Assembly: GCA_025384855.1 (NCBI GenBank) | Contig: JALAHT010000005.1 | Span: 1 to 64,000, forward strand | Source: Luteirhabdus salina | GTDB taxonomy: Bacteria > Bacteroidota > Bacteroidia > Flavobacteriales > Flavobacteriaceae | Direction of reading: 5' to 3' | Length of the DNA stretch: 64,000 nucleotides | In this document: positions 1 through 64,000 of the stretch, piece after piece | Numbering within the stretch: position 1 is the first letter of the stretch | Layout: every line of letters begins with the position of its first letter | Program-made: the position numbers and the translations under genes | The notes under the pieces: model-generated | Told to the model about the DNA's origin: nothing | The model's input: the letters and a program-made list of their open reading frames with translations, nothing else | The model's database searches: none

Positions 1-30
1 AGGCCCGCGCACCGCGCGGCCATGAAGGCC

Positions 31-141
31 CAAGGTGGCTATAGCGGCGGGGCTCACCCCTTACCATTCCGAACAGGGAAGTTAAGCCCGCCAGCGCCGA
101 TGGTACTGCCCTCCAGGTGGGAGAGTAGGTCGCCGCCTTCT
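31..141 (+). rRNA. rrf: 5S ribosomal RNA
   Basis: This is the 5S rRNA of the large ribosomal subunit. The sequence shows the typical 5S layout: helix I arms (AAGGTGGCTATAGCGGCGGG at the 5' end, GTCGCCGCCTTCTT at the 3' end), the conserved CCGAACAGGGAAGTTAAGC block near the middle, and the GGTACTGCC / GGGAGAGTAGG loop E-helix IV region. The length of about 110 nt is normal. The 16S and 23S genes should lie just upstream of the window. End positions are judged by helix I pairing and may be off by a few bases. Confidence 0.95.
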
Positions 142-147
142 TCTAGA

Positions 148-182
148 GACTCGATCGCAATGGCGGTCGGGTCTTTTTTTTT
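148..182 (+). terminator. rRNA operon intrinsic terminator
   Basis: An 11-bp stem containing G-U pairs (148-158 with 163-173, loop AATG) is followed directly by a run of nine T. It sits a few bases after the 5S rRNA, as expected for the end of an rRNA operon. Confidence 0.85.
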
Positions 183-465
183 GGTATCGTCCGAAACGGT
201 CGGATCCAAATGCCCCCCCCTGCAACAGGGATTGCAGCGACATCCTTTTTGTGCGTTTGGAGTTGCACAAAAAGATATAGCGAAAAGCCTGGCTGTTGCC
301 ATAAAAACAACTATTCTCTTTATTAGCATTTCAAACCTCTGCTCCTTTCGGGTTATCACTGCGCAAACCTTATAGCTTACTTTCTGTTTAAATCAAACTG
401 TAACTTTTCTATATAGGCACTAATTCAAAATTTAGTTATCTTGTTGGGACTAAATTCAACCTATT
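183..465. other. Intergenic region after the rRNA operon
   Basis: There is no supported gene here. Open frames in this stretch run back through the 5S rRNA and have no homology that I recognise. I found no tRNA cloverleaf and no clear TAnnTTTG box with a spaced -33 element. The region must hold the promoter of the secreted protein that starts at 466, but I cannot place it. Confidence 0.5.
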
Positions 466-1818
466 ATGAAAAAAATTACTTTAAAAGCGGGCTTGACCCT
501 GCTTACTTTATTATTAGCCATTTCCAGCGTATCGGCGCAGGAATATATCGCCGTAATCCAGGATCCGGTGGTTGTGTTGTTGAACCCTACCGATGGTAGC
601 ATTGAAGATCCAGCATTTATCGACCTCACGCCGCTAGACCCTTCTACCCCGAAGGCATTGTTACAGGTCGGTGATGAGATCTGGATAAGCGATCAACTTC
701 AGGATCGTATTGACCGATTTGACCTTGATGGAAATTTTACCAGTACTATTGATATTGGTTTGGATAATATCCGTGGCATGGAATTGGTCGATGGAGAAGT
801 ATGGGTAACCAATGCAGGCACGAACAATGGTGCTCCGGGGAATGCGATTATCCGTTATGATTTTTCTGGGAATGAACTAGGTTTTTTTCCTACCACTGGG
901 AGCGATTCGGCCTTCGATATTATTGATGTAGGGGGTGGAGAGGTCTATATTTCTTATATCAGCGCGGAATCTAAGATTGAACGTCGCGATTACGATGGCA
1001 ATGTTTTGGGAAATGTAGTAGGAGAAGGAGTGGTAAATTTCATTCAGCAGATGGAAGTGAATATAGACAACAACTCGGTGTATGCTGCTGTATTTAGTGT
1101 GTCGGGTGCGAATTCCTCTGGTTTATATGAGTTCTCCATAGACGATGGTTCAATTTTAAATTACTATGATGAAGGAAACCTGCGTGGTGTTGCACAATTG
1201 GAAAATGGAAATGTACTAGTTTCGAATGCAGCAGGTGTGCGAAGCTTAGATCCCGGAACGGGTATCAGTACACCGATTAATGGTAATTCAAGTCAATACT
1301 TCGGTAGACTAAGCCTAGAACCCTGTACCCCTCCTGCTACTCCTATTGGAGATGCCGAACAAAGTTTCCCGGAAGGTTCAACATTGGCCGATATAGTTGT
1401 GACGCCTAGCGATGTATTTTGGTTTGCAACTCAAGCCGATGCTGAAGCATTTGTTAATCCTTTAGCTTTATCCACAGTATTGGAAGATGGTGAAACCTAT
1501 TATGCCGTAGCAGAAGAAGATGGTTGCTTTAGTGATTTTCTTGAAGTTACCGTTACCCTTGAACTTGACGTAAATAGCTTCGATGCTACTTCATTGCGTT
1601 TGTATCCGAACCCTACGGCTAAGAATCTGACAATTTCTCATTCGAATGTGATAGAAGACATACAAATACATTCAATACTTGGTCAGAAAGTGTTAGAGAT
1701 TCAAGTAAATGCTCAAGATGCAATACTTGATGTATCGCGTTTAGCTGAAGGAATCTATACGGTAACTTTGGAATTTGGAGATAGAAATCAGACTGTTCGT
1801 TTCGTAAAATCGAAATAA
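466..1818 (+). CDS. Secreted beta-propeller protein with T9SS sorting domain
   Basis: Predicted exported protein of unknown substrate. Residues 1-24 form a signal peptide (K-rich start, hydrophobic core, VSA|QE cleavage). Residues about 30-290 have repeated short beta-blade motifs of the NHL/SMP-30 propeller kind (for example DRFDLDGNF and IERRDYDGNV). Residues about 295-370 form a small module containing QSFPEGSTLADI, WFATQADAEAF and YYAVAEEDGCFS, a layout often seen ahead of T9SS tails. The last 75 residues, starting at LYPNPTAKNL, are a type A T9SS C-terminal sorting domain ending in basic VKSK. The protein should therefore cross the outer membrane through T9SS and be released or anchored on the surface. 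It stands alone between the rRNA operon and a convergent gene only 2 bp away. The ligand is unknown. Confidence 0.85.
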   Translation: MKKITLKAGLTLLTLLLAISSVSAQEYIAVIQDPVVVLLNPTDGSIEDPAFIDLTPLDPSTPKALLQVGDEIWISDQLQDRIDRFDLDGNFTSTIDIGLDNIRGMELVDGEVWVTNAGTNNGAPGNAIIRYDFSGNELGFFPTTGSDSAFDIIDVGGGEVYISYISAESKIERRDYDGNVLGNVVGEGVVNFIQQMEVNIDNNSVYAAVFSVSGANSSGLYEFSIDDGSILNYYDEGNLRGVAQLENGNVLVSNAAGVRSLDPGTGISTPINGNSSQYFGRLSLEPCTPPATPIGDAEQSFPEGSTLADIVVTPSDVFWFATQADAEAFVNPLALSTVLEDGETYYAVAEEDGCFSDFLEVTVTLELDVNSFDATSLRLYPNPTAKNLTISHSNVIEDIQIHSILGQKVLEIQVNAQDAILDVSRLAEGIYTVTLEFGDRNQTVRFVKSK

Positions 1819-1820
1819 AG

Positions 1821-2042
1821 TCAGTCGAATAAGGAAGAAAGGATAATCTTGATTCCACTAAATAATAGATAAATAGTTCCTGCCATTAGCAAGATGCCTA
1901 GTGGCAGGATTATATATAATGGAATCGTTTCCTTGTTTAAAAAGGAAAAGGTGATAACGTAGGTAGTCAGTACTAGTAAGGGAATGCAAATCGCCAAGCG
2001 CTTGATACCTTTTACCAACAACTTTTTGTTAGTGTGTTTCAT
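1821..2042 (-). CDS. DUF6095 family small membrane protein
   Basis: A 73-residue protein with two hydrophobic segments (about residues 14-34 and 40-65) and a basic N terminus (KHTNKKLLVKGIKR), so an inner-membrane protein. It matches the DUF6095 family as I recall it, a small Flavobacteriia family often found directly downstream of murQ. I chose the internal ATG (MKHTNKK) because the longer frame reads through coding sequence of murQ; with this start the two genes overlap by 14 bp, consistent with translational coupling. No function is known. Confidence 0.75.
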   Translation of the reverse strand: MKHTNKKLLVKGIKRLAICIPLLVLTTYVITFSFLNKETIPLYIILPLGILLMAGTIYLLFSGIKIILSSLFD

Positions 2043-2850
2043 CTCGGAAAGCTTTAATTGCGGATCGTACGCTACCATGCTTTAGTAAAAGCTCGTTTGC
2101 TTTTTCTTCGGAAATATTCAAGGTTTCCATCACCATTCGGGTTCCTCGGTGTACGAGTTTGTTGTTACTAAGTTGCATGTCGACCATCTTATTCCCTTCT
2201 ACGCGGCCTAATTGAATCATCGCCGCGGTTGAGATCATGTTTAGGACAAGTTTTTGTGCCGTTCCGGCTTTCATCCGTGAACTACCAGTTACAAATTCTG
2301 GTCCGACCACCACTTCTACAGGAAATTGAGCGGTTTTTGCCAATGGACTTCCATGATTACAGGTTATGCAGCCTGTGCTGATATTATTATCATTACACTT
2401 CTTTAAAGCACCAATGACATAGGGTGTCGTACCAGAAGCAGCTATTCCGATTACCACATCTTTTTCTGAAATTTCGTACTCCTGTAGGTCTTTCCAGCCT
2501 TGCTTGTTGGAATCTTCTGCAAACTCAACGGCTTTTCGCATGGCACCATCGCCGCCGGCCATTAAACCGATAACCAATCCGTGTGGGACGCCGAACGTTG
2601 GTGGGCATTCACTGGCATCTACAATTCCTAATCGGCCGCTGGTGCCTGCACCGATATAGAACAATCGCCCACCATTTTTCAATTTTTCTGAAACAATTTG
2701 GGTAAGAACCTCTATCTGGGGAAGTGCTTTTTGAACAGCTATCGGAACTTTTTGGTCCTCCTTGTTGATATTGACCAGTAGTTCTTGGATGCTCATCTTT
2801 TCCAAGTGGTCGTAGTGCGAATCGGCTTCGGTGGTTTTTTGAAAACTCAT
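2029..2850 (-). CDS. murQ: N-acetylmuramic acid 6-phosphate etherase
   Basis: Cleaves the D-lactyl ether of N-acetylmuramic acid 6-phosphate to give GlcNAc-6-phosphate and D-lactate, a cytoplasmic step of peptidoglycan recycling. The SIS-fold signature GAGTSGRLGIVDASECPP lies at residues 67-84, with Glu81 in the position of the known catalytic glutamate. A second conserved stretch (GAMRKAVEFAED) and SSRMKAGTAQKLVLNM follow, both typical of MurQ. The 273-residue length is slightly under the E. coli enzyme (about 298). It lies 20 bp downstream of the DUF4249 lipoprotein gene on the same strand, so it may be co-transcribed with the TonB receptor/lipoprotein pair. A TATTTTTG box only 4 nt ahead of the ATG is noted separately. 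Confidence 0.95.
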   Translation of the reverse strand: MSFQKTTEADSHYDHLEKMSIQELLVNINKEDQKVPIAVQKALPQIEVLTQIVSEKLKNGGRLFYIGAGTSGRLGIVDASECPPTFGVPHGLVIGLMAGGDGAMRKAVEFAEDSNKQGWKDLQEYEISEKDVVIGIAASGTTPYVIGALKKCNDNNISTGCITCNHGSPLAKTAQFPVEVVVGPEFVTGSSRMKAGTAQKLVLNMISTAAMIQLGRVEGNKMVDMQLSNNKLVHRGTRMVMETLNISEEKANELLLKHGSVRSAIKAFRDETH

Positions 2851-2854
2851 GATA

Positions 2855-2862
2855 CAAAAATA
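2855..2862 (-). promoter_or_regulatory. Possible -7 box ahead of murQ
   Basis: The minus strand reads TATTTTTG here, matching the Bacteroidota -7 consensus TAnnTTTG. The G lies four bases before the murQ ATG, so a transcript from it would be nearly leaderless. The octamer is AT-rich and could be chance. Confidence 0.3.
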
Positions 2863-2870
2863 CGGAACTC

Positions 2871-3680
2871 CTATTGAACGGTGTAGGTTAGGATTGAAAC
2901 TTCCGAGATTCTAAAATATCCTAAGGGATAATTGTCCGGATCGGTTTGGTTTACAATATTTCCTCGAACGGTTGCGGGTTGTACTTCGAAGGGCCCTCCA
3001 CTTTGATCGCCGGTTTGCTGAAGTAGTGTAAACAAATAATCATAGTACTGTACGTCTATTCCGCTTAATCTAAAGGTTACTTCGTCTCCCGCTTCTAAAT
3101 CGTCGACAAAGTAAAATCCGAAAATGGGATTTCCATCGAAGAACTCATCTTCTAGGGCATCAAAAGAGTTGCCTCTTTCTGATAATCCCTCGAAAAAGTA
3201 ATAATTTTCAATCCCAGCTGGATCGGTAAAGTAAACTTTTAATTCGATGCTTTCATTATCGAAACCGCCTTCATCGTCTTGTTCCACAAATTCTAAAGGC
3301 ATAACTGTCTCTATCGTTTCTGTCGCGGTATAGGTTTCACCTTCAAAAGTTACTTCAAGTGAATAGGATATATCGTTTTCAACGACGATATTTGGATTTG
3401 TATATTCGCCTTCTCCAATAGCCTCTAGCAAAAATGTCTCATCATTGGAAGATGTAATGAGTACCTCGGCATCATTTACAAATCGTATTTGTTCATCAAA
3501 AAAGGGAGTGCTTTGTGAAAGTATGACGCGAAGGAGGGTCTCATCCGTATCGAGCGTTCGAAAGATCTCAGCATCAATTACCAGGCGCGGTTCACTTTCT
3601 GGAAGATCAACGTCAATTACATCTTCACACCCCATCAAGCTGATGGCTAAAACCCCAATAAAATAAAAAAGTTTTTTCAT
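2871..3680 (-). CDS. DUF4249 family outer-membrane-associated lipoprotein
   Basis: A 269-residue lipoprotein with lipobox SLMGC (Cys18), followed by the family-typical DVIDVDLPESEPRLVIDAEI. DUF4249 proteins are almost always encoded beside a TonB-dependent receptor in Bacteroidota and are thought to be its surface partner, but the substrate is not known. The start ATG overlaps the receptor stop codon by one base (TGATG), so the two are translationally coupled. The middle of the protein (about residues 100-240) is a beta-rich domain with many acidic residues and no catalytic motif that I can see. Confidence 0.88.
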   Translation of the reverse strand: MKKLFYFIGVLAISLMGCEDVIDVDLPESEPRLVIDAEIFRTLDTDETLLRVILSQSTPFFDEQIRFVNDAEVLITSSNDETFLLEAIGEGEYTNPNIVVENDISYSLEVTFEGETYTATETIETVMPLEFVEQDDEGGFDNESIELKVYFTDPAGIENYYFFEGLSERGNSFDALEDEFFDGNPIFGFYFVDDLEAGDEVTFRLSGIDVQYYDYLFTLLQQTGDQSGGPFEVQPATVRGNIVNQTDPDNYPLGYFRISEVSILTYTVQ

Positions 3681-6043
3681 CAGAATTTGAAGTTATAGGT
3701 TATGGAGGGAATGATTCCAAAAATACTCAATCGTGTAGCTTCATTTTGGCCATTATCGGTATTTCTTCCAAAGGAATAGGAAGCTGCATTCATACGATTG
3801 TACACATTGTAAATGCTAAAGACCCATTCGCCTTCCCAGGCTTTGTCTTCTTTGCCTTTCGGATTCCACGTGGCTGAAACATCAAGATGATGGTAGCTGC
3901 TTAAGCGTTCCGAGTTTCGAGGACCATATACTGGAACTGTTAACTCATTGAATACATATTGAGCAGAGGGAAACGTTTCGGGTCTACCAGTTTGATACAC
4001 AAAGTTAGCGCCAAACGACCAGCGATCGTTCCATTCATATTGTGCTGTTATGCTTATGTCATGGGTTTTGTCCCAAGGCGAATTGTACCATTCCCCGTTG
4101 TTTATACCAATTTCCTCTGGCGTCCTTCCCGGTGTTCGTTGTTCACTTCTGGAAAGCGTGTAGGCAATCCATCCTTGCAATTTGCCCTGCGTTTTACGTA
4201 GTAACAGTTCTAATCCGTAGGCTTTAGCCTCTCCTTTTAGTAGGACTTGCTCGATGGCATTGTTAGCAATCAAATCGGCATCATCTACATAATCCAATCG
4301 GTTTTGTACCGTTTTATAGAAGGTTTCTGCTGAAAAGGAGAAATCTTCAAAATTTCTGAAATATCCTAAGGCCACTTGATCGGCTAATTGCGGTTCGATA
4401 TATTTACCACTAGGTGTGTACACATCGAACGGGGTAGGAGCCGATGTATTACTTATTAGGTGAATGTATTGTGCCATCCTGTTGTAACTCGCTTTAATTG
4501 AAGCATCATCACTCAGTTGATAGGCAATACCCAAGCGAGGCTCTAGATTGGCGAAAGCTTCGATGGTTTCACTTCGAGATTGTGAAATGGTATCGATTGG
4601 CGTTGCCTTTTGATAGATATCCAAGTTCGAATCGTAGGTTACTGGATTATCATCTTCATATAAATAGAATTCATCTTGGCCCAGTCGGTTAAACGTAGAC
4701 AGTCGTAAACCGGCCTGTACGGATAATTTTGGCGTGAGTTCGATTTCTGCTTCGGCATAGACGGCATTTTCAAAAGCATACTTGTCGGTAAGCTTGAATG
4801 GATTGATACCAGAACTTTCGGTAGTAGGACGGATATCACCAGGATTGAATTTGTAATAAATACTATTTAGTCCATAGCGCATTTCAACTTTTTCGGAGAG
4901 AAAATGTGTTAAGTCGTACTTCACATTAAAATTTCGAATTCCACTGTCGAAATCGAACTCTACAAACGATAATTCCAATCCATAGTAGTAATCAGAAAAA
5001 ATCAGGGATAAGTTACTGAAGAGCTTATCGGAATATAAATGGTTCCAGCGTAGATTCAGTGTAGTGTTCCCGTATAAGTTTGAAAAACTATCGGCGATAT
5101 CGAATTTGTCCCTTCCAAAATAACCCGAGAGGAAAAGCTTGTTTCGTTCGTTGAGGGTGTAACTAACCTTGGTGTTTAAATCGTAGAAATACGCTACATT
5201 ATCGTTGTCGAAAAGTGGCAAGAATAAATGGGCGTAACTGCTTCTTCCGCCAATCAGAAAGGAAGCGGTATCTTTTTTTATTGGTCCTTCCAGCAATAAT
5301 CGACTTGCTACCAATCCAATGCCTCCGGTCGCTCCAAAACGTTGTTTATTCCCATCCTTTTGATAGATATCCAAAACTGACGACACTCTACCGCCATATC
5401 TAGCTGGAATACCACCCTTATAAAGTGTCAGGTCTTTTATGGCATCTGGATTAAAAACTGAAAAGAAGCCAAAAAGGTGATCGCTGCTAAATAAGGTTGC
5501 TTCATCCAGAAGAATCAAATTTTGATCGGCCGCCCCACCGCGAACATTGAAACCGCTAGCGCCTTCGCCACCGCCGGTAACGCCGGGTAAGAGCTTTAGC
5601 GATTTAATTACATCTTTCTCTCCCAACACTACAGGAATCTTTTTGATGGTGTTGGAGGAAAGACGATTGACGCTCATTTCCGGTTTTTTGATATTGAGTT
5701 TTTCAGCGTCGGCAGTGATGAGCACTTCATCCAAAGCCTCGGTATCGCTTTCCAGTGAAAGGTTTATAGTTTGATCTCGCGATAGGTCGATGGTTCGCTT
5801 TTGCGTGGCAAACCCCAGACTGCGATAAAAAACTTCATACGTGCCTTCTGTCAAGCTAATGCTATAATAACCATACTCGTTGGTAACTGTTCCCGTATTG
5901 AGCGAAGGAATTAGGATATTGACACCGATAAGGGTTTCTCCAGTGTCTGCTTCCTCTACGGTACCACTCAAGGTGAATTTTTCTTGTGACATCGCAACAA
6001 GTCCCAATAGCAGCAACAACAGGGTAAATATCTTTTTTTTCAA
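3680..6043 (-). CDS. TonB-dependent receptor with carboxypeptidase-regulatory-like domain
   Basis: Outer-membrane active transporter, 787 residues. A signal peptide spans about residues 1-19 (VAMSQ). A CarboxypepD_reg-like domain follows at about 22-110 (FTLSGTVEEADTGETLIGVN; EVFYRSLGFATQKRTIDLS). The plug domain is at about 120-225 (SGFNVRGGAADQNLILLDEA; GGIPARYGGRVSSVLDI), and then a 22-strand-type barrel ends in the aromatic terminus ITYNFKF. The start codon is TTG: the sequence reads TTG AAA AAA AAG and gives the expected basic N terminus, with no better ATG. It is coupled to a DUF4249 lipoprotein, the usual partner. There is no FecR/anti-sigma gene beside it, so it is not an obvious sigma/anti-sigma system. 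The substrate cannot be told from sequence; MurQ downstream makes an amino sugar or muropeptide one guess. Confidence 0.92.
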   Translation of the reverse strand: MKKKIFTLLLLLLGLVAMSQEKFTLSGTVEEADTGETLIGVNILIPSLNTGTVTNEYGYYSISLTEGTYEVFYRSLGFATQKRTIDLSRDQTINLSLESDTEALDEVLITADAEKLNIKKPEMSVNRLSSNTIKKIPVVLGEKDVIKSLKLLPGVTGGGEGASGFNVRGGAADQNLILLDEATLFSSDHLFGFFSVFNPDAIKDLTLYKGGIPARYGGRVSSVLDIYQKDGNKQRFGATGGIGLVASRLLLEGPIKKDTASFLIGGRSSYAHLFLPLFDNDNVAYFYDLNTKVSYTLNERNKLFLSGYFGRDKFDIADSFSNLYGNTTLNLRWNHLYSDKLFSNLSLIFSDYYYGLELSFVEFDFDSGIRNFNVKYDLTHFLSEKVEMRYGLNSIYYKFNPGDIRPTTESSGINPFKLTDKYAFENAVYAEAEIELTPKLSVQAGLRLSTFNRLGQDEFYLYEDDNPVTYDSNLDIYQKATPIDTISQSRSETIEAFANLEPRLGIAYQLSDDASIKASYNRMAQYIHLISNTSAPTPFDVYTPSGKYIEPQLADQVALGYFRNFEDFSFSAETFYKTVQNRLDYVDDADLIANNAIEQVLLKGEAKAYGLELLLRKTQGKLQGWIAYTLSRSEQRTPGRTPEEIGINNGEWYNSPWDKTHDISITAQYEWNDRWSFGANFVYQTGRPETFPSAQYVFNELTVPVYGPRNSERLSSYHHLDVSATWNPKGKEDKAWEGEWVFSIYNVYNRMNAASYSFGRNTDNGQNEATRLSIFGIIPSITYNFKF

Positions 6044-6059
6044 GGCAATTTTAACGTAA

Positions 6060-6087
6060 AAAGCCTTCAGCCGAAGCTGAAGGCTTT
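6060..6087 (-). terminator. Intrinsic terminator of icd
   Basis: A perfect 12-bp inverted repeat (6060-6071 with 6076-6087, loop CGAA) has a T-rich tail on the minus strand. It sits directly after the icd stop and before the TonB receptor start, separating the two leftward units. Confidence 0.88.
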
Positions 6088-6093
6088 ATTGTT

Positions 6094-8355
<2,262 letters not shown>

Positions 8356-8367
8356 TTAAAAGAAACG

Positions 8368-8375
8368 CAAATATA
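8368..8375 (-). promoter_or_regulatory. Likely -7 box of icd
   Basis: The minus strand reads TATATTTG (TAnnTTTG), about 46 nt ahead of the icd ATG, in a gap between two gene units. I see no perfect -33 TTG. Confidence 0.5.
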
Positions 8376-8443
8376 ACGATTTGACCCTCGATTTGAAAGT
8401 AGGAAAGGCTTAAGCTTATGTTAAGCGATAAGTGTTAGAAGTT

Positions 8444-8797
8444 TTATTGATTTTGTTGCTCCAGCGCTTCCCAAAATTCGTACGCACGACGCAGGTGTGG
8501 AATAACAATCGTTCCGCCGATAAGCAAGGAAATACTGAGTGCTTCGACCACTTCTTCTTTCGTAACCCCAAGGTTGAAACACGCTTCCAAATGGTAGCGA
8601 ACACAATCGTCGCAACGCAATACCATCGAGTTTCCCAAGCCCATCAACTCCTTTGTTTTCTTCGGAAGAGCGCCTTCTGCAAAGGCATTGGTGTCGAGGT
8701 TGAAAATACGACGGATCACCTTGTTGTTATCCGTCAGTAGCTTGGCGTTCATCTTTGAACGGTAAGCGTTAAATTCTGAAACCATGTTATTATCCAT
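8444..8797 (-). CDS. Carboxymuconolactone decarboxylase (AhpD-like) family protein
   Basis: A 117-residue all-helical protein. Residues 62-69 (CDDCVRYH) form the CxxCxxxH motif of the AhpD/CMD superfamily, which in peroxidase-type members does thiol-disulfide chemistry; the motif suggests a redox role rather than lactone decarboxylation. The next helix (LEACFNLGVTKEEVVEALSI) is also typical. It is the last gene of the kdsD-tatC-CMD operon and overlaps tatC by 8 bp. The substrate is unknown. Confidence 0.85.
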   Translation of the reverse strand: MDNNMVSEFNAYRSKMNAKLLTDNNKVIRRIFNLDTNAFAEGALPKKTKELMGLGNSMVLRCDDCVRYHLEACFNLGVTKEEVVEALSISLLIGGTIVIPHLRRAYEFWEALEQQNQ

Positions 8798-9626
8798 TTT
8801 GTGTTTTTACTTTTCTCTGCTTGCGGACCACCGCTTTTGAAATATAAATACTGATTTCGTAAAGAATTACAACTGGCACTGCAACAATTACTTGGCTCGC
8901 GATATCGGGAGGGGTAATGACAGCCGAAATAATCAATACGATTACTAGGGCAAATTTGCGATATTTCCGTAATATTTCAGGTGTTACCAATCCAATTTTT
9001 GTGAGGAAATAAATCACGATTGGCAATTCGAAAATCAATCCGCTGGCCACTACTGAAGCCCGCACCAAAGAGATATAGCTGCTCAGGTCGAAGTCGTTGA
9101 ATACCTGTTCACTTACACGATAGCTTCCAAGAAAATTTATGGATAATGGCGTTACCACGTAGTAACCGAAAAGCACTCCAAGGAAAAACAAGAACGAAGC
9201 GATAATGATAAAGCCACGACTATTTTTCCGTTCGTTAGGCATTAAACCTGGGCTGATAAACTTCCAGAACTCATACAGCACATAAGGAAAGGCTAAGATA
9301 AATCCGGCGGTTATCGAAGTCCAGATATGAGCCGAGAATTGTCCAGACATGGTTCTACTTTGAATTCGGAACGGCAGTTCATCGAAACAAAAGCTATCCA
9401 TTCCTATAAATTGTGCAGCTTGACAAAGCAATCGATAGGTGGGGAAATCGGCGCTTTTTGGTCCAAACAATAGCACATCGAAAATGAAATCCTTGGCGAT
9501 AAATGCTCCCGTAGCAACAATTACAACAGCCGCTGTGGATCGAATGAGGTGCCAGCGGAGTTCCTCCAAATGATCTAAAAAGGACATTTCCTTTTCAGAA
9601 TTGTTTTGTTGAAGCTTTTTCGCCAT
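8790..9626 (-). CDS. tatC: Sec-independent protein translocase TatC
   Basis: Core membrane component of the twin-arginine translocon, which recognises RR signal peptides of folded proteins. The N-terminal motif SFLDHLEELRWHLIRS (about residues 15-30) is the diagnostic TatC cytoplasmic segment, followed by six predicted membrane helices. The middle periplasmic loop is longer than in E. coli, with an insertion around residues 50-95 (GPKSADFPTYRLLCQAAQFI), seen in other Bacteroidota. The 278-residue length is typical for this phylum. It shares one base with the upstream kdsD stop (TAATG) and overlaps the downstream CMD gene. No tatA/tatB is present in the window. Confidence 0.95.
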   Translation of the reverse strand: MAKKLQQNNSEKEMSFLDHLEELRWHLIRSTAAVVIVATGAFIAKDFIFDVLLFGPKSADFPTYRLLCQAAQFIGMDSFCFDELPFRIQSRTMSGQFSAHIWTSITAGFILAFPYVLYEFWKFISPGLMPNERKNSRGFIIIASFLFFLGVLFGYYVVTPLSINFLGSYRVSEQVFNDFDLSSYISLVRASVVASGLIFELPIVIYFLTKIGLVTPEILRKYRKFALVIVLIISAVITPPDIASQVIVAVPVVILYEISIYISKAVVRKQRKVKTQNG

Positions 9627-10591
9627 TAAATAATGCCTTCTTTGGTAAGGTTATGAATATGAACCACACCGGTATACTTACCATTATCTACCACGAGTAA
9701 TTGTGTAATTCCATTTTGATCCATACGCTCCATAGCTTCCACCGCCATTTCCTCTGCATCGATGGTTTTAGGGTTTTGTGTCATGATATCTTTTGCCGTC
9801 AATCCTTTGAAGGAATCTGTCTTCGCAAGCATACGACGCAAATCGCCATCGGTAATGATACCAAGAATTTTTTCATTTTCCACAACTGCAGTCACGCCCA
9901 GCATTTTCTCTGAAATCTCAACAATCACATCTTTAACAGGCGTATTAGTGGATACCTCAGGCTTCTCATTTAAGGCAGCGAGATCGCTAACTCTAGTGTA
10001 TAATTTCTTCCCTAGTGAACCTCCGGGGTGGAACTTAGCAAAATCGCTACTGGAGAAACCTCGTAATTCCAATAAGGCCATGGCCAAGGCATCGCCCATT
10101 ACCAACTGTGCTGTGGTACTGGTAGTTGGGGCCAAATTGTTCGGGCAGGCTTCCTTTTCGGCATAAGCGTGCAATACGAAATCGGCTTGCTGACCTAAGA
10201 AACTTTCGCGATTGGACGTGATAGCTATTAGCTTATTGTTAATTCCTTTGATAAGCGGCACCAATACTTTAATTTCTGGTGTATTTCCACTTTTTGAAAT
10301 ACAGATAACCGTATCGTTTTCCAATATGGTTCCCAAATCACCATGGATAGCATCAGCAGCATGCATAAAGATAGCTGGAGTACCTGTAGAGTTAAGCGTT
10401 GCTACTATTTTGGTGGCAATGTTGGCGCTTTTTCCGATTCCGGTGATAATAACCCTTCCTTTCGATTTGTAAATGTATTCTGCAGCGGCTGCGAACTCAT
10501 CATCCACGAGCGATTCAAGGTGCGCGATGGCTTCACTCTCAATTCGGATGGTGCGTTTTGCGATGGCTATAATCTGTTCGGTTGTGCTCAA
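9626..10591 (-). CDS. kdsD: KpsF/GutQ-type D-arabinose 5-phosphate isomerase
   Basis: Converts ribulose 5-phosphate to arabinose 5-phosphate, the first step of Kdo synthesis for lipopolysaccharide. An N-terminal SIS domain (about residues 35-175; GIGKSANIATKIVATLNSTG, FMHAADAIHGDLG, ICISKSGNTPEI) is followed by two CBS domains (about 205-321) ending in VVHIHNLTKEGII. The 321-residue length is exact for the family. The start is TTG (TTG AGC ACA ACC), with no in-frame ATG nearby. It is first gene of the operon with tatC, divergent from recQ across a 203-bp gap in which I could not place a convincing promoter. Confidence 0.92.
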   Translation of the reverse strand: MSTTEQIIAIAKRTIRIESEAIAHLESLVDDEFAAAAEYIYKSKGRVIITGIGKSANIATKIVATLNSTGTPAIFMHAADAIHGDLGTILENDTVICISKSGNTPEIKVLVPLIKGINNKLIAITSNRESFLGQQADFVLHAYAEKEACPNNLAPTTSTTAQLVMGDALAMALLELRGFSSSDFAKFHPGGSLGKKLYTRVSDLAALNEKPEVSTNTPVKDVIVEISEKMLGVTAVVENEKILGIITDGDLRRMLAKTDSFKGLTAKDIMTQNPKTIDAEEMAVEAMERMDQNGITQLLVVDNGKYTGVVHIHNLTKEGII

Positions 10592-10794
10592 AACTTTAGC
10601 GGTTTCTTAGTTTGTAACTGTAGGGGAATTTAGTATATTTAGAATGCAAATTTTTAAAAAAATCGCCTATCGGCCCTATCTTCAGCATAAGATACCGTTT
10701 GCAGGCAACGATTGCAAAATTACAATTGTTCCGTCGCTAACACAATTTAATCGTAACAATTCGCAATTGATTCACTTATAAAAGATTTCGCAGC

Positions 10795-12987
10795 GTGACC
10801 GATACTGAATTATACGCAGCACTTAAGCATTATTTTGGCTTCAGTTCCTTTAAGGGATTACAGGAAGATGTCGTAAAAAGCATTCTTACCAATCACAATA
10901 CCTTTGTTATTATGCCAACTGGCGGTGGAAAATCGCTCTGTTACCAACTTCCTGCGCTTATTAAGGATGGTACGGCCATCGTAGTTTCTCCTCTTATAGC
11001 ATTGATGAAGAACCAGGTGGATTCGCTACGATCGCTTTCTTCTGAAGAAGGCATTGCACATGTGTTGAATTCTTCTTTGAATAAATCAGAAATACGACAG
11101 GTAAAAAGCGATATTGAAAACGGCGTGACCAAACTTTTGTATGTCGCTCCCGAGTCGTTGACGAAGGAAGAATACATCGATTTTTTTCAATCCCAAAAAA
11201 TTTCATTCGTCGCCATAGACGAAGCGCACTGCATTAGTGAATGGGGGCACGACTTTCGCCCTGAATATCGAAATCTTCGAAGGATAATTCAGCGGTTGGG
11301 AGATAATATACCGATTATTGGATTAACCGCAACTGCTACACCGAAGGTGCAGGAAGATATTTTAAAAAACTTAGGGATTCAGAATGCCAATACGTTTAAA
11401 GCATCCTTTAACCGACCGAATTTATACTACGAGATTCGCCCGAAGACGAAGAATGTGGATGCCGACATCACTCGCTTTGTAAAAAAGAATGAAGGGAAAA
11501 GCGGAATCATTTACTGTTTGGCGCGTAAACGCGTGGAAGAATTGGCACAAACCCTTCAGGTGAACGGCATTAAAGCAGTTCCCTATCATGCGGGATTGGA
11601 TTCCAAAACAAGAGTGAAGCATCAAGATATGTTCCTAAAGGAAGATGTAGATGTAGTAGTGGCGACCATTGCCTTTGGAATGGGCATCGATAAACCAGAT
11701 GTTCGTTTTGTGATTCATAATGACATTCCTAAAAGCATCGAAAGCTACTATCAGGAAACCGGTCGTGCAGGTCGCGATGGCGGTGAAGGACATTGTTTGG
11801 CCTTTTATAGCTATAAGGATATCGAAAAGCTTGAAAAGTTTATGAGCGGGAAGCCTGTGGCTGAACAGGAAATCGGCCATGCATTATTACAGGAAGTGGT
11901 CGCGTTTGCTGAAACCTCCATTTCACGTCGAAAGTTTATCCTTCATTATTTTGGTGAAGAGTTCGATAATGAAACGGGTGAAGGTGGCGATATGGACGAT
12001 AATATGCGGCATCCCAAAAAGCAGCACGAAGCTACTCAAAATGCCAAAAAATTACTGGAAATTGTTTCCAAGACGAATCAACAATATAAAGCGAAGGAAA
12101 TTGTGAATGTGTTGGTCGGAAAAACCAATGCGTTGATAAAGTCGCACCGTACCGATTCGCAACCCTTCTTTGGAAGTGGAGACGGACACGAATCGAAATA
12201 TTGGATGGCATTATTACGTCAGTTGTTAGTAGCAGGTTACATTCGAAAGGATATTGAAACCTATGGTGTCATTAAAATGACCAAAGCTGGAAAGGAATTT
12301 ATCGAGAATCCTTCCACCTTTATGATGACGGAAGACCATAGTTTTAAGGAGGCAAACGACGATGCCATTGTTTCCCAGAAAAAAGCAGGCGATGCCGCCG
12401 ACCAAGACCTCTATAGGTTGTTGAAGGCAGAACGAAAAAAGGTAGCCGATAAAAAAGATTTACCACCCTTTGTTATTTTTCAGGACCCTTCCTTGGAAGA
12501 TATGGCACTGAAATATCCTATTACAATGGATGAATTGTCGAATGTTCATGGGGTGGGGGAAAGCAAGGCGAAGAAGTTTGGGCAGCCATTTCTTGATCTA
12601 ATCGAACGCTATGTGGAGGAAAACGATATTATTCGTCCCGATGATTTTGTGGTAAAAAGTACTGGAAGTAACAGCGCCTTAAAATTATATATCATACAAA
12701 ATGTGGATCGAAAGCTTCCTTTAGATACCATCGCTGACGGAAAAGGTCTTGATATGAATGAATTTATCAAGGAAATGGAAGCCATCGTTTACAGTGGAAC
12801 CAAGCTAAATATCGACTATTGGCTTGAAGACATCCTAGATGAAGACCAACAGGAAGAAATACACGACTACTTTTTAGAAGCCGAAACCGATAAAATTGAT
12901 GTCGCCATGGAAGAATTCGACGGCGAATACGAAGAAGAGGAACTTCGGCTCTATCGTATCAAATTTATCAGCGAAGTCGCCAATTAA
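10795..12987 (+). CDS. recQ: ATP-dependent DNA helicase RecQ
   Basis: 3'-5' DNA helicase for recombination and fork repair. Walker A is MPTGGGKS (Lys46), the DEAH box is at residues 142-145 (IDEAHCISEWGHDFRPEY), and the helicase C domain includes YYQETGRAGRDG. The RQC/winged-helix region follows; at 375-400 it has no obvious four-cysteine zinc motif (RKFILHYFGEEFD stands where the CRR..LLxYFGE motif usually is). An HRDC-like domain is near residues 575-610 (LSNVHGVGESKAKKFG). At 730 residues it is longer than E. coli RecQ (about 609), with an acidic C-terminal extension typical of Bacteroidota. The start is GTG. It converges on the next gene with a 4-bp overlap. Confidence 0.95.
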   Translation: MTDTELYAALKHYFGFSSFKGLQEDVVKSILTNHNTFVIMPTGGGKSLCYQLPALIKDGTAIVVSPLIALMKNQVDSLRSLSSEEGIAHVLNSSLNKSEIRQVKSDIENGVTKLLYVAPESLTKEEYIDFFQSQKISFVAIDEAHCISEWGHDFRPEYRNLRRIIQRLGDNIPIIGLTATATPKVQEDILKNLGIQNANTFKASFNRPNLYYEIRPKTKNVDADITRFVKKNEGKSGIIYCLARKRVEELAQTLQVNGIKAVPYHAGLDSKTRVKHQDMFLKEDVDVVVATIAFGMGIDKPDVRFVIHNDIPKSIESYYQETGRAGRDGGEGHCLAFYSYKDIEKLEKFMSGKPVAEQEIGHALLQEVVAFAETSISRRKFILHYFGEEFDNETGEGGDMDDNMRHPKKQHEATQNAKKLLEIVSKTNQQYKAKEIVNVLVGKTNALIKSHRTDSQPFFGSGDGHESKYWMALLRQLLVAGYIRKDIETYGVIKMTKAGKEFIENPSTFMMTEDHSFKEANDDAIVSQKKAGDAADQDLYRLLKAERKKVADKKDLPPFVIFQDPSLEDMALKYPITMDELSNVHGVGESKAKKFGQPFLDLIERYVEENDIIRPDDFVVKSTGSNSALKLYIIQNVDRKLPLDTIADGKGLDMNEFIKEMEAIVYSGTKLNIDYWLEDILDEDQQEEIHDYFLEAETDKIDVAMEEFDGEYEEEELRLYRIKFISEVAN

Positions 12988-15900
12988 TGAGGTACTACCA
13001 CATGCGGAACATTCGCTTTCTTTAAAGATGCTTCATAAGACTTCAACTCTTGATTCATGAATTGCGTGTATGCCGAATCGAACGGCTTGTATTGCTGTTG
13101 AAGGTCCTCCCAGCGCTCTAATTCTCCAGCAGAAGGGCGGTTGTCCTGTCCTAATACCACTCGGTATAATCTGATAAGATGGTTCGTAAATTTTCTGGGA
13201 TAATTTATTTCATCTTGGCTGGTTTCAATTTTTCGTTGAAAGATCATGTCTTCCAATTCCAAACTTTTCTCTGAAAGCTCTTTTCCTTTAGAAATCAATG
13301 CTTGCTGTTTTTCTTTTTTCTTTAAAAGGGAATTGGTTTGTTCCACTTGTTCCCGAATAGCACGTAGGTTTTGAATTCGCTCTTGGCTTTCGGTTAACAA
13401 TGTTGAAATAGAGGACGCCAATTCAAAATTTTGTTGAAGGTCTTTATCTGTAATGTCCCAGCGTGGATCCTTTAAAAGTCTGAAGGTTTCTGTTTGTACG
13501 TTCCCGTTTATCGTTAATTCAGCCGTATAACTTCCCGAAGGAGCACCAGGCCCTTGTCCTGGATAGCGCATGTCCATCATCACCAAGTCCTCAACTAACG
13601 TTGGTTTTGGATAGTGAAGATTCCATGAATACGTATTCATACCTTGCTGAACCGATAGTTTTGAATTGCTCTCTTCCGCATTTGTACTTTTTTCCAGCAC
13701 AACATTATTTTGTGCATCCATAATCTTAAGACTAGCGGTTTGTGTGCTATCCCATTTCGGAATATAAAATGCGATATCCGCAGTATATCGTTTTGAGGTG
13801 GGAGCAGGCCCCCATCCAGAATAGCCGCCTAAGGTTGATCGATAGGTATCTGAAATAGGGAATAGGGTAGCAGTATTAGGAACACCGCTCTTTTTTAAGG
13901 ATCGAAGGGTTGAAATATCATCCATAATCCAAAACCCACGTCCTTGTGTTGATAGAATGAGATCATTTCCTCTTACCTCCATATCGGTTACAGGAGTGTA
14001 CGGAAGGTTTCGTTGAAACGGTTGCCAGGAAGCACCATCATTCATCGACATATACATTCCAAATTCTGTTCCGGCAAATAGCAGTCCTTCCATTTTCGAA
14101 TCCTCCGCAATTGCTCTCGCGAAATGATCCGCTGGAATCCCGGATGTAATTGTCGTCCACGAACTTCCATAATTTTCAGTCTTAAAGATATAGGGTTTTG
14201 GGTCGCCATCGCGGTATCGATAAATAACCGCATAGGCTTTTCCTTTTTTATGAATGGATGGCAAAATAGCATTTACGGTTCCTTCCTTCGGCATTTGTTT
14301 TGGAGAAATTTCCTCCCAAGAACCGCCTCCATTTCTAGTAATATGCATCCGTCCGTCGTCACTGCCAACCCAAAGGGTATTCGCTTCAAAGGGATCTTCT
14401 TCAAAGCTAAAGATCGTACTGTAAATTTCCACTCCAGTACCATCATGCTGAATAGGGCCGCCAGGAATGTCTTGGTAGGCATCGATATCGTTTGTTAAAT
14501 CGGGACTTATCATTTCCCAACTTTGACCTTCATCAGTGCTTTTATGGACATAATTCGAAGTATGGTAAAGCACGTCTGGATTGTGCTTTGAAACCCGAAT
14601 AGGGAAGTTCCACTGCCAGCGATACTTCAAATCGCGCTGTTTTGTTCCTTCGGTATAATGTGGATAGGCACCCACATCCCTTGTTTCACCTGTTTTTAGA
14701 TTCTTTCGTGTAATAATACCGCTATAGGTTGTAGCGTATACAATATTTGGATTATTGGGATGCACCGCAACATCGGCGCTTTCGCCTCCACCCACATCTT
14801 CCCAATGCTGCTGCGGATGAATACCACCATCATGTCGACTCGGCATGGCAATGGTTGTATTATCCTGTTGACCCGCATACAAACGATACGGAAACTGATT
14901 GTCTACCGTTAGCCGATACAGTTCGGCGGTAGGTTGGTTGTTAGGGGTACTCCACGTTTTACCACCGTTGATACTGATGGTGCCACCACCATCATTCGTA
15001 TTAGCGATAATCTTTGGGTTGTTCGGGTTAATCCAAACCGCATGGCAATCGCCATGAGGAACATTAAATCGGGTGTCGAAGGTATTTCCGCCGTCGATAG
15101 ATTTGTAAAAGCCAGTATTGGTTACATAGACCGTATTTTCGTCCTGTGGATCAGCAAAAATTCTGGAATAGTACCAACCCCGTTGCCGTAATTTATGATT
15201 TCTATTAATTCTTTTGAAGGAATCCCCGCCATCGTCACTTCTATACACACCACCATCTTCTTCTTTAGCTGTTTGTTGAATCACCCACATTCTATCAGGA
15301 TTTACGGGTGAAATCGCAATCCCAATTTTCCCAACCAGTCCTTTTGGTAGTCCATTGAAAACACGATTCCATGTTTTTCCGGCATCGGTGCTTTTGTACA
15401 ATCCGCCCGTTTCACCACCATCTATTAAGGTCCATGGTTTACGCTCGGCCCGCCACATTCCGGCATAAATAATATTGGAATCCTCGGGATGAAGCGCAAT
15501 ATCAATCGCCCCAGTTTTATCATTTAAAAAGAATACCTGCTTCCAAGTTTCCCCACCATCAGTACTTTTGTATACTCCGCGTTCAGGGTTTGGTTCGAAA
15601 ATATTTCCTAAAGTGGCTGCATAAACGATACTTGGATTGTTCGGATCGTAGACGATGTCACCAATCTGACCACAATTTTCCATTCCTACATGCTTCCAAT
15701 TTTTACCATCATCGGTTGTTTTGTACATCCCGATTCCCGGGCTAATATTTCCTCTAGGGCTATCACTTCCGGTTCCAACCAAGATAGTTTTGGGTGAAAT
15801 AGGCGAGACCGCGACGGAGCCTATGCTTCCACATTCAATTCCACTGTCTGAAATATTCGTCCAATGATGACCGGCATCATCGGTTTTCCATACGCCTCCT

Positions 15901-16097
15901 CCAGTATAACCCACATAAAAGGTATGTGGCTCATCGGGTATACCTGTCACTGCCGTGGCACGACCGCCGCGATAAGGGCCGACAAAGCGATATTCCAAAT
16001 TTGAAAGTTCAGTAACGGAAAGCTCTTGTGCTTCAACAGAAGTGTCGAATGGAAGAAAAATAATTAATGAAAACAGTAGGGAGAGGTAAAACTTCAT
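12984..16097 (-). CDS. Secreted BNR/sortilin-like beta-propeller protein
   Basis: A 1037-residue exported protein. The signal peptide is about residues 1-23 (MKFYLSLLFSLIIFLPFDTSVEAQE). Residues about 30-780 contain many Asp-box/BNR repeats (KSTDGGETWK, KSTDAGKTWN, RSDDGGDSFK, SINGGKTWS), the signature of VPS10/sortilin and sialidase-like propellers, probably two of them. Residues about 800-880 form a beta-sandwich-like part, and the C-terminal 120 residues are mostly helical (SISTLLTESQERIQNLRAI). Bacteroidota relatives are usually called glycosyl hydrolase or VPS10 domain protein, but I see no proven catalytic pair. I use the internal ATG because the longer frame starts with TTG and adds only MTF ahead of the signal peptide. 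There is no T9SS tail. Confidence 0.85.
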   Translation of the reverse strand: MKFYLSLLFSLIIFLPFDTSVEAQELSVTELSNLEYRFVGPYRGGRATAVTGIPDEPHTFYVGYTGGGVWKTDDAGHHWTNISDSGIECGSIGSVAVSPISPKTILVGTGSDSPRGNISPGIGMYKTTDDGKNWKHVGMENCGQIGDIVYDPNNPSIVYAATLGNIFEPNPERGVYKSTDGGETWKQVFFLNDKTGAIDIALHPEDSNIIYAGMWRAERKPWTLIDGGETGGLYKSTDAGKTWNRVFNGLPKGLVGKIGIAISPVNPDRMWVIQQTAKEEDGGVYRSDDGGDSFKRINRNHKLRQRGWYYSRIFADPQDENTVYVTNTGFYKSIDGGNTFDTRFNVPHGDCHAVWINPNNPKIIANTNDGGGTISINGGKTWSTPNNQPTAELYRLTVDNQFPYRLYAGQQDNTTIAMPSRHDGGIHPQQHWEDVGGGESADVAVHPNNPNIVYATTYSGIITRKNLKTGETRDVGAYPHYTEGTKQRDLKYRWQWNFPIRVSKHNPDVLYHTSNYVHKSTDEGQSWEMISPDLTNDIDAYQDIPGGPIQHDGTGVEIYSTIFSFEEDPFEANTLWVGSDDGRMHITRNGGGSWEEISPKQMPKEGTVNAILPSIHKKGKAYAVIYRYRDGDPKPYIFKTENYGSSWTTITSGIPADHFARAIAEDSKMEGLLFAGTEFGMYMSMNDGASWQPFQRNLPYTPVTDMEVRGNDLILSTQGRGFWIMDDISTLRSLKKSGVPNTATLFPISDTYRSTLGGYSGWGPAPTSKRYTADIAFYIPKWDSTQTASLKIMDAQNNVVLEKSTNAEESNSKLSVQQGMNTYSWNLHYPKPTLVEDLVMMDMRYPGQGPGAPSGSYTAELTINGNVQTETFRLLKDPRWDITDKDLQQNFELASSISTLLTESQERIQNLRAIREQVEQTNSLLKKKEKQQALISKGKELSEKSLELEDMIFQRKIETSQDEINYPRKFTNHLIRLYRVVLGQDNRPSAGELERWEDLQQQYKPFDSAYTQFMNQELKSYEASLKKANVPHVVVPH

Positions 16098-16212
16098 AAA
16101 TGTCAAATTGGTTGGTCTATAAAGATATTCAAATTATGGACAGTATAAAATAGCAGTTGTAGGTGTTGATGAGGTAGCCGTGAAACATGCTGCGAAAATT
16201 TTCAGTAATGTG

Positions 16213-16220
16213 TATTTTTG
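16213..16220 (+). promoter_or_regulatory. Likely -7 box of the cyclophilin-FKBP gene
   Basis: TATTTTTG lies 21 nt ahead of the ATG, in the divergent gap with the BNR-repeat gene. It matches TAnnTTTG; the -33 element is not clear. Confidence 0.45.
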
Positions 16221-16241
16221 TATGAAAACTAAAACAAAAGC

Positions 16242-17174
16242 ATGGAAGACGGTATTTACGCAAAAATTTCAACAGAAAAGGGCGACATTCTCGCTAAACT
16301 CACATACGAACAAACGCCAGGTACGGTCGCTAACTTTGTGGCGTTGGCAGAAGGAAACTTGGAAAACGATGCAAAACCACAAGGAAAGCCTTACTACGAC
16401 GGACTAAAATTTCATAGGGTAATCCCAGACTTTATGGTTCAAGGGGGCGATCCCAAAGGAACGGGTGCTGGCGGACCCGGATATCTATTCGATGATGAAT
16501 TTCATCCTGATTTGAAGCATGACAAGCCAGGGGTTCTTTCCATGGCAAACGCCGGGCCGGGCACAAATGGAAGCCAGTTTTTTATCACCCATGTGGAAAC
16601 CCCTTGGCTTGATAACAAGCATAGTGTTTTCGGGCATGTGGTAGAAGGACAAGATGTTGTCGATAGCATTGAACAGGGCGATAGCATGCAGAAAGTTGCG
16701 ATTATCCGTGAAGGTGAAAAAGCCAAAAATTGGAATGCTGTTGAAACCTTTCGAAAATTTAACGGTGCAAAGGCAGAACGTGAAGCCGCTGCTAAAAAGA
16801 AGCAAGAAGAGTTGTTGGAAGAATTAGCAACTGGTTTTGAAAAAACCGATAGCGGACTTCGTTATAAAATCATTCAGAAAGGAGACGGTACGAAAGCAGA
16901 GAAGGGCAAAATGGTATCGGTTCATTATAAAGGTATGTTTATCGATGGAAAGGAATTTGATAATAGCTTTAAACGTGGCAATCCGATCGATTTCCCCGTA
17001 GGTATGGGAAGCGTTATACCTGGTTGGGATGAAGGGATTCAACTACTTCAAGTAGGCGATAAGGCTCGTTTTGTAATTCCACCACAATTAGCTTATGGTA
17101 GCCGTGGTGCCGGAGGCGTTATTCCACCCGATGCTACCCTGATTTTTGATGTTGAATTGGTGAATGTGAAATAA
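16242..17174 (+). CDS. Dual-family peptidyl-prolyl isomerase (cyclophilin-FKBP fusion)
   Basis: A 310-residue protein joining both classes of proline isomerase. Residues about 5-165 are a cyclophilin ([52 protein letters not shown]). Residues about 166-205 are a charged, probably helical linker ([20 protein letters not shown]). Residues about 206-310 are an FKBP domain ([59 protein letters not shown]). No signal peptide is visible, so it acts in the cytoplasm, presumably as a folding helper. Such CFBP proteins are known from Flavobacteria and spirochaetes. It stands alone, with a promoter-like box in front and a good terminator behind. Confidence 0.95.
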
Positions 17175-17197
17175 CATACTGAAATAGATAGACGAAG

Positions 17198-17226
17198 CAC
17201 CCTCAAAATTGAGGGTGTTTTTTTAT
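17198..17226 (+). terminator. Intrinsic terminator of the cyclophilin-FKBP gene
   Basis: A hairpin CACCCTCAA/TTGAGGGTG (17198-17206 with 17209-17217) is followed by a T-rich tail. It lies between this gene and the next rightward gene. Confidence 0.85.
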
Positions 17227-17235
17227 TTTCGGACT

Positions 17236-17754
17236 ATGAAAACAATGCAACAATTTCCGATTGGCAAACTGAAACTTCCTGAAACCATATCAAAAAGCGA
17301 TTTGGAGGAGGCGATAACTGTCTTGAAACTATTTCCTGAGCAGTTGAAACAATTGGTCTATACTTTAAAGGAGGAACAATTGGAAATGCCCTATCGCGAA
17401 GGGAGTTGGACCATTCGACAGCTGATTCATCATATTTCCGACAGTCACCACCATGCTTACAATCGCATTCGGTGGACATTAACGGAAGACACGCCAACGA
17501 TAAAGGCGTACGATCAGGATGCCTATGCCAGCATGGACGATTATAATACGGCACCTATTGTCTGGTCGCTTACGCACATTGAAATCTTGCATCAAAAGAT
17601 GGTTGCCATCTTGAGTAATTTAGGTGAAGAAGAATGGAACAGAAGCTACCATCATCCCGAAACCGATTTGGATGTTTCGTTGAAAGCATTGGCGCTAACC
17701 TATGCATGGCATAGCTTACACCATTATGCGCATATCAAAAACGCATTGACTTAA
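17236..17754 (+). CDS. YfiT-like DinB-family putative metal-dependent transferase
   Basis: A 172-residue DinB/YfiT four-helix-bundle protein. The YfiT-type motifs are YREGSWTIRQLIHHISDSHH (His66 in the expected metal-ligand place) and the C-terminal HSLHHYAHI, which supplies the other two histidines. In Bacillus this family includes bacillithiol S-transferases; bacillithiol use here is an inference. I start at MKTMQQFP because the longer frame begins inside the terminator of the previous gene. It converges on the thioredoxin-like gene with a 4-bp overlap. Confidence 0.85.
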   Translation: MKTMQQFPIGKLKLPETISKSDLEEAITVLKLFPEQLKQLVYTLKEEQLEMPYREGSWTIRQLIHHISDSHHHAYNRIRWTLTEDTPTIKAYDQDAYASMDDYNTAPIVWSLTHIEILHQKMVAILSNLGEEEWNRSYHHPETDLDVSLKALALTYAWHSLHHYAHIKNALT

Positions 17755-18317
17755 ACAGGTTCTTTTTTCCATTTGATATTGCAGCCCATGCTTGGCTTTT
17801 GGTCTTTTCGCTGCGCGTTATTGTTTAAAATATTATCCAGTGCTTCTCGGAGGTCGCGACCGTTTACGGGAATTCCATTTCCGGGTCGGCTGTTGTCCAA
17901 TTGGCCGCGATACACCAATTCCAAATCTTCATCAAAAAGAAAGAAATCGGGCGTGCAGGCAGCTTTGTATGCTTTGGCGACTTCCTGGGTTTCATCGTAG
18001 AGATAGGGGAAGGGATAATTCAGTTTTCGAGCAACTTCCCACATTTTTTGAGGGGAATCCTGTGGATAGGCTTCTGCATCGTTACTGCTAATAGCAACAA
18101 AACCAAAACCAGTGACACGATAATCGTTGCACAAGCGAACCAATTCTTCATTTACATGCTTTACATACGGACAATGATTGCAGATAAACATCACGACGGT
18201 ACCCTTTTCACCGCGAATACTTTCTAGGGAAACGGGATTCATGGTAATAGTGTCCAATAGCGTGAAATCGGGAGCTTTTGTCCCTAGCACTAACATGTTG
18301 GATGGCGTTAATGACAT
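17751..18317 (-). CDS. Thioredoxin-like (AhpC/TSA-redoxin) protein with CNHC motif
   Basis: A 188-residue thioredoxin-fold protein. The N-terminal redoxin pattern (LGTKAPDFTLLDT) is followed by the CxxC site ICNHCPYVKH (Cys46, Cys49) and the cis-Pro region AYKAACTPDFFLFDED. This sub-family (CNHCPYV) is widespread in Bacteroidota and cyanobacteria as a thioredoxin family protein; its partner is not known. There is no signal peptide, so it is cytoplasmic. It is a single gene, and its upstream side is the long heptamer-repeat region. Confidence 0.88.
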   Translation of the reverse strand: MSLTPSNMLVLGTKAPDFTLLDTITMNPVSLESIRGEKGTVVMFICNHCPYVKHVNEELVRLCNDYRVTGFGFVAISSNDAEAYPQDSPQKMWEVARKLNYPFPYLYDETQEVAKAYKAACTPDFFLFDEDLELVYRGQLDNSRPGNGIPVNGRDLREALDNILNNNAQRKDQKPSMGCNIKWKKEPV

Positions 18318-18373
18318 GGTTTAAACAGTTTATAGATAAGTCGGTTTTTGAAGTTGAAAGTTACGGATTTTCG

Positions 18374-18655
18374 GTGAACAGTGAACAGTAATCAGTAAGT
18401 AGCTCGCCGGTACCGAAGGCCCGCCTAACCTCATTCGGACAGGCACGTTCGGACGGGGAAGTAGTAATTAAGTAAGCAGTGAGCAGTAAGCAATAAGCAG
18501 TAAGCAGTAAGCAGTAAGCAGTAAGCAGTAAGCAGTAAGAATATGTTTAAGCACCCATCACCCATCACCCATCACCCATCACCCATCACCCATCACCCAT
18601 CATCCCACTATTACAAAAAAGCTTACCGCTTATAGCTTATAGCCTACCGCTACTA
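18374..18655. repeat. Heptanucleotide repeat region (several unit families)
   Basis: A 405-bp gene-free gap contains several blocks with 7-bp periodicity. Block 1 (18374-18401) has four degenerate units (GTGAACA, GTGAACA, GTAATCA, GTAAGTA). Block 2 (18471-18539) has about ten AGTAAGC units, mostly perfect. Block 3 (18552-18600) has seven perfect CACCCAT units. Block 4 (18621-18655) has five degenerate units around GCTTATA. Between blocks 1 and 2 lies a GC-rich piece. The remaining 18656-18722 is AT-rich and should hold the promoter of the gene at 18723. The blocks are non-coding in all frames. Confidence 0.92.
18402..18460. repeat. GC-rich segment inside the heptamer region
   Basis: About 59 bases with roughly two-thirds G+C, against roughly 40% in the surroundings. 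It contains two copies of TTCGGAC spaced 14 bp apart (TTCGGACAGGCACG then TTCGGACGGGG). It interrupts the degenerate and the perfect AGTAAGC blocks. It may be a copy of a dispersed intergenic repeat, but no second copy is visible in this window. Confidence 0.5.
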
Positions 18656-18722
18656 TTAAACATTTTATAAAGTTTTGTCTATGTGCAATGAGCCCTGTAT
18701 TTTTAAGTAAAAGCAAGAAATC

Positions 18723-19034
18723 ATGAAAAATTCTTACAGCTCACTATCAGTAGCGATTAAAGATTTACAGGAGAACGGATATAAAGAAGACTTCAACTTA
18801 GTAGAGGAAGGTATTGAGTCCAAAAACCTAAAAAAGGAATGGAAAGCCGGCCAATTGGATGTAAAGAAATACTATCGTTTTGAAGGAATGACCAACCCGG
18901 GCGATAATTCAATTTTATATGTTATCGAAACCGACGATGGCACCAAAGGGCTATTGGTGGATAATTATGGAGCGGGCGAGCAGAATATTTCTCCGGAAAT
19001 GATTCAAAAACTGAAGATTCACCACGATGCCTGA
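18723..19034 (+). CDS. Small conserved protein of unknown function
   Basis: A 103-residue soluble acidic protein with no signal peptide or membrane segment. The pattern ALKDLQENGY-type start (residues 11-20), DFNLVEEGIESKNL, and YYRFEGMTNPGDNSILYVIE is shared by a Flavobacteriia family that I recall being labelled phosphoribosylpyrophosphate synthetase in databases; this cannot be right, since the PRPP-binding loop and most of the enzyme are absent. It overlaps the tRNA-binding protein gene by 8 bp, so the two are co-translated. Function unknown. Confidence 0.8.
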   Translation: MKNSYSSLSVAIKDLQENGYKEDFNLVEEGIESKNLKKEWKAGQLDVKKYYRFEGMTNPGDNSILYVIETDDGTKGLLVDNYGAGEQNISPEMIQKLKIHHDA

Positions 19035-19362
19035 TCTTACTTGGGAAGACTTCGAGAAAGTCGATATGCGTGTCGGGACAATCGTTGAGGTACATAATTT
19101 TCCGGAGGCAAAGAAACCTGCCTTTCAACTTCATATTGATTTCGGAAGTGACCTCGGAATCAAAAAAACGTCTGCGCAGATTACGTCACTATATGAAAAG
19201 GAAGAATTGATAGGAACACAGGTCGTTGCCGTTATCAACTTTCCCAAAAAACAAATCGCAAACTTTATGAGTGAATGCTTGGTTTTGGGAGCTGTTAATG
19301 GTGATGAAATTACTTTACTGCAACCCAATAAACCGACTGCCAACGGCTTACGAATTTTATAA
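19027..19362 (+). CDS. csaA: CsaA-type tRNA-binding protein
   Basis: A 111-residue OB-fold protein of the tRNA-binding domain family. The motif FEKVDMRVGTIVEVHNFPEA at residues 9-28 and the run TSAQITSLYEKEELIGTQVV match CsaA/EMAP-II-type domains. CsaA is described as an export-related chaperone in Bacillus and binds tRNA in structural work; the cellular role here is inferred. The dimer-type C-terminal end (GDEITLLQPNKPTANGLRIL) is complete. The stop is one base from the stop of the convergent SulP gene. Confidence 0.9.
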   Translation: MPDLTWEDFEKVDMRVGTIVEVHNFPEAKKPAFQLHIDFGSDLGIKKTSAQITSLYEKEELIGTQVVAVINFPKKQIANFMSECLVLGAVNGDEITLLQPNKPTANGLRIL

Positions 19363-19363
19363 T

Positions 19364-20980
19364 CTACACTTCACTATCCAGCACATCGGTAACAACATAA
19401 TAACGCGGATCGTCGATATTATCCTCGATAATAGTACTAAACTCGGGATTTCGCTTCATCAATAGCGCTTTGCAATCTGGGCTAAGGTGGGTCAACTTTA
19501 TCTCTTTGCCCATGTCCAAATACTTATTTGCTAAATTCCGAAGGGCTTCCACACCACTATGATCGCTCACTTTCGATTCTATAAAATCCAATTCCACTTT
19601 ATCAGGATCATTTTTGGGGTCGAATTTACTGTTAAAAGCCGTTACTGAGCCAAAAAACAACGGTCCCCAGATTTCATATACCTTGGTCCCATCTTCTTTG
19701 ATGCTTTTCCTTGCGCGAATTTTTGTCGCATTTTCCCATGCAAAGACCAATGCACTCATAATAACGCCAACAATCACGGCAATTGCCAAATCCTGCCAAA
19801 CAGTAATAGCCGATACCGCAATCAATACGATAGCATCGCTAATCGGAATTTTATTCAGGATTCTAAAACTGGACCACGCGAACGTTCCGATTACTACCAT
19901 AAACATAACGCCGACCAAGGCTGCAATAGGAATCTGTTCGATCAACGGCGCTGCAAATAAAATAAAGCACAACAGTGCAATCGCTGCTACCGCTCCGGAC
20001 AGCCTTCCGCGTCCGCCAGAATTAACGTTAATGATACTCTGACCAATCATTGCGCAACCACCCATACCGCCAAATAGACCGTTTAGAATGTTCGCGCCTC
20101 CTTGGGCGACACACTCGCGGTTTCCAGAACCACGCGTTTCGGTCATTTCATCGATAAGGTTTAAAGTCATCAAACTTTCAATCAACCCTACAGCAGCTAA
20201 AATAAAGGCAGTAGAAAAAATCAATCCCCAATTGCCTTGCAGCGTTCCGAATAAGGCAAAAATTTGGTCTTGGAACGTTGGTAAACCACCTTCTAGGCCT
20301 TCACCGCCACCTTCACGAATAAAGGATCCAACGGTGCTTACATCAACATTTCCAAAAATAACAATGGCTGCTACAACGATGATAGCCGTCAAGGCAGCTG
20401 GAATTTTCTTAGTCAGTTTAGGAAGTAAAAACATTATGGCCATGGTAAGAAAGACCAAGCCAAGCATTATGGCCAATTCTGTTCCCTGAATCCATGATTG
20501 AGTGCCGTCTACCGTTCGCTTAAACAACCCTAATTGCGAAAGAAAAATAACGATTGCCAATCCGTTTACGAAGCCCATCATTACGGGATGCGGAATAAGT
20601 CGGACGAATTTTCCTAAGCGAAAAACACCTGCTAATATCTGTATGGCTCCAGTAAATAATAAGGTGATAAACAACCATTGAAGCCCTAAGTTCTCCATGG
20701 GGGTGTCCATTGCCATCCCAATTTCATTTCCCTTTTGTATGAGGTGTACCATTACTACTGCCATGGCACCGGTAGCTCCCGAAATCATACCCGGTCGTCC
20801 GCCAAAGAGTGATGTTATGATTCCCATCATAAAGGCCCCGTACAATCCGACCAATGGATCGACGCCTGCCACAAAGGCAAAGGCGACTGCTTCAGGTACT
20901 AAAGCCAGGGCAACCGTTAGGCCTGAAAGAATATCATTCTTAGGGTTTTGGGTGAAATTCTTGATGGTTTTCTGTATCAT
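19364..20980 (-). CDS. SulP family anion transporter with STAS domain
   Basis: A 538-residue inner-membrane transporter, 10-14 predicted helices from residue 15 to about 410, then a cytoplasmic STAS domain (about 425-538; YEIWGPLFFGSVTAFNSKFD, DFIESKVSDHSGVEALRNLA). The SulP signature is NGLFGGMGGCAMIGQS followed by INVNSGGRGRLSG. Substrates in the family are sulfate, bicarbonate or carboxylates; the GMGGCAMIGQ sub-type is often called BicA/sulfate permease, and the ion cannot be decided here. It has its own promoter-like box and stands between two oppositely placed blocks. Confidence 0.93.
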   Translation of the reverse strand: MIQKTIKNFTQNPKNDILSGLTVALALVPEAVAFAFVAGVDPLVGLYGAFMMGIITSLFGGRPGMISGATGAMAVVMVHLIQKGNEIGMAMDTPMENLGLQWLFITLLFTGAIQILAGVFRLGKFVRLIPHPVMMGFVNGLAIVIFLSQLGLFKRTVDGTQSWIQGTELAIMLGLVFLTMAIMFLLPKLTKKIPAALTAIIVVAAIVIFGNVDVSTVGSFIREGGGEGLEGGLPTFQDQIFALFGTLQGNWGLIFSTAFILAAVGLIESLMTLNLIDEMTETRGSGNRECVAQGGANILNGLFGGMGGCAMIGQSIINVNSGGRGRLSGAVAAIALLCFILFAAPLIEQIPIAALVGVMFMVVIGTFAWSSFRILNKIPISDAIVLIAVSAITVWQDLAIAVIVGVIMSALVFAWENATKIRARKSIKEDGTKVYEIWGPLFFGSVTAFNSKFDPKNDPDKVELDFIESKVSDHSGVEALRNLANKYLDMGKEIKLTHLSPDCKALLMKRNPEFSTIIEDNIDDPRYYVVTDVLDSEV

Positions 20981-21001
20981 TTTTTCCGCTTAAAAAGGGC
21001 G

Positions 21002-21009
21002 CAAAGATA
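21002..21009 (-). promoter_or_regulatory. Likely -7 box of the SulP gene
   Basis: The minus strand reads TATCTTTG followed by CGCCC, 21 nt ahead of the ATG. It is a good TAnnTTTG match with a short leader. Confidence 0.55.
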
Positions 21010-21048
21010 CAGGTTTTTCACTGTTAGAAAAGTGAAAGCAACTATTGT

Positions 21049-22251
21049 TTAGGCGTGAAACCAGGCTTCTTTTTTATATAGCTTCGTTTTGGCAACCGAT
21101 TCCCTGTTCCGGACAACAAGATGGTTATTCTTCATTGTTTTGCTGCGATAGCCCAAGAGGTGAAAGAAATCACGCGCAAAAAAACGGGCTAGTTTTCTAT
21201 TGACGAGTAAGGCGTCTTTTTTAGCTGAAGCCCACCGAACGCCTGGTAAAATAGGTAAAAGATGGTGGATTTTCCATTTTCGAAGTATTGCCGAAAGCTT
21301 CAGGAAGAAATTCGGAATCGGTTTGATTAGGAAAAAACCGTCGGTACCCTGTTGTTGGTATAACGGCATAAAAATCTTCGCATTTGAAGCAATAGTTACC
21401 ATTTTTCCATTGTGTGAAGCCAACACCTCATGTTTGGTAACTGAAGAAAAGTTTTGATAACCTGGCTGCATATTAAATTGATCAGACTCCCGTAGTTTAT
21501 AATGCTGAAAGATTTCAAACATTCCTGAAATACCTTCACAGCAATTGTCTAGGATTTGGCAATTTGTATCTACCAACGAATGTTGATGATGTAGTATACC
21601 ACAGAATTCCAAGCTGCAATAGATAAAGGCTTTATGGTTTTCGATGGCCTCTGGATCATCGTGCTGCCCACCTTCAAAACCGAACGCCACATATCCCAAT
21701 TCATTGATATAACTAAGAAGCGGTCCCTCTAAATATTCTTCAATACCCAAAATAATCGGAGCGGGATATTGCTTTGCAAACCTTCGGTTTAACAAATTAT
21801 CATTTACCGTTAAGAAGGGAATTGTTTTGGAAGAAGTAGTATGCAGATCGAAAAAATAAAACGGTCCGACCTCGGTTTTCAATATATGCTGAAGGGTATC
21901 ATACAGTTCCTTCATCTCGATGGCTTCTTGGGTAGGGGGAAGCTCAGAGTTATTTTCCAAATGCTGCTCGACCGATTCTTTTGTCCACATTCTATTAAGG
22001 TCTTGGTCAATATAACGCAAGCCCTTTTGTAGGGCAGAAATATTCCCTGCGATGGCAAAGGCTTTCCCTTTTAGCAGTCCGTTTACGTAATGGACTTCCT
22101 TAAAAACTTCGCGTAACGCTTGCACTCCAGCTGGTTCGTTTCCATGGATACCTCCCACAAAAATTAGGGTGGGACCGGTCTCGGAACCTTCCAGAACATC
22201 GATGATCCGTGGTTGTTTTAATTGGCGTGATTTGGGGCTTGCTGACTTCAT
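21049..22251 (-). CDS. Succinylglutamate desuccinylase/aspartoacylase (AstE/AspA)-like deacylase
   Basis: A 400-residue M14-related zinc hydrolase. The metal site is GGIHGNEPAGVQAL (His36 and Glu39), with the third ligand in FFDLHTTSSKTIPF. Relatives remove an acyl group from the alpha-amine of an amino acid (N-acetylaspartate, N-succinylglutamate). The C-terminal 130 residues (from about 270) include GTDGFFLIKPIPNFFLKL and are longer than in AstE. Its ATG overlaps the stop of the GCS2-CBS gene (ATGA), so the two proteins are made together; this suggests that it acts on a gamma-glutamyl or similar amide made by that partner. The substrate is unknown. Confidence 0.85.
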   Translation of the reverse strand: MKSASPKSRQLKQPRIIDVLEGSETGPTLIFVGGIHGNEPAGVQALREVFKEVHYVNGLLKGKAFAIAGNISALQKGLRYIDQDLNRMWTKESVEQHLENNSELPPTQEAIEMKELYDTLQHILKTEVGPFYFFDLHTTSSKTIPFLTVNDNLLNRRFAKQYPAPIILGIEEYLEGPLLSYINELGYVAFGFEGGQHDDPEAIENHKAFIYCSLEFCGILHHQHSLVDTNCQILDNCCEGISGMFEIFQHYKLRESDQFNMQPGYQNFSSVTKHEVLASHNGKMVTIASNAKIFMPLYQQQGTDGFFLIKPIPNFFLKLSAILRKWKIHHLLPILPGVRWASAKKDALLVNRKLARFFARDFFHLLGYRSKTMKNNHLVVRNRESVAKTKLYKKEAWFHA

Positions 22252-24116
22252 TGGTTATCAAATTCTAATACATCCTTGATGGTTATTATGCCTATGAGTT
22301 CAGCATCCTGAACCACGGGTAAACAGCCATATTCATTTGTTTTCATAAGTGAAATAGCTTCTTCTATCGAAGTATTTGGGGTTACAGCTAATACATCGAA
22401 AGTCATAATATCGACTACGGTACTTTCACTTTCGGGAGCGGCTCCTTTTTGGTACCGTTGCATATGTGTCCATGTAAGTAAGCCTTCCAAATGACCTTGT
22501 TCATCTACTACCGGCACATGGTGGATGTCTTTCCACAACATCACTTTGGTGGCCAAACTTGCTAAATCGTGGGCGGTCACCGTAAAAAGTTGTGTGTTCA
22601 TGATGTGACCTACCATGCTTGCCGTCTTCAGAATAGCGGTTTCTTCGGAAAGTGATTCCCATTCATGGCAGGGTAATTCCGTTATTTGGTTTTGATGAAT
22701 GGTTTTGGTCAACACCCGAAGCGCATCGTCTTTCTTCATATGCTTCCGAAGCGTTCTGAAATTTTTCACCATCCATTGCGAAGGAGTGGTTTGTAACGCT
22801 CGTTGTTCAATGATATTTAAATAGGAATCTATTTCACTTATTGAAAGCCCAGCAATTTCTAGGCCTTTTTTGGCAATTGGAAGCAGTTTCTCCAGAATCA
22901 ATCGCTTTACCGAATATTGCTCGCCCATCCATTCCATGACCGCATAACGACCCGTACGCGCAGCGCGGATGAAGTTCGCCTTCACATCCTTAAAGTCCAT
23001 TTGGGACGGCATGTTATCAAATTCTTTTGGTCGGCCCAGCATCAATCCCACCCAAAAAGCGAAGGTAGCCATTTCGTCTTCTGTGGTCGGACCTGCAGCG
23101 ATATAGCGATTTTCGATACGAACATGCGGTACGCCATTACCCACACCATAACACGGGCGGTTCCATTTGTAAATGGTTCCATTGTGAAGATTAAGTGCTG
23201 CAAGTTTGGGGATATTTCCCTTTTTCAATTCTTCCAGTGAATTCTTCTCGATTTCCTTCGATAGTACAATCTTATGTTCTGCAATGTCGTTTTTGAAAAT
23301 TTCGGCTATGGATCCTGTTTCCCACCTGCTTCCGAAGGAAACCCTCGGCTGTTGGTCCTTTAGCGCGTAGGAAGAATAGCGAGTGTCTATACTCTGTTGA
23401 AACAAGGCAATACGTGTTTCGGCCCAAAGTTCTCGTCCGAGTAGTAAAGGTGAATTGGTACTAATACCCAACACAGGGCCAGAGATGGTTTGCGCCCAAT
23501 TGTAGCTTGAGATGAAATCGTCTGGACGAATCTGCAAGTGCATCTGAAAGCTGGTGTTGCAAGCTTCAAATAACACTGAATTGTGATTGATATCTAAATC
23601 GTCGACCCCTTTGATATGCAATTGAAAATCGCTTCCTCTTAATGATTTTAATCGTTCATTCAACGCCCAATAGCGCGGTTGAGGTGTCATGTACTTGAAC
23701 TCCAATTCATTTTTGCTTATGGTGGGAAGAATACCGGTCAATAAAATCTTGGTATGTTGCTTTTCGGCTACTGCTGAAGCCTTCTTCAATAAAGTTTTGA
23801 GTTGTGAACTCACGGTTGAAAAGCAATCGCTGGAAACTTCAACCGGATCGAGATTGATTTCAAGGTTATAAGTAGCCAGCTCTGTAGTGAAATGCGGATC
23901 ATCGATAGCTTTTAAGAGCGCTTCAGCATTGGTGGCGGGCCGCCAATGATCGGTAACCAAGCAAAACTCCTGTTCGGCACCAATCCGGATTATATCATCT
24001 TCAATCATTCCTTCCCGAAGCATTTTTTCCAGTGCTTCAAGGTCTGTAAGCAAATGACCCACAAATTGTGCACGTTCCTTTTTGCTCAGCTGTTGTGTAA
24101 CCCAATGATCGCCCAT
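22248..24116 (-). CDS. GCS2-type glutamate-amine ligase-like protein fused to CBS domains
   Basis: A 622-residue two-part protein. Residues about 25-420 are of the GCS2 (YbdK/gamma-glutamylcysteine ligase-like) family: IGAEQEFCLVTD, TYNLEINLDPVEVS, FQMHLQI and VRIENRYIAAGPT line the ATP and glutamate sites in this fold. Residues about 500-622 are two CBS domains (HHVPVVDEQGHLEGLLTW; IMTFDVLAVTPNTSIEEAI; EYGCLPVVQDAELIGIITI), which usually bind adenosine nucleotides and regulate the attached enzyme. I start at MGDHWVTQ because the longer frame begins with TTG and adds five residues. It lies 82 bp downstream of recG and is coupled to the deacylase. The product of the ligase is unknown; plain glutathione synthesis is not supported by a gshB neighbour. 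Confidence 0.88.
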   Translation of the reverse strand: MGDHWVTQQLSKKERAQFVGHLLTDLEALEKMLREGMIEDDIIRIGAEQEFCLVTDHWRPATNAEALLKAIDDPHFTTELATYNLEINLDPVEVSSDCFSTVSSQLKTLLKKASAVAEKQHTKILLTGILPTISKNELEFKYMTPQPRYWALNERLKSLRGSDFQLHIKGVDDLDINHNSVLFEACNTSFQMHLQIRPDDFISSYNWAQTISGPVLGISTNSPLLLGRELWAETRIALFQQSIDTRYSSYALKDQQPRVSFGSRWETGSIAEIFKNDIAEHKIVLSKEIEKNSLEELKKGNIPKLAALNLHNGTIYKWNRPCYGVGNGVPHVRIENRYIAAGPTTEDEMATFAFWVGLMLGRPKEFDNMPSQMDFKDVKANFIRAARTGRYAVMEWMGEQYSVKRLILEKLLPIAKKGLEIAGLSISEIDSYLNIIEQRALQTTPSQWMVKNFRTLRKHMKKDDALRVLTKTIHQNQITELPCHEWESLSEETAILKTASMVGHIMNTQLFTVTAHDLASLATKVMLWKDIHHVPVVDEQGHLEGLLTWTHMQRYQKGAAPESESTVVDIMTFDVLAVTPNTSIEEAISLMKTNEYGCLPVVQDAELIGIITIKDVLEFDNQ

Positions 24117-24198
24117 ACCTTTTAAATTCAATGCTCAATTTGCAAGGTAGCACGCAAGGGAGGTTTAAAAAATGCGAAATGTCATGTTTGGTAGCACG

Positions 24199-26304
24199 CT
24201 ATGAAATGTAATTCCAGATATTCTTATAACGCATCATCTGGGAGAGGGTGTTTTTTATTGCTGTATTTTCGGGCTTGGAAAGTTGTGGGTCTTGCCGTAG
24301 TACTTGCTGCGCAGCACCACGAGCGTTTTTCAAGATAGCCGAATCCTTCACAAGGTCGGCAATACGCATTTGAAGGACGCCGCTTTGTTGGGTTCCCATG
24401 ATATCGCCGGGTCCCCTTAGTTTTAGATCAACTTCCGCAATTTCAAAGCCATCGTTTGTCTTCACCATGGTTTCCAACCGGGTTCGGGCATCGTCGCTTA
24501 ATTTATGGCCCGTCATCAGGATGCAATAACTCTGTTCGGCACCACGTCCCACCCTTCCCCGAAGCTGGTGTAGCTGAGACAATCCAAAGCGCTCGGCACT
24601 TTCAATCACCATCACCGAAGCATTGGGTACATTTACGCCGACTTCAATTACGGTAGTAGCGACCATAATTTGGGTTTCACCTCTAACGAAGCGATCCATT
24701 TCATAATCCTTATCGGCCGGTTTCATCTGTCCGTGTACGATAGAAGTTTGATAGTTCGGCATCGGGAATTCGCGTACGATGCTTTCATATCCATCCATCA
24801 AATCCTTATAATCGAACGCTTCACTTTCTTGAATAAGAGGATATACGATATACACCTGTCGGCCCTTCGCTATTTCTTCCTTTAGAAAACGAAACACCTT
24901 TAATCGATTCGCATCAAAGCGATGAACCGTTTTGATTTCCTTTCGCCCAGGCGGCAACTCATCGATAACGCTTACATCTAAATCACCATACACGCTCATA
25001 GCCAAAGTACGCGGAATAGGCGTAGCAGTCATGACCAAAATATGAGGTGGCAATTCATTTTTGTGCCAAAGTTTGCTTCGCTGTGCCACTCCAAATCGGT
25101 GTTGCTCATCGATGATAGCAAGACCTAAATTCTTGAATTGTACCACATCTTCCAACAATGCATGGGTGCCAACCAAAAGGTGAAGTGAACCATCGCGCAA
25201 TCCTTGATGAATTTCGGTACGTTCGCTCTTTTTGGTCGATCCGGTCAATAGTGAAATCGTAATCCCGATCTTATCGCACAGTTCTTTTAATCCGTGATAA
25301 TGCTGGGTCGCTAAAATTTCGGTAGGCGCCATCATGCACGCTTGAAAGCCATTATCTAGGGCAATGAGCATGCACATAAACGCTACGATAGTTTTTCCCG
25401 AACCAACATCGCCTTGTAGCAAGCGGTTCATCTGGGCGGTTTGTCCCATATCGTTGCGGATTTCCTTGATAACACGTTGCTGAGCTTTTGTTAGTTCGAA
25501 CGGAAGGTGCTCTTTATAAAAGGTGTTGAAATAGTCACCAATCTCGGTAAACGGATATCCTTTTATCTTCGTTTTATGTTCTTGGTTTTTCTGAATAAGT
25601 TGCAGCTGAATAAAGAACAATTCTTCAAACTTTAGTCGATACTGTGCCTTTGCCAACCATTCCGAGCTTTGCGGAAAGTGAATATGAAACAAGGCTTCAC
25701 TTTTTGAAATTAACTTCAGGGATTGAAGTACGGGTTGCGAAAAGGTCTCTTCGAAACGGCCCTTGGTTTGATTGAATAGCTGCTGTACCAGTCCGATTAG
25801 CACTTTATTGCTAATCCCTTTGTTGCCCAATTTCTCGGTGGAAGGATAGAGGGGTTGCATGCGCAATCGTACGCCCTTTTCGTGTTTTTTGAGCGGTTCC
25901 ATTTCGGGATGCGGCATAGAAAACATACCATTGAAAAAGTTAACCTTTCCAAAAACCACGTAGGGTTCATTAAAGGTGATGCTTTCCCTAATCCATTTAT
26001 GGCCCCGAAACCAAACCAATTCCATTTTCGATTGTCCGTCAGTTGCAGTAGCGACCAATCGTTTGCCTCGTTTTTGTTCTACGGTTTTAAGATGAATGAT
26101 CTTTACGACCAATTGCACCTCGGCACTGCTTTGTTGAAGTTCGGTGATCTTATGGTAGCGCGTTCGGTCTAAGTAGCGATTGGGAAACAGGTTTAGGAGG
26201 TCCTGAAAGGTCTCGATGCCCAATTCGCTGCGAAGTACCTCGGCACGATTTGGTCCAACACCTTTTAAATACGCAATAGGAGTTTGCAGATACCCAGCAT
26301 CCAT
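24199..26304 (-). CDS. recG: ATP-dependent DNA helicase RecG
   Basis: Branch-migrating helicase that remodels stalled forks and Holliday junctions. The N-terminal wedge region includes an OB fold (about residues 55-150; FGKVNFFNGMFSMPHPE), then Walker A GDVGSGKTIVAF, the DEQH box IIDEQHRFGVAQRS, and motifs TATPIPRTL and QLRGRVGRG. The C-terminal part (GPGDIMGTQQSGVLQMRIAD) is the RecG TRG region. The length of 701 residues is normal. I prefer the ATG at MDAGYLQTP over a TTG five codons upstream. It is divergent from the M1 aminopeptidase gene, 84 bp apart. Confidence 0.96.
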   Translation of the reverse strand: MDAGYLQTPIAYLKGVGPNRAEVLRSELGIETFQDLLNLFPNRYLDRTRYHKITELQQSSAEVQLVVKIIHLKTVEQKRGKRLVATATDGQSKMELVWFRGHKWIRESITFNEPYVVFGKVNFFNGMFSMPHPEMEPLKKHEKGVRLRMQPLYPSTEKLGNKGISNKVLIGLVQQLFNQTKGRFEETFSQPVLQSLKLISKSEALFHIHFPQSSEWLAKAQYRLKFEELFFIQLQLIQKNQEHKTKIKGYPFTEIGDYFNTFYKEHLPFELTKAQQRVIKEIRNDMGQTAQMNRLLQGDVGSGKTIVAFMCMLIALDNGFQACMMAPTEILATQHYHGLKELCDKIGITISLLTGSTKKSERTEIHQGLRDGSLHLLVGTHALLEDVVQFKNLGLAIIDEQHRFGVAQRSKLWHKNELPPHILVMTATPIPRTLAMSVYGDLDVSVIDELPPGRKEIKTVHRFDANRLKVFRFLKEEIAKGRQVYIVYPLIQESEAFDYKDLMDGYESIVREFPMPNYQTSIVHGQMKPADKDYEMDRFVRGETQIMVATTVIEVGVNVPNASVMVIESAERFGLSQLHQLRGRVGRGAEQSYCILMTGHKLSDDARTRLETMVKTNDGFEIAEVDLKLRGPGDIMGTQQSGVLQMRIADLVKDSAILKNARGAAQQVLRQDPQLSKPENTAIKNTLSQMMRYKNIWNYIS

Positions 26305-26388
26305 ATCACGAAGGTACAAATTCCTGTTTTGCCCTTCCCGAAAATTTGTAATTTGCTTTTTGGTATATCACTTGCGATCCTTTTTTAT

Positions 26389-28446
26389 ATGAAATGTATT
26401 TATCCCCTTCTTTTTCTAGCCGTTTCTTCCCTTTTTGCACAGCAGACCGAAAGGGTCAATTTTCTTCGGATTCATGCCTTGGTCGAACCCGAAGCTGCAA
26501 CAGAGTCGGTTTCAGGCACGCTTGAAGTAACCTTCAAAATACTTACGAAAACGGATAGTATTTATCTAGACGCCCATAAGATGCAAGTAAGGAATGTAAA
26601 AGCGGAAAACATTTCACTTTCAACCACAGAAGACAGAATTTGGATGGTGGGCGATTTTCAAAAAGATAATACCTATACCGCTTCTTTCGACTTTATGGCA
26701 ACTCCAAGACAGACCCTGTACTTCACTGGAGATCAAATTTGGACGCAAGGTCAGGGAAAATATACGTCGCATTGGCTCCCGAGTTTGGACGATATGAACG
26801 ATAAAATTGAGTTCGATCTTAGTATTAAAGCTCCAATTGGTAAAACTGTGATTTCCAATGGGAGTCTGGTGAAGAAAAACGGGTTGGACGGAAAACGAGA
26901 GTGGAAGTACGATATGCAAAACTCTATGCCTAGCTATCTAGTAGCATTGGCTATAGGAAATTTTGAAAAGAATGTCCAAAATTCCAAGCGTGACGTATTA
27001 CTCGAAACATATTATCCGGTCGGAGAAGACCAAAAAGCTGAGCCTACCTATCGCTATACCGCTGAAATCTTTAATTTTTTGGAAAGTGAAATAGGCGTCG
27101 ATTACCCTTGGCAGAATTACAAGCAAGTCCCTGTTCGCGATTTCCTCTATGCTGGAATGGAGAACACCACAGCCACGATATTTTCTGAAGCCTTTTTGGT
27201 CGATTCTATCGGGTTTAACGATCGGAATTACGTGAATGTAAATGCTCATGAACTGGCGCATCAATGGTTTGGGAATCTTGTAACGGAAACGGAAGGAACC
27301 CATCATTGGCTACAGGAAGGGTTTGCTACTTTTTATGCTTTGTTGGCGGAGCGGGAAATTTTTGGTGACGACTATTATTACTGGCAGCTGTATAACAGCG
27401 CCGAGCAGTTGAAGGCTTTAAGCGATGAGGGTAAAGGTGAAAAACTGGTCAACCCAAACGCTAGTTCCCTAACATTTTACCAAAAAGGAGCATGGGCACT
27501 TCATATATTGCGGGAAATAATAGGTGTTGAAGCGTTTCGTCAGTCGGTGAAGCAATATCTGGAAAAATATGCCTATCAGAATGTCACCACCGAAAACTTT
27601 TTAGCAGAAGTTCGCTCGGTAACTGAAACGGATATTTCACAATGGGAAAAGGATTGGCTACAGCAAAGTGCCTTTCAATCGGAACAAGCCTATCAATCGC
27701 TATTGAAATCACCTTTTATAACCGAATATTTCGAAATTGCAGCTTTACGGGAAACACCTTTGGCTGACAAAAAGGAACAATTACAACAAGCATTGACCTT
27801 GCCGAATGATTACATCGGGCAAGAAGCCGTACAACAACTATACGGCGAACCGTTTTCAGAAACCGAACCGCTGTTAATGCAGGCGTTGGAAAGCAACAAT
27901 TTGTATGTTCGTCAGACCGTAGCCATGATTATGGAAGAAATTCCAGTTTCGTTTCAACAGGAATATGAAACATTGCTAGAAGACGATTCGTATCTGACGA
28001 AAGAAATTGCCCTTCAAACATTATGGATGAATTTTACGGATAAGCGAAAGGAATATTTGGACCGTCTTAATGGGGTTGTGGGGTTTCAGGATCGAAATGT
28101 AGAACAATTGTGGCTGGCATTGGCATTCTTAACCGATGCGTATTCCAAACTTCAAAAAGCTACCTTTAAAAGTAGACTTCAAGGGTTTACTTCTTCCACA
28201 TACAGCTTCGAGGTGCGACAAAAAGCATTCGAATATATCAATCAGCTGCAACTGTATAACGATGATGTTATTGGAAATTTGATAAATGCTGCAGTACATC
28301 ACAATTGGCGATTTCGAACGTTTGCTCGTGATTTGTTAACCGAACTTCTGAAAAATCCTGGTCCCAAAGACGCGGTGTATAAGAATTTCAATTCTTTTTC
28401 AGAGGAAGAGAAAGCCTATCTTAATCGATTAAATGTGAAAGGATGA
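26389..28446 (+). CDS. M1 family zinc aminopeptidase, secreted
   Basis: A 685-residue exported metallopeptidase. The signal peptide is residues 1-16 (MKCIYPLLFLAVSSLFAQQ); I start at this ATG because the longer frame adds 35 non-signal residues that overlap the recG control region. Substrate-anchoring motif GMENTTATIF precedes HELAHQW (His287, His291), with Glu310 in WLQEGFATFY completing the gluzincin zinc site. The C-terminal 220 residues are helical HEAT-like repeats. M1 enzymes release N-terminal residues from peptides. It overlaps the patatin gene by 4 bp, so the two are co-translated. Confidence 0.93.
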   Translation: MKCIYPLLFLAVSSLFAQQTERVNFLRIHALVEPEAATESVSGTLEVTFKILTKTDSIYLDAHKMQVRNVKAENISLSTTEDRIWMVGDFQKDNTYTASFDFMATPRQTLYFTGDQIWTQGQGKYTSHWLPSLDDMNDKIEFDLSIKAPIGKTVISNGSLVKKNGLDGKREWKYDMQNSMPSYLVALAIGNFEKNVQNSKRDVLLETYYPVGEDQKAEPTYRYTAEIFNFLESEIGVDYPWQNYKQVPVRDFLYAGMENTTATIFSEAFLVDSIGFNDRNYVNVNAHELAHQWFGNLVTETEGTHHWLQEGFATFYALLAEREIFGDDYYYWQLYNSAEQLKALSDEGKGEKLVNPNASSLTFYQKGAWALHILREIIGVEAFRQSVKQYLEKYAYQNVTTENFLAEVRSVTETDISQWEKDWLQQSAFQSEQAYQSLLKSPFITEYFEIAALRETPLADKKEQLQQALTLPNDYIGQEAVQQLYGEPFSETEPLLMQALESNNLYVRQTVAMIMEEIPVSFQQEYETLLEDDSYLTKEIALQTLWMNFTDKRKEYLDRLNGVVGFQDRNVEQLWLALAFLTDAYSKLQKATFKSRLQGFTSSTYSFEVRQKAFEYINQLQLYNDDVIGNLINAAVHHNWRFRTFARDLLTELLKNPGPKDAVYKNFNSFSEEEKAYLNRLNVKG

Positions 28447-29354
28447 GAGCACTCGTAATTTCTGGAGGGGGTAGCAAAGGTGCATTTGCGGGAGGCGTGG
28501 CACAATTTCTTCGGAAGGAACTTCACCACGATTACGATATTTTGGTAGGGACTTCAACAGGGAGCTTGTTGATATCGCATATCGGATTGGGTAAGATTGA
28601 AAAGATCAAGGAGGTATACACTTCGGTGAAGCAAAGCGATATTTTCAGTATTCGACCGTTTCGGGTGAAGAAGGGTAAGTATGGGGAGAAGGAAATCAGT
28701 ATTGATCATTTCAGTGTCCTTCGAAATTTTTTTCGCGGCAGCAAAACTTTTGGTGAAAGCCAAAATCTTCGAAAATTGATTCGCAATACTATTACAAAAG
28801 AGGAGTTTACTACCCTGAAGAAAGGGCCGAAGGATGTAGTGGTAACCGTTTCCAACCTTTCGTTGAATCAGGTAGAATATAAAAGTATTAACGATTTCGG
28901 CTATGAGGATTTCTGCGATTGGATTTGGATTTCCTGTAACTACATTCCCTTTATGAGTTTGGTGGTGAAGGATGGTTGCGAATATGCTGATGGCGGATTT
29001 GGAAGTATGGTTCCTATTGAAGAAGCCATCAATCGCGGTGCTACGACTGTAGATGTTATTGTGCTGGAAACAGAGGTAGCCTATTATAATAAACTTCCTT
29101 CCCGGAACCCTTTTTCATTACTAACAAATATGCATGGGTATATGTTGGATAGGGTTGAAAAGCAAAATATTCGTATCGGTAAGTTTGTGGCGGGTAATAA
29201 GGATGCCATTTTAAATTTTTATTATACACCAACAGTGCTAACAACCAACTCCTTGATCTTCGACAAGGGAAAAATGGCGAAATGGTGGGAAAGCGGATTC
29301 CAATATGCACGGTTGAAAAATAGCGAACTCAATGAAATCAAGGATGAGCAATAG
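28443..29354 (+). CDS. Patatin-like phospholipase
   Basis: A 303-residue lipid acyl hydrolase. The oxyanion loop SGGGSKGAFAGG begins the protein, the nucleophile elbow is GTSTG (Ser38), and the dyad aspartate is in YADGGFGS (Asp183). There is no signal peptide, so it probably works in the cytoplasm on membrane lipids. It is the second gene of a two-gene operon with the M1 aminopeptidase. Whether it is a defence-type or housekeeping patatin cannot be told; there is no nucleotide-cyclase neighbour, so a CBASS role is unlikely. Confidence 0.92.
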   Translation: MRALVISGGGSKGAFAGGVAQFLRKELHHDYDILVGTSTGSLLISHIGLGKIEKIKEVYTSVKQSDIFSIRPFRVKKGKYGEKEISIDHFSVLRNFFRGSKTFGESQNLRKLIRNTITKEEFTTLKKGPKDVVVTVSNLSLNQVEYKSINDFGYEDFCDWIWISCNYIPFMSLVVKDGCEYADGGFGSMVPIEEAINRGATTVDVIVLETEVAYYNKLPSRNPFSLLTNMHGYMLDRVEKQNIRIGKFVAGNKDAILNFYYTPTVLTTNSLIFDKGKMAKWWESGFQYARLKNSELNEIKDEQ

Positions 29355-29375
29355 GGGTGTTTACCCCATTTTGGT
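29354..29375 (+). terminator. Weak hairpin after the patatin gene
   Basis: GGGGT-GTTT-ACCCC just at and after the stop codon, followed by ATTTTGG. The stem is only 5 bp and the T-run is short, so termination here is tentative. Confidence 0.35.
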
Positions 29376-29476
29376 CTCCTGTTTTTAACCCAAATTCATG
29401 AATCGTGGGTGATTTTTTTCGCAAATTATTTACTTTCATATCCTACTGCTAGGATGAAGGGTTTCGGCTAGCAAAA

Positions 29477-29507
29477 TTGACTTTATAAAAATTTCAACTT
29501 ACATTTA
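29477..29507 (+). promoter_or_regulatory. Promoter of the lipoprotein/kinase cassette
   Basis: TTGAC at 29477-29481 and TACATTTA at 29500-29507 are spaced 20 bp apart, close to the Bacteroidota TTTG / TAnnTTTG layout. The start codon lies 26 bp after the -7 box. This is the best two-part promoter in the window. Confidence 0.55.
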
Positions 29508-29532
29508 AGGAAACCTTAAACTAATCAACCTT

Positions 29533-30228
29533 ATGAAAAATCTTTTTACGATTCGAACAATGATGGCCATGGGAATTCTATTTGCTGTGGTAATTAGCAG
29601 TTGTGCAGATCAGCAACCCGCTGATGATGGTCCGGAATACGATGGGCCACCAAGTAAAATAATTTCCTTAGATGCTTCGAAAAAACAGTATGACTCCTAT
29701 ACCGAACGTCGCATACCCATTATCAAGGAGTATGAAGATATGCAAGACTCCACCCAAAAATTTAGTCCGACGCGTTATGGCGAATACGATTTAGAAACCA
29801 TAAAGCATTATATCAGTTATGTGGAAAACGAAGCGGAGATGGCGAAAGTATCCGTAAAGGGATTACGGTTTTATTTTGCCAATTATCCAGCCGACGGCGA
29901 TTTCGGGGAGTTTAGCAAGCATAATACATTAATGATTTTACCTACGACAGATTTCAATGGGGAAGAGCTTGGTTTCTATATCCAAATTTCTGAAAGCGGC
30001 GACAGAACCGCCGTACCGATTCGTGATTATTTTGCGGAGAATCCTGCTGGCATTCGCGAGGAGCAAGGAATGGGATATGTAGGCGGTGCTTCAGGAATGG
30101 GGCCAAAAATGTTACTGATAAACCCACTGTTTCAAGACGATGGTGGTTCTGGAATGAATAGTTTGATTATGAATGAAACGCATATCGTTCCCCCACCACC
30201 ACAAGACGATGATTTTGGTGGAAATTAA
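29533..30228 (+). CDS. Hypothetical lipoprotein
   Basis: A 231-residue protein with a type II signal (VVISSC, Cys24), so probably a membrane-anchored lipoprotein in the periplasm or on the surface. The region of residues 50-200 has no domain that I recognise; it includes ARFGEYDLETIKHYISYVE-like helices and a beta-rich part (GLRFYFANYP, NTLMILPTTDF). The C terminus is rich in Pro, Asp and Gly (IVPPPPQDDDFGGN). It is the first gene of a rightward run with a membrane protein, a histidine kinase and a response regulator, spaced 11 bp from the next gene. Function unknown. Confidence 0.75.
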   Translation: MKNLFTIRTMMAMGILFAVVISSCADQQPADDGPEYDGPPSKIISLDASKKQYDSYTERRIPIIKEYEDMQDSTQKFSPTRYGEYDLETIKHYISYVENEAEMAKVSVKGLRFYFANYPADGDFGEFSKHNTLMILPTTDFNGEELGFYIQISESGDRTAVPIRDYFAENPAGIREEQGMGYVGGASGMGPKMLLINPLFQDDGGSGMNSLIMNETHIVPPPPQDDDFGGN

Positions 30229-30239
30229 TACTTCCATAG

Positions 30240-30890
30240 GTGGATAAGATTATATTCGATAATGTCTTCCAATACGTTGTATTGGCGTTTGAAGGAATTG
30301 CCGCTCTCACGGCAATTCTTTTTTACAAAAATTATAAGCATACGGTTTTAAAATACCTACCCTGGTTGCTTACCTACGTTATTTTAAATGAATTATTTGG
30401 CAGACAAGTTTATGAATGGTTTGGAAATAACATTGTATTGTACAATGTATATAACATCATTTATTATCTGTATTTCTATTTTGTCTTTTGGAATGTAAGC
30501 AGGCGTTCTGACTTTCGTAATTGGATTGTTGCGAGTATAGCGGTCTATTGTACAGCTAGTTTTATAAATCCATTCATCTCCGATTTTAGAACCCAAACAC
30601 AATTGTTGGCCTATATATTGGGAGCCTGTATTCTTATTTTCTGTATAATTCTGTATTATATCGAGTTGCTTTCAAGCTCCAAGATCCTGAATATTAAGCG
30701 TGAATTGCTTTTCTGGATCAGTGTTGGATTGCTGCTCTTTTATGTTGGCTATATTCCCATTAAATTAACAAGGCATTATTTTACGAGTTCCGTAGATTTA
30801 TATGTTACCTTGCTAAATGTGCAACGTATCTTGGTAATTATCATGAACAGCTGTTTTATTATTGGCTTTGTATGGACGAGAAGGAGATAG
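30240..30890 (+). CDS. Polytopic membrane protein, possible sensor partner of the kinase
   Basis: A 216-residue protein with about seven hydrophobic helices covering nearly its whole length, with very short loops. No transporter or enzyme motif is seen. The start is GTG, the only candidate near the upstream stop. Its 3' end overlaps the histidine kinase gene by 19 bp, and the kinase has almost no extracytoplasmic part of its own; a sensing or signal-relay role for this protein is therefore an inference from context. Confidence 0.7.
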   Translation: MDKIIFDNVFQYVVLAFEGIAALTAILFYKNYKHTVLKYLPWLLTYVILNELFGRQVYEWFGNNIVLYNVYNIIYYLYFYFVFWNVSRRSDFRNWIVASIAVYCTASFINPFISDFRTQTQLLAYILGACILIFCIILYYIELLSSSKILNIKRELLFWISVGLLLFYVGYIPIKLTRHYFTSSVDLYVTLLNVQRILVIIMNSCFIIGFVWTRRR

Positions 30891-31624
30891 CCGGACTTAT
30901 ATCGGTATTTATTTTATTGCTCTTGGTAGGGATTATCATCACCCTATTCATTGTATTCGTTCGTCGAAAAAACAAACTTGTTGAAGAAAAGGAGCTCGCC
31001 AAATTAGCCTTTGAAAAGGAACTTTCAGAAACCCAGATTGAAATTCGAGAGGAAACCCTGCGAAATATAAGTTGGGAATTGCATGACAATATCGGTCAGT
31101 TAATGACCTTGGCAAAAATTCAGGCGCAGTTGGCCAAAGAGCGTCCCGAAACAATCCCAGAAGTTGCCGAAACAATAGGGAAGGGTATCAATGAGCTACG
31201 AACCCTATCTAAACTGATAAATCCGGAAGCACTAAAAAGCCTCAATCTTGTTGAAGCCTTACAGCTAGAGATCGAACGGTTCAACCGAATGGAATTTATA
31301 CATTCCAAACTAACGGTAAATGGTACGGTTCGGAAACTAAATCCTGAAAGAGAGGTTATCATTTTCCGTATCTTGCAAGAGTTCTTTTCGAATACCATTA
31401 AGCATTCAAAAGCCTCCGATTTGGAGGTAACTGTAACTTATGGTGAAGAACAACTAGAAGTGGAGGCAAAGGATAACGGCGTCGGCTTTCAGGACGATGC
31501 CGATTTTTCAGGAATCGGAATTAAGAATATGCGAAACAGAGCGAAAGTAATTGAAGCCGATCTATCTATTTCCTCTAAAAAGGAGGTGGGAACATCGTTG
31601 CTGTTAAATTATACATATCAGTAA
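30872..31624 (+). CDS. Sensor histidine kinase (HisKA_3/NarL-partner type)
   Basis: A 250-residue kinase. One membrane helix spans about residues 8-29, and a short coiled stretch follows (KELAKLAFEKELSETQIEIR). The dimerisation and phosphoacceptor helix carries ELHDNIGQ (His71). A GHKL ATPase domain (about 130-250) has the N-box EFFSNTIKHSKA and G-box DNGVGFQDDADFSGIGIKNM. There is no periplasmic domain, so the signal must come through the membrane, from a partner, or from inside the cell. It lies 68 bp before its response regulator. Confidence 0.92.
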   Translation: MDEKEIAGLISVFILLLLVGIIITLFIVFVRRKNKLVEEKELAKLAFEKELSETQIEIREETLRNISWELHDNIGQLMTLAKIQAQLAKERPETIPEVAETIGKGINELRTLSKLINPEALKSLNLVEALQLEIERFNRMEFIHSKLTVNGTVRKLNPEREVIIFRILQEFFSNTIKHSKASDLEVTVTYGEEQLEVEAKDNGVGFQDDADFSGIGIKNMRNRAKVIEADLSISSKKEVGTSLLLNYTYQ

Positions 31625-31692
31625 CCTATGCCAACAGAATTGATTACCTTAGGTGTTGGTTTTTAATGAATTGGGGCGTAAAATAACATGAT

Positions 31693-32328
31693 ATGAAATA
31701 TCGAATTGTTGTTGTAGATGACCATACTTTACTATTGGAAGCCATTGGTGGATTGGTAAGAGGGTTTGAAAATTTCGAAGTATTGTACCTCTGCAAAAAT
31801 GGACAGGAACTTCTTGATAAGTTAAAAATTCCCGCAAATATACCGGATATCGTATTGATGGATATCAATATGCCAGTGCTGAACGGTATTGAAACGACCA
31901 AAATTCTCGCCGAAAAATATCCCGAGGTGAAGGTCTTGGCACTTTCCGTGGAAGAAAACGAAAGTACCATTCTAAAAATGTTACGGGCAGGAGCTAAAGG
32001 ATACCTGATGAAGGATACCGAAAAAAGCGTATTGCGTGAAGCTTTGGAACAAGTTATGGAGAAGGGCTATTACCATACCAATACCATTGCTAGAATTTTA
32101 GTGGGTTCACTAACGAAAAGCCATGAGGATACTGAGTTGAAGGAGCGCGAGGTAGAATTTATACAACACGCGTGCACCGAAATGACCTATAAGGAAATAG
32201 CCGATAAAATGTGCTTAAGTCCGAAGACCATCGAAGGCTATCGCGATTCTATCTACGAAAAACTGAATATTAAAAATCGAATTGGCCTAATGCTCTATGC
32301 CATTCGGAACAACCTTTTTACACCTTAG
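31693..32328 (+). CDS. NarL/FixJ family response regulator
   Basis: A 211-residue two-domain transcription factor. Receiver domain at residues 1-120 with phospho-acceptor Asp57 (VLMDINMP) and conserved Lys in YLMKDTEK. The C-terminal LuxR-type HTH (about 145-205) has KEIADKMCLSPKTIEGYRDS. It is the cognate partner of the kinase gene just upstream. The target genes are unknown; the curlin-repeat gene 770 bp downstream is a possible but untested target. Confidence 0.93.
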   Translation: MKYRIVVVDDHTLLLEAIGGLVRGFENFEVLYLCKNGQELLDKLKIPANIPDIVLMDINMPVLNGIETTKILAEKYPEVKVLALSVEENESTILKMLRAGAKGYLMKDTEKSVLREALEQVMEKGYYHTNTIARILVGSLTKSHEDTELKEREVEFIQHACTEMTYKEIADKMCLSPKTIEGYRDSIYEKLNIKNRIGLMLYAIRNNLFTP

Positions 32329-32330
32329 TT

Positions 32331-32855
32331 TTAGAACAACTCCGAAACTTCTTTCTTGATATAGGCGAGTGCTTTCTGTGAAGGGGTTACTTCCTCCATC
32401 ATATTACGAAGAACGTATTCCCGCATTTCATCTGCCGAATTTTGATTTTCATGCATTGAAGCCTGGCGAATTATTTGGATCGTTGCATTTTTAGCTGCCT
32501 GAACCATATTCCAGCATTCTAATGAAACATATATCTGCTGGGTAACATTATGATCGAATTCCTGTTCGATATTCTTGATTAGATTGGCCTCATATTTATC
32601 GACTTCTTCTGAAAAAGGCTTTACACGAAGCAACAATTTATTGGGGTCGATACGCTCAAGCAATAAGGTGATGCGTTCGTATGCCTGGAGCCGTGTGGGA
32701 ATGATTTTATTCTGTGCTTCCTTCTGAATTAGATAGCGTCGGCGACCTTCTTCATTTGCGGTATGACCTTTAAAAAAATAGTACGCTACGATTCCTACGA
32801 CTACAGCAGGCAGTAAGTAGGCAAAATAATTCAAAACTTGAACGGCTTCTTCCAT
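32331..32855 (-). CDS. DUF7935-like membrane-anchored protein
   Basis: A 174-residue protein with one N-terminal helix (about residues 8-28, LPAVVVGIVAYYFF) and a helical cytoplasmic part (TRLQAYERITLLLERIDPNK, FDHNVTQQIYVSLECWNMVQ). The pattern matches a Flavobacteriia-wide hypothetical family (DUF7935 by memory). No catalytic motif is visible. It converges on the response regulator gene with a 2-bp gap. Function unknown. Confidence 0.72.
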   Translation of the reverse strand: MEEAVQVLNYFAYLLPAVVVGIVAYYFFKGHTANEEGRRRYLIQKEAQNKIIPTRLQAYERITLLLERIDPNKLLLRVKPFSEEVDKYEANLIKNIEQEFDHNVTQQIYVSLECWNMVQAAKNATIQIIRQASMHENQNSADEMREYVLRNMMEEVTPSQKALAYIKKEVSELF

Positions 32856-33099
32856 AAGTTAAAAGATAAGGGTAACAAACTTACTACGTTTTTGATATAA
32901 GGACAAAGGAATTTCTTTTTTTGCTTAAATGAATGCGCTTAATTTTTTTAATATACTGAATATCAATTTATTGAGGCGAATTCAGTAACTTTAGGGAACT
33001 CGCTATAATGTAGCATACTTCCCTTTTAATGATCCCTTTCCCCACTAGGTTATTTCACTAATACACAAAGTAAAATAGTAACCCAATAATCAATTACGT

Positions 33100-34239
33100 A
33101 TGAAAAAAGTACTAGTTGGCGCAGCAGCGCTATTGTTTACCGTGTCTTCATGGGCACAAATTATTAATCAATCGGGTAGTTTCAATCTTGCAAATGGAAA
33201 CCAAGTTGGTTTTTTTAACTATTATGAGATCGATCAGACCGGCGATTATAATAACGCCGATACCGATCAGAATGGAATACTGAATAGTTCCGATACCGAT
33301 CAGGTAGGCGATTTCAATATTGCTTTTATCGATCAAGATGGAATTTTACAAAATACTAGGGTGAATCAATTCGGGGACGATAACCAAGCAGATGTTTTTC
33401 AAGAAATTGCTTTAAATACCACGGGCTTGGATCAATTGGGAAATGATAATAGTGCTGATATTACCCAAAGTGGATTCCTTAACGAAACCTATGTTTGGCA
33501 GGAGGGAAATGGAAACGATGCCGATACCGATCAGGCGGGAGATCTAAACATTTTGGATGCCTTTACCGTTGGGAATTTTAATGAAGTAACCATCGATCAA
33601 CAGGGAGATGCGAATGAAGTTGATAGTGATCAGTTCGGAAATCGCAATGAATTTATTGCAGACCAAACAGGCGATGCCAACAATTCGTTTTCTATCCAAG
33701 TTGGAAATCGAAATGAAAACGACACAGATCAAACAGGTTTTGCGAATGTTGCAGATCATATACAGGAGGGTAATCGAAACAGGTCCGATGCTTTCCAGAA
33801 TGGAGATGATAATCAATCGGTGCTAATCCAGGATGGTAACCGTAATCGGTATAACACGAACCAGCAGGGAAATATTAATTCCTCGACCGTGCTACAAATC
33901 GGGAACCGCAATCGTACGGTGGCTTTTCAAGGCGGAGATGAAAATGTTTCTGCAATTTCACAGATTGGAAACCGGAATTATTCCTCTGGCATCCAAAATG
34001 GTGACTTTAATCTAAACAACATCGATCAGCAGGGGTTACGACACACGAGTACGTTGCTTCAAGTGGGAGATTACAATAAAAATGAAGTGCTCCAGCAAGG
34101 AACCGATCATGTTAGTGAAGTGATTCAAAATGGCGATTTGAATTGTACGAAGATTTTTCAATATGCTACCGGTGGTCCACATACGGCTTTCGTAAATCAA
34201 GCAGGAAACAACAACACCGCTTGTATTTTTATGAATTAG
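33100..34239 (+). CDS. Secreted curlin-repeat (CsgA-like) protein
   Basis: A 379-residue exported protein built of about thirty 11-residue curlin-like repeats with the pattern Q-x-G-x-x-N (for example DQTGDYNNADT, IQVGNRNENDT, LQIGNRNRTVA). Residues 1-19 are a signal peptide (VSSWA|QI). Each repeat should form one strand-turn-strand rung of an amyloid-like beta-solenoid, as in CsgA/CsgB. E. coli CsgA has only five such 22-residue units, so this is roughly three times longer. Two cysteines occur near the C terminus (LNCTKI, NTACIF). No csgB, csgE, csgF or csgG homologue is near; export beyond the periplasm is therefore not explained locally. It is followed by a bidirectional terminator. Confidence 0.88.
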   Translation: MKKVLVGAAALLFTVSSWAQIINQSGSFNLANGNQVGFFNYYEIDQTGDYNNADTDQNGILNSSDTDQVGDFNIAFIDQDGILQNTRVNQFGDDNQADVFQEIALNTTGLDQLGNDNSADITQSGFLNETYVWQEGNGNDADTDQAGDLNILDAFTVGNFNEVTIDQQGDANEVDSDQFGNRNEFIADQTGDANNSFSIQVGNRNENDTDQTGFANVADHIQEGNRNRSDAFQNGDDNQSVLIQDGNRNRYNTNQQGNINSSTVLQIGNRNRTVAFQGGDENVSAISQIGNRNYSSGIQNGDFNLNNIDQQGLRHTSTLLQVGDYNKNEVLQQGTDHVSEVIQNGDLNCTKIFQYATGGPHTAFVNQAGNNNTACIFMN

Positions 34240-34250
34240 ATTAAAAATTG

Positions 34251-34280
34251 GAAACACCCTTCTTAAAAGGAGGGTGTTTC
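34251..34280. terminator. Bidirectional terminator
   Basis: A hairpin of GAAACACCCTTC with GGAGGGTGTTTC (34251-34262 with 34269-34280) lies between two convergent genes. The minus-strand side has a better T-tract (CCAATTTTTA) than the plus side. Confidence 0.75.
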
Positions 34281-35947
34281 TAATATCGCACCTTATTCTT
34301 CTGTTTTAAGTCCTTGGCTTCCTTTTTCGCCTGTTTTTTGCTGTAGTTTCCTCCCAAATAGGGGCAATTTTGTATCTCCTTGATGCCTGTGAAAGGTACT
34401 TCCGTTTTATGATATCCAAAAGTATTGGCGAGTGTTTTAATGAGGTTCCGATCGCCTAAGGTCAATTCCACATCATCCATCGTAAATTGCGCTGGGTGCT
34501 CGTACCCGCAGGCATGCGTCATTTCCAATAATTCCTTTCGGAAATTCTTAAAATAAAAATGGGTACGGACTTTCTTGTCATCTATATTTATTCCACGCTG
34601 CAGCCATTTGTTTTGGGTAGCAACACCACTCGGACAATGATTGGTATGGCATTGTTGCGCTTGTATGCAACCAATCGATAGCATAGCTTCACGCGCTACA
34701 TTAATTACGTCCACACCCATTGCAAAGGCCATGGCAGCACGTGCTGGGAAGCCAAGTTTACCGCTACCTATAAAAACAATCCTATCGCATATTCCATGTT
34801 TTTTAAAGATTCTGTATACTTCTGCAAAGCCAAAAATCCATGGCAATGCCACATGGTCTGCAAAACTGGGAGGTGCTGCTCCCGTGCCGCCTTCACCACC
34901 ATCAATCGTAATAAAATCGGGTCCTGTACCTGTTTCTTTCATCATTGTAGCGAGGAGTTCCCAGTCATCAAGCTTACCGACAGCGCTCTTTATCCCTACC
35001 GGCAAGCCTGTTTCTGCAGCGATTTCCTCTATGAACTGCATCAACCCCTCAACACCATCAAATGCTGAGTGGGAAGGAGGGGAGAGTACATCTTTTCCCA
35101 TAGGAACATGTCTAATTTCAGCAATTTCCTTCGTAATCTTTGAACCCGGAAGCACCCCGCCTTTTCCAGGTTTCGCTCCTTGTGATAACTTGATTTCGAT
35201 GGCGCGTACCTGTGGATTTTCTTCAACGAGTTTTTTCAACTTTTCCATTGAAAAATTCCCCTCTTCATCACGCACCCCGAAATAGCCTGTTCCAAAGTGA
35301 AAAATGACATCACTTCCAGTTTTGTGATAGGGCGAAAGTCCTCCTTCACCCGTATTGTGATATGCGTTGGCCAACCCACAACCGCGATTCAACGATTCAA
35401 CGGCACGAGCCGACAGAGATCCGAAACTCATGGCCGAAACATTGATAACAGACGCAGGTCGCAAGGGTCGCTTTCGTTTGTGAAATGCACCCATGACCTT
35501 CGCCGAAGCTAAAAAATAGGGGTCTTTGGCATTAGGATGCTTCTCCGTTACCTTGAAAGGCAACATAGCATTGTTGATGAAGATATAGTTGGGTTCATAG
35601 ATATCGCGATCTGTCCCAAACCCTTCATAATTATTTTCGTTCTTCGCCGAGGCATAAATCCAGCCGCGTTCAATACGGTTGAAAGGAAGTTCTTCCCTAT
35701 TGTTCGCCACTATATATTGTCGTAGTTCTGGGCCAATTCCTTCGAGCCAATACCGAATATGTCCTACGATAGGAAAATTATGGAGTATAGTATGTTTTCG
35801 TTGGATTATATCGTAAAGAGCAACAATCGCTAAAAAAATAAGTAACCAGCCCCACCAAGTGATAGTGCCGAGAAGTGATAAAAAGGAATCCAATAGACGT
35901 AATTTTAAAGTGAAGTAAATTGATACATTGCTTTCTAAGCGTAGCAT
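34280..35947 (-). CDS. FMN-binding glutamate synthase-like protein with membrane anchor
   Basis: A 555-residue protein of the stand-alone glutamate synthase central-domain family. Residues about 15-45 give a hydrophobic segment (GTITWWGWLLIFLAIVALYD). The FMN barrel has VINVSAMSFGSLSARAVESL, GGEGGTGAAPPSFADH and GSGKLGFPARAAMAFAMG, followed by the iron-sulfur cysteine motif GCIQAQQCHTNHCPSG. It lacks the glutaminase and GXGXG C-terminal domains of GltB, so it is not a complete glutamate synthase; its in vivo reaction is not settled for this sub-family. I chose MLRLESNV as the start; an ATG 23 codons upstream (MSGNAP) is possible but would leave only about 15 bp before the pcrA promoter box. 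Confidence 0.85.
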   Translation of the reverse strand: MLRLESNVSIYFTLKLRLLDSFLSLLGTITWWGWLLIFLAIVALYDIIQRKHTILHNFPIVGHIRYWLEGIGPELRQYIVANNREELPFNRIERGWIYASAKNENNYEGFGTDRDIYEPNYIFINNAMLPFKVTEKHPNAKDPYFLASAKVMGAFHKRKRPLRPASVINVSAMSFGSLSARAVESLNRGCGLANAYHNTGEGGLSPYHKTGSDVIFHFGTGYFGVRDEEGNFSMEKLKKLVEENPQVRAIEIKLSQGAKPGKGGVLPGSKITKEIAEIRHVPMGKDVLSPPSHSAFDGVEGLMQFIEEIAAETGLPVGIKSAVGKLDDWELLATMMKETGTGPDFITIDGGEGGTGAAPPSFADHVALPWIFGFAEVYRIFKKHGICDRIVFIGSGKLGFPARAAMAFAMGVDVINVAREAMLSIGCIQAQQCHTNHCPSGVATQNKWLQRGINIDDKKVRTHFYFKNFRKELLEMTHACGYEHPAQFTMDDVELTLGDRNLIKTLANTFGYHKTEVPFTGIKEIQNCPYLGGNYSKKQAKKEAKDLKQKNKVRY

Positions 35948-36032
35948 AAATATATTTATTTTACAAGAAAGATTTGGAAGAAACTGTTCATAAAATCTAG
36001 GCGCATTGCCCGACATTCTTTTCAATTTCCTT

Positions 36033-36040
36033 TATTTTTG
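36033..36040 (+). promoter_or_regulatory. Likely -7 box of pcrA
   Basis: TATTTTTG lies 35 nt ahead of the pcrA start, in the divergent gap. It matches TAnnTTTG. Confidence 0.45.
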
Positions 36041-36074
36041 ACCTCCACCTCTTATAGCATAAAACAAAAGCATT

Positions 36075-38393
36075 TTGCAGGAATATTTACATCAGTTGAA
36101 CGACGCCCAACGGGCTCCCGTCCTTCAAAAAGACGGTCCTATGATTGTAATCGCGGGCGCAGGTTCGGGAAAAACTCGGGTGCTAACCTTTCGCATTGCC
36201 TATCTAATGTCGCAGGGTGTAGACCCTTTTAATATTCTAGCGCTTACTTTCACCAACAAGGCAGCTCGCGAAATGAAGAAACGAATTGCCGAGATAGTTG
36301 GAAACAGTGAGGCCAAGAACCTTTGGATGGGAACGTTTCATAGTATTTTCGCCAAAATTCTCCGTTTCGAGGCAGATAAACTCGGCTATCCCTCTAACTT
36401 CACAATTTACGATACCCAAGACTCGCAAAGTGTTATTCGAAGTATTATCAAGGAAATGCAATTGGATAAGGATGTTTATAAATATAAACAGGTATACTCC
36501 CGTATCTCCTCTTATAAGAACAGTCTCATAACCGTAAAGGCCTATTTTCAGAACCCCGAATTGATGGAGGCCGATGCCATGGCCAAAATGCCACGATTGG
36601 GTGATATTTATAAAAATTATGTCGATCGCTGTTTCAAGGCGGGTGCGATGGATTTTGATGATCTTCTTTTACGAACCAATGAATTGCTTACGCGCTTTCC
36701 GGACGTATTGGCAAAATATCAGAGTCGCTTTCGCTACATTTTGGTCGATGAGTACCAAGATACCAATCATAGTCAGTATCTAATCGTTCGAGCACTTAGC
36801 GATCGCTTTCAGAATATTTGCGTGGTGGGCGATGATGCCCAAAGTATCTATGCATTTCGCGGTGCGAACATCAATAACATCCTCAATTTCCAAAAAGATT
36901 ATGACGATGTTCAGATGTATCGGCTTGAACAGAATTATCGTTCTACAAAGAATATCGTAAATGCTGCGAATAGTGTTATTGAAAAAAATAAGCAGCGACT
37001 CGAAAAAGTGGTATGGACAGCCAACGATCAAGGCGCAAAGATTAAGGTAAATCGAACCATGACCGATGGCGACGAAGGTCGCTATGTGGCGAGTTCAATT
37101 TTTGAAATTGCCATGAACAATCAGGTAGGGTATGGAGGTTTTGCCGTATTGTATCGAACTAATGCCCAATCGCGTGCCATTGAAGATGCCCTGCGGAAGA
37201 AAGATATTCCTTATCGAATTTATGGCGGACTAAGTTTCTACCAACGAAAGGAAATTAAAGATGTCTTGGCGTATCTTCGTCTGATTCTAAACTCCAAGGA
37301 TGAAGAGGCATTAAAACGCATCATCAATTATCCTTCAAGGGGTATTGGTCAGACCACTATGGAACGATTGACCGTTGCTGCCAATCACTATGACCGACCC
37401 ATCATGGATGTGATTAAAGCGTTGGATAAAATAGACCTTAAAATCAATCGCGGAACACAAGGGAAACTGGAAGACTTTGTTACAATGATTGAGAGCTTTC
37501 AAGTACTAAATCAATCGTATAATGCTTTCGAGATAGCAGAGCATGTTACGAAGAAGACAGGATTGCTCCAGGAGTTGAAGAAGGATGGGACGCCAGAAGG
37601 AATTGCGCGTATCGAAAATATTGAAGAATTGTTAAATGGTATTCGCGACTTTGTGGAAGAACAAAAGGAAATCGCCGATACCACCGGGTCGCTGTCAGAG
37701 TTCTTGGAAGATGTTGCCTTGGCGACCGATATGGACAATGATAAAGGCGATGAAGATAGGGTAGCGTTGATGACGGTTCACTTAGCTAAAGGATTGGAAT
37801 TCCCTTATGTCTACATCGTTGGGATGGAAGAAGATCTTTTTCCGAGTGGAATGAGTATGAATACTAGAAGTGAACTAGAAGAAGAGCGCAGGTTGTTTTA
37901 TGTGGCGCTTACCCGAGCTGAAAAGCAGGCTTTTCTTACCTATACCCAAAGTCGCTACCGTTGGGGAAAGTTGATCGATGCCGAACCCAGTCGATTTATC
38001 GAAGAAATAGATGAGACCTTCTTAGAATACTTAACTCCGAAGACTGAAAATCGATTTAAGCCATTAATCGATAGTGATATTTTTGGTGATGTTGATAAAA
38101 GCAGACTCAGAATGCGAAAGCCTCAATCGGGTACGCCTCCCAAGGGACCTAGCGATAATCAGTTGAAAAAATTGCGACGTTTAAAACCGGTTTCTAGTCC
38201 TTCCCCAAAAAACTTCGACCCTGTAGAAGCAAATTTGAAGGTGGGTACAATGGTCGAGCACGTGCGATTCGGAAAGGGAAAGATTCTTTCTATCGAAGGT
38301 GCCGGTGCCGATACGAAAGCGGAGATACAATTTGAAAACGGAGGGCTGAAAAAACTGCTCCTCCGTTTTGCAAAGTTGAATGTTCTATCCTAA
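36075..38393 (+). CDS. pcrA: ATP-dependent DNA helicase PcrA/UvrD/Rep family
   Basis: SF1A 3'-5' helicase for repair and replication-conflict removal. N-terminal Q motif (YLHQLNDAQRAPVL), Walker A IAGAGSGKTRVLT (Lys33), Walker B VDEYQDTNHSQY, and the motif VMTVHLAKGLEFPYVYIVGM-type region (ALMTVHLAKGLEFPYVYIVG), plus YVALTRAEKQAFL. The last 60 residues (VGTMVEHVRFGKGKILSIEG) form the Tudor-like fold of PcrA that can contact RNA polymerase. The start is TTG (TTG CAG GAA). The length of 772 residues is typical. Confidence 0.95.
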   Translation: MQEYLHQLNDAQRAPVLQKDGPMIVIAGAGSGKTRVLTFRIAYLMSQGVDPFNILALTFTNKAAREMKKRIAEIVGNSEAKNLWMGTFHSIFAKILRFEADKLGYPSNFTIYDTQDSQSVIRSIIKEMQLDKDVYKYKQVYSRISSYKNSLITVKAYFQNPELMEADAMAKMPRLGDIYKNYVDRCFKAGAMDFDDLLLRTNELLTRFPDVLAKYQSRFRYILVDEYQDTNHSQYLIVRALSDRFQNICVVGDDAQSIYAFRGANINNILNFQKDYDDVQMYRLEQNYRSTKNIVNAANSVIEKNKQRLEKVVWTANDQGAKIKVNRTMTDGDEGRYVASSIFEIAMNNQVGYGGFAVLYRTNAQSRAIEDALRKKDIPYRIYGGLSFYQRKEIKDVLAYLRLILNSKDEEALKRIINYPSRGIGQTTMERLTVAANHYDRPIMDVIKALDKIDLKINRGTQGKLEDFVTMIESFQVLNQSYNAFEIAEHVTKKTGLLQELKKDGTPEGIARIENIEELLNGIRDFVEEQKEIADTTGSLSEFLEDVALATDMDNDKGDEDRVALMTVHLAKGLEFPYVYIVGMEEDLFPSGMSMNTRSELEEERRLFYVALTRAEKQAFLTYTQSRYRWGKLIDAEPSRFIEEIDETFLEYLTPKTENRFKPLIDSDIFGDVDKSRLRMRKPQSGTPPKGPSDNQLKKLRRLKPVSSPSPKNFDPVEANLKVGTMVEHVRFGKGKILSIEGAGADTKAEIQFENGGLKKLLLRFAKLNVLS

Positions 38394-38422
38394 CCTTTTT
38401 CCTAGAAAGATTGTGTTACTAA

Positions 38423-39361
38423 TTACTCTATGGGAAGATATTGCTGGATGAATGCATTCAACTGTTGATGTTTGTGGTTATTATCTTCTGCCGACCAGTT
38501 ATTATGACCGCCATCATAGGTGTGAAAGCTGGTTGGAACGCCGCTCTCTTGTAACTCTTGATACAATGTAATTGCATTCGCATACGGAACAACAGGATCA
38601 TTTTCACCATAAAACATAATCGTCGGACTTGAACTATGGGAAGTATTATGAGCAGGGCTTAAGACATCTAAATTTTCTTCGATATTAGGATATACATTTT
38701 CGTCAACTAAAAGTTCCATTAAATCCTCAAAGTTGGGCAGATTTTGATAGTAGGGATCGGTAAAGTCCGTTGGTCCCACGGTAGTAGATACAAACTTCAC
38801 CTGGTCGTTTAGGTCGTAGACATAGTCATACATTAACGAGAGGTGTCCGCCTGAACTGTTCCCAAGCAATGCGAATTCGGGTTTAATCTTAAAATGAACT
38901 TTATTGTTTGTCAAAAAAGCTATTACTGCCCTAATGTTCTGAAATTGATTAGGAAATGCCGGGTTCGATGCATCTGCCAGTACATAATTCATATTTACAA
39001 TAGCATGATCGGGGTTGTCATGCCACAATTGTTCGACAAAATTCTCCATTCCCGATTTATCACCATTTGTCCACCCACCACCATGAAGCACGATGAGCAC
39101 TTTGGTTTTTAAATAAGATCTACTTGAAGGTAAATAGATATCAAATTTTTCTTCTGGATGAACACCATATGATACATCTTTCACAATTTTTTCTGGATAG
39201 TATAGCCCGTCTAATGCGGAATTATCCAGCTCATCCGCAATGGATGATTTTTTTTCAAATTGAAGATTGGCAATCGGCGCTTCCATGGGTTCTTTCGAAC
39301 AACTAATGAAAACTAAGAATAGCATCGCTATTACAAGTAGGTTTTTGGGGATAAAGGGCAT
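38423..39361 (-). CDS. Alpha/beta-hydrolase (carboxylesterase-like) lipoprotein, copy A
   Basis: A 312-residue secreted lipoprotein (lipobox VFISC, Cys21). Hydrolase motifs: oxyanion loop LHGGGWTNGDKSGM, nucleophile elbow GNSSGGH, the acid GENDPVVP and the histidine YDGGHNNW. This is a BD-FAE/carboxylesterase-type alpha/beta hydrolase; the substrate (acetyl or feruloyl ester, lipid) is not known. It is a close paralogue of the next gene upstream, in tandem on the same strand, 121 bp apart, with its own promoter-like box between them. Confidence 0.88.
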   Translation of the reverse strand: MPFIPKNLLVIAMLFLVFISCSKEPMEAPIANLQFEKKSSIADELDNSALDGLYYPEKIVKDVSYGVHPEEKFDIYLPSSRSYLKTKVLIVLHGGGWTNGDKSGMENFVEQLWHDNPDHAIVNMNYVLADASNPAFPNQFQNIRAVIAFLTNNKVHFKIKPEFALLGNSSGGHLSLMYDYVYDLNDQVKFVSTTVGPTDFTDPYYQNLPNFEDLMELLVDENVYPNIEENLDVLSPAHNTSHSSSPTIMFYGENDPVVPYANAITLYQELQESGVPTSFHTYDGGHNNWSAEDNNHKHQQLNAFIQQYLPIE

Positions 39362-39378
39362 CTTTTATCGTTTAAGTG

Positions 39379-39386
39379 CAAACTTA
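39379..39386 (-). promoter_or_regulatory. Likely -7 box of esterase copy A
   Basis: The minus strand reads TAAGTTTG, 17 nt ahead of the ATG, between the two tandem esterase genes. Confidence 0.45.
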
Positions 39387-39482
39387 ATGGATAAAATGCA
39401 TAAAAAGTGTTAAAATAGATTTTAGATTTGTTAAGAAATTTTCTCAATTATGAAATTGCAGGCAATTGCCTCTCATATATAA

Positions 39483-40370
39483 TTATTCGATAGAAAAATA
39501 AGTACTGATATAAGCGCTTAATTGTTGTTGCAAATTTTCTTGATCTTCTTCCGACCAATTGCCATGACCGCCATTATAAATAGTGTAGTTGTTATCGACT
39601 GATGCCGCGGATAATGAATCGGCTAAGGTTATGGCATTACTGGTAGGTACAAGCGGGTCTTCATCGCCATAAAACATAATTGTAGGACTACTAGTAGTAC
39701 TAATGTTCAGTGCAGGACTTACCGCTGAAGCATAATCCGTGGTGTTTGGATACGCATCTTCATCTACCAAGGCCGACAAAACAAAATCGAACGTAGGATC
39801 ATCGCTGTAAAAAGGGTCGGTAAAGTCGGTTGGTCCCACGATGTCACATACCATTTTTACTCGATCCGTTTCATCATAAACCGCATCGTATTGTAAGCTG
39901 ATATGAGCACCCGCACTAGCGCCTATTAAGGCAAACTCGGGTTTTATTTGAAGCGTTTCCGAAGCTGTTTCGAGATCATTTAGTACTCTGCCGATATCTT
40001 CAAACTGATTGGGGAAGGCTGGAATTGCGGGAGGTTGCGCAAGGATATAATTCATATTAACGATGGCATGATCTGGATGAGCGTCCTGAATGTTACTTAT
40101 AAACGGTTCCATATCTGCTTTGTCGCCACCAGTCCATCCCCCACCATGTACCAACACAATTACTTTCGTCTTGGTATCCGAGCGATTGGCGGGAAGATAA
40201 ATATCGTAGACTTGCTGGGAATTTGCCCCATAGGAAACATTCATTTGGATTTCCGCTTCAAGCGATTCTGGAGTTGAATTGGTATCGGAACTATCTTCGG
40301 AACAAGAAGTGATTCCAAGTATGCAAATCATTAGCAAGAAAAAATATACTGCCGTTAGGGTCTTTTTCAT
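39483..40370 (-). CDS. Alpha/beta-hydrolase (carboxylesterase-like) lipoprotein, copy B
   Basis: A 295-residue lipoprotein (GITSC lipobox) and paralogue of copy A. The same motif set is found at the same spacing: VHGGGWTGGDKADM, the elbow GASAGAH, the acid GDEDPLVP and the histidine YNGGHGNW. The nucleophile elbow differs (GASAG against GNSSG), so substrate preference may have changed. I start at the ATG of MKKTLTAV; nine more residues upstream would need a TTG. Confidence 0.88.
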   Translation of the reverse strand: MKKTLTAVYFFLLMICILGITSCSEDSSDTNSTPESLEAEIQMNVSYGANSQQVYDIYLPANRSDTKTKVIVLVHGGGWTGGDKADMEPFISNIQDAHPDHAIVNMNYILAQPPAIPAFPNQFEDIGRVLNDLETASETLQIKPEFALIGASAGAHISLQYDAVYDETDRVKMVCDIVGPTDFTDPFYSDDPTFDFVLSALVDEDAYPNTTDYASAVSPALNISTTSSPTIMFYGDEDPLVPTSNAITLADSLSAASVDNNYTIYNGGHGNWSEEDQENLQQQLSAYISTYFSIE

Positions 40371-40471
40371 AAGTTGCTTTTTAATAGAAACGTTCAATAT
40401 TTCAATTTATGTTAATGGAACGTTATTCTATCCAAAACTGAACAAGAATCATGCTATATTTAAAAGAAAAA

Positions 40472-40687
40472 ATGATTCAAGAAGGAACCAAAGTGAAATG
40501 GAAATGGGGAGATGGAACCGCTATAGGTACTGTTCAAACCACCTACACTAAAGAAGTAAGTAAAACCATTGAAGGGAGTACCATTACGCGTAAAGGTGAA
40601 TCCGGCAATAAAGCGTTGTTTATTAAACAAGAAGATGGTGACCATGTCCTTAAATTAGAAAGTGAAGTAGAACGAGCAGACGACTAA
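40472..40687 (+). CDS. DUF2945 (hypervirulence-associated TUDOR-like) small protein
   Basis: A 71-residue soluble protein. The start MIQEGTKVKWKWGDG and the run KTIEGSTITRKGESGNKAL match DUF2945, a small TUDOR/SH3-like fold of unknown role. I use the second ATG because the family begins with this MI.EGTKV stretch and the first seven residues (MLYLKEK) are not conserved as I recall. It is 14 bp before the YciO-type gene, likely the same transcript. Confidence 0.8.
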   Translation: MIQEGTKVKWKWGDGTAIGTVQTTYTKEVSKTIEGSTITRKGESGNKALFIKQEDGDHVLKLESEVERADD

Positions 40688-40701
40688 ATGCAACCGAAAT
40701 T

Positions 40702-41319
40702 ATGGCAGAATTAATCAAGCTTTACGAAGAAAATCCTAATCCGAAAGCCATAAAACGTATCGTTAAGATTATACGGGATGGAGGACTTATTATTTATCCC
40801 AGCGATACGGTGTATGCGTTAGGTTGTGACATTACCGATAACCGGGCGCTCGAAAGGGTTGCCCAATTAAAGGGGGTGAAATTGGATAAAGCCAATTTTT
40901 CCTTCGTATGCGAGGACCTTAGCAATCTTTCCGATTATGTGCGCCAAATCGATTCGGCGACCTTTAAGATTTTGAAACGCGCGCTTCCCGGGCCTTATAC
41001 CTTCATTCTTCCGGGGAATAACAATCTTCCCACTGTTTTTAAAAAGAAAAAGGAGGTAGGAATCCGGGTACCTGATAACAACATCACGCGAGCTATTGTA
41101 CGCGAGCTTGGAAATCCCATTGTTTCGACTTCAATAAAAGATGAAGATGAGGTTATAGAATACACCACCGATCCTGAATTGATTTACGAAAAATGGCATA
41201 AACTTGTGGATGTCATCGTGGATGGTGGATACGGAGGAAATATTCCTTCAACCGTCATCGATCTTACCTCCGATTCGCCGGAACTCATACGGGAAGGAAA
41301 AGGAAGTTTGGAGGTGTAA
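40702..41319 (+). CDS. YciO/YrdC (Sua5) family protein
   Basis: A 205-residue member of the Sua5/YciO/YrdC family, which makes threonylcarbamoyl-AMP for the t6A37 modification of tRNA. It has IIYPSDTVYALGCDITD, the ALPGPYTFILP block and VGIRVPDNNITRAIV, and the closing TVIDLT. The segment KLDKANFSFVCEDLSNLSDY resembles E. coli YciO (which has weak or uncertain activity) more than TsaC/YrdC, so it may not be the main t6A enzyme. It ends without the Sua5 C-terminal domain. Confidence 0.85.
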   Translation: MAELIKLYEENPNPKAIKRIVKIIRDGGLIIYPSDTVYALGCDITDNRALERVAQLKGVKLDKANFSFVCEDLSNLSDYVRQIDSATFKILKRALPGPYTFILPGNNNLPTVFKKKKEVGIRVPDNNITRAIVRELGNPIVSTSIKDEDEVIEYTTDPELIYEKWHKLVDVIVDGGYGGNIPSTVIDLTSDSPELIREGKGSLEV

Positions 41320-41417
41320 GCACATTCACATTGTAACTGCTATACACGTTCAATTGAGGTAACTAATGTACTGTTCGTTCCTTCATACATACTATAAGTT
41401 AGTTTGTAGTTTATAAA

Positions 41418-41440
41418 AAACCCGGCTTTTGGCCGGGTTT
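41418..41440. terminator. Bidirectional terminator between yciO-like and OmpA genes
   Basis: AAACCCGGC with GCCGGGTTT (41418-41426 with 41432-41440, loop TTTTG). The minus strand has the better T-run, so it mainly ends the OmpA transcript. Confidence 0.85.
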
Positions 41441-41464
41441 CGTTTGTATAAGAAAGTTTGTTGC

Positions 41465-42328
41465 TTAGTTGATAGCAGGATCTTTCAATCCTTCTTCAAT
41501 CATAGTGTAGAACTGGTCTAACTTAGGCAATACAACGATTCGTGTACGACGGTTGCGGGCACGTCCTTCAGCATTATCATTGCTTGAAATCGGTACATAT
41601 TCGCTACGTCCACCTGCAGTCATACGAGCTGGCTCAACACCAAATTCGTTTTGCAATGTTCTTACAACTGCTGTTGCTCTCAATACGCTCAAATCCCAGT
41701 TGTCCTTAACGCAGTTAGTGCTAATTGGCACGGTATCGGTGTGACCTTCAACCAAGAATTCAAAATCTGGCTTGTTGTTTACAACTTTTGCTACCTTACC
41801 AAGTACTTCTTTTGCACGAGAGGTAATTTGATAGCTTCCGCTATTAAATAGTAGTTTATCGGAGATATTTACATACACAACACCTTTTTCAACACTGATT
41901 TCAATATCACTATCATCCATGCTTCCTACAGCACCTTTTAAGCTCTGAACTAGTGCAAGGTTAACGGAGTCGCGACGGGTAATCGCATCCTGAAGTTTGC
42001 GAATAGTAAGATCCTTTTCTTTTAAACTCTCCAAGGATTTTTCAAGGTTTTCAGCACCTTTTTTGGTAAGGTCGGTAAAATCGCCTATTTGCTTAATCAA
42101 ACTTGCACTGGTTTCTTCAAGAGATTTTACCTGGCTTTTCAGTGATGAGTTTTGGGCAGTCAAGGCTGATTTTTCAGACAGACAGTCGTTTAGTTTTACG
42201 GTTGCGGTATTTAACAAGTCCTGTGTTTTTTCTTGCTTATCCTCCAATTCCGCATATTTCTTCTTAGAAACACAGGAAGTAGTCAGCAATAATCCCGTAC
42301 AGGCTGCTAAAATCAATACTTTCTTCAT
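41465..42328 (-). CDS. OmpA family peptidoglycan-binding lipoprotein
   Basis: A 287-residue lipoprotein (lipobox LTTSC, Cys19). Residues about 25-125 are a long coiled coil (KKYAELEDKQEKTQDLLNTA, SLKSQVKSLEETSASLIKQI). Residues about 150-275 form the OmpA_C/MotB-like peptidoglycan-binding domain with FLVEGHTDTVPI and the RARNRRTRIVV end. It should link the outer membrane to the cell wall. It is a single-gene unit with the strong terminator behind. There is no beta-barrel part, so it is Pal/YiaD-like rather than a porin. Confidence 0.92.
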   Translation of the reverse strand: MKKVLILAACTGLLLTTSCVSKKKYAELEDKQEKTQDLLNTATVKLNDCLSEKSALTAQNSSLKSQVKSLEETSASLIKQIGDFTDLTKKGAENLEKSLESLKEKDLTIRKLQDAITRRDSVNLALVQSLKGAVGSMDDSDIEISVEKGVVYVNISDKLLFNSGSYQITSRAKEVLGKVAKVVNNKPDFEFLVEGHTDTVPISTNCVKDNWDLSVLRATAVVRTLQNEFGVEPARMTAGGRSEYVPISSNDNAEGRARNRRTRIVVLPKLDQFYTMIEEGLKDPAIN

Positions 42329-42434
42329 TGGTTTATTGTTTTAAGGTTATTTAATCTTCGACTAACAAGTTATAGACCAAAATTATGAATAGATGGACCG
42401 CCGAAATAAATATTAACAATACTTTATATAAAAT

Positions 42435-43427
42435 TTATCGTAGCTCGTTAAACTGTTTCCGACGTTTCATGAAATACTGCCATACCAGAAAGCGAGTATT
42501 GTAAAAAGGCATATGGGTAGCGTACTTTTTGCGTTTTTTTAGGAATGTATGCAGTAATCGATAAAAACTGAGATGCGCTTTCAGGATTGCGAGAATATGT
42601 GCCAATTTTCCCTGAAGCAGAAATCGCAAAGCTGCTGCAGCATCCAATACCATTCTTCCGATAACCATCTGCCAACATTTCCAGCCTTTCCTATTCTTCA
42701 CCATCATTAATAGAGTGTTTCGAAAGTTTAAAAATGTTTTTTTCGGGTGAATATCGGAGAGCGTGCCACCACCTAAATGATTAACCTTCGATTCGGTTAT
42801 ACATTTAATAAGACCTCCCTTAGCCTTTAACCGCCAGCATAGATCGATTTCCTCTTGATGGGCGAAAAAATCCTCATCGAAACCACCAACTTCCCAAAAG
42901 GAATCCTTTTGAACACAGAGGCAAGCGCCCGAGGCCCAAAATATTTCGGCGGAAGCATATTGATTAGTATTCTTTTCCACTGTATCAAAAATTCTTCCTC
43001 TGCAATAAGGGTATCCAAAATTATCTAAGTATCCTCCGGCTGCACCAGCGTATTCAAAATAGGAAGGGTTTTTGGCATCCATCAATACAGGTTGCGCAGC
43101 GACTAATTTCTCCTGTTGTTGAAAAGCAGCCACGATAGGAGAGAGCCATGGTTGGGGAGTTTCAATGTCGTTGTTCATTAAAATGAAGAGGTCTTCCGAT
43201 AACGATTTCAAGGCCTTATTATAGCCACCTGCATAGCCAAGATTTTCACCGTTTTGAAGAATGCGAATGGTGGGAAATTCTTTCTGAAGATATGCTACCG
43301 ATTCATCCGTCGAAGCATTATCGGCCACATATACCGTAGCTTCTTCGGCATGTTTCACAACTGATGGTAAATAGCGTTCCAATAACGCCTTTCCGTTCCA
43401 GTTCAAAATAACAATGGCAACCTTCAT
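42435..43427 (-). CDS. Glycosyltransferase family 2 protein
   Basis: A 330-residue GT-A fold transferase. N-terminal VAIVILNWNGKALLERYLPS, donor-binding ADNASTDES, DxD-type motif LFILMNNDIETP, acceptor region EEIDLCWRLKAKGG with an aromatic-rich end (about 230-310) that is amphipathic and may sit on the membrane. It resembles rhamnosyl/WcaA-type enzymes, but the sugar cannot be told. No other polysaccharide gene is adjacent, so the target glycan is not clear. Confidence 0.9.
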   Translation of the reverse strand: MKVAIVILNWNGKALLERYLPSVVKHAEEATVYVADNASTDESVAYLQKEFPTIRILQNGENLGYAGGYNKALKSLSEDLFILMNNDIETPQPWLSPIVAAFQQQEKLVAAQPVLMDAKNPSYFEYAGAAGGYLDNFGYPYCRGRIFDTVEKNTNQYASAEIFWASGACLCVQKDSFWEVGGFDEDFFAHQEEIDLCWRLKAKGGLIKCITESKVNHLGGGTLSDIHPKKTFLNFRNTLLMMVKNRKGWKCWQMVIGRMVLDAAAALRFLLQGKLAHILAILKAHLSFYRLLHTFLKKRKKYATHMPFYNTRFLVWQYFMKRRKQFNELR

Positions 43428-43464
43428 GTTTGCAAAGTACGTGAATTTCGAAGGGGTGTAAAAA

Positions 43465-43496
43465 AAATACTTTCAGCCTATTGACTGAAAGTATTT
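43465..43496 (-). terminator. Intrinsic terminator of the SOD gene
   Basis: AAATACTTTCAG with CTGAAAGTATTT (43465-43476 with 43485-43496), followed on the minus strand by a run of eight T. It is just after the SOD stop. Confidence 0.82.
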
Positions 43497-43516
43497 AAAA
43501 TTTGTAATTGATTTTT

Positions 43517-44131
43517 TTACATCTGAATAATACCACCACAACTTACACGTGCACCGGCAGCACCAGAAGGTTGTGAGGTAAAATCATCGGCCCCTTGGTG
43601 AACAATAATTGATTTCCCAAGAATGTTCTTTTTCTCGTCATCACATCCGATACACCATTCATCGGTGGTCATTGATACTGTTCCATCGCCATTTTCATCA
43701 GCCATAAAATTTCCTATATCTCCTTTGTGATAGCCTTCAGGATCGCCCCACTGACCATGTTTGTCGAAGGTTGGGTTCCAATGCCCACCTGCCGATTTCC
43801 CATCGGGCGCACTGCAATCTGCCTTTTCATGAATGTGAATAGCATGTTCTCCAGGCTCTAGTCCAGTTATTTTGGCTGTCATTTTCACCTGACCATTGGT
43901 TTCAACAAAAGAAACTTTTCCAGTTGCTGAGCTATTGCTTTTTGATTCAAGTTCGAACGTGACTTCCTTCATCTCTTCCTCCATTTTCATGTCAGTTTCT
44001 TCCTCAAACGGATCCGTGAGTTCTTCAGTCATGGTTTCGTCGGCATCACTATCTTTTTTGTTTCCATCGTTACAGCTTACAAATAGGGTGGTAGCTGCAA
44101 ATAGTACGAATAAGGATATGCGTTTCATCAT
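43517..44131 (-). CDS. sodC: Cu/Zn superoxide dismutase family lipoprotein
   Basis: Converts superoxide to peroxide and oxygen outside the cytoplasm. A 204-residue lipoprotein (TTLFVSC, Cys20 counting from MM). Residues about 25-60 are an acidic spacer (DADETMTEELTDPFEEETD). The SOD core has HAIHIHEKADC, GGHWNPTFDKHGQWG and the copper histidine IIVHQGADDF. All main copper and zinc ligand histidines are present. The active-site arginine in GAAGARVSCG is present. It is last in a leftward run after DoxX and the YdeI-like gene (72-bp gap). Confidence 0.92.
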   Translation of the reverse strand: MMKRISLFVLFAATTLFVSCNDGNKKDSDADETMTEELTDPFEEETDMKMEEEMKEVTFELESKSNSSATGKVSFVETNGQVKMTAKITGLEPGEHAIHIHEKADCSAPDGKSAGGHWNPTFDKHGQWGDPEGYHKGDIGNFMADENGDGTVSMTTDEWCIGCDDEKKNILGKSIIVHQGADDFTSQPSGAAGARVSCGGIIQM

Positions 44132-44203
44132 GTGTTTTTTTGGTTTAGTTAAAGGTAGGGTGATTGAAAGTAAAGACCAAGATTTTATAAGAATCTTAGC
44201 ATT

Positions 44204-44701
44204 TTAGCCGAAGTGCCGTTTCGTTAATTCGCGAGTGGTTCTTATGCCTGCTTTCAGATTTTCCGAAATGAGCAATGCCTTGTCGATTCTAATCTGAGAA
44301 GTCTTAATACGTTTGATATGATAAATAAGCGAACGCTTTTTGCCGTCTGTTAATTCCTTAAAAGCCTCAAGCGCTTGTGGGTCGCTTTCCAGTACCGCTT
44401 CTAGTTCTTTCGGCATATGCACGCCATATTCGGTGGTATCTTCTTGCAACTGTATGCTAAACGGTTCATTTGACGAGATACCTAATTCTTTTTGATGCCG
44501 CTTTCCAAAGGTAATATAGAAATCACCTTTTCGCTTTTGAAGGGCCGCATGAAACTCCAACGTTTTAGCTTCATGTCTAGCCGTAACCTTCACCCTTGGT
44601 TTCTTCACAATCGCAAAAGGTTTTGCCACAGCATCTGGAATTTTAAGGCTGTGCGTGTCGGTAAGGGTTACATCGATAGGTTGACTTGTTTTCGGCTTCA
44701 T
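44204..44701 (-). CDS. YdeI/OmpD-associated (DUF1905) family protein
   Basis: A 165-residue protein. The N-terminal part (residues about 40-115) is a DUF1905-like beta-barrel (TLEFHAALQKRKGDFYITF; TEYGVHMPKELEAVLESD), followed by the helical OmdA/YdeI tail (FKELTDGKKRSLIYHIKRIK; IRTTRELTKRHFG). No catalytic residues are known. It lies 8 bp after the DoxX gene. Confidence 0.82.
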   Translation of the reverse strand: MKPKTSQPIDVTLTDTHSLKIPDAVAKPFAIVKKPRVKVTARHEAKTLEFHAALQKRKGDFYITFGKRHQKELGISSNEPFSIQLQEDTTEYGVHMPKELEAVLESDPQALEAFKELTDGKKRSLIYHIKRIKTSQIRIDKALLISENLKAGIRTTRELTKRHFG

Positions 44702-44709
44702 TCGATTTA

Positions 44710-45084
44710 TTATGTATTACGGCTTAGAGCGAAACGACCGCCGCCCATTAGTGCTATCACCAAAAATCCAATTAAATATAGCAATGCTAATTCCTTCCTT
44801 CCCAACGGATCCGCTGCATGTACTACAAAGGCAGCGATAATCATAGTGATTACCACAGGAATCGCGGAAATCCTTGTTTTAATGCCTAGAATAACGAGTA
44901 TCGGACAAACAAATTCACCTACAACCGCTAAAATAAGACTGGCTGTGGGGCCGATTCCTATTGGGTCGCCAAAGTCGAAGTTTCCATTGATGAGTTGAAT
45001 AAATTTCGGAATGCCGTGGGTAAGCATTAATCCCGAAAATCCTAATCGTAATAATAAAAGTCCTAAATGGTATGTCGCTGTCAT
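44710..45084 (-). CDS. DoxX family membrane protein
   Basis: A 124-residue inner-membrane protein with four predicted helices. The pattern LLLLRLGFSGLMLTHGIPKF, the short FGDPIGIGPT loop and GEFVCPILVILGI match DoxX. The function is only known in loose terms (quinone- or thiosulfate-linked redox, or oxidative-stress related). With a Cu/Zn SOD two genes away, a redox role is a reasonable guess. Confidence 0.88.
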   Translation of the reverse strand: MTATYHLGLLLLRLGFSGLMLTHGIPKFIQLINGNFDFGDPIGIGPTASLILAVVGEFVCPILVILGIKTRISAIPVVITMIIAAFVVHAADPLGRKELALLYLIGFLVIALMGGGRFALSRNT

Positions 45085-45236
45085 GTTTTTATATATAAGA
45101 GGTATAAAGCTACAATTTTTTAAGTGAAGATATTCAAAACCTAAATTTTACATTTACCTAACGTATTGCCACTAGGGCAGCTCCTTTATTTACCGTTCCT
45201 TAAAGTTTAGCTAAAGTGAAATAGTCGGTATGAAAA

Positions 45237-45244
45237 TACTTTTG
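45237..45244 (+). promoter_or_regulatory. Likely -7 box of the choice-of-anchor I gene
   Basis: TACTTTTG lies 30 nt ahead of the start codon in a 190-bp divergent gap. It matches TAnnTTTG; the -33 element is unclear. Confidence 0.5.
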
Positions 45245-45274
45245 GGGAAGTATTAAATCAATAAGAATTATTTC

Positions 45275-48200
45275 ATGAAAAAAATTACCCTTTTAGCCTG
45301 TTTGCTCGGTATGGGAACTGCCTTTTCGCAAGTTGAAACCGTCGCAGCAACAAGCTTTGAAGAGCCTGGTCTTGGTAGTCAATACACCGACACCGGCGAT
45401 GCAAACGTAGCCCATGACCTTATTAATAACACAGATGAAGCACCCGTCGATTTTGTTCAGGTTTCTGACGAAATCGGTTTCGATGCTCGATATGAACCCT
45501 ATGATACGCCAAGTGATGGTCTTACCGATGGCGATTTTGTGGGGGTAACCGATTTCACTGGAGATGTTGGAGCCTATACCGACGGTCTGCAGGGATATCA
45601 GATGTCGGATACCGACGGTAATATGATAGTAGAATTCGATATAGTCGATTTCGATGGTTTTGTAAACAATCAAATTCGCTTGGATTATTTTGTAAATGAA
45701 ACAGGGTATGAAGGTGACGGAACTGCCAATGATTCTGGCAATGACCGTATCCGAATCTATATTAAGGACCTTACCAATGCCACTGAAATAGACATTCTAA
45801 ATACGGAAGGTAGCGATATCAACGATTTGGGTATAGAAGGTGCTTGGCAATCAACAACCACAGCCATTCCTGACAATATCGATGCTCAATTGGTGGTAGA
45901 GCTTCGCTCTAATTCGGGTAGCGAGGCTATTTATTTAGACAATATCATATTTGAAGGGGAGGCAGATGTTCCACAGGTGGAATTTTCCATAACTGAAATA
46001 TTCTCTGGTCAAAGCGGAACAGACCTAACAGCCGATTGGTTCGAAATTGAAAATATCGGAACCGAAGCATGGGTTTCTGGAACATCGCCAGACCTTTATT
46101 ACGACGATGAATCTGCCGATCCTGTTGATGCCGATATCATTCAAGGGATTACCGAAATCCAACCTGGCGCGAAAGCTATTGTATTAATTACCGATAATAC
46201 TGCCGACATAACAGAATTTGAGGATGTTTGGAGTCCGGTTATCGATTTAACAGGAGTAGCCATAGGGTATACCGATGGTGCTGGTCTTGGCGGAGGCGGC
46301 GATGCCGTAACCCTTTGGGCAGGCGATCCGAATACTACTTCCCCAATCGCAACCGCTACCTATCCCGACACAGACGCAAATGACGGTCAGTCGTATGATG
46401 TAGAACTAGACGAGTTCAGTGTAGTAGGAAACGCAAATGGAGCGGTAGAAACCATTGCACAAGGTGGCGATAACAGCGATGTGCCAAATATTGGTTCTCC
46501 AGGTGACGGAGTGGCCATAGTGCAGTCCAATATTTCATTCGATGGCGCTTTCACTTCTATTTCAGAAGATGGAACGGAGGTGACTATTACACTAACTATC
46601 TCTGATGCTCCTTCATCTGAAGCTACTGTAGATGTAGCCTTGTTAGGAGCTGGAACAGCTACTGAAGGAACACAATTCACGTTTAGTGGTCCCCAGACCG
46701 TAACTTTTCCCATGGGAAGTACGGATGCCCAGACAATCACTATCCCAATTTTAGATAACAGCACCGACAATAGCGACCTATTCTTTGTATTGGAGTTGGA
46801 AAACGAACAAAACGCTGAGGTGTCCGGCGATACGTTGTATTCTGTATACATTTTGGATGATGATACCGAAATCCCTGCTGGCGACAACACCATCTTAGAT
46901 GTAAATTACCTAACTAGTTATACCGTTGCTGAAGATGGTACCGCTGAAATTACGGCCTACGATCCTGGAACCCAACGCCTGTTTGTGACGAATGGTTCTC
47001 TTATTGAGGTATTGGATTTCTCCGATCCTGAAAACATTCAAGCGTTGGCTACCGTAGACGTTACCGATTTTGGCGGTGCAGGAGTACAAAGCATTGCCGT
47101 AAATGATGGAATCGTGGCAGCTGCTGTTTCCGTAGATCCTAAGACCGATAACGGAGTGGTTGTATTTAGCGATGTTGATGGCAATGGTATGGTAGCTGTG
47201 GAAGTAGGCCCTCTGCCCGATATGCTATTGTTCTCTCCTGATGGAACAAAGGTATTGGTGGCGAATGAAGGGGAACCTAATGACGATTATAGCGTAGATC
47301 CTGAAGGTTCGGTTTCCATTATTGATGTGAGTGGTGGACTGGGCGATATTTCGCAGGCCGATGTTACGACCCTAAACTTTAATGCATTCGATTCGCAAGA
47401 AGCGGACCTTATCGCTGCAGGTGTTCGAATCTTCGGTCCCGGTGCAACGGTTTCACAAGATTTGGAGCCTGAGTATATCGCGGTAAGCGACGATTCACAA
47501 ATGGCGTATGTTACGCTTCAAGAGAATAACGCCTACGCCATCGTAGACCTTTCGATTCCTGAGATTACGGATGTTATTTCATTTGGGTTGAAAGATCATA
47601 GTCTTCCTGAAAATAGTTTAGACCTTACCGATGAAACCGACTTCATCTTCAACGCTTCCTGGCCCGTGAAAGGGGTATATATGCCAGATGCAATCGATTT
47701 CTATGAAGTAGATGGAACGCAGTATATCGTAACAGCTAATGAAGGCGATGCGCGTGAATACGATACTTTTGAAGAAGAACGTAAATTAGACGATGCCGAT
47801 TATATCTTAGATGAGACGGTGTTCTCGAATATCGATATCCTTCAATTGGAAACAAATTTAGGAGATGTTGGCATCACCAATGCTTCAGGTGATATTGATA
47901 ATGATGGCGAATATGAAGAAATCCACATTTTTGGTGGACGTTCCTTTAGCATATTCGAAGCGAATAGCGGAACCATCGTTTACGATAGCGGAAATGACTT
48001 TGAAGTGATTACCGCTGCCGATCCTGTGTACGGACCTATCTTTAACGCTAGCAATAGCAACAACGAATTTAAGAACCGAAGCGATAACAAAGGCCCGGAG
48101 CCAGAAGGTGTGTTGGTTCAAGAAATTAACGGATCGAATTATGCCTTCATATTGTTAGAACGAATAGGCGGTGTTATGGTCTATGATGTTTCCGATCCTA

Positions 48201-48622
48201 CGGCACCTGTATTCCTTCAGTATGTGAACAGTCGCGATGCGGTTCCTGGAGGCGATGAAGGTGGTGATCTTGGCCCAGAGGGTATTGTGTTTGTTACGCC
48301 AGAGGAAAGTCCGATCAATACAGCGATGTTGGTGGTTTCAAATGAAGTGAGTGGTAGCTTATCACTTTACACCCTAGATGAAATCGTACTTTCGAATCCT
48401 GAGTTTGAAATAGCGGCTGGACACGCGTTCAGTATGTATCCAAACCCGGCAAGCGAACGAATTTACCTTAGCAAGCCTGGCGACTACACCGTATACGATT
48501 TAGGGGGTCGTTTGGTGAAAAGCGTAATGAATGCTGCTACAATCTCCGTTCAGGAATTATCCGCAGGAACATACATTATTACGAATGCTTCGGGAGTATC
48601 CCAAAAATTGATTGTTAAGTAA
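45275..48622 (+). CDS. Large modular T9SS surface protein (choice-of-anchor I, Calx-beta, lamin-tail)
   Basis: A 1115-residue exported protein. Signal peptide residues 1-18 (MGTAFS|QVE). Domains in order: a beta-sandwich at about 20-230 (VAATSFEEPGLGSQYTDTGD); a lamin-tail-like domain at about 235-390 (ADWFEIENIGTEAW, LTDNTADITEFEDV-like); a Calx-beta domain at about 425-525 (SISEDGTEVTITLTISDAPS, VYILDDDTE); then a choice-of-anchor I propeller at about 540-1030 (SPDGTKVLVANEGEPNDDYS, VTLQENNAYAIVDLS, TANEGDAREYDTFEEERKLD, LGPEGIVFV). It ends with a type A T9SS tail (FSMYPNPASERIYLSKPGDY). Some relatives carry alkaline phosphatase or nuclease parts; none is clear here. Confidence 0.9.
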   Translation: MKKITLLACLLGMGTAFSQVETVAATSFEEPGLGSQYTDTGDANVAHDLINNTDEAPVDFVQVSDEIGFDARYEPYDTPSDGLTDGDFVGVTDFTGDVGAYTDGLQGYQMSDTDGNMIVEFDIVDFDGFVNNQIRLDYFVNETGYEGDGTANDSGNDRIRIYIKDLTNATEIDILNTEGSDINDLGIEGAWQSTTTAIPDNIDAQLVVELRSNSGSEAIYLDNIIFEGEADVPQVEFSITEIFSGQSGTDLTADWFEIENIGTEAWVSGTSPDLYYDDESADPVDADIIQGITEIQPGAKAIVLITDNTADITEFEDVWSPVIDLTGVAIGYTDGAGLGGGGDAVTLWAGDPNTTSPIATATYPDTDANDGQSYDVELDEFSVVGNANGAVETIAQGGDNSDVPNIGSPGDGVAIVQSNISFDGAFTSISEDGTEVTITLTISDAPSSEATVDVALLGAGTATEGTQFTFSGPQTVTFPMGSTDAQTITIPILDNSTDNSDLFFVLELENEQNAEVSGDTLYSVYILDDDTEIPAGDNTILDVNYLTSYTVAEDGTAEITAYDPGTQRLFVTNGSLIEVLDFSDPENIQALATVDVTDFGGAGVQSIAVNDGIVAAAVSVDPKTDNGVVVFSDVDGNGMVAVEVGPLPDMLLFSPDGTKVLVANEGEPNDDYSVDPEGSVSIIDVSGGLGDISQADVTTLNFNAFDSQEADLIAAGVRIFGPGATVSQDLEPEYIAVSDDSQMAYVTLQENNAYAIVDLSIPEITDVISFGLKDHSLPENSLDLTDETDFIFNASWPVKGVYMPDAIDFYEVDGTQYIVTANEGDAREYDTFEEERKLDDADYILDETVFSNIDILQLETNLGDVGITNASGDIDNDGEYEEIHIFGGRSFSIFEANSGTIVYDSGNDFEVITAADPVYGPIFNASNSNNEFKNRSDNKGPEPEGVLVQEINGSNYAFILLERIGGVMVYDVSDPTAPVFLQYVNSRDAVPGGDEGGDLGPEGIVFVTPEESPINTAMLVVSNEVSGSLSLYTLDEIVLSNPEFEIAAGHAFSMYPNPASERIYLSKPGDYTVYDLGGRLVKSVMNAATISVQELSAGTYIITNASGVSQKLIVK

Positions 48623-48644
48623 TAAGTGTTAGTTTAGTATTGGA

Positions 48645-48680
48645 AAATGCCACGCTCATAACGAGTGTGGCATTTTTTTT
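48645..48680 (+). terminator. Intrinsic terminator after the choice-of-anchor I gene
   Basis: AAATGCCACGCTC with GAGTGTGGCATTT (48645-48657 with 48663-48675, one G-U pair), followed by eight or more T. It separates the surface-protein gene from the men cluster. Confidence 0.88.
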
Positions 48681-48684
48681 CATG

Positions 48685-48692
48685 TACCTTTG
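48685..48692 (+). promoter_or_regulatory. -7 box of the men cluster
   Basis: TACCTTTG lies 22 nt ahead of the menA ATG, directly after the upstream terminator. It is a strong TAnnTTTG match. Confidence 0.6.
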
Positions 48693-48714
48693 CACCTGAA
48701 ATTTTTGTCAACCG

Positions 48715-49617
48715 ATGAAGAAATTCCGCGCTTGGATTTCAGCTGCAAGACTTAGAACCCTCCCGCTTTCTATCAGCGGAATCGTAACCGGCAGTGCTGT
48801 TGCGTATCACGTCGATGCTTTCGTTACTCCCATTTTCGTTTTAGCTCTTCTTACCACCATAGGATTTCAGGTATTGTCCAATTTTGCCAACGATTATGGC
48901 GATGGGGTAAAAGGAACCGATAATGCTGATCGTATCGGCCCGGCACGAGCCATGCAGAGCGGCCTTCTGACCGCCAGAGAGTTGAAATACGGTATGATCG
49001 TCGTAGGTGCGCTTACGCTTCTTGTTGCAAGTCTGCTTATTTTTATGGCCTTCGGCAACGAGAATTTTTTATTGTCCTTTATCTTCTTCAACCTAGGAAT
49101 TGCATCCATCGTTGCTGCGGTTACGTATACGGTAGGAAAACGTGCCTATGGCTATCGTGCAATGGGCGATGTTTTTGTGTTTGTGTTCTTCGGACTGTTA
49201 GCCGTAATGGGAAGTTATTTCCTCTATACCCATGCACTGAATCAATATGTATTGTTGCCGGCAATAACAATTGGTTGTTTGAGCGCTGCCGTGCTTAATC
49301 TGAACAATATGCGCGACTTGGAGAGCGATAAAAAAGCGAACAAAAACACCTTGGCTGTTTTGCTGGGTATAAAAAAGGCAAAAACATATCACCTATCGTT
49401 GCTTTTTACAGCTTTCATCATGACTATAATTTTTATCCTTCTTCAAGAGAGTGGGATAGTAGCCTTTCTTCCGTTAATCGCTTTTCTTCCACTTGCGGTT
49501 CATGCAAGGGTTGTGATTAAGAACGATTCACCTGCCTTACTAGATCCAGAACTTAAAAAAGTAGCGTTAAGTACATTCCTTTTCTCTATTTTATTTTTTG
49601 TTAGCATACTTTTATAA
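48715..49617 (+). CDS. menA: 1,4-dihydroxy-2-naphthoate polyprenyltransferase
   Basis: Adds the polyprenyl tail to dihydroxynaphthoate in menaquinone synthesis, in the inner membrane. A 300-residue UbiA-family protein with about eight helices. First Asp-rich motif: NFANDYGDGVKGTDNADRIG (residues about 58-77); second: NNMRDLESDKKANKNTLAVL. The start RAWISAARLRTLPLSISGIV is typical of MenA. It is first in a rightward men cluster, 61 bp before the MBL gene. Confidence 0.95.
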   Translation: MKKFRAWISAARLRTLPLSISGIVTGSAVAYHVDAFVTPIFVLALLTTIGFQVLSNFANDYGDGVKGTDNADRIGPARAMQSGLLTARELKYGMIVVGALTLLVASLLIFMAFGNENFLLSFIFFNLGIASIVAAVTYTVGKRAYGYRAMGDVFVFVFFGLLAVMGSYFLYTHALNQYVLLPAITIGCLSAAVLNLNNMRDLESDKKANKNTLAVLLGIKKAKTYHLSLLFTAFIMTIIFILLQESGIVAFLPLIAFLPLAVHARVVIKNDSPALLDPELKKVALSTFLFSILFFVSILL

Positions 49618-49678
49618 TTCGCTGTTTCCAATTCATGCAATTGCTTAGTATATTTAGGGAAAAATAAAGCGAAACACT

Positions 49679-50359
49679 ATGAAAATTACATTCTACGGTC
49701 AAAATAGCCTAGCCATCGAAGTAGGCGGGAAACATTTAATTGTCGATCCATTTATTACAGGTAACGACCTTTCAAAAGATAAAGTTGATATTAACAACCT
49801 AAAAGCTGATTATATCCTTTTAACTCATGCCCATCAGGATCATATTCTCGATGCGGAAGCCATTGCAAAAAACACGGGAGCAACAATTGTAAGCAATTTT
49901 GAAATAGCCAATCATTATGAAGAAAAAGGCTTCGAAGTTCATCCCATGAACCATGGAGGAAGTTGGGAGTTCGACTTTGGAAAGGTAAAATACGTCAATG
50001 CCATCCATACCAGTTCTTTTCCCGATGGAAGCTACGGCGGGCAACCTGGTGGTTTCGTTATTGAAGGCGAACACAAGAATATTTATATCGCTGGTGATAC
50101 TGCTTTAACGATAGATATGAAACTGATTCCAATGCATACAAAATTGGATCTGGCGATTCTTCCGATTGGGGATAACTTCACCATGGGTGTCGATGATGCC
50201 ATCGTAGCCTGCGATTTTATTCAATGCGATAAAGTATTGGGTGTTCATTACGATACCTTCGGCTATATTGAAATCGACCACGAAGAAGCAAAACGCAAGT
50301 TTTATGATGCCGATAAGGATTTGATGCTGTTGGATATCGGCGAATCTATCGAACTGTAG
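49679..50359 (+). CDS. UPF0173-type metal-dependent hydrolase (MBL fold)
   Basis: A 226-residue metallo-beta-lactamase fold protein. The zinc motif THAHQDH gives His50, His52, Asp54 and His55; later ligands are in NAIHTSS, AGDTALT and GVHYDTF. The family has no firm role. It sits between menA and menC (stop and next start abut), so it may be tied to menaquinone synthesis; a thioesterase-like step is a guess. Confidence 0.9.
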   Translation: MKITFYGQNSLAIEVGGKHLIVDPFITGNDLSKDKVDINNLKADYILLTHAHQDHILDAEAIAKNTGATIVSNFEIANHYEEKGFEVHPMNHGGSWEFDFGKVKYVNAIHTSSFPDGSYGGQPGGFVIEGEHKNIYIAGDTALTIDMKLIPMHTKLDLAILPIGDNFTMGVDDAIVACDFIQCDKVLGVHYDTFGYIEIDHEEAKRKFYDADKDLMLLDIGESIEL

Positions 50360-51412
50360 ATGGTCACAGCAACCTATCAGAAATATATACTCCAATTTAA
50401 ACGCCCCAGCGGTACGTCCCGAGGCGTAATGAAAACCAAGGAAACTTGGTTTTTGTTTTTGAAGGATGATGATCGCTTCGGAATAGGAGAGTGTGGTATT
50501 TTACGAGGCCTTAGCGCCGATGATCATCCCGGGTATGAAGCCAAATTGAAATGGGTGTGTGAAAATATCGAGCTGGGTGAAGCAAAACTCTTAGAATCTT
50601 TAGAAGAATGGCCTTCCATACAAATCGGGGTTGAAATGGCGTTCCGGTCATTAACGAGTGCTGACCCGTTTGAATTATATCCGTCTGCCTTCACCAAAGG
50701 AACCGAAGCAATTCCCATCAACGGACTTATTTGGATGGGCGATAAGACGTTTATGAAGGAGCAAATTGCTGAAAAACTGAAGCACGGTTTCACCTGTATC
50801 AAAATGAAGATTGGGGCAATCGACTTCGAAACAGAACTTTCTTTGCTAAAATCGATTCGGAATGAATTTTCTGCCAATGAAATGGAACTGCGTGTGGATG
50901 CCAACGGAGCCTTTTCACCCCAAAATGCCCTTGAAAAACTAAAGCGGTTGGCAGCACTAGAGCTTCATAGTATTGAACAACCCATTAAACAAGGCCAGTG
51001 GGAAGAAATGGCGAAACTATGTAAAGAAACGCCGCTTCCAATTGCATTGGACGAGGAATTAATAGGTTTGTTTACTTCCAAAGAGAAAAAAGAGTGTTTG
51101 GAAACTATTCAACCCCAATACATCATCTTAAAGCCGAGTTTGGTAGGAGGTTTTAAAAAATCTGATGAATGGATTGGCTTGGCGGCTTCAAATAGCATAG
51201 GTTGGTGGATTACCTCCGCTTTGGAAAGCAACATCGGATTAAACGCCATTGCGCAATATACTTTCACAAAAAATAGTACCTTGCCGCAAGGTTTGGGCAC
51301 TGGGAGCCTCTTTACCAATAATATCGATTCACCGCTGAAAGTTCGTAACGGATCGCTTCATTATGATACTCATGGAACGTGGAATATCGATAATAGTAAT
51401 CCTGAATTTTAA
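50360..51412 (+). CDS. menC: o-succinylbenzoate synthase
   Basis: Dehydrates SHCHC to o-succinylbenzoate in menaquinone synthesis. An enolase-superfamily protein of 350 residues. The KxK motif is Lys148-Met-Lys150, metal ligands are Asp180 (RVDANG), Glu206 (SIEQP) and Asp231 (ALDEE), and the second lysine is Lys258 (LKPS). All catalytic residues are present. The gene abuts the MBL gene and is 3 bp from the CPBP gene. Confidence 0.93.
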   Translation: MVTATYQKYILQFKRPSGTSRGVMKTKETWFLFLKDDDRFGIGECGILRGLSADDHPGYEAKLKWVCENIELGEAKLLESLEEWPSIQIGVEMAFRSLTSADPFELYPSAFTKGTEAIPINGLIWMGDKTFMKEQIAEKLKHGFTCIKMKIGAIDFETELSLLKSIRNEFSANEMELRVDANGAFSPQNALEKLKRLAALELHSIEQPIKQGQWEEMAKLCKETPLPIALDEELIGLFTSKEKKECLETIQPQYIILKPSLVGGFKKSDEWIGLAASNSIGWWITSALESNIGLNAIAQYTFTKNSTLPQGLGTGSLFTNNIDSPLKVRNGSLHYDTHGTWNIDNSNPEF

Positions 51413-51415
51413 AGA

Positions 51416-52372
51416 ATGTACATAAAACAAGCTTTTCATTACTTACACGATTGGTGGCGCTATTTGGTTGGTGCCGTTGTTATTTTTATAGCCTCTCAAT
51501 TAGGAGCTATCCCTCTTGTAGCTGCAGTTTTTATTAAAATGATGGCAAATGGCGATGAAGGATTGATGCAGGATGAAAGTGCCATGCTAACCTATTTGGA
51601 TTCAAACCTCACACTGTTTTTGATGCTATTATCGTTCGCAGTTGGAATGGTTGCGCTCTATTTTATAGTGCGATTTCTACATAGGCAACCGTTCCGAACG
51701 GTTACGACATCTCGAAAGAAAACAGATTGGGGGCGAATACTATTTTCCTTCTCCTTAATTGTTTTAGTAACCCTAGTGCTAACGATTATCGATTATTACG
51801 GAAACCCAGACGATTATGTGGTGCAATTCAATCTAGTTCCTTTTCTGATTTTGGCAGTCATTGCTATTCTTATGATCCCCATTCAGACTAGTTTTGAAGA
51901 ATATTTGTTTCGGGGCTATTTGATGCAAGGGTTTGGAACGATTTTTAAGAACAGATGGCTTCCATTGGTGTTGACATCCGTAATTTTTGGTGGCCTTCAT
52001 TTTTTCAACCCTGAAGTCGATAAGCTCGGAAATATTATCATGGTCTATTATATAGGAACTGGTTTCCTGTTGGGAATTATGACCTTAATGGATGAAGGAA
52101 TGGAATTGGCATTAGGTTTCCACGCAGGTAATAATTTAATTGCCGCTTTGCTGGTTACGGCAGATTGGACGGTTTTTCAAACTAATTCTATATTGAAGGA
52201 TGTTTCCAATCCAACCGCCGGTTTTGATGTTCTGTTGCCGGTATTGGTAATGTATCCAATATTCTTACTTATCCTTGCAAAAAAATATAAATGGAGTGGC
52301 TGGAAGGAAAAGCTTTTTGGCGAAGTACATCCACCTGAACCACAACCTCAGATTCCGCTAGAAGAACAATAA
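51416..52372 (+). CDS. CPBP family intramembrane metalloprotease
   Basis: A 318-residue inner-membrane protein with eight or so helices. The CAAX/CPBP motif SFEEYLFRGYL supplies Glu161, Glu162 and Arg166, followed by the second motif FGGLHFFN and the third GFHAGNN. Relatives (Rce1-like) cleave prenylated or signal substrates; the target here is unknown. It is embedded in the men cluster between menC and menE, with 1-3 bp gaps, so it is co-transcribed. Confidence 0.88.
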   Translation: MYIKQAFHYLHDWWRYLVGAVVIFIASQLGAIPLVAAVFIKMMANGDEGLMQDESAMLTYLDSNLTLFLMLLSFAVGMVALYFIVRFLHRQPFRTVTTSRKKTDWGRILFSFSLIVLVTLVLTIIDYYGNPDDYVVQFNLVPFLILAVIAILMIPIQTSFEEYLFRGYLMQGFGTIFKNRWLPLVLTSVIFGGLHFFNPEVDKLGNIIMVYYIGTGFLLGIMTLMDEGMELALGFHAGNNLIAALLVTADWTVFQTNSILKDVSNPTAGFDVLLPVLVMYPIFLLILAKKYKWSGWKEKLFGEVHPPEPQPQIPLEEQ

Positions 52373-52373
52373 C

Positions 52374-53453
52374 GTGACAAACTCCCATCATCCGTTTCAC
52401 CCTTCCTTTACCTTTAACGGCCTAGCGTATGAGTCGGCGGAAGAATTACGGGAGTTTGCGGTCAAACTTCAAGAAGACGGGCAGGAATATGAAGCCCACA
52501 TCGGCCAATTTCTGGAGGCTTGGTTAGATGATTCCGATAGTATATCGGTGACGACTTCGGGTTCTACTGGAAAACCCAAGAAGATTTTACATTCAAAAAC
52601 GGCAATGACCAATAGTGCATTGGCAACAGCTTCCTATTTTAAACTTCCTGAGCATACCTCGGCCTTACTCTGTTTACCCGCCAATTATATTGCTGGTAAA
52701 ATGATGTTGGTTCGAGCCTTAGTCTTGGGATGGCAATTGCATGTGGTAGCGCCCGAAAAAGATGCCTTAACCCAATACGATAACGATTACGACTTTGTGG
52801 CTATGGTGCCATATCAGGTAGCTTATTCGTTACCCGATTTGAATAAGGTAAAAAAGCTTATCGTTGGCGGTGGACCTATTTCAGTTGAACTGGAGGCAAG
52901 GTTACAATTTGTCAATACGGAGGTCTTTGCTACCTACGGGATGACGGAAACTATTACCCACATTGCAGCAAGAAGAATTAACGGACCGGCCAGAAGTGAA
53001 GCCTATCATGCCTTACCCGATGTTACGTTTCGTCAGGATGACCGTAACTGTTTGGTGATTCATTGTCCTAAGATATGTGATGATATTGTCGTTACTAACG
53101 ATATTGTAGAGTTGTACTCACAAACTAGTTTTGCCTGGTTGGGTAGGGTCGATAACGTTATTAATAGTGGTGGCGTGAAACTCTTTCCTGAAAAGATTGA
53201 AGCAGTGCTTTCCGAATCTATTGATACCCCATTTATCATTACTTCTGAAACGCATGAAACACTTGGTGAACGGGTGATTATGGTTGTGGAATCGAAAGCG
53301 GAAAGCATTTCAGATTATTCCGAAGCGTTTAAGCTGTTGGAACCGTACGAGCGACCCAAAAAAGTAGTAAGCCTCTCTCGTTTTCCCTATACCGAAACCG
53401 GAAAAATAAAAAGAGGAGCGGTTCGCGATATCCTTAAGCGCTATAAAAAATAA
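52374..53453 (+). CDS. menE: o-succinylbenzoate-CoA ligase (short form)
   Basis: Activates o-succinylbenzoate to its CoA thioester in menaquinone synthesis. An AMP-binding enzyme of 359 residues, about 90-100 shorter than E. coli MenE; the missing part is the N-terminal sub-domain. The P-loop SVTTSGSTGKPKKIL, the adenine motif VFATYGMTETITHIAA, the WLGRVDNVINSGGVKLFPEK hinge and the catalytic lysine region YTETGKIKRG are all there. The start is GTG, one base after the CPBP stop. The function call rests on the cluster as well as on the motifs. Confidence 0.9.
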   Translation: MTNSHHPFHPSFTFNGLAYESAEELREFAVKLQEDGQEYEAHIGQFLEAWLDDSDSISVTTSGSTGKPKKILHSKTAMTNSALATASYFKLPEHTSALLCLPANYIAGKMMLVRALVLGWQLHVVAPEKDALTQYDNDYDFVAMVPYQVAYSLPDLNKVKKLIVGGGPISVELEARLQFVNTEVFATYGMTETITHIAARRINGPARSEAYHALPDVTFRQDDRNCLVIHCPKICDDIVVTNDIVELYSQTSFAWLGRVDNVINSGGVKLFPEKIEAVLSESIDTPFIITSETHETLGERVIMVVESKAESISDYSEAFKLLEPYERPKKVVSLSRFPYTETGKIKRGAVRDILKRYKK

Positions 53454-53546
53454 CTTCCCTCACCGAAAACGGTGGTTCGCTCATTGACTGTTTTCTGCGA
53501 AGACCATTCCACCTACATTTACTTCATAACCATAAACCCTTTCGTT

Positions 53547-55379
53547 ATGAAGACACTAACGACACTTCTAGTTTTTCTGCTAACCTTAGCAACACACGCG
53601 CAAACCGTTACTATAAACGGTATTGTTTCCGATGATAACGGAATGCCATTACCCGGTGCAAATGTTACCGTAAAAGGCACTTCCAACGGTACCCAAACCG
53701 ATTTCGATGGCCGATACAAAATTGAAGCGCAGATTGGTCAGACCTTGGTTTTTAGCCATGTTGGTTTTGAGTCTGCAGAAAAGAAAATAAAGAATGGCAA
53801 GACAATTAACGCAGCCTTAAAGCCAGGTTCTCAATTAGACGAGGTAGTAATTACCGGTTACGCACAAGAGGCGGAAAGGAGTCAGCTAGGTAACGCCACT
53901 AAAACGGTAAGAATTAGAGGAGTTTCAAGTTTAAGTTCTGGTTCTTATGTACAAAGTCAAAATCGAGTTTCAAACAACGAATCGTATGCCCGGAATGAAG
54001 AAAACAATTTTAAGAATGTAAAAACTTCACCTTTATCCACATTCTCAATCGATGTCGATAAAGCAGGCTATAGCAATATTCGCCGAATGATCAATCACGG
54101 TCAGCAGATACCTGAAGATGCCGTCAAGATTGAAGAGATGGTCAATTATTTCGCTTACGATTATCCACAACCCAAACAAAACGAGCCCTTTTCTATCATC
54201 ACCGATGTAGCCAATTCGCCATGGAATAACGACACTAAGCTGGTACGAATAGGACTTAAGGGAAAAGACATATCCACCAAAAATACACCCGCCAGTAACC
54301 TAGTATTTCTTATCGATGTATCGGGTTCAATGGATTCGCCAAACAAACTAGGACTTTTAAAATCCGCTTTTAGCGTGTTGGTCGACCAACTCCGGGAAGA
54401 AGATAAGGTAAGCATTGTAGTCTACGCCGGTGCTGCTGGAATGGTGCTGCCTCCTACCATGGGGAGTGAAAAGCAAAAGATTATGAACGCAGTAAACAAT
54501 CTTAGTGCCGGTGGTTCTACTGCTGGCGGTGCTGGCATTCAGTTGGCCTATAAGGTTGCGGAAGAACAATTCATCAAAAACGGAAACAATCGTGTAATCT
54601 TGGCAACCGATGGCGATTTCAATGTAGGTGCTGCCAGTGACCGTGCGATGGAAAACATGATTGAAGAAAAGCGAAAAAGTGGTGTGTTCCTTACATGTTT
54701 AGGCTTTGGAATGGGAAATTATAAGGATTCCAAGATGGAGACCTTGGCCGATAAAGGAAATGGAAACCATGCCTATATCGATACCATGCAGGAAGCAAAG
54801 AAAGTACTGGGAACCGAATTCTTCGGAACTATTTATACCATCGCCAAGGATGTGAAGTTGCAAGTAGAATTCAACCCCGCAAAGGTAGCCGCCTATCGTT
54901 TAATCGGGTATGAAAACCGATTGTTGAATGATGAAGATTTTAACGACGATACCAAGGATGCAGGTGAATTGGGCAGTGGCCATACGGTTACTGCTTTATA
55001 TGAAATAATTCCAGTAGGGGTGAAGAGTAAGTATTTGAAGAAAATCGATGGGTTGAAGTATACCAACATGCAATCCAATAATGGAAGTAATGAATTACTT
55101 ACTGTAAAGTTCCGCTACAAAGATCCAGATAGTGATGTTAGCAAACTAGTCGTAAAAACACTTCAGGATACGAACCGAAACATCGAAAAAACCTCTGAGG
55201 ATTTTCAGTTTTCAGCGGCGGTTGCCTTGTTTGGACAGCAATTGCGAAATTCAGAATTTATTTCCGATAAAAACGCCCAAACGGTGGTCGATTTGGCGGA
55301 ATCCGGTCGCGGTATCGACAAAGAGGGCTACCGAGCCGAATTTATCCGATTGGTAAAAAGTTATTCGCAAACCCGATGA
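53547..55379 (+). CDS. VWA-domain (YfbK-like) protein with carboxypeptidase-regulatory-like N terminus
   Basis: A 610-residue exported protein. Signal peptide about residues 1-18 (LATHA|QTV). A CarboxypepD_reg-like domain (about 20-105; NGIVSDDNGMPLPGANVTVK, TDFDGRYKIEAQIG), of the sort normally found on TonB receptors, is followed by an N-terminal VWA-associated segment (PLSTFSIDVDKAGYSNIRRM). The VWA domain has MIDAS motif DVSGSMDSPNK (Asp257, Ser259, Ser261), and a C-terminal DUF3520-type part ends at FIRLVKSYSQTR. I start at the ATG before the signal peptide; the longer frame adds 25 residues that read like non-coding sequence. It is a single gene. Confidence 0.88.
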   Translation: MKTLTTLLVFLLTLATHAQTVTINGIVSDDNGMPLPGANVTVKGTSNGTQTDFDGRYKIEAQIGQTLVFSHVGFESAEKKIKNGKTINAALKPGSQLDEVVITGYAQEAERSQLGNATKTVRIRGVSSLSSGSYVQSQNRVSNNESYARNEENNFKNVKTSPLSTFSIDVDKAGYSNIRRMINHGQQIPEDAVKIEEMVNYFAYDYPQPKQNEPFSIITDVANSPWNNDTKLVRIGLKGKDISTKNTPASNLVFLIDVSGSMDSPNKLGLLKSAFSVLVDQLREEDKVSIVVYAGAAGMVLPPTMGSEKQKIMNAVNNLSAGGSTAGGAGIQLAYKVAEEQFIKNGNNRVILATDGDFNVGAASDRAMENMIEEKRKSGVFLTCLGFGMGNYKDSKMETLADKGNGNHAYIDTMQEAKKVLGTEFFGTIYTIAKDVKLQVEFNPAKVAAYRLIGYENRLLNDEDFNDDTKDAGELGSGHTVTALYEIIPVGVKSKYLKKIDGLKYTNMQSNNGSNELLTVKFRYKDPDSDVSKLVVKTLQDTNRNIEKTSEDFQFSAAVALFGQQLRNSEFISDKNAQTVVDLAESGRGIDKEGYRAEFIRLVKSYSQTR

Positions 55380-55432
55380 TTGTTGGGAGACGAGCATGCC
55401 TTTGATGTTGGCAAAGGCAGGGTTTGTTGGTG

Positions 55433-55460
55433 AAAGGAGGACGGTATGCCGTCCTCCTTT
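55433..55460. terminator. Bidirectional terminator
   Basis: A perfect hairpin AAAGGAGGACGG with CCGTCCTCCTTT (55433-55444 with 55449-55460, loop TATG), with a T-run on the plus strand. It lies between two convergent genes. Confidence 0.88.
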
Positions 55461-55461
55461 T

Positions 55462-57090
55462 TTATACCTGTAAAACCCCCATGTTAAATTTTTTCTCGAT
55501 CGGGGCCTGATCGGCAGCTTCAATCCCCATACTGATCCATTTTCGCGTATCAAGCGGATCGATTACGGCATCTGTCCACAAACGAGCTGCGGCATAATAA
55601 GGGGAAATCTGCTCATCATAACGAGCCTTTATTTTATCGTACAATTCTTTTTCAACTTCGGGCGTAATTTCCTTTCCTTCTTTTTTCAAGGATGCGGTCT
55701 CAATCTGAAGCAATACCTTCGCAGCACTGTTTCCACTCATCACCGCTAATTCAGCACTTGGCCAAGCCGCAATTAATCGTGGATCGTATGCTTTTCCACA
55801 CATCGCATAATTTCCAGCACCATAGCTGTTTCCAATTACGATTGTAAACTTCGGCACGACACTATTACTAACGGCATTTACCATTTTCGCACCATCCTTA
55901 ATAATTCCGCCATGTTCACTCTTACTTCCCACCATAAAGCCGGTGACATCCTGTAAAAACACTAGCGGAATTTTCTTCTGGTTACAATTCGCTATAAAGC
56001 GTGTCGCTTTGTCGGCACTGTCGCTATAGATAACGCCTCCAAATTGCATCTCACCTTTTTTGGTTTTCACTATTTTGCGTTGATTGGCAACGATTCCAAC
56101 CGCCCAACCATCGATGCGGGCATATCCGGTTAAGATGGTTTGGCCATAGCCTTCTTTGTATTGGGTAAACTCGGAATCATCGACCAAGCGATGGATTATT
56201 TCCAGCATATTGTATTGATCGGCTCTCGACTTCGGTAAATGACCGAAAATTTCATCTTCTTTTTCCTTCGGTTTCACCGCTTTTTCACGACTAAATCCAG
56301 CCGATTCCGCTGCACCCATTTTGGAAACTATTTTCTTAATTGTATCCAGCGCATCCTTATCATCTTTAGCCTTATAATCGGTTACCCCACTAATTTCGGA
56401 ATGAGTCGTAGCACCACCTAAGGTTTCGTTATCGACGCTTTCTCCGATGGCAGCTTTCACCAAATAACTTCCGGCCAAAAAGATGCTTCCCGTTTTTTCC
56501 ACGATTAGGGCTTCGTCACTCATAATGGGTAAATACGCACCTCCAGCAACACAGCTTCCCATAACGGCAGCAATTTGTGTGATTCCCTTACTGCTCATAA
56601 CGGCATTGTTTCTGAAAATTCTTCCGAAGTGCTCCTTATCTGGAAAGATTTCATCCTGCATCGGCAAATAAACACCAGCACTGTCTACTAAATAAATAAT
56701 TGGTAGGTTGTTTTCTATGGAAATTTCTTGGGCACGAAGATTCTTTTTAGCGGTTATCGGAAACCAGGCACCAGCCTTCACCGTAGCGTCGTTGGCTACG
56801 ACAATACATTGTCTACCTTGAACATATCCGATTTTCACAACCACACCACCACTTGGAGCACCGCCGTGTTCTTCATACATGCCATCACCCGCAAAGGCTC
56901 CGATTTCAATACTTTTGGATTTGTCATCCAAAAGGTAATCGATACGCTCTCGCGCGGTCATCTTTCCTTTTTTATGATGTTTTTCAATCCGCTTTTCGCC
57001 GCCACCCAGTTTCACTTTTGCAAGGCGTTTCTTCAATTCGGAAACAAGCAGCTTGTTATGATCTTCGTTCTTGTTGAATTTTATATCCAT
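55462..57090 (-). CDS. Acyl-CoA carboxylase beta (carboxyltransferase) subunit
   Basis: A 542-residue carboxyltransferase. Relatives carboxylate methylcrotonyl-CoA or propionyl-CoA with a biotinylated alpha subunit. The regions YLVDSAGVYLPMQDEIFPDK, GSCVAGGAYLPIMSDE, VFLQDVTGFMVGSKSEHGG and VIGNSYGAGNYAMCGKAYDP are closest to the MCC-type beta chain. No biotin carboxylase gene is adjacent, so the partner is elsewhere. The substrate call (methylcrotonyl-CoA for leucine breakdown) is tentative. Confidence 0.9.
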   Translation of the reverse strand: MDIKFNKNEDHNKLLVSELKKRLAKVKLGGGEKRIEKHHKKGKMTARERIDYLLDDKSKSIEIGAFAGDGMYEEHGGAPSGGVVVKIGYVQGRQCIVVANDATVKAGAWFPITAKKNLRAQEISIENNLPIIYLVDSAGVYLPMQDEIFPDKEHFGRIFRNNAVMSSKGITQIAAVMGSCVAGGAYLPIMSDEALIVEKTGSIFLAGSYLVKAAIGESVDNETLGGATTHSEISGVTDYKAKDDKDALDTIKKIVSKMGAAESAGFSREKAVKPKEKEDEIFGHLPKSRADQYNMLEIIHRLVDDSEFTQYKEGYGQTILTGYARIDGWAVGIVANQRKIVKTKKGEMQFGGVIYSDSADKATRFIANCNQKKIPLVFLQDVTGFMVGSKSEHGGIIKDGAKMVNAVSNSVVPKFTIVIGNSYGAGNYAMCGKAYDPRLIAAWPSAELAVMSGNSAAKVLLQIETASLKKEGKEITPEVEKELYDKIKARYDEQISPYYAAARLWTDAVIDPLDTRKWISMGIEAADQAPIEKKFNMGVLQV

Positions 57091-57109
57091 AGAAAACTTG
57101 AAATTTTCT

Positions 57110-57117
57110 CAAAAATA
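57110..57117 (-). promoter_or_regulatory. Likely -7 box of the carboxyltransferase gene
   Basis: The minus strand reads TATTTTTG, 19 nt ahead of the ATG. Confidence 0.45.
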
Positions 57118-57312
57118 CGAAATGCTGAAAAGCTTTTCTCGCAGTTTTCGCAATTCTGAGGAAATTTCATTCGGAATACCACTGTTTTAGGAAGTGATTA
57201 ACCTTTCTTAAAGAGAGAAAAACATACAAAATACCGATATTTGTACGCTATTCCTTCGCCAGAAGAAGATGATGAGGTCGGGAGGATTTGTTTAAAACGA
57301 AAACGAAATTTT

Positions 57313-57492
57313 ATGATGAATAAGAATACGGTGCTCGCTTGGGCGACTTTTATAATGATTATTGTGGGTTGTGCCTTAATTGCTATGGGCGCTTTTAGAT
57401 ACGATGATGTTGCGGGCTGGGGGTTTGCCTCTGTTGGCATCGGATTTTTTGCTATTGCATGGGTTTTCAACGCCCTAAAAGGACGAGTTTAA
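57313..57492 (+). CDS. Small CAL67264-like membrane protein
   Basis: A 59-residue protein with two membrane helices (about residues 8-25 and 35-53). The pattern MMNKNTVLAWATFIMIIVG and FRYDDVAGWGFASVGIGFFA match a Flavobacteriia-specific small membrane protein family (CAL67264 by memory). I take the start at MMNKN because the 24 residues upstream are charged and unrelated. Its stop is one base before the DinB gene start, so they are co-transcribed. Function unknown. Confidence 0.8.
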   Translation: MMNKNTVLAWATFIMIIVGCALIAMGAFRYDDVAGWGFASVGIGFFAIAWVFNALKGRV

Positions 57493-57493
57493 T

Positions 57494-57967
57494 ATGAAAC
57501 GGGATGCTGAAATAAAGACACAATTATCAAAACACCTGCAAGGCGGCATGGCTTTTATGCCTTTGAAGGATATGCTTGAGGAAGTCCCTTTTGAAAAAAT
57601 AACGGTACGCCCCGCCGAATTACCCTATTCCGTATATGAACTACTCTATCATATCACCTTCACACAAAAAGATATTCTTGAGTATTGTAATGGTGAAACC
57701 TACGCACTTCCAAATTGGCCTGACGATTATTGGCCGGAAATGAATACCGTTACCGAAAAGGAGTGGTTCGATTTAAAGAAATCTTATTTTGATGATCGCG
57801 ATGCTTTTGAAGCCATGTTGAAGGATGGGGAAAAAGATCTTTTAGCCAATGTGAAGCATAGCGATAAACATTCCTATCTTCGTGAAACCTTATTAATACT
57901 AGAACATACAGCCTATCACTCGGGACAATTATTGGTTATACTCAGATTGTTAGGCGTTCATAACTAA
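57494..57967 (+). CDS. DinB family protein
   Basis: A 157-residue four-helix-bundle protein of the DinB/YfiT superfamily. Histidines that would bind metal are in YELLYHITFTQ and the C-terminal EHTAYHSGQL. It is a second DinB-type protein in the window, less like YfiT than the one at 17.2 kb. The function is unknown; thiol-linked detoxification is a family-level guess. It is 22 bp before ettA. Confidence 0.85.
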   Translation: MKRDAEIKTQLSKHLQGGMAFMPLKDMLEEVPFEKITVRPAELPYSVYELLYHITFTQKDILEYCNGETYALPNWPDDYWPEMNTVTEKEWFDLKKSYFDDRDAFEAMLKDGEKDLLANVKHSDKHSYLRETLLILEHTAYHSGQLLVILRLLGVHN

Positions 57968-57989
57968 ACCGATTTAATTTTCAAAGTAT

Positions 57990-59681
57990 ATGGCAGACGA
58001 TAAAAAAGTGATTTTCTCCATGTCTGGGGTTACCAAAACCTTCCCCAGCGCGCAAACCCCTGTGTTGAAGAACATCTATCTGAGTTTCTTCTATGGCGCA
58101 AAAATTGGAATTCTTGGATTGAACGGTAGCGGAAAGTCTACCTTGCTCAAGATCATCGCTGGAGTCGATAAAAACTATCAAGGCGATGTGGTCTTTTCAC
58201 CTGGATATACGGTAGGCTATCTGGAACAGGAACCGGAACTGGATGATGAGAAAACCGTTATTGAAGTGGTGAAGGAAGGAGTAAAGGAAGTCGTCGATAT
58301 CTTGGATGAATACAATAAGATCAACGATAGCTTTGGCTTACCTGAAGTCTACGAAAATCCTGATAAGATGCAGGAGTTAATGGACAAACAAGCAAAGCTT
58401 CAGGATAAAATCGATGCCACCAATGCGTGGGAACTCGATACCAAACTGGAAATCGCAATGGATGCATTGCGAACCCCTGAAGCCGATAAGAAAATCGGGA
58501 TGCTTTCTGGCGGGGAACGTCGTCGCGTAGCACTTTGTCGCCTGTTGCTTCAGGAACCGGATGTGTTGCTATTAGACGAGCCTACCAACCACTTGGATGC
58601 AGAAAGCGTTCATTGGTTGGAACATCACTTGGCACAGTATAAAGGAACAGTAATCGCCGTTACGCACGACCGCTATTTTCTAGACAATGTGGCGGGATGG
58701 ATCTTGGAACTGGACCGCGGGGAAGGAATTCCATGGAAAGGAAACTATTCGTCTTGGCTGGAGCAGAAGTCGAAGCGTATGGAGCAAGAGCAAAAACAGG
58801 CCAGTAAGCGACAAAAAACCTTGGAGCGTGAGTTAGAATGGGTCCGTATGGCACCGAAAGGGCGTCAGGCAAAGCAAAAAGCACGTCTGAACAACTACGA
58901 TAAATTATTAAGCCAAGACCAAAAGCAACTGGACGAAAAGCTAGAAATTTATATTCCAAATGGTCCACGTCTTGGAACAAATGTGATCGATGCGAAAGGT
59001 GTTTCAAAAGCCTTTGGTGATAAGCTGTTGTATGAAGACCTCAACTTCAAATTACCGCAAGCTGGAATTGTTGGGATTATTGGTCCGAATGGCGCTGGTA
59101 AGACCACCATTTTCAAAATGATCATGGATGAGATAGAACCCGATAAAGGTTCGTTCGAAGTAGGGGACACCGCAAAAATCGCCTACGTAGATCAAAGTCA
59201 TTCGAATATTGATCCTGAAAAAACAATCTGGGAAAACTTCAGCGACGGCCAGGAATTGGTCATGATGGGCGGTAAACAAGTGAACAGTCGTGCCTATTTG
59301 AGCCGCTTCAATTTCAGCGGTAGCGAACAGAACAAAAAGGTATCGAAACTCTCGGGTGGCGAACGAAACCGGTTGCATTTGGCTATGACCCTAAAGGAAG
59401 AAGGTAATGTCTTGCTATTGGATGAGCCCACAAACGACTTGGATGTGAACACACTTCGTGCCTTAGAGGAAGGATTGGAGAATTTTGCGGGTTGTGCAGT
59501 AGTGATTAGTCACGACCGATGGTTCCTCGATAGAATCTGTACCCATATCCTAGCTTTTGAAGGAAACAGTCAAGTATATTATTTCGAAGGCGGTTTCAGC
59601 GATTATGAAGAAAACAAAAAGAAGCGTTTAGGTGGCGATGTTATGCCGAAACGAATCAAATACAAGAAACTGGTGCGCTAG
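57990..59681 (+). CDS. ettA: Energy-dependent translational throttle protein EttA (ABC-F)
   Basis: A ribosome-binding ABC-F ATPase that controls the first peptide bond according to ATP/ADP. It has two ABC modules in 563 residues: Walker A GLNGSGKST (Lys49) and GPNGAGKTT (Lys371); signature LSGGERRRVALCRLL and LSGGERNRLHLAMTL; Walker B LLLDEPTNHLDAE and LLLDEPTNDLDVN. The linker (PtIM) region with KRMEQEQKQASKRQKTLERE and the GRQAKQKARLNNYDKLLSQD stretch (EttA-type) are present. The N-terminal start ADDKKVIFSMSGVTKTFPSA matches EttA. Confidence 0.95.
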   Translation: MADDKKVIFSMSGVTKTFPSAQTPVLKNIYLSFFYGAKIGILGLNGSGKSTLLKIIAGVDKNYQGDVVFSPGYTVGYLEQEPELDDEKTVIEVVKEGVKEVVDILDEYNKINDSFGLPEVYENPDKMQELMDKQAKLQDKIDATNAWELDTKLEIAMDALRTPEADKKIGMLSGGERRRVALCRLLLQEPDVLLLDEPTNHLDAESVHWLEHHLAQYKGTVIAVTHDRYFLDNVAGWILELDRGEGIPWKGNYSSWLEQKSKRMEQEQKQASKRQKTLERELEWVRMAPKGRQAKQKARLNNYDKLLSQDQKQLDEKLEIYIPNGPRLGTNVIDAKGVSKAFGDKLLYEDLNFKLPQAGIVGIIGPNGAGKTTIFKMIMDEIEPDKGSFEVGDTAKIAYVDQSHSNIDPEKTIWENFSDGQELVMMGGKQVNSRAYLSRFNFSGSEQNKKVSKLSGGERNRLHLAMTLKEEGNVLLLDEPTNDLDVNTLRALEEGLENFAGCAVVISHDRWFLDRICTHILAFEGNSQVYYFEGGFSDYEENKKKRLGGDVMPKRIKYKKLVR

Positions 59682-59704
59682 TTTTTTGAAACAATAGTTA
59701 ATAG

Positions 59705-59730
59705 GCCGAAGCAATCGCTTCGGCTTTTTT
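59705..59730 (+). terminator. Intrinsic terminator of ettA
   Basis: GCCGAAGC with GCTTCGGC (59705-59712 with 59717-59724, loop AATC), followed by six T. Confidence 0.88.
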
Positions 59731-59781
59731 GTTTCCGAACACTTCAGAATTGGGTATCTTTAACCTTCAATCCTTACTATT

Positions 59782-61806
59782 ATGAATCGACTGTTACTTT
59801 TTTTCACAATCCTAATCAGTACTTCAACTGTTTTTGGTCAACAAAAAAATTTCGACTATCTGGATGTTTTTCAATTGGAATATGCCAACGACCCACAAAT
59901 TTCACCCGATAGTGAATACATTGTCTATAGAAGGATGGGCTTCGATATTATGAAGGACAGGAGTGAAGGAAGTCTCTGGATTATCAGTATCGAGGATCCT
60001 TCCATTCACCATAAAATGACGGCAAGGGACGGAAGCGAAAGTCAGGCACGCTGGTCACCTTCCGGCGATCGTATCGCTTTTGTAAGTAGTAGTGAAAACG
60101 GAAGTGAAATATATCTTTATTGGACGGAAACAGGAGCGCTAGCAAAGTTGACGCAATTAGAGAACAGCCCTTCAAACTTGGAATGGTCGCCAGATGGTTC
60201 ACACATTGCTTTCACTATGAAAGTAGACAGCGAAGCACCCGTTATTGCCAAAATGCCGCAGAAACCAAAGGGAGCTGATTGGGCCGATAAACCGAGGATT
60301 ACCGACCGATTGAAGCATGAGGCCGATGGTCGCGGATACTTAGACCCAGGTTTCACACATATTTTTACAATTCCAGCCTTGGGTGGCACAGCACGTCAAC
60401 TTACCTCTGGCGATTTCAACCATGGTGGTTCGCTGTCATGGAGTCCGGATGGGAATATGATTTATTTTTCAGCAAATAGAAATGAGGATTGGGAATACGA
60501 CTTCAGAAACAGTGAAGTGTATTCGGTTTCCGTTTCAACAGGAACTATTCAACAGCTAACCGATCGCGACGGACCCGATTATAGCCCAATCGTTTCACCC
60601 GATGGTTCAACCATTGCCTTTTTAGGGTATGAAGATAAACGTCAGGCATATCAGGTTACCCAGCTTCAGCTAATGGACAGGAATGGAGGCAATAAACGTT
60701 CTATTTCAACAGAACTCGATAGAAGTATTGGGAATATTTCTTGGGATGATAAAGGGAAAGGACTGTACTTTATATATAATGATAAAGGACTGACGAAGCT
60801 TGCCTACATTAATTTGAATGGAAAAGTAACCGATATCGTTTCAAATGTTGGTGGAACCACACTTGGACGACCCTATGCCAGCGGAAATTATAGTCTTTCG
60901 GATGATGATGTAATTACCTATACCATTTCTAGAACCGATCGCCCTGCGGAAGTAGCAGTAGTTGAAAAGGGTGATGATGCTGAGGTACTGACATCCTTAA
61001 ATGAAGATGTATTGGGCTATCGAAACTTAGGAAAGGTTGAAGAAGTTTGGTACAAATCGACCTTCGATAATCGTGATATTCAGGGATGGGTGGTCTATCC
61101 GCCGAATTATTCGGAAGCGAAGGAATATCCATTATTAGTGGAAAATCATGGTGGTCCGATTTTAAATTATGGGCCTCATTTTTCAACAGAAATTCAACTC
61201 TATGCAGCGAATGGTTATATCGTATTTTACCCCAATCCTAGGGGAAGCACAAGTTATGGTGAAGCATTTGGCAACCTTTTATATCATAATTATCCTGGTG
61301 AAGATTACAATGATGTAATGGATGGTGTGGACCATCTTATTCAAAAGGGAATTGCCCATGAAGATAAACTGTTCGTGACCGGTGGAAGCGCGGGAGGCAT
61401 TATGACCGCATGGATGATTGGAAAGAACGACCGTTTTGAAGCGGCTGTCGTAGCGAAACCCGTGATTAATTGGATCAGTAAGACGCTGGTTGCCGATAAT
61501 TATTATGGATATGCCAACTCCCGCTATCCGGGTCAGCCGTGGGAAGAATTCGAAACGTACTGGAAATTTTCGCCATTGTCGCTAGTGGGCAATGTAGAAA
61601 CACCGACAATGGTTATGGTTGGGATGAACGATTTACGAACGCCGCCGAGTGAAGCGAAACAATACTATCATGCCTTAAAACTCCGAAAGATTGAAACGGT
61701 ATTGGTAGAAATACCGGAGGCGTCCCACGGAATTGCGGCACGCCCCAGTAATTTGATCACCAAGGTAGCACATACCTTGGCATGGTTTGAAAAATATCGG
61801 AAGTAA
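59782..61806 (+). CDS. Secreted S9 (prolyl oligopeptidase) family peptidase
   Basis: A 674-residue serine peptidase. Signal peptide about residues 1-19 (STSTVFGQQ). An N-terminal WD40/TolB-like propeller (about 25-400) has repeated SPDG motifs (WSPDGSHIAF, WSPDGNMIYF, VSPDGSTIAF). The C-terminal alpha/beta hydrolase has the nucleophile GGSAGG (Ser536), the acid GMNDLRTP (Asp617) and the histidine ASHGIAA (His649). The PRGSTSYGEAFG block is typical of the acylaminoacyl-peptidase/DPP-IV group. It is convergent with the MBL gene, one base apart. Confidence 0.93.
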   Translation: MNRLLLFFTILISTSTVFGQQKNFDYLDVFQLEYANDPQISPDSEYIVYRRMGFDIMKDRSEGSLWIISIEDPSIHHKMTARDGSESQARWSPSGDRIAFVSSSENGSEIYLYWTETGALAKLTQLENSPSNLEWSPDGSHIAFTMKVDSEAPVIAKMPQKPKGADWADKPRITDRLKHEADGRGYLDPGFTHIFTIPALGGTARQLTSGDFNHGGSLSWSPDGNMIYFSANRNEDWEYDFRNSEVYSVSVSTGTIQQLTDRDGPDYSPIVSPDGSTIAFLGYEDKRQAYQVTQLQLMDRNGGNKRSISTELDRSIGNISWDDKGKGLYFIYNDKGLTKLAYINLNGKVTDIVSNVGGTTLGRPYASGNYSLSDDDVITYTISRTDRPAEVAVVEKGDDAEVLTSLNEDVLGYRNLGKVEEVWYKSTFDNRDIQGWVVYPPNYSEAKEYPLLVENHGGPILNYGPHFSTEIQLYAANGYIVFYPNPRGSTSYGEAFGNLLYHNYPGEDYNDVMDGVDHLIQKGIAHEDKLFVTGGSAGGIMTAWMIGKNDRFEAAVVAKPVINWISKTLVADNYYGYANSRYPGQPWEEFETYWKFSPLSLVGNVETPTMVMVGMNDLRTPPSEAKQYYHALKLRKIETVLVEIPEASHGIAARPSNLITKVAHTLAWFEKYRK

Positions 61807-61807
61807 A

Positions 61808-62629
61808 TTATTTTTTGGAATCTTGATTTGGATACCAATTCAATTGCTTTACCTCAATATCTTTATTGGCGGTATTCACGATTGATTTGAATTTATCGAT
61901 ATCGCTAAGCCCATCTTTTCCTCTATAGTGATAGGGGTATACCACATCCGGCTCGAAGTCTAACACCGCATCGGCGGCGCTTTCAACGGGCATGGTGTAA
62001 GGCAAATTCATGCAGACAAAGGCTTCATTGATATTGGTCAGATTGCGCATTTCAGGGATATCTTCCGTGTCGCCAGAAATGTATACGCGGTGACCGTCCT
62101 TTTCAAGCACATAACCATTACCTCTTCCCTTCACATGGAAATCCTTTGCCTCTTCACGTAAGTTATACATCGGAATCGCATCGATGCTAAACCCTTCTAC
62201 CAATTTGGCTTCACCATTTTTTATCACCTGGGTCTGAGCAGCTAAGGATTTTGGCAATTTATCCATTACTGCTTGTGGCGCTAAATAGGTAACGCCATCC
62301 TTGTTGATGGCTTCTAGGGTTTCTACGTTTAAGTGATCTCCATGAATATCGGTCAGTAATATAAAATCAGGTGTTGGTTGGTTGGCAAAGGCTTCTGCAC
62401 CTCCAACGGGATCTACATAAATGATGGTATCATCCCAATTCATGACCATTGTGGCATGAGAAATTGGCGTTATCTGTACGTTCTGCTCAATTTCCTCTAC
62501 TTCATCCTCGGTTGAAGTCTGCGCCATTTTTGTCTCTTCGGCGGTATCGGATTCTTGCGATTCTTTCTTTGTTTCATTGCAAGAAATTAGGAATAAGGAA
62601 AAAAGGAAAACTGGTAAAATATGTCTCAT
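61808..62629 (-). CDS. MBL-fold metallo-hydrolase lipoprotein
   Basis: A 273-residue lipoprotein (FLISC, Cys17) with an acidic spacer (SDTAEETKMAQTSTEDEVEE) before an MBL domain. The metal motif is shortened to LLTDIHGDHLN (DxHxDH); later ligands are in YISGDTEDIPE and VYPYHYRGKDG. It resembles UlaG/UPF0173-type hydrolases, but the first His of HxHxDH is Asp here, which some active family members also show. Likely periplasmic or outer-membrane. Confidence 0.88.
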   Translation of the reverse strand: MRHILPVFLFSLFLISCNETKKESQESDTAEETKMAQTSTEDEVEEIEQNVQITPISHATMVMNWDDTIIYVDPVGGAEAFANQPTPDFILLTDIHGDHLNVETLEAINKDGVTYLAPQAVMDKLPKSLAAQTQVIKNGEAKLVEGFSIDAIPMYNLREEAKDFHVKGRGNGYVLEKDGHRVYISGDTEDIPEMRNLTNINEAFVCMNLPYTMPVESAADAVLDFEPDVVYPYHYRGKDGLSDIDKFKSIVNTANKDIEVKQLNWYPNQDSKK

Positions 62630-62704
62630 AGCTAGTGTTTTCCTACGAAAATACGGGAAAACCGTAAGCTATCCTGTTGTTTTACATTACTTTAAGATAT
62701 ACCC

Positions 62705-64000
62705 CTATAATTCAAAAGCGTTGTTATTCACGAAAAATAGGCTATTCACGAACAAAAGCTTTCCATTGTGCCAAAAGCCTCGGAACAAGATGTCATCCAC
62801 GAAGTAGATTACAGAACCACGTCCCATACGTTCTTCACCAAAAACCAACGAATTGGCCAAACCAGCTTTTGCTTCTTCACCTGAAAAACCAGAAAGGCTA
62901 ACAGGGTCTCCTTTGATATAGCCTACATTATAACCATCTTCCAAGAATTTATAAGAATCGCTACCCAATTTCAACGAATAGTAGGTGTCTCCATAGCCAA
63001 AAGCCATGGGGTGGGAAGGATCCAATGCAACTTTATAAATACTTCCCGTGATCATTTGCTTGGTGTATTCCTGTTCTCGCTGGTCGTACGGAATCAATTT
63101 TGAATCATCTGACTTCTCACCTTCGGTATTATCCTTTTCGTTTCGTTTCAATCCAAAACCATCGGCACGTTCCAAGCTTGAAAGTGCTCTGCCGATAGCG
63201 AGTAACTTTCCGCCACCGCGCACCCAATCCTTAATGCCTTTCATCGTATCTTCATTCATGGCACGTCCGTACCAGCCGCTAGGCACCACCAATACATTGT
63301 AATCATCTAAATTGACACGGTCGATATCGTCGGTATTGATGGAAGTTACGGGGTATTCCAATTGTTGCTCAAAGAAATGCCAAATTGCACCGTAGCTTAA
63401 GGATGATGTGCCTTCTCCTTGTAAAACAGCGATGTTTTGTTTATTGATGAGTTTCACGTCTGGTGATCCAAAATCGGTCATAGCGTCTGCAAAACTGGTA
63501 GGAGATGCGTATAATTTGCGGTTATGATTATTCGCTATTTCAGTAAGTTTGTCGTCAAAATTTTCGGTGTTTCGGTTATCTGATCGCGTGATAATTAGAC
63601 TACCTCGGTCAAATTCATTTCCGCCAAACTTCAATTTCTTTTCTGAAAACCGAACCCTGATATCATGTTTCAATAAATCGGCTAAGAACTTTGCATCGGC
63701 CATGCTATTCCATTCCAAAATATAACCGGCCGCATTTGTAGTTGCCTGGTTGGTCACCATTCGGTTTGGTTTCGATCCGTTTGCAGAAACCAAGCTACTG
63801 CTAGCAACGGTCTCCAATCCATACGCATAAGGCAAGCTCCAAGCTGTTATGTCGTAAGTGAGGGGTGTACTTAAAGCAGTTTTGGGTTCAAACAAAACAC
63901 TAACCATATGGCCTTTGGGTTGATTGGTACTTACCACCAAGGCGTTTTGTGAGTTCATAGCGCCTTTTTCGCCTGTTCCATAGGAATAGCCATTAATAGA
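62705..64000 (-). CDS. M14 family zinc metallopeptidase, C-terminal part (cut by window end)
   Basis: The 3' part of a longer gene; the frame stays open to the last base of the window (upstream residues read SINGYSYGTGEKGA). It belongs to a Bacteroidota M14 carboxypeptidase-like family of about 820 residues. The portion seen has a class I glutamine-amidotransferase-like domain (NIAVLQGEGTSSLSYGAIWH, YNVLVVPSGWYGRAM, DWVRGGGKLLAIGRALSSLE) and a beta-rich end (GSVIYFVDDILFRGFWHNGK). The zinc-binding HxxE motif must be upstream of the window, so activity cannot be checked here. Confidence 0.85.
   Translation of the reverse strand, partial: SINGYSYGTGEKGAMNSQNALVVSTNQPKGHMVSVLFEPKTALSTPLTYDITAWSLPYAYGLETVASSSLVSANGSKPNRMVTNQATTNAAGYILEWNSMADAKFLADLLKHDIRVRFSEKKLKFGGNEFDRGSLIITRSDNRNTENFDDKLTEIANNHNRKLYASPTSFADAMTDFGSPDVKLINKQNIAVLQGEGTSSLSYGAIWHFFEQQLEYPVTSINTDDIDRVNLDDYNVLVVPSGWYGRAMNEDTMKGIKDWVRGGGKLLAIGRALSSLERADGFGLKRNEKDNTEGEKSDDSKLIPYDQREQEYTKQMITGSIYKVALDPSHPMAFGYGDTYYSLKLGSDSYKFLEDGYNVGYIKGDPVSLSGFSGEEAKAGLANSLVFGEERMGRGSVIYFVDDILFRGFWHNGKLLFVNSLFFVNNNAFEL

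Follow-up and report, generated by a model that had tools for sequence, protein, structure and literature searches.

A GCS2-like ligase fused to a CBS pair and its partner zinc deacylase as a candidate amide-making and amide-unmaking module of Bacteroidota

A GCS2-like carboxylate-amine ligase carrying a C-terminal CBS pair is encoded together with an AstE/AspA-type zinc deacylase in Luteirhabdus salina, and gene pairing, fusion, and tight spacing show that the deacylase truly belongs with the ligase. The genes were found in a 64,000-nucleotide stretch of contig JALAHT010000005.1 (hereafter, the window). We consider it somewhat probable that the two enzymes act as one module, the ligase making and the deacylase unmaking a single small-molecule amide, and that, in flavobacteria, this module feeds a GshB-like second step. 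Among the papers listed by full-text literature searches, none on the fusion or the pair was seen; prior mention is possible in an amidoligase survey of 2009, reportedly by Iyer and colleagues. Such ligases currently bear the vague annotation “glutamate-cysteine ligase family protein.” The features of the locus are as follows.

22248..24116, minus strand: GCS2-like carboxylate-amine ligase with CBS pair in one chain, 622 aa from ATG 24116
22674..23996, minus strand: GCS2-like catalytic domain (by model fold), residues about 46-486, counted from TTG 24131
23981-23967, minus strand: GAEQE (GhExE) motif, residues 51-55, counted from TTG 24131
22251..22625, minus strand: CBS pair, residues 503-627, PF00571 at 86.8 bits
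22292-22272, minus strand: GxxTxxD in the second CBS, residues 614-620
22248..22251, minus strand: 4-bp overlap (ATGA) between the stop of the ligase gene and the start of the deacylase gene
21049..22251, minus strand: AstE/AspA-type zinc deacylase, 400 aa, ATG start, PF24827 at 66.4 bits

The ligase reading frame is open up to TTG 24131, from which it would encode 627 aa. ATG 24116 is the better start, since its Met is kept in 68 of 76 distinct aligned sequences (69 of 77 rows, the other 8 having a gap; the alignment contains the window protein twice).

Family models recognize the catalytic domain poorly. The whole ligase scores 20.8 bits with the GCS2 model PF04107 (cut-off, 21) and its catalytic part alone 21.8 bits, while the YbdK model TIGR02050 gives 15.3 bits against a curated NCBIfam cut-off of 176.4, and the protein is therefore not filed as YbdK. 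Profile A1 found no ligase among the PDB sequences, and hhalign matched the ligase weakly to E. coli YbdK, at a probability of 0.9%. With the sequence routes having failed, it is the modeled fold alone that settles the identity of the ligase as GCS2-like: VIA-align Z scores were 30.3 to 1tt4, 29.8 to 1r8g (YbdK), and 26.8 to 2gwc, at identities of 13 to 17%, which bears out the GCS2-type domain of the initial annotation. The ligase shares with 1r8g and 1tt4 a fold over about 340 residues as well as the GhExE, Q/HxN/H, Arg, and ExR motifs; it differs from them by its identity of 12 to 13%, the added CBS pair, and the paired hydrolase, and it lies far under the YbdK cut-off. The plant-type glutamate-cysteine ligase 2gwc is alike in fold over 370 residues, but none of the solved GCS2-fold chains, 2gwc included, matches the window ligase in sequence, even by profile. 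The plant enzyme is not known to carry CBS domains.

Residue conservation was read from ligase rows covering more than 440 profile positions, which left 76 distinct sequences of 116 ORF hits, many of the hits being repeats of one genome; loci L125-L164 were skipped. Section 5 of PMC2588565 lists GhExE, [HDQ]x[NH], Arg, and Ex[RK]x2D among the motifs of GS-fold ligases. In all 76 sequences, G51, E53, and E55 of GAEQE (strand 49-59; GhExE, core strand 1), Q196xH198 (strand 195-200; [HDQ]x[NH], core strand 4), and E340xR342 (strand 334-341 and the next residue; Ex[RK]x2D, core strand 6) are invariant. Equally invariant are E91 (strand 89-98) and the preceding E84, for which the assignment of strand 3 is uncertain, and R325 (strand 324-331; the Arg of strand 5) with R240 and R263 before the strand, the model being of low confidence at 239-262. 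The Glu and Arg residues whose loss would have counted against the ligase are thus kept throughout. Q196xH198 has the form [HQ]x[NH] that the motif takes in PafA, and the trailing Asp of Ex[RK]x2D in GCS2 proper is absent from the window ligase, which has Ala in ENRYIA; section 5 of PMC2588565 does not call this Asp catalytic. By its modeled overall fold and main motifs, the window ligase is a GS-fold carboxylate-amine ligase. It would use ATP to activate a carboxylate by phosphorylation, most probably the one at the gamma position of glutamate, and then join the activated carboxyl to an amine.

An enzyme of this fold might instead modify proteins or peptides, attaching a residue or tag in the way that PafA attaches Pup, and the deacylase would remove it. 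PafA and Dop are also among the structural matches of the ligase (Z of about 19 to 20), and GCS2 is described as related to PafA (PMC2588565). However, the small-molecule ligases match better (Z of 30 and 27), and among the listed ORFs of at least 80 aa, no small one was seen to recur next to the pair. Known AstE/AspA relatives, moreover, act on small acyl amino acids, and we regard protein modification as very improbable.

That ligase and CBS pair form one chain is confirmed by PF00571, which matches two stretches at a score well above its cut-off of 24. In structural comparison, the modeled CBS pair resembles AMP/ADP/ATP-bound AcuB and AMP-bound CBSX2. GxxTxxD, which we take to be an adenine-nucleotide/SAM-binding motif, keeps its Gly in 71 of 71 distinct CBS-tailed sequences, Thr or Ser in 69, and Asp in 52. 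Judged from this resemblance to nucleotide-binding CBS pairs, the domain probably senses adenine nucleotides and may gate the ligase reaction by energy state.

The deacylase gene overlaps the ligase gene by 4 bp, as first annotated, and its product may be made in step with the ligase through translational coupling. The protein exceeds the PF24827 (AstE_AspA_cat) cut-off of 25, and its Foldseek matches are AstE, EutE/DoeB, and CphZ. As an equivalog it fits neither AstE (45.8 against an NCBIfam cut-off of 305.65) nor aspartoacylase (53.4 against 180). All 16 rows of profile A2, the window included, keep H36, E39, N86, R87, H137, and E193; presumably, HxxE...H is the zinc site, joined by an Asn-Arg pair and a catalytic Glu. 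The Asn-Arg pair would hold the carboxylate of the substrate while zinc-bound water hydrolyzes the amide made by the ligase or a closely related one. Although the PF24827 domain is common to AstE, aspartoacylase, EutE (DoeB), and the window deacylase, the last has a C-terminal extension, and 52 of its 61 close relatives sit directly behind a ligase. The cyanophycin dipeptide hydrolase CphZ (8eip, 8ein) also has the AstE/AspA-type fold and sets a precedent for an enzyme of this type that splits an ATP-made isopeptide (PMC10206079); in the window, the partner ligase is of the GS fold.

The two genes stay together in other genomes. Among 60 near genomes, 16 (the window genome included) have a full-length ligase, and since all 16 have the deacylase adjoining or fused, the pairing is not due to chance; in G041 and G054, both form one chain. 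In a set of 395 Bacteroidota genomes, the ligase is present in 116 and has an adjoining deacylase in 72, and the 52 deacylases directly downstream correspond to 51 of the 116 ligase genomes. Adjacency was scored for 62 ligase rows, drawn from the families in which A2 had a hit plus a small number of others and excluding second tandem copies, and for all 61 deacylase rows; the deacylase scan had scored at most four candidates per genome, and deacylases may be missed. Family f38 has the adjoining deacylase in 43 of 43 genomes and family f32 in 21 of 23 (read by eye); f32 is a deep branch in which the two ligase copies read are without CBS and the deacylase is missed by profile A2 at 1e-10. Spacing ranges from −47 to +25 nt at 32 loci including the window (first possible start), and ligase and deacylase identities correlate (r = 0.73, 32 pairs; 0 of 999 permutations as high).

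An intact adjoining deacylase was not seen in 44 of the 116 ligase genomes, and the ligase therefore does not need the deacylase. Of these 44, 37 have no adjoining PF24827 (read by eye, some ligases lying near contig ends), and 5 have a related deacylase elsewhere in the genome; in G405, the ligase runs to the contig end, and in G163, the adjoining deacylase is without its catalytic middle. These 44 genomes would fit two mere neighbors acting on unrelated substrates, but the one-chain fusion, the tight spacing, the matched divergence, and adjacency in 72 of 116 genomes over deep divergence, with f38 complete, make this extremely improbable. A ligase search of phages gave no match at 1e-10, and plasmids yielded three actinobacterial ligase relatives without the CBS tail; no deacylase is annotated beside the relative in the two annotated plasmid stretches, and the Nonomuraea record is unannotated there.

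Across 55 neighborhoods (812 ORFs of at least 80 aa), the pair is not accompanied by any recurring third gene of a pathway. The recurrent neighbors (PriA, ScpB, RsuA-like, CtpA, and RnpA, named by eye) look like housekeeping genes and vary by lineage. Four ATP-grasp queries together with GCS2, N-formylglutamate-amidohydrolase-like enzyme (FGase), and MATCAP queries gave 0 phmmer matches at an E value of 0.01 among these ORFs; the positive control gave 12 matches over all nine queries, and remote ATP-grasps could escape. The RimK-type ATP-grasp proposed as a third partner is thus not in the operon, and the window ligase, unlike those of amidoligase-peptidase clusters with an ATP-grasp, has none next to it; GshB-like ATP-grasps do occur unlinked in the genome. 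A protecting-group pathway, in which the ligase caps an amine early, unlinked enzymes act in between, and the deacylase uncaps at the end, would fit two genes that are kept together and able to fuse. Polyamine breakdown uses gamma-glutamylated intermediates in a comparable way. Yet no third gene of such a pathway recurs, and G163, which has lost the deacylase and kept the ligase, would be left with a capped dead end; we find this pathway distinctly unlikely.

For the make-and-unmake module, a second step may instead be found at a distance. GshB-like ATP-grasp genes lie in two unlinked operons of the window genome, one of which (G000 C23) combines the ATP-grasp with an FGase and a MATCAP/QEGLA peptidase. 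Within Flavobacteriaceae, FGase stands beside MATCAP in 11 of 12 ligase bearers versus 4 of 25 others (Fisher, 1.6e-5), and the ATP-grasp adjoins FGase-MATCAP in 15 of 15 genomes, that of G014 being a distant one. In a second, partly overlapping sample, 7 of 7 bearers have a strict ortholog of the ATP-grasp, as do 2 of 22 others; once shared genomes were removed, the counts were 5 of 5 and 2 of 21 (3e-4). The strict ortholog was defined by more than 450 bits, a line drawn at a gap in the table, with at most five candidates scored per genome; the 22 genomes came from at least 24 Flavobacteriaceae without ligase in the 395-genome set. The association has exceptions: the second operon is present in G013, G027, and G030, where no GCS2 was found, while G020 has the ligase without the second operon. 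A tree-aware test found 5 independent pairs with a median p of 0.125, an underpowered result from a one-gene tree with many open forks. Beyond Flavobacteriaceae, presence of the second operon does not follow that of the ligase (MATCAP in 2 of 43 f38 ligase genomes). The long MATCAP form is not associated with the ligase either (2 of 12 bearers versus 7 of 25 others).

As a single control for shared habitat as the cause of co-occurrence, rhodopsin (PF01036; 5 of 37 Flavobacteriaceae, counted by hand) shows no association with the ligase, being present in 2 of 12 bearers and 3 of 25 others. The MATCAP peptidase (Pfam PF08014) is named after microtubules, and the second operon holds a bacterial relative. 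In three other flavobacteria (L169-L171), a RimK-like ATP-grasp, a GCS2, and an FGase stand in a row; there, too, a GS-fold ligase is coupled to an amidohydrolase, but the GCS2 and hydrolase families are different and the ATP-grasp is inside the operon, whereas it is unlinked in the window genome.

The initial annotation had set glutathione aside because no gshB is nearby, which is true locally, but one of the two unlinked GshB-like proteins scores 448.7 with PRK12458 (cut-off, 408) and 286.6 with the glutathione synthase model PRK05246 (cut-off, 272), and plain gamma-glutamylcysteine synthesis therefore has to be weighed. The fusion would then be the missing GshA, the ATP-grasp at G000 C23 would be GshB, and the deacylase would recycle gamma-glutamyl compounds. 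Consistent with this, the ligase co-occurs with the GshB-like operon in Flavobacteriaceae, YbdK and plant glutamate-cysteine ligase are the solved structures closest to it in fold, and the Pfam model picked up no further GCS2 in the window genome. Against it, the ATP-grasp falls under TIGR01380 (243.8 versus 299), strict ATP-grasp orthologs were seen in just 10 of 395 genomes, 7 of them among the 116 with ligase, and many Flavobacteriaceae have another thiol, since the family is listed among those encoding N-methyl-bacillithiol (PMC12719100). We judge glutathione synthesis unlikely. The make-and-break pathway initially proposed is supported in part, by the intact ligase residues, the resemblance of the CBS pair to nucleotide-binding ones, and the deacylase pairing, while its exclusion of glutathione is not supported, and its product is one that we infer.

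In Flavobacteriaceae, the product of the ligase would probably pass to the second operon, where the GshB-like ATP-grasp would add another residue and the FGase-like and MATCAP/QEGLA hydrolases would trim or recycle the outcome. It is tempting, if tentative, to see in the fusion and deacylase the energy-gated entry and exit of an undescribed gamma-glutamyl system that is divided between two unlinked operons in flavobacteria and perhaps assembles and takes apart a glutathione-like peptide other than glutathione.

Thus, an orphan ligase family present in 116 of the 395 Bacteroidota genomes sampled is tied to a dedicated hydrolase and, in Flavobacteriaceae, also to a GshB-like operon. A vague annotation thereby becomes a pathway that can be put to the test, and through the CBS pair it can be asked in a simple way whether the energy state of the cell gates amide conjugation.

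The two genes form an overlapping pair on the minus strand of the window.

24131-22248, minus strand: ligase ORF, 627 aa
22251-21049, minus strand: deacylase ORF, 400 aa
22251-22248, minus strand: overlap of the two genes, ATGA

The ATG at 24116 is the better ligase start: 69 of 77 aligned rows share its Met and the other 8 have gaps, which makes 68 of 76 distinct sequences, the window protein being contained twice. Consistent with the initial annotation, which described a GCS2-type domain and a CBS pair in a gene overlapping that of a zinc deacylase, both ORFs, their domains and the overlap are present. By Pfam, the CBS pair (86.8 bits, cut-off 24) and the AstE_AspA_cat domain of the deacylase (66.4 bits, cut-off 25) are clear, while GCS2 is borderline at 20.8 bits for the whole protein (cut-off 21) and 21.8 for the catalytic part alone; 13 of 19 ligase alignment members match it at E ≤0.1. 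NCBIfam names neither protein, the ligase falling far under the cut-off in all matches listed (25 of 29 families) and the deacylase in all 3 families. The closely related Luteirhabdus pelagi has a ligase of 95% identity. Elsewhere in the window, positions 33100-34239 encode a protein of 379 aa that contains many QxGxxN-like repeats and, judged by eye, resembles curlin.

An AlphaFold2 model of the ligase (mean pLDDT 81.8; alignment of 19 sequences) found its best Foldseek matches in YbdK of Salmonella and E. coli and in a plant glutamate-cysteine ligase. VIA-align gave Z 30.3 with 1tt4 (338 aligned residues, rmsd 2.9, 13% identity), 29.8 with 1r8g and 26.8 with 2gwc (370 aligned), followed by other glutamate-cysteine ligases; PafA and Dop scored about 19-20. 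Compared with the motif list in section 5 of PMC2588565, GhExE is GAEQE and the strand-4 motif is QMH; Ex[RK]x2D is ENR, with the Glu retained and the final Asp absent, and Arg residues lie on strand 5 and ahead of it. G51, E53, E55, E84, E91, Q196, H198, R240, R263, R325, R338, E340 and R342 are invariant in all 76 distinct sequences. Fold, motifs and invariance together make the ligase a divergent superfamily member whose site is intact, rather than YbdK proper.

In VIA-align, ligase residues 503-627 resemble CBS pairs whose solved structures contain AMP, ADP or ATP (AcuB, CBSX2). The second CBS carries GxxTxxD, a ribose-phosphate-binding pattern; among 71 distinct CBS-tailed sequences, all 71 have the G, 69 have T or S and 52 have the D. 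The structural match and this conservation make a putative nucleotide-sensing role plausible. Five ligase rows are without CBS, three actinobacterial and two from Bacteroidota family f32. One CBS-less actinobacterial relative (L123) lies on a Streptomyces plasmid near a nickel hydrogenase gene cluster.

The association of the two genes extends well beyond the window. A full-length ligase occurs in 16 of 60 near genomes (its own included), with the deacylase adjoining in all 16; G041 and G054 encode both enzymes as a single fused protein, 828 and 927 aa long. The ligase was found in 116 of 395 Bacteroidota genomes, in which deacylase profile A2 (1e-10) marked 61 places. Of these, 52, in 51 genomes, are directly downstream of the ligase on the same strand, including 43/43 ligase genomes of family f38; five are unlinked in family f19, and four lie in operons of a MATCAP peptidase and an ATP-grasp (a second copy in the window genome, G111, G422 and, by coordinates, G328). 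In f32, the ligase lacks CBS (two copies read) and is followed by a deacylase missed by A2; a PF24827 scan places it beside the ligase in 21 of 23 genomes. In G405 of this family the ligase runs to the contig end, and in G163 (L175) it is retained with a deacylase remnant that has both ends and no catalytic middle. In total, 72 of 116 ligase genomes have an adjacent deacylase, and 37 further ligase genomes showed no adjacent PF24827 match. Spacing is −47 to +25 nt at 32 loci including the window (about −110 at two f32 loci whose starts are uncertain), and the divergence of one protein is matched by that of the other (r 0.73, 32 pairs; 0 of 999 permutations as high). Nine genomes (L090, L091, L094 and other g147 and g178 genomes) carry two ligase copies head to tail ahead of one deacylase, the upstream copy being fragmentary in G227; perhaps they form a heterodimer or serve two substrates.

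The deacylase model (pLDDT 87.5) matches AstE, EutE/DoeB, aspartoacylase and the cyanophycin dipeptide hydrolase CphZ in Foldseek. All 16 rows, the window's among them, have H36, E39, H137, E193, N86 and R87 unchanged, and these residues presumably have the roles known for the family. According to PMC10206079, cyanophycin synthesis uses ATP, and beta-Asp-Arg from cyanophycin is split by enzymes that carry M14 or AstE/AspA family annotations. This is a precedent for the deacylase's enzyme class reversing a ligase product. Literature searches found no paper on the pair, which a 2009 amidoligase survey may mention.

An ATP-grasp third partner, suggested in the initial annotation, is not found beside the pair (0 matches in 812 ORFs of 55 neighbourhoods); it is present in the window genome in two unlinked operons with GshB-like enzymes.

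L088, 8963-12775 (contig C29, about 280-284 kb, with the pair some 257 kb away), downstream of asnB: paralogous AspA-like deacylase, GshB-like ATP-grasp, long (616-aa) MATCAP/QEGLA protein
L109, contig C23, about 153-156 kb: GshB-like ATP-grasp, FGase-like (N-formylglutamate-amidohydrolase-like) amidohydrolase, short MATCAP

These enzymes bear on the main rival, a plain glutathione pathway, which we consider unlikely. The ATP-grasp on C23 passes PRK05246 (286.6 against 272) and PRK12458 (448.7 against 408) but falls under TIGR01380 (243.8 against 299), and PMC12719100 includes Flavobacteriaceae among the N-methyl-bacillithiol families. Because of these mixed results, excluding glutathione, as was done initially, is too strong, and so is claiming it outright.

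Among 37 Flavobacteriaceae, FGase adjoins MATCAP in 11 of 12 ligase bearers but in only 4 of the remaining 25 genomes (one-sided Fisher test, 1.6e-5). All 15 such operons also contain an ATP-grasp, 69-86% identical to that of locus L111 in 14 (the G016 copy is partly cut by a contig end); the G014 operon has only a distant one (33%). On a RecG tree, built quickly from this one gene and leaving 18 of its 34 inner forks open, genomes with both ligase and operon are not clustered (9 changes vs a shuffled mean of 9.7), and a strict paired test with only 5 pairs gave on average 3.6 same and 0.1 opposite (median p 0.125); within these bounds, the lack of clustering makes shared descent alone a poor explanation. 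In a second, partly overlapping sample, a strict ATP-grasp ortholog occurs in 7/7 bearers vs 2/22 others, or 5/5 vs 2/21 without the shared genomes. No association was found for a rhodopsin control. Counting against the link, only 2 of 43 f38 ligase genomes have MATCAP, G013, G027 and G030 have the operon with no GCS2 found, and G020 carries the ligase but lacks the operon.

A different amidoligase triad, in which an RLAN/RimK-like ATP-grasp, a GCS2 (about 410 aa) and an FGase form one row of genes, occurs in G008, G015 and G032 (L169, L170, L171), where the window-type ligase was not found. It was identified by Pfam in G015 and by identity to that copy in the other two (74-75% for ATP-grasp, 62-65% for GCS2, 50-54% for FGase). 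In another genome of the order, a YbdK-type GCS2 adjoins a class-I glutamine-amidotransferase gene (L173), and L174 has genes of the same sizes. Given the triads, the combination of ligase, amidohydrolase and ATP-grasp is a recurring flavobacterial theme. For the window pair, we lean toward a gamma-glutamyl-type ligase, probably energy-gated, with a dedicated hydrolase and, in Flavobacteriaceae, a linked GshB-like second step.
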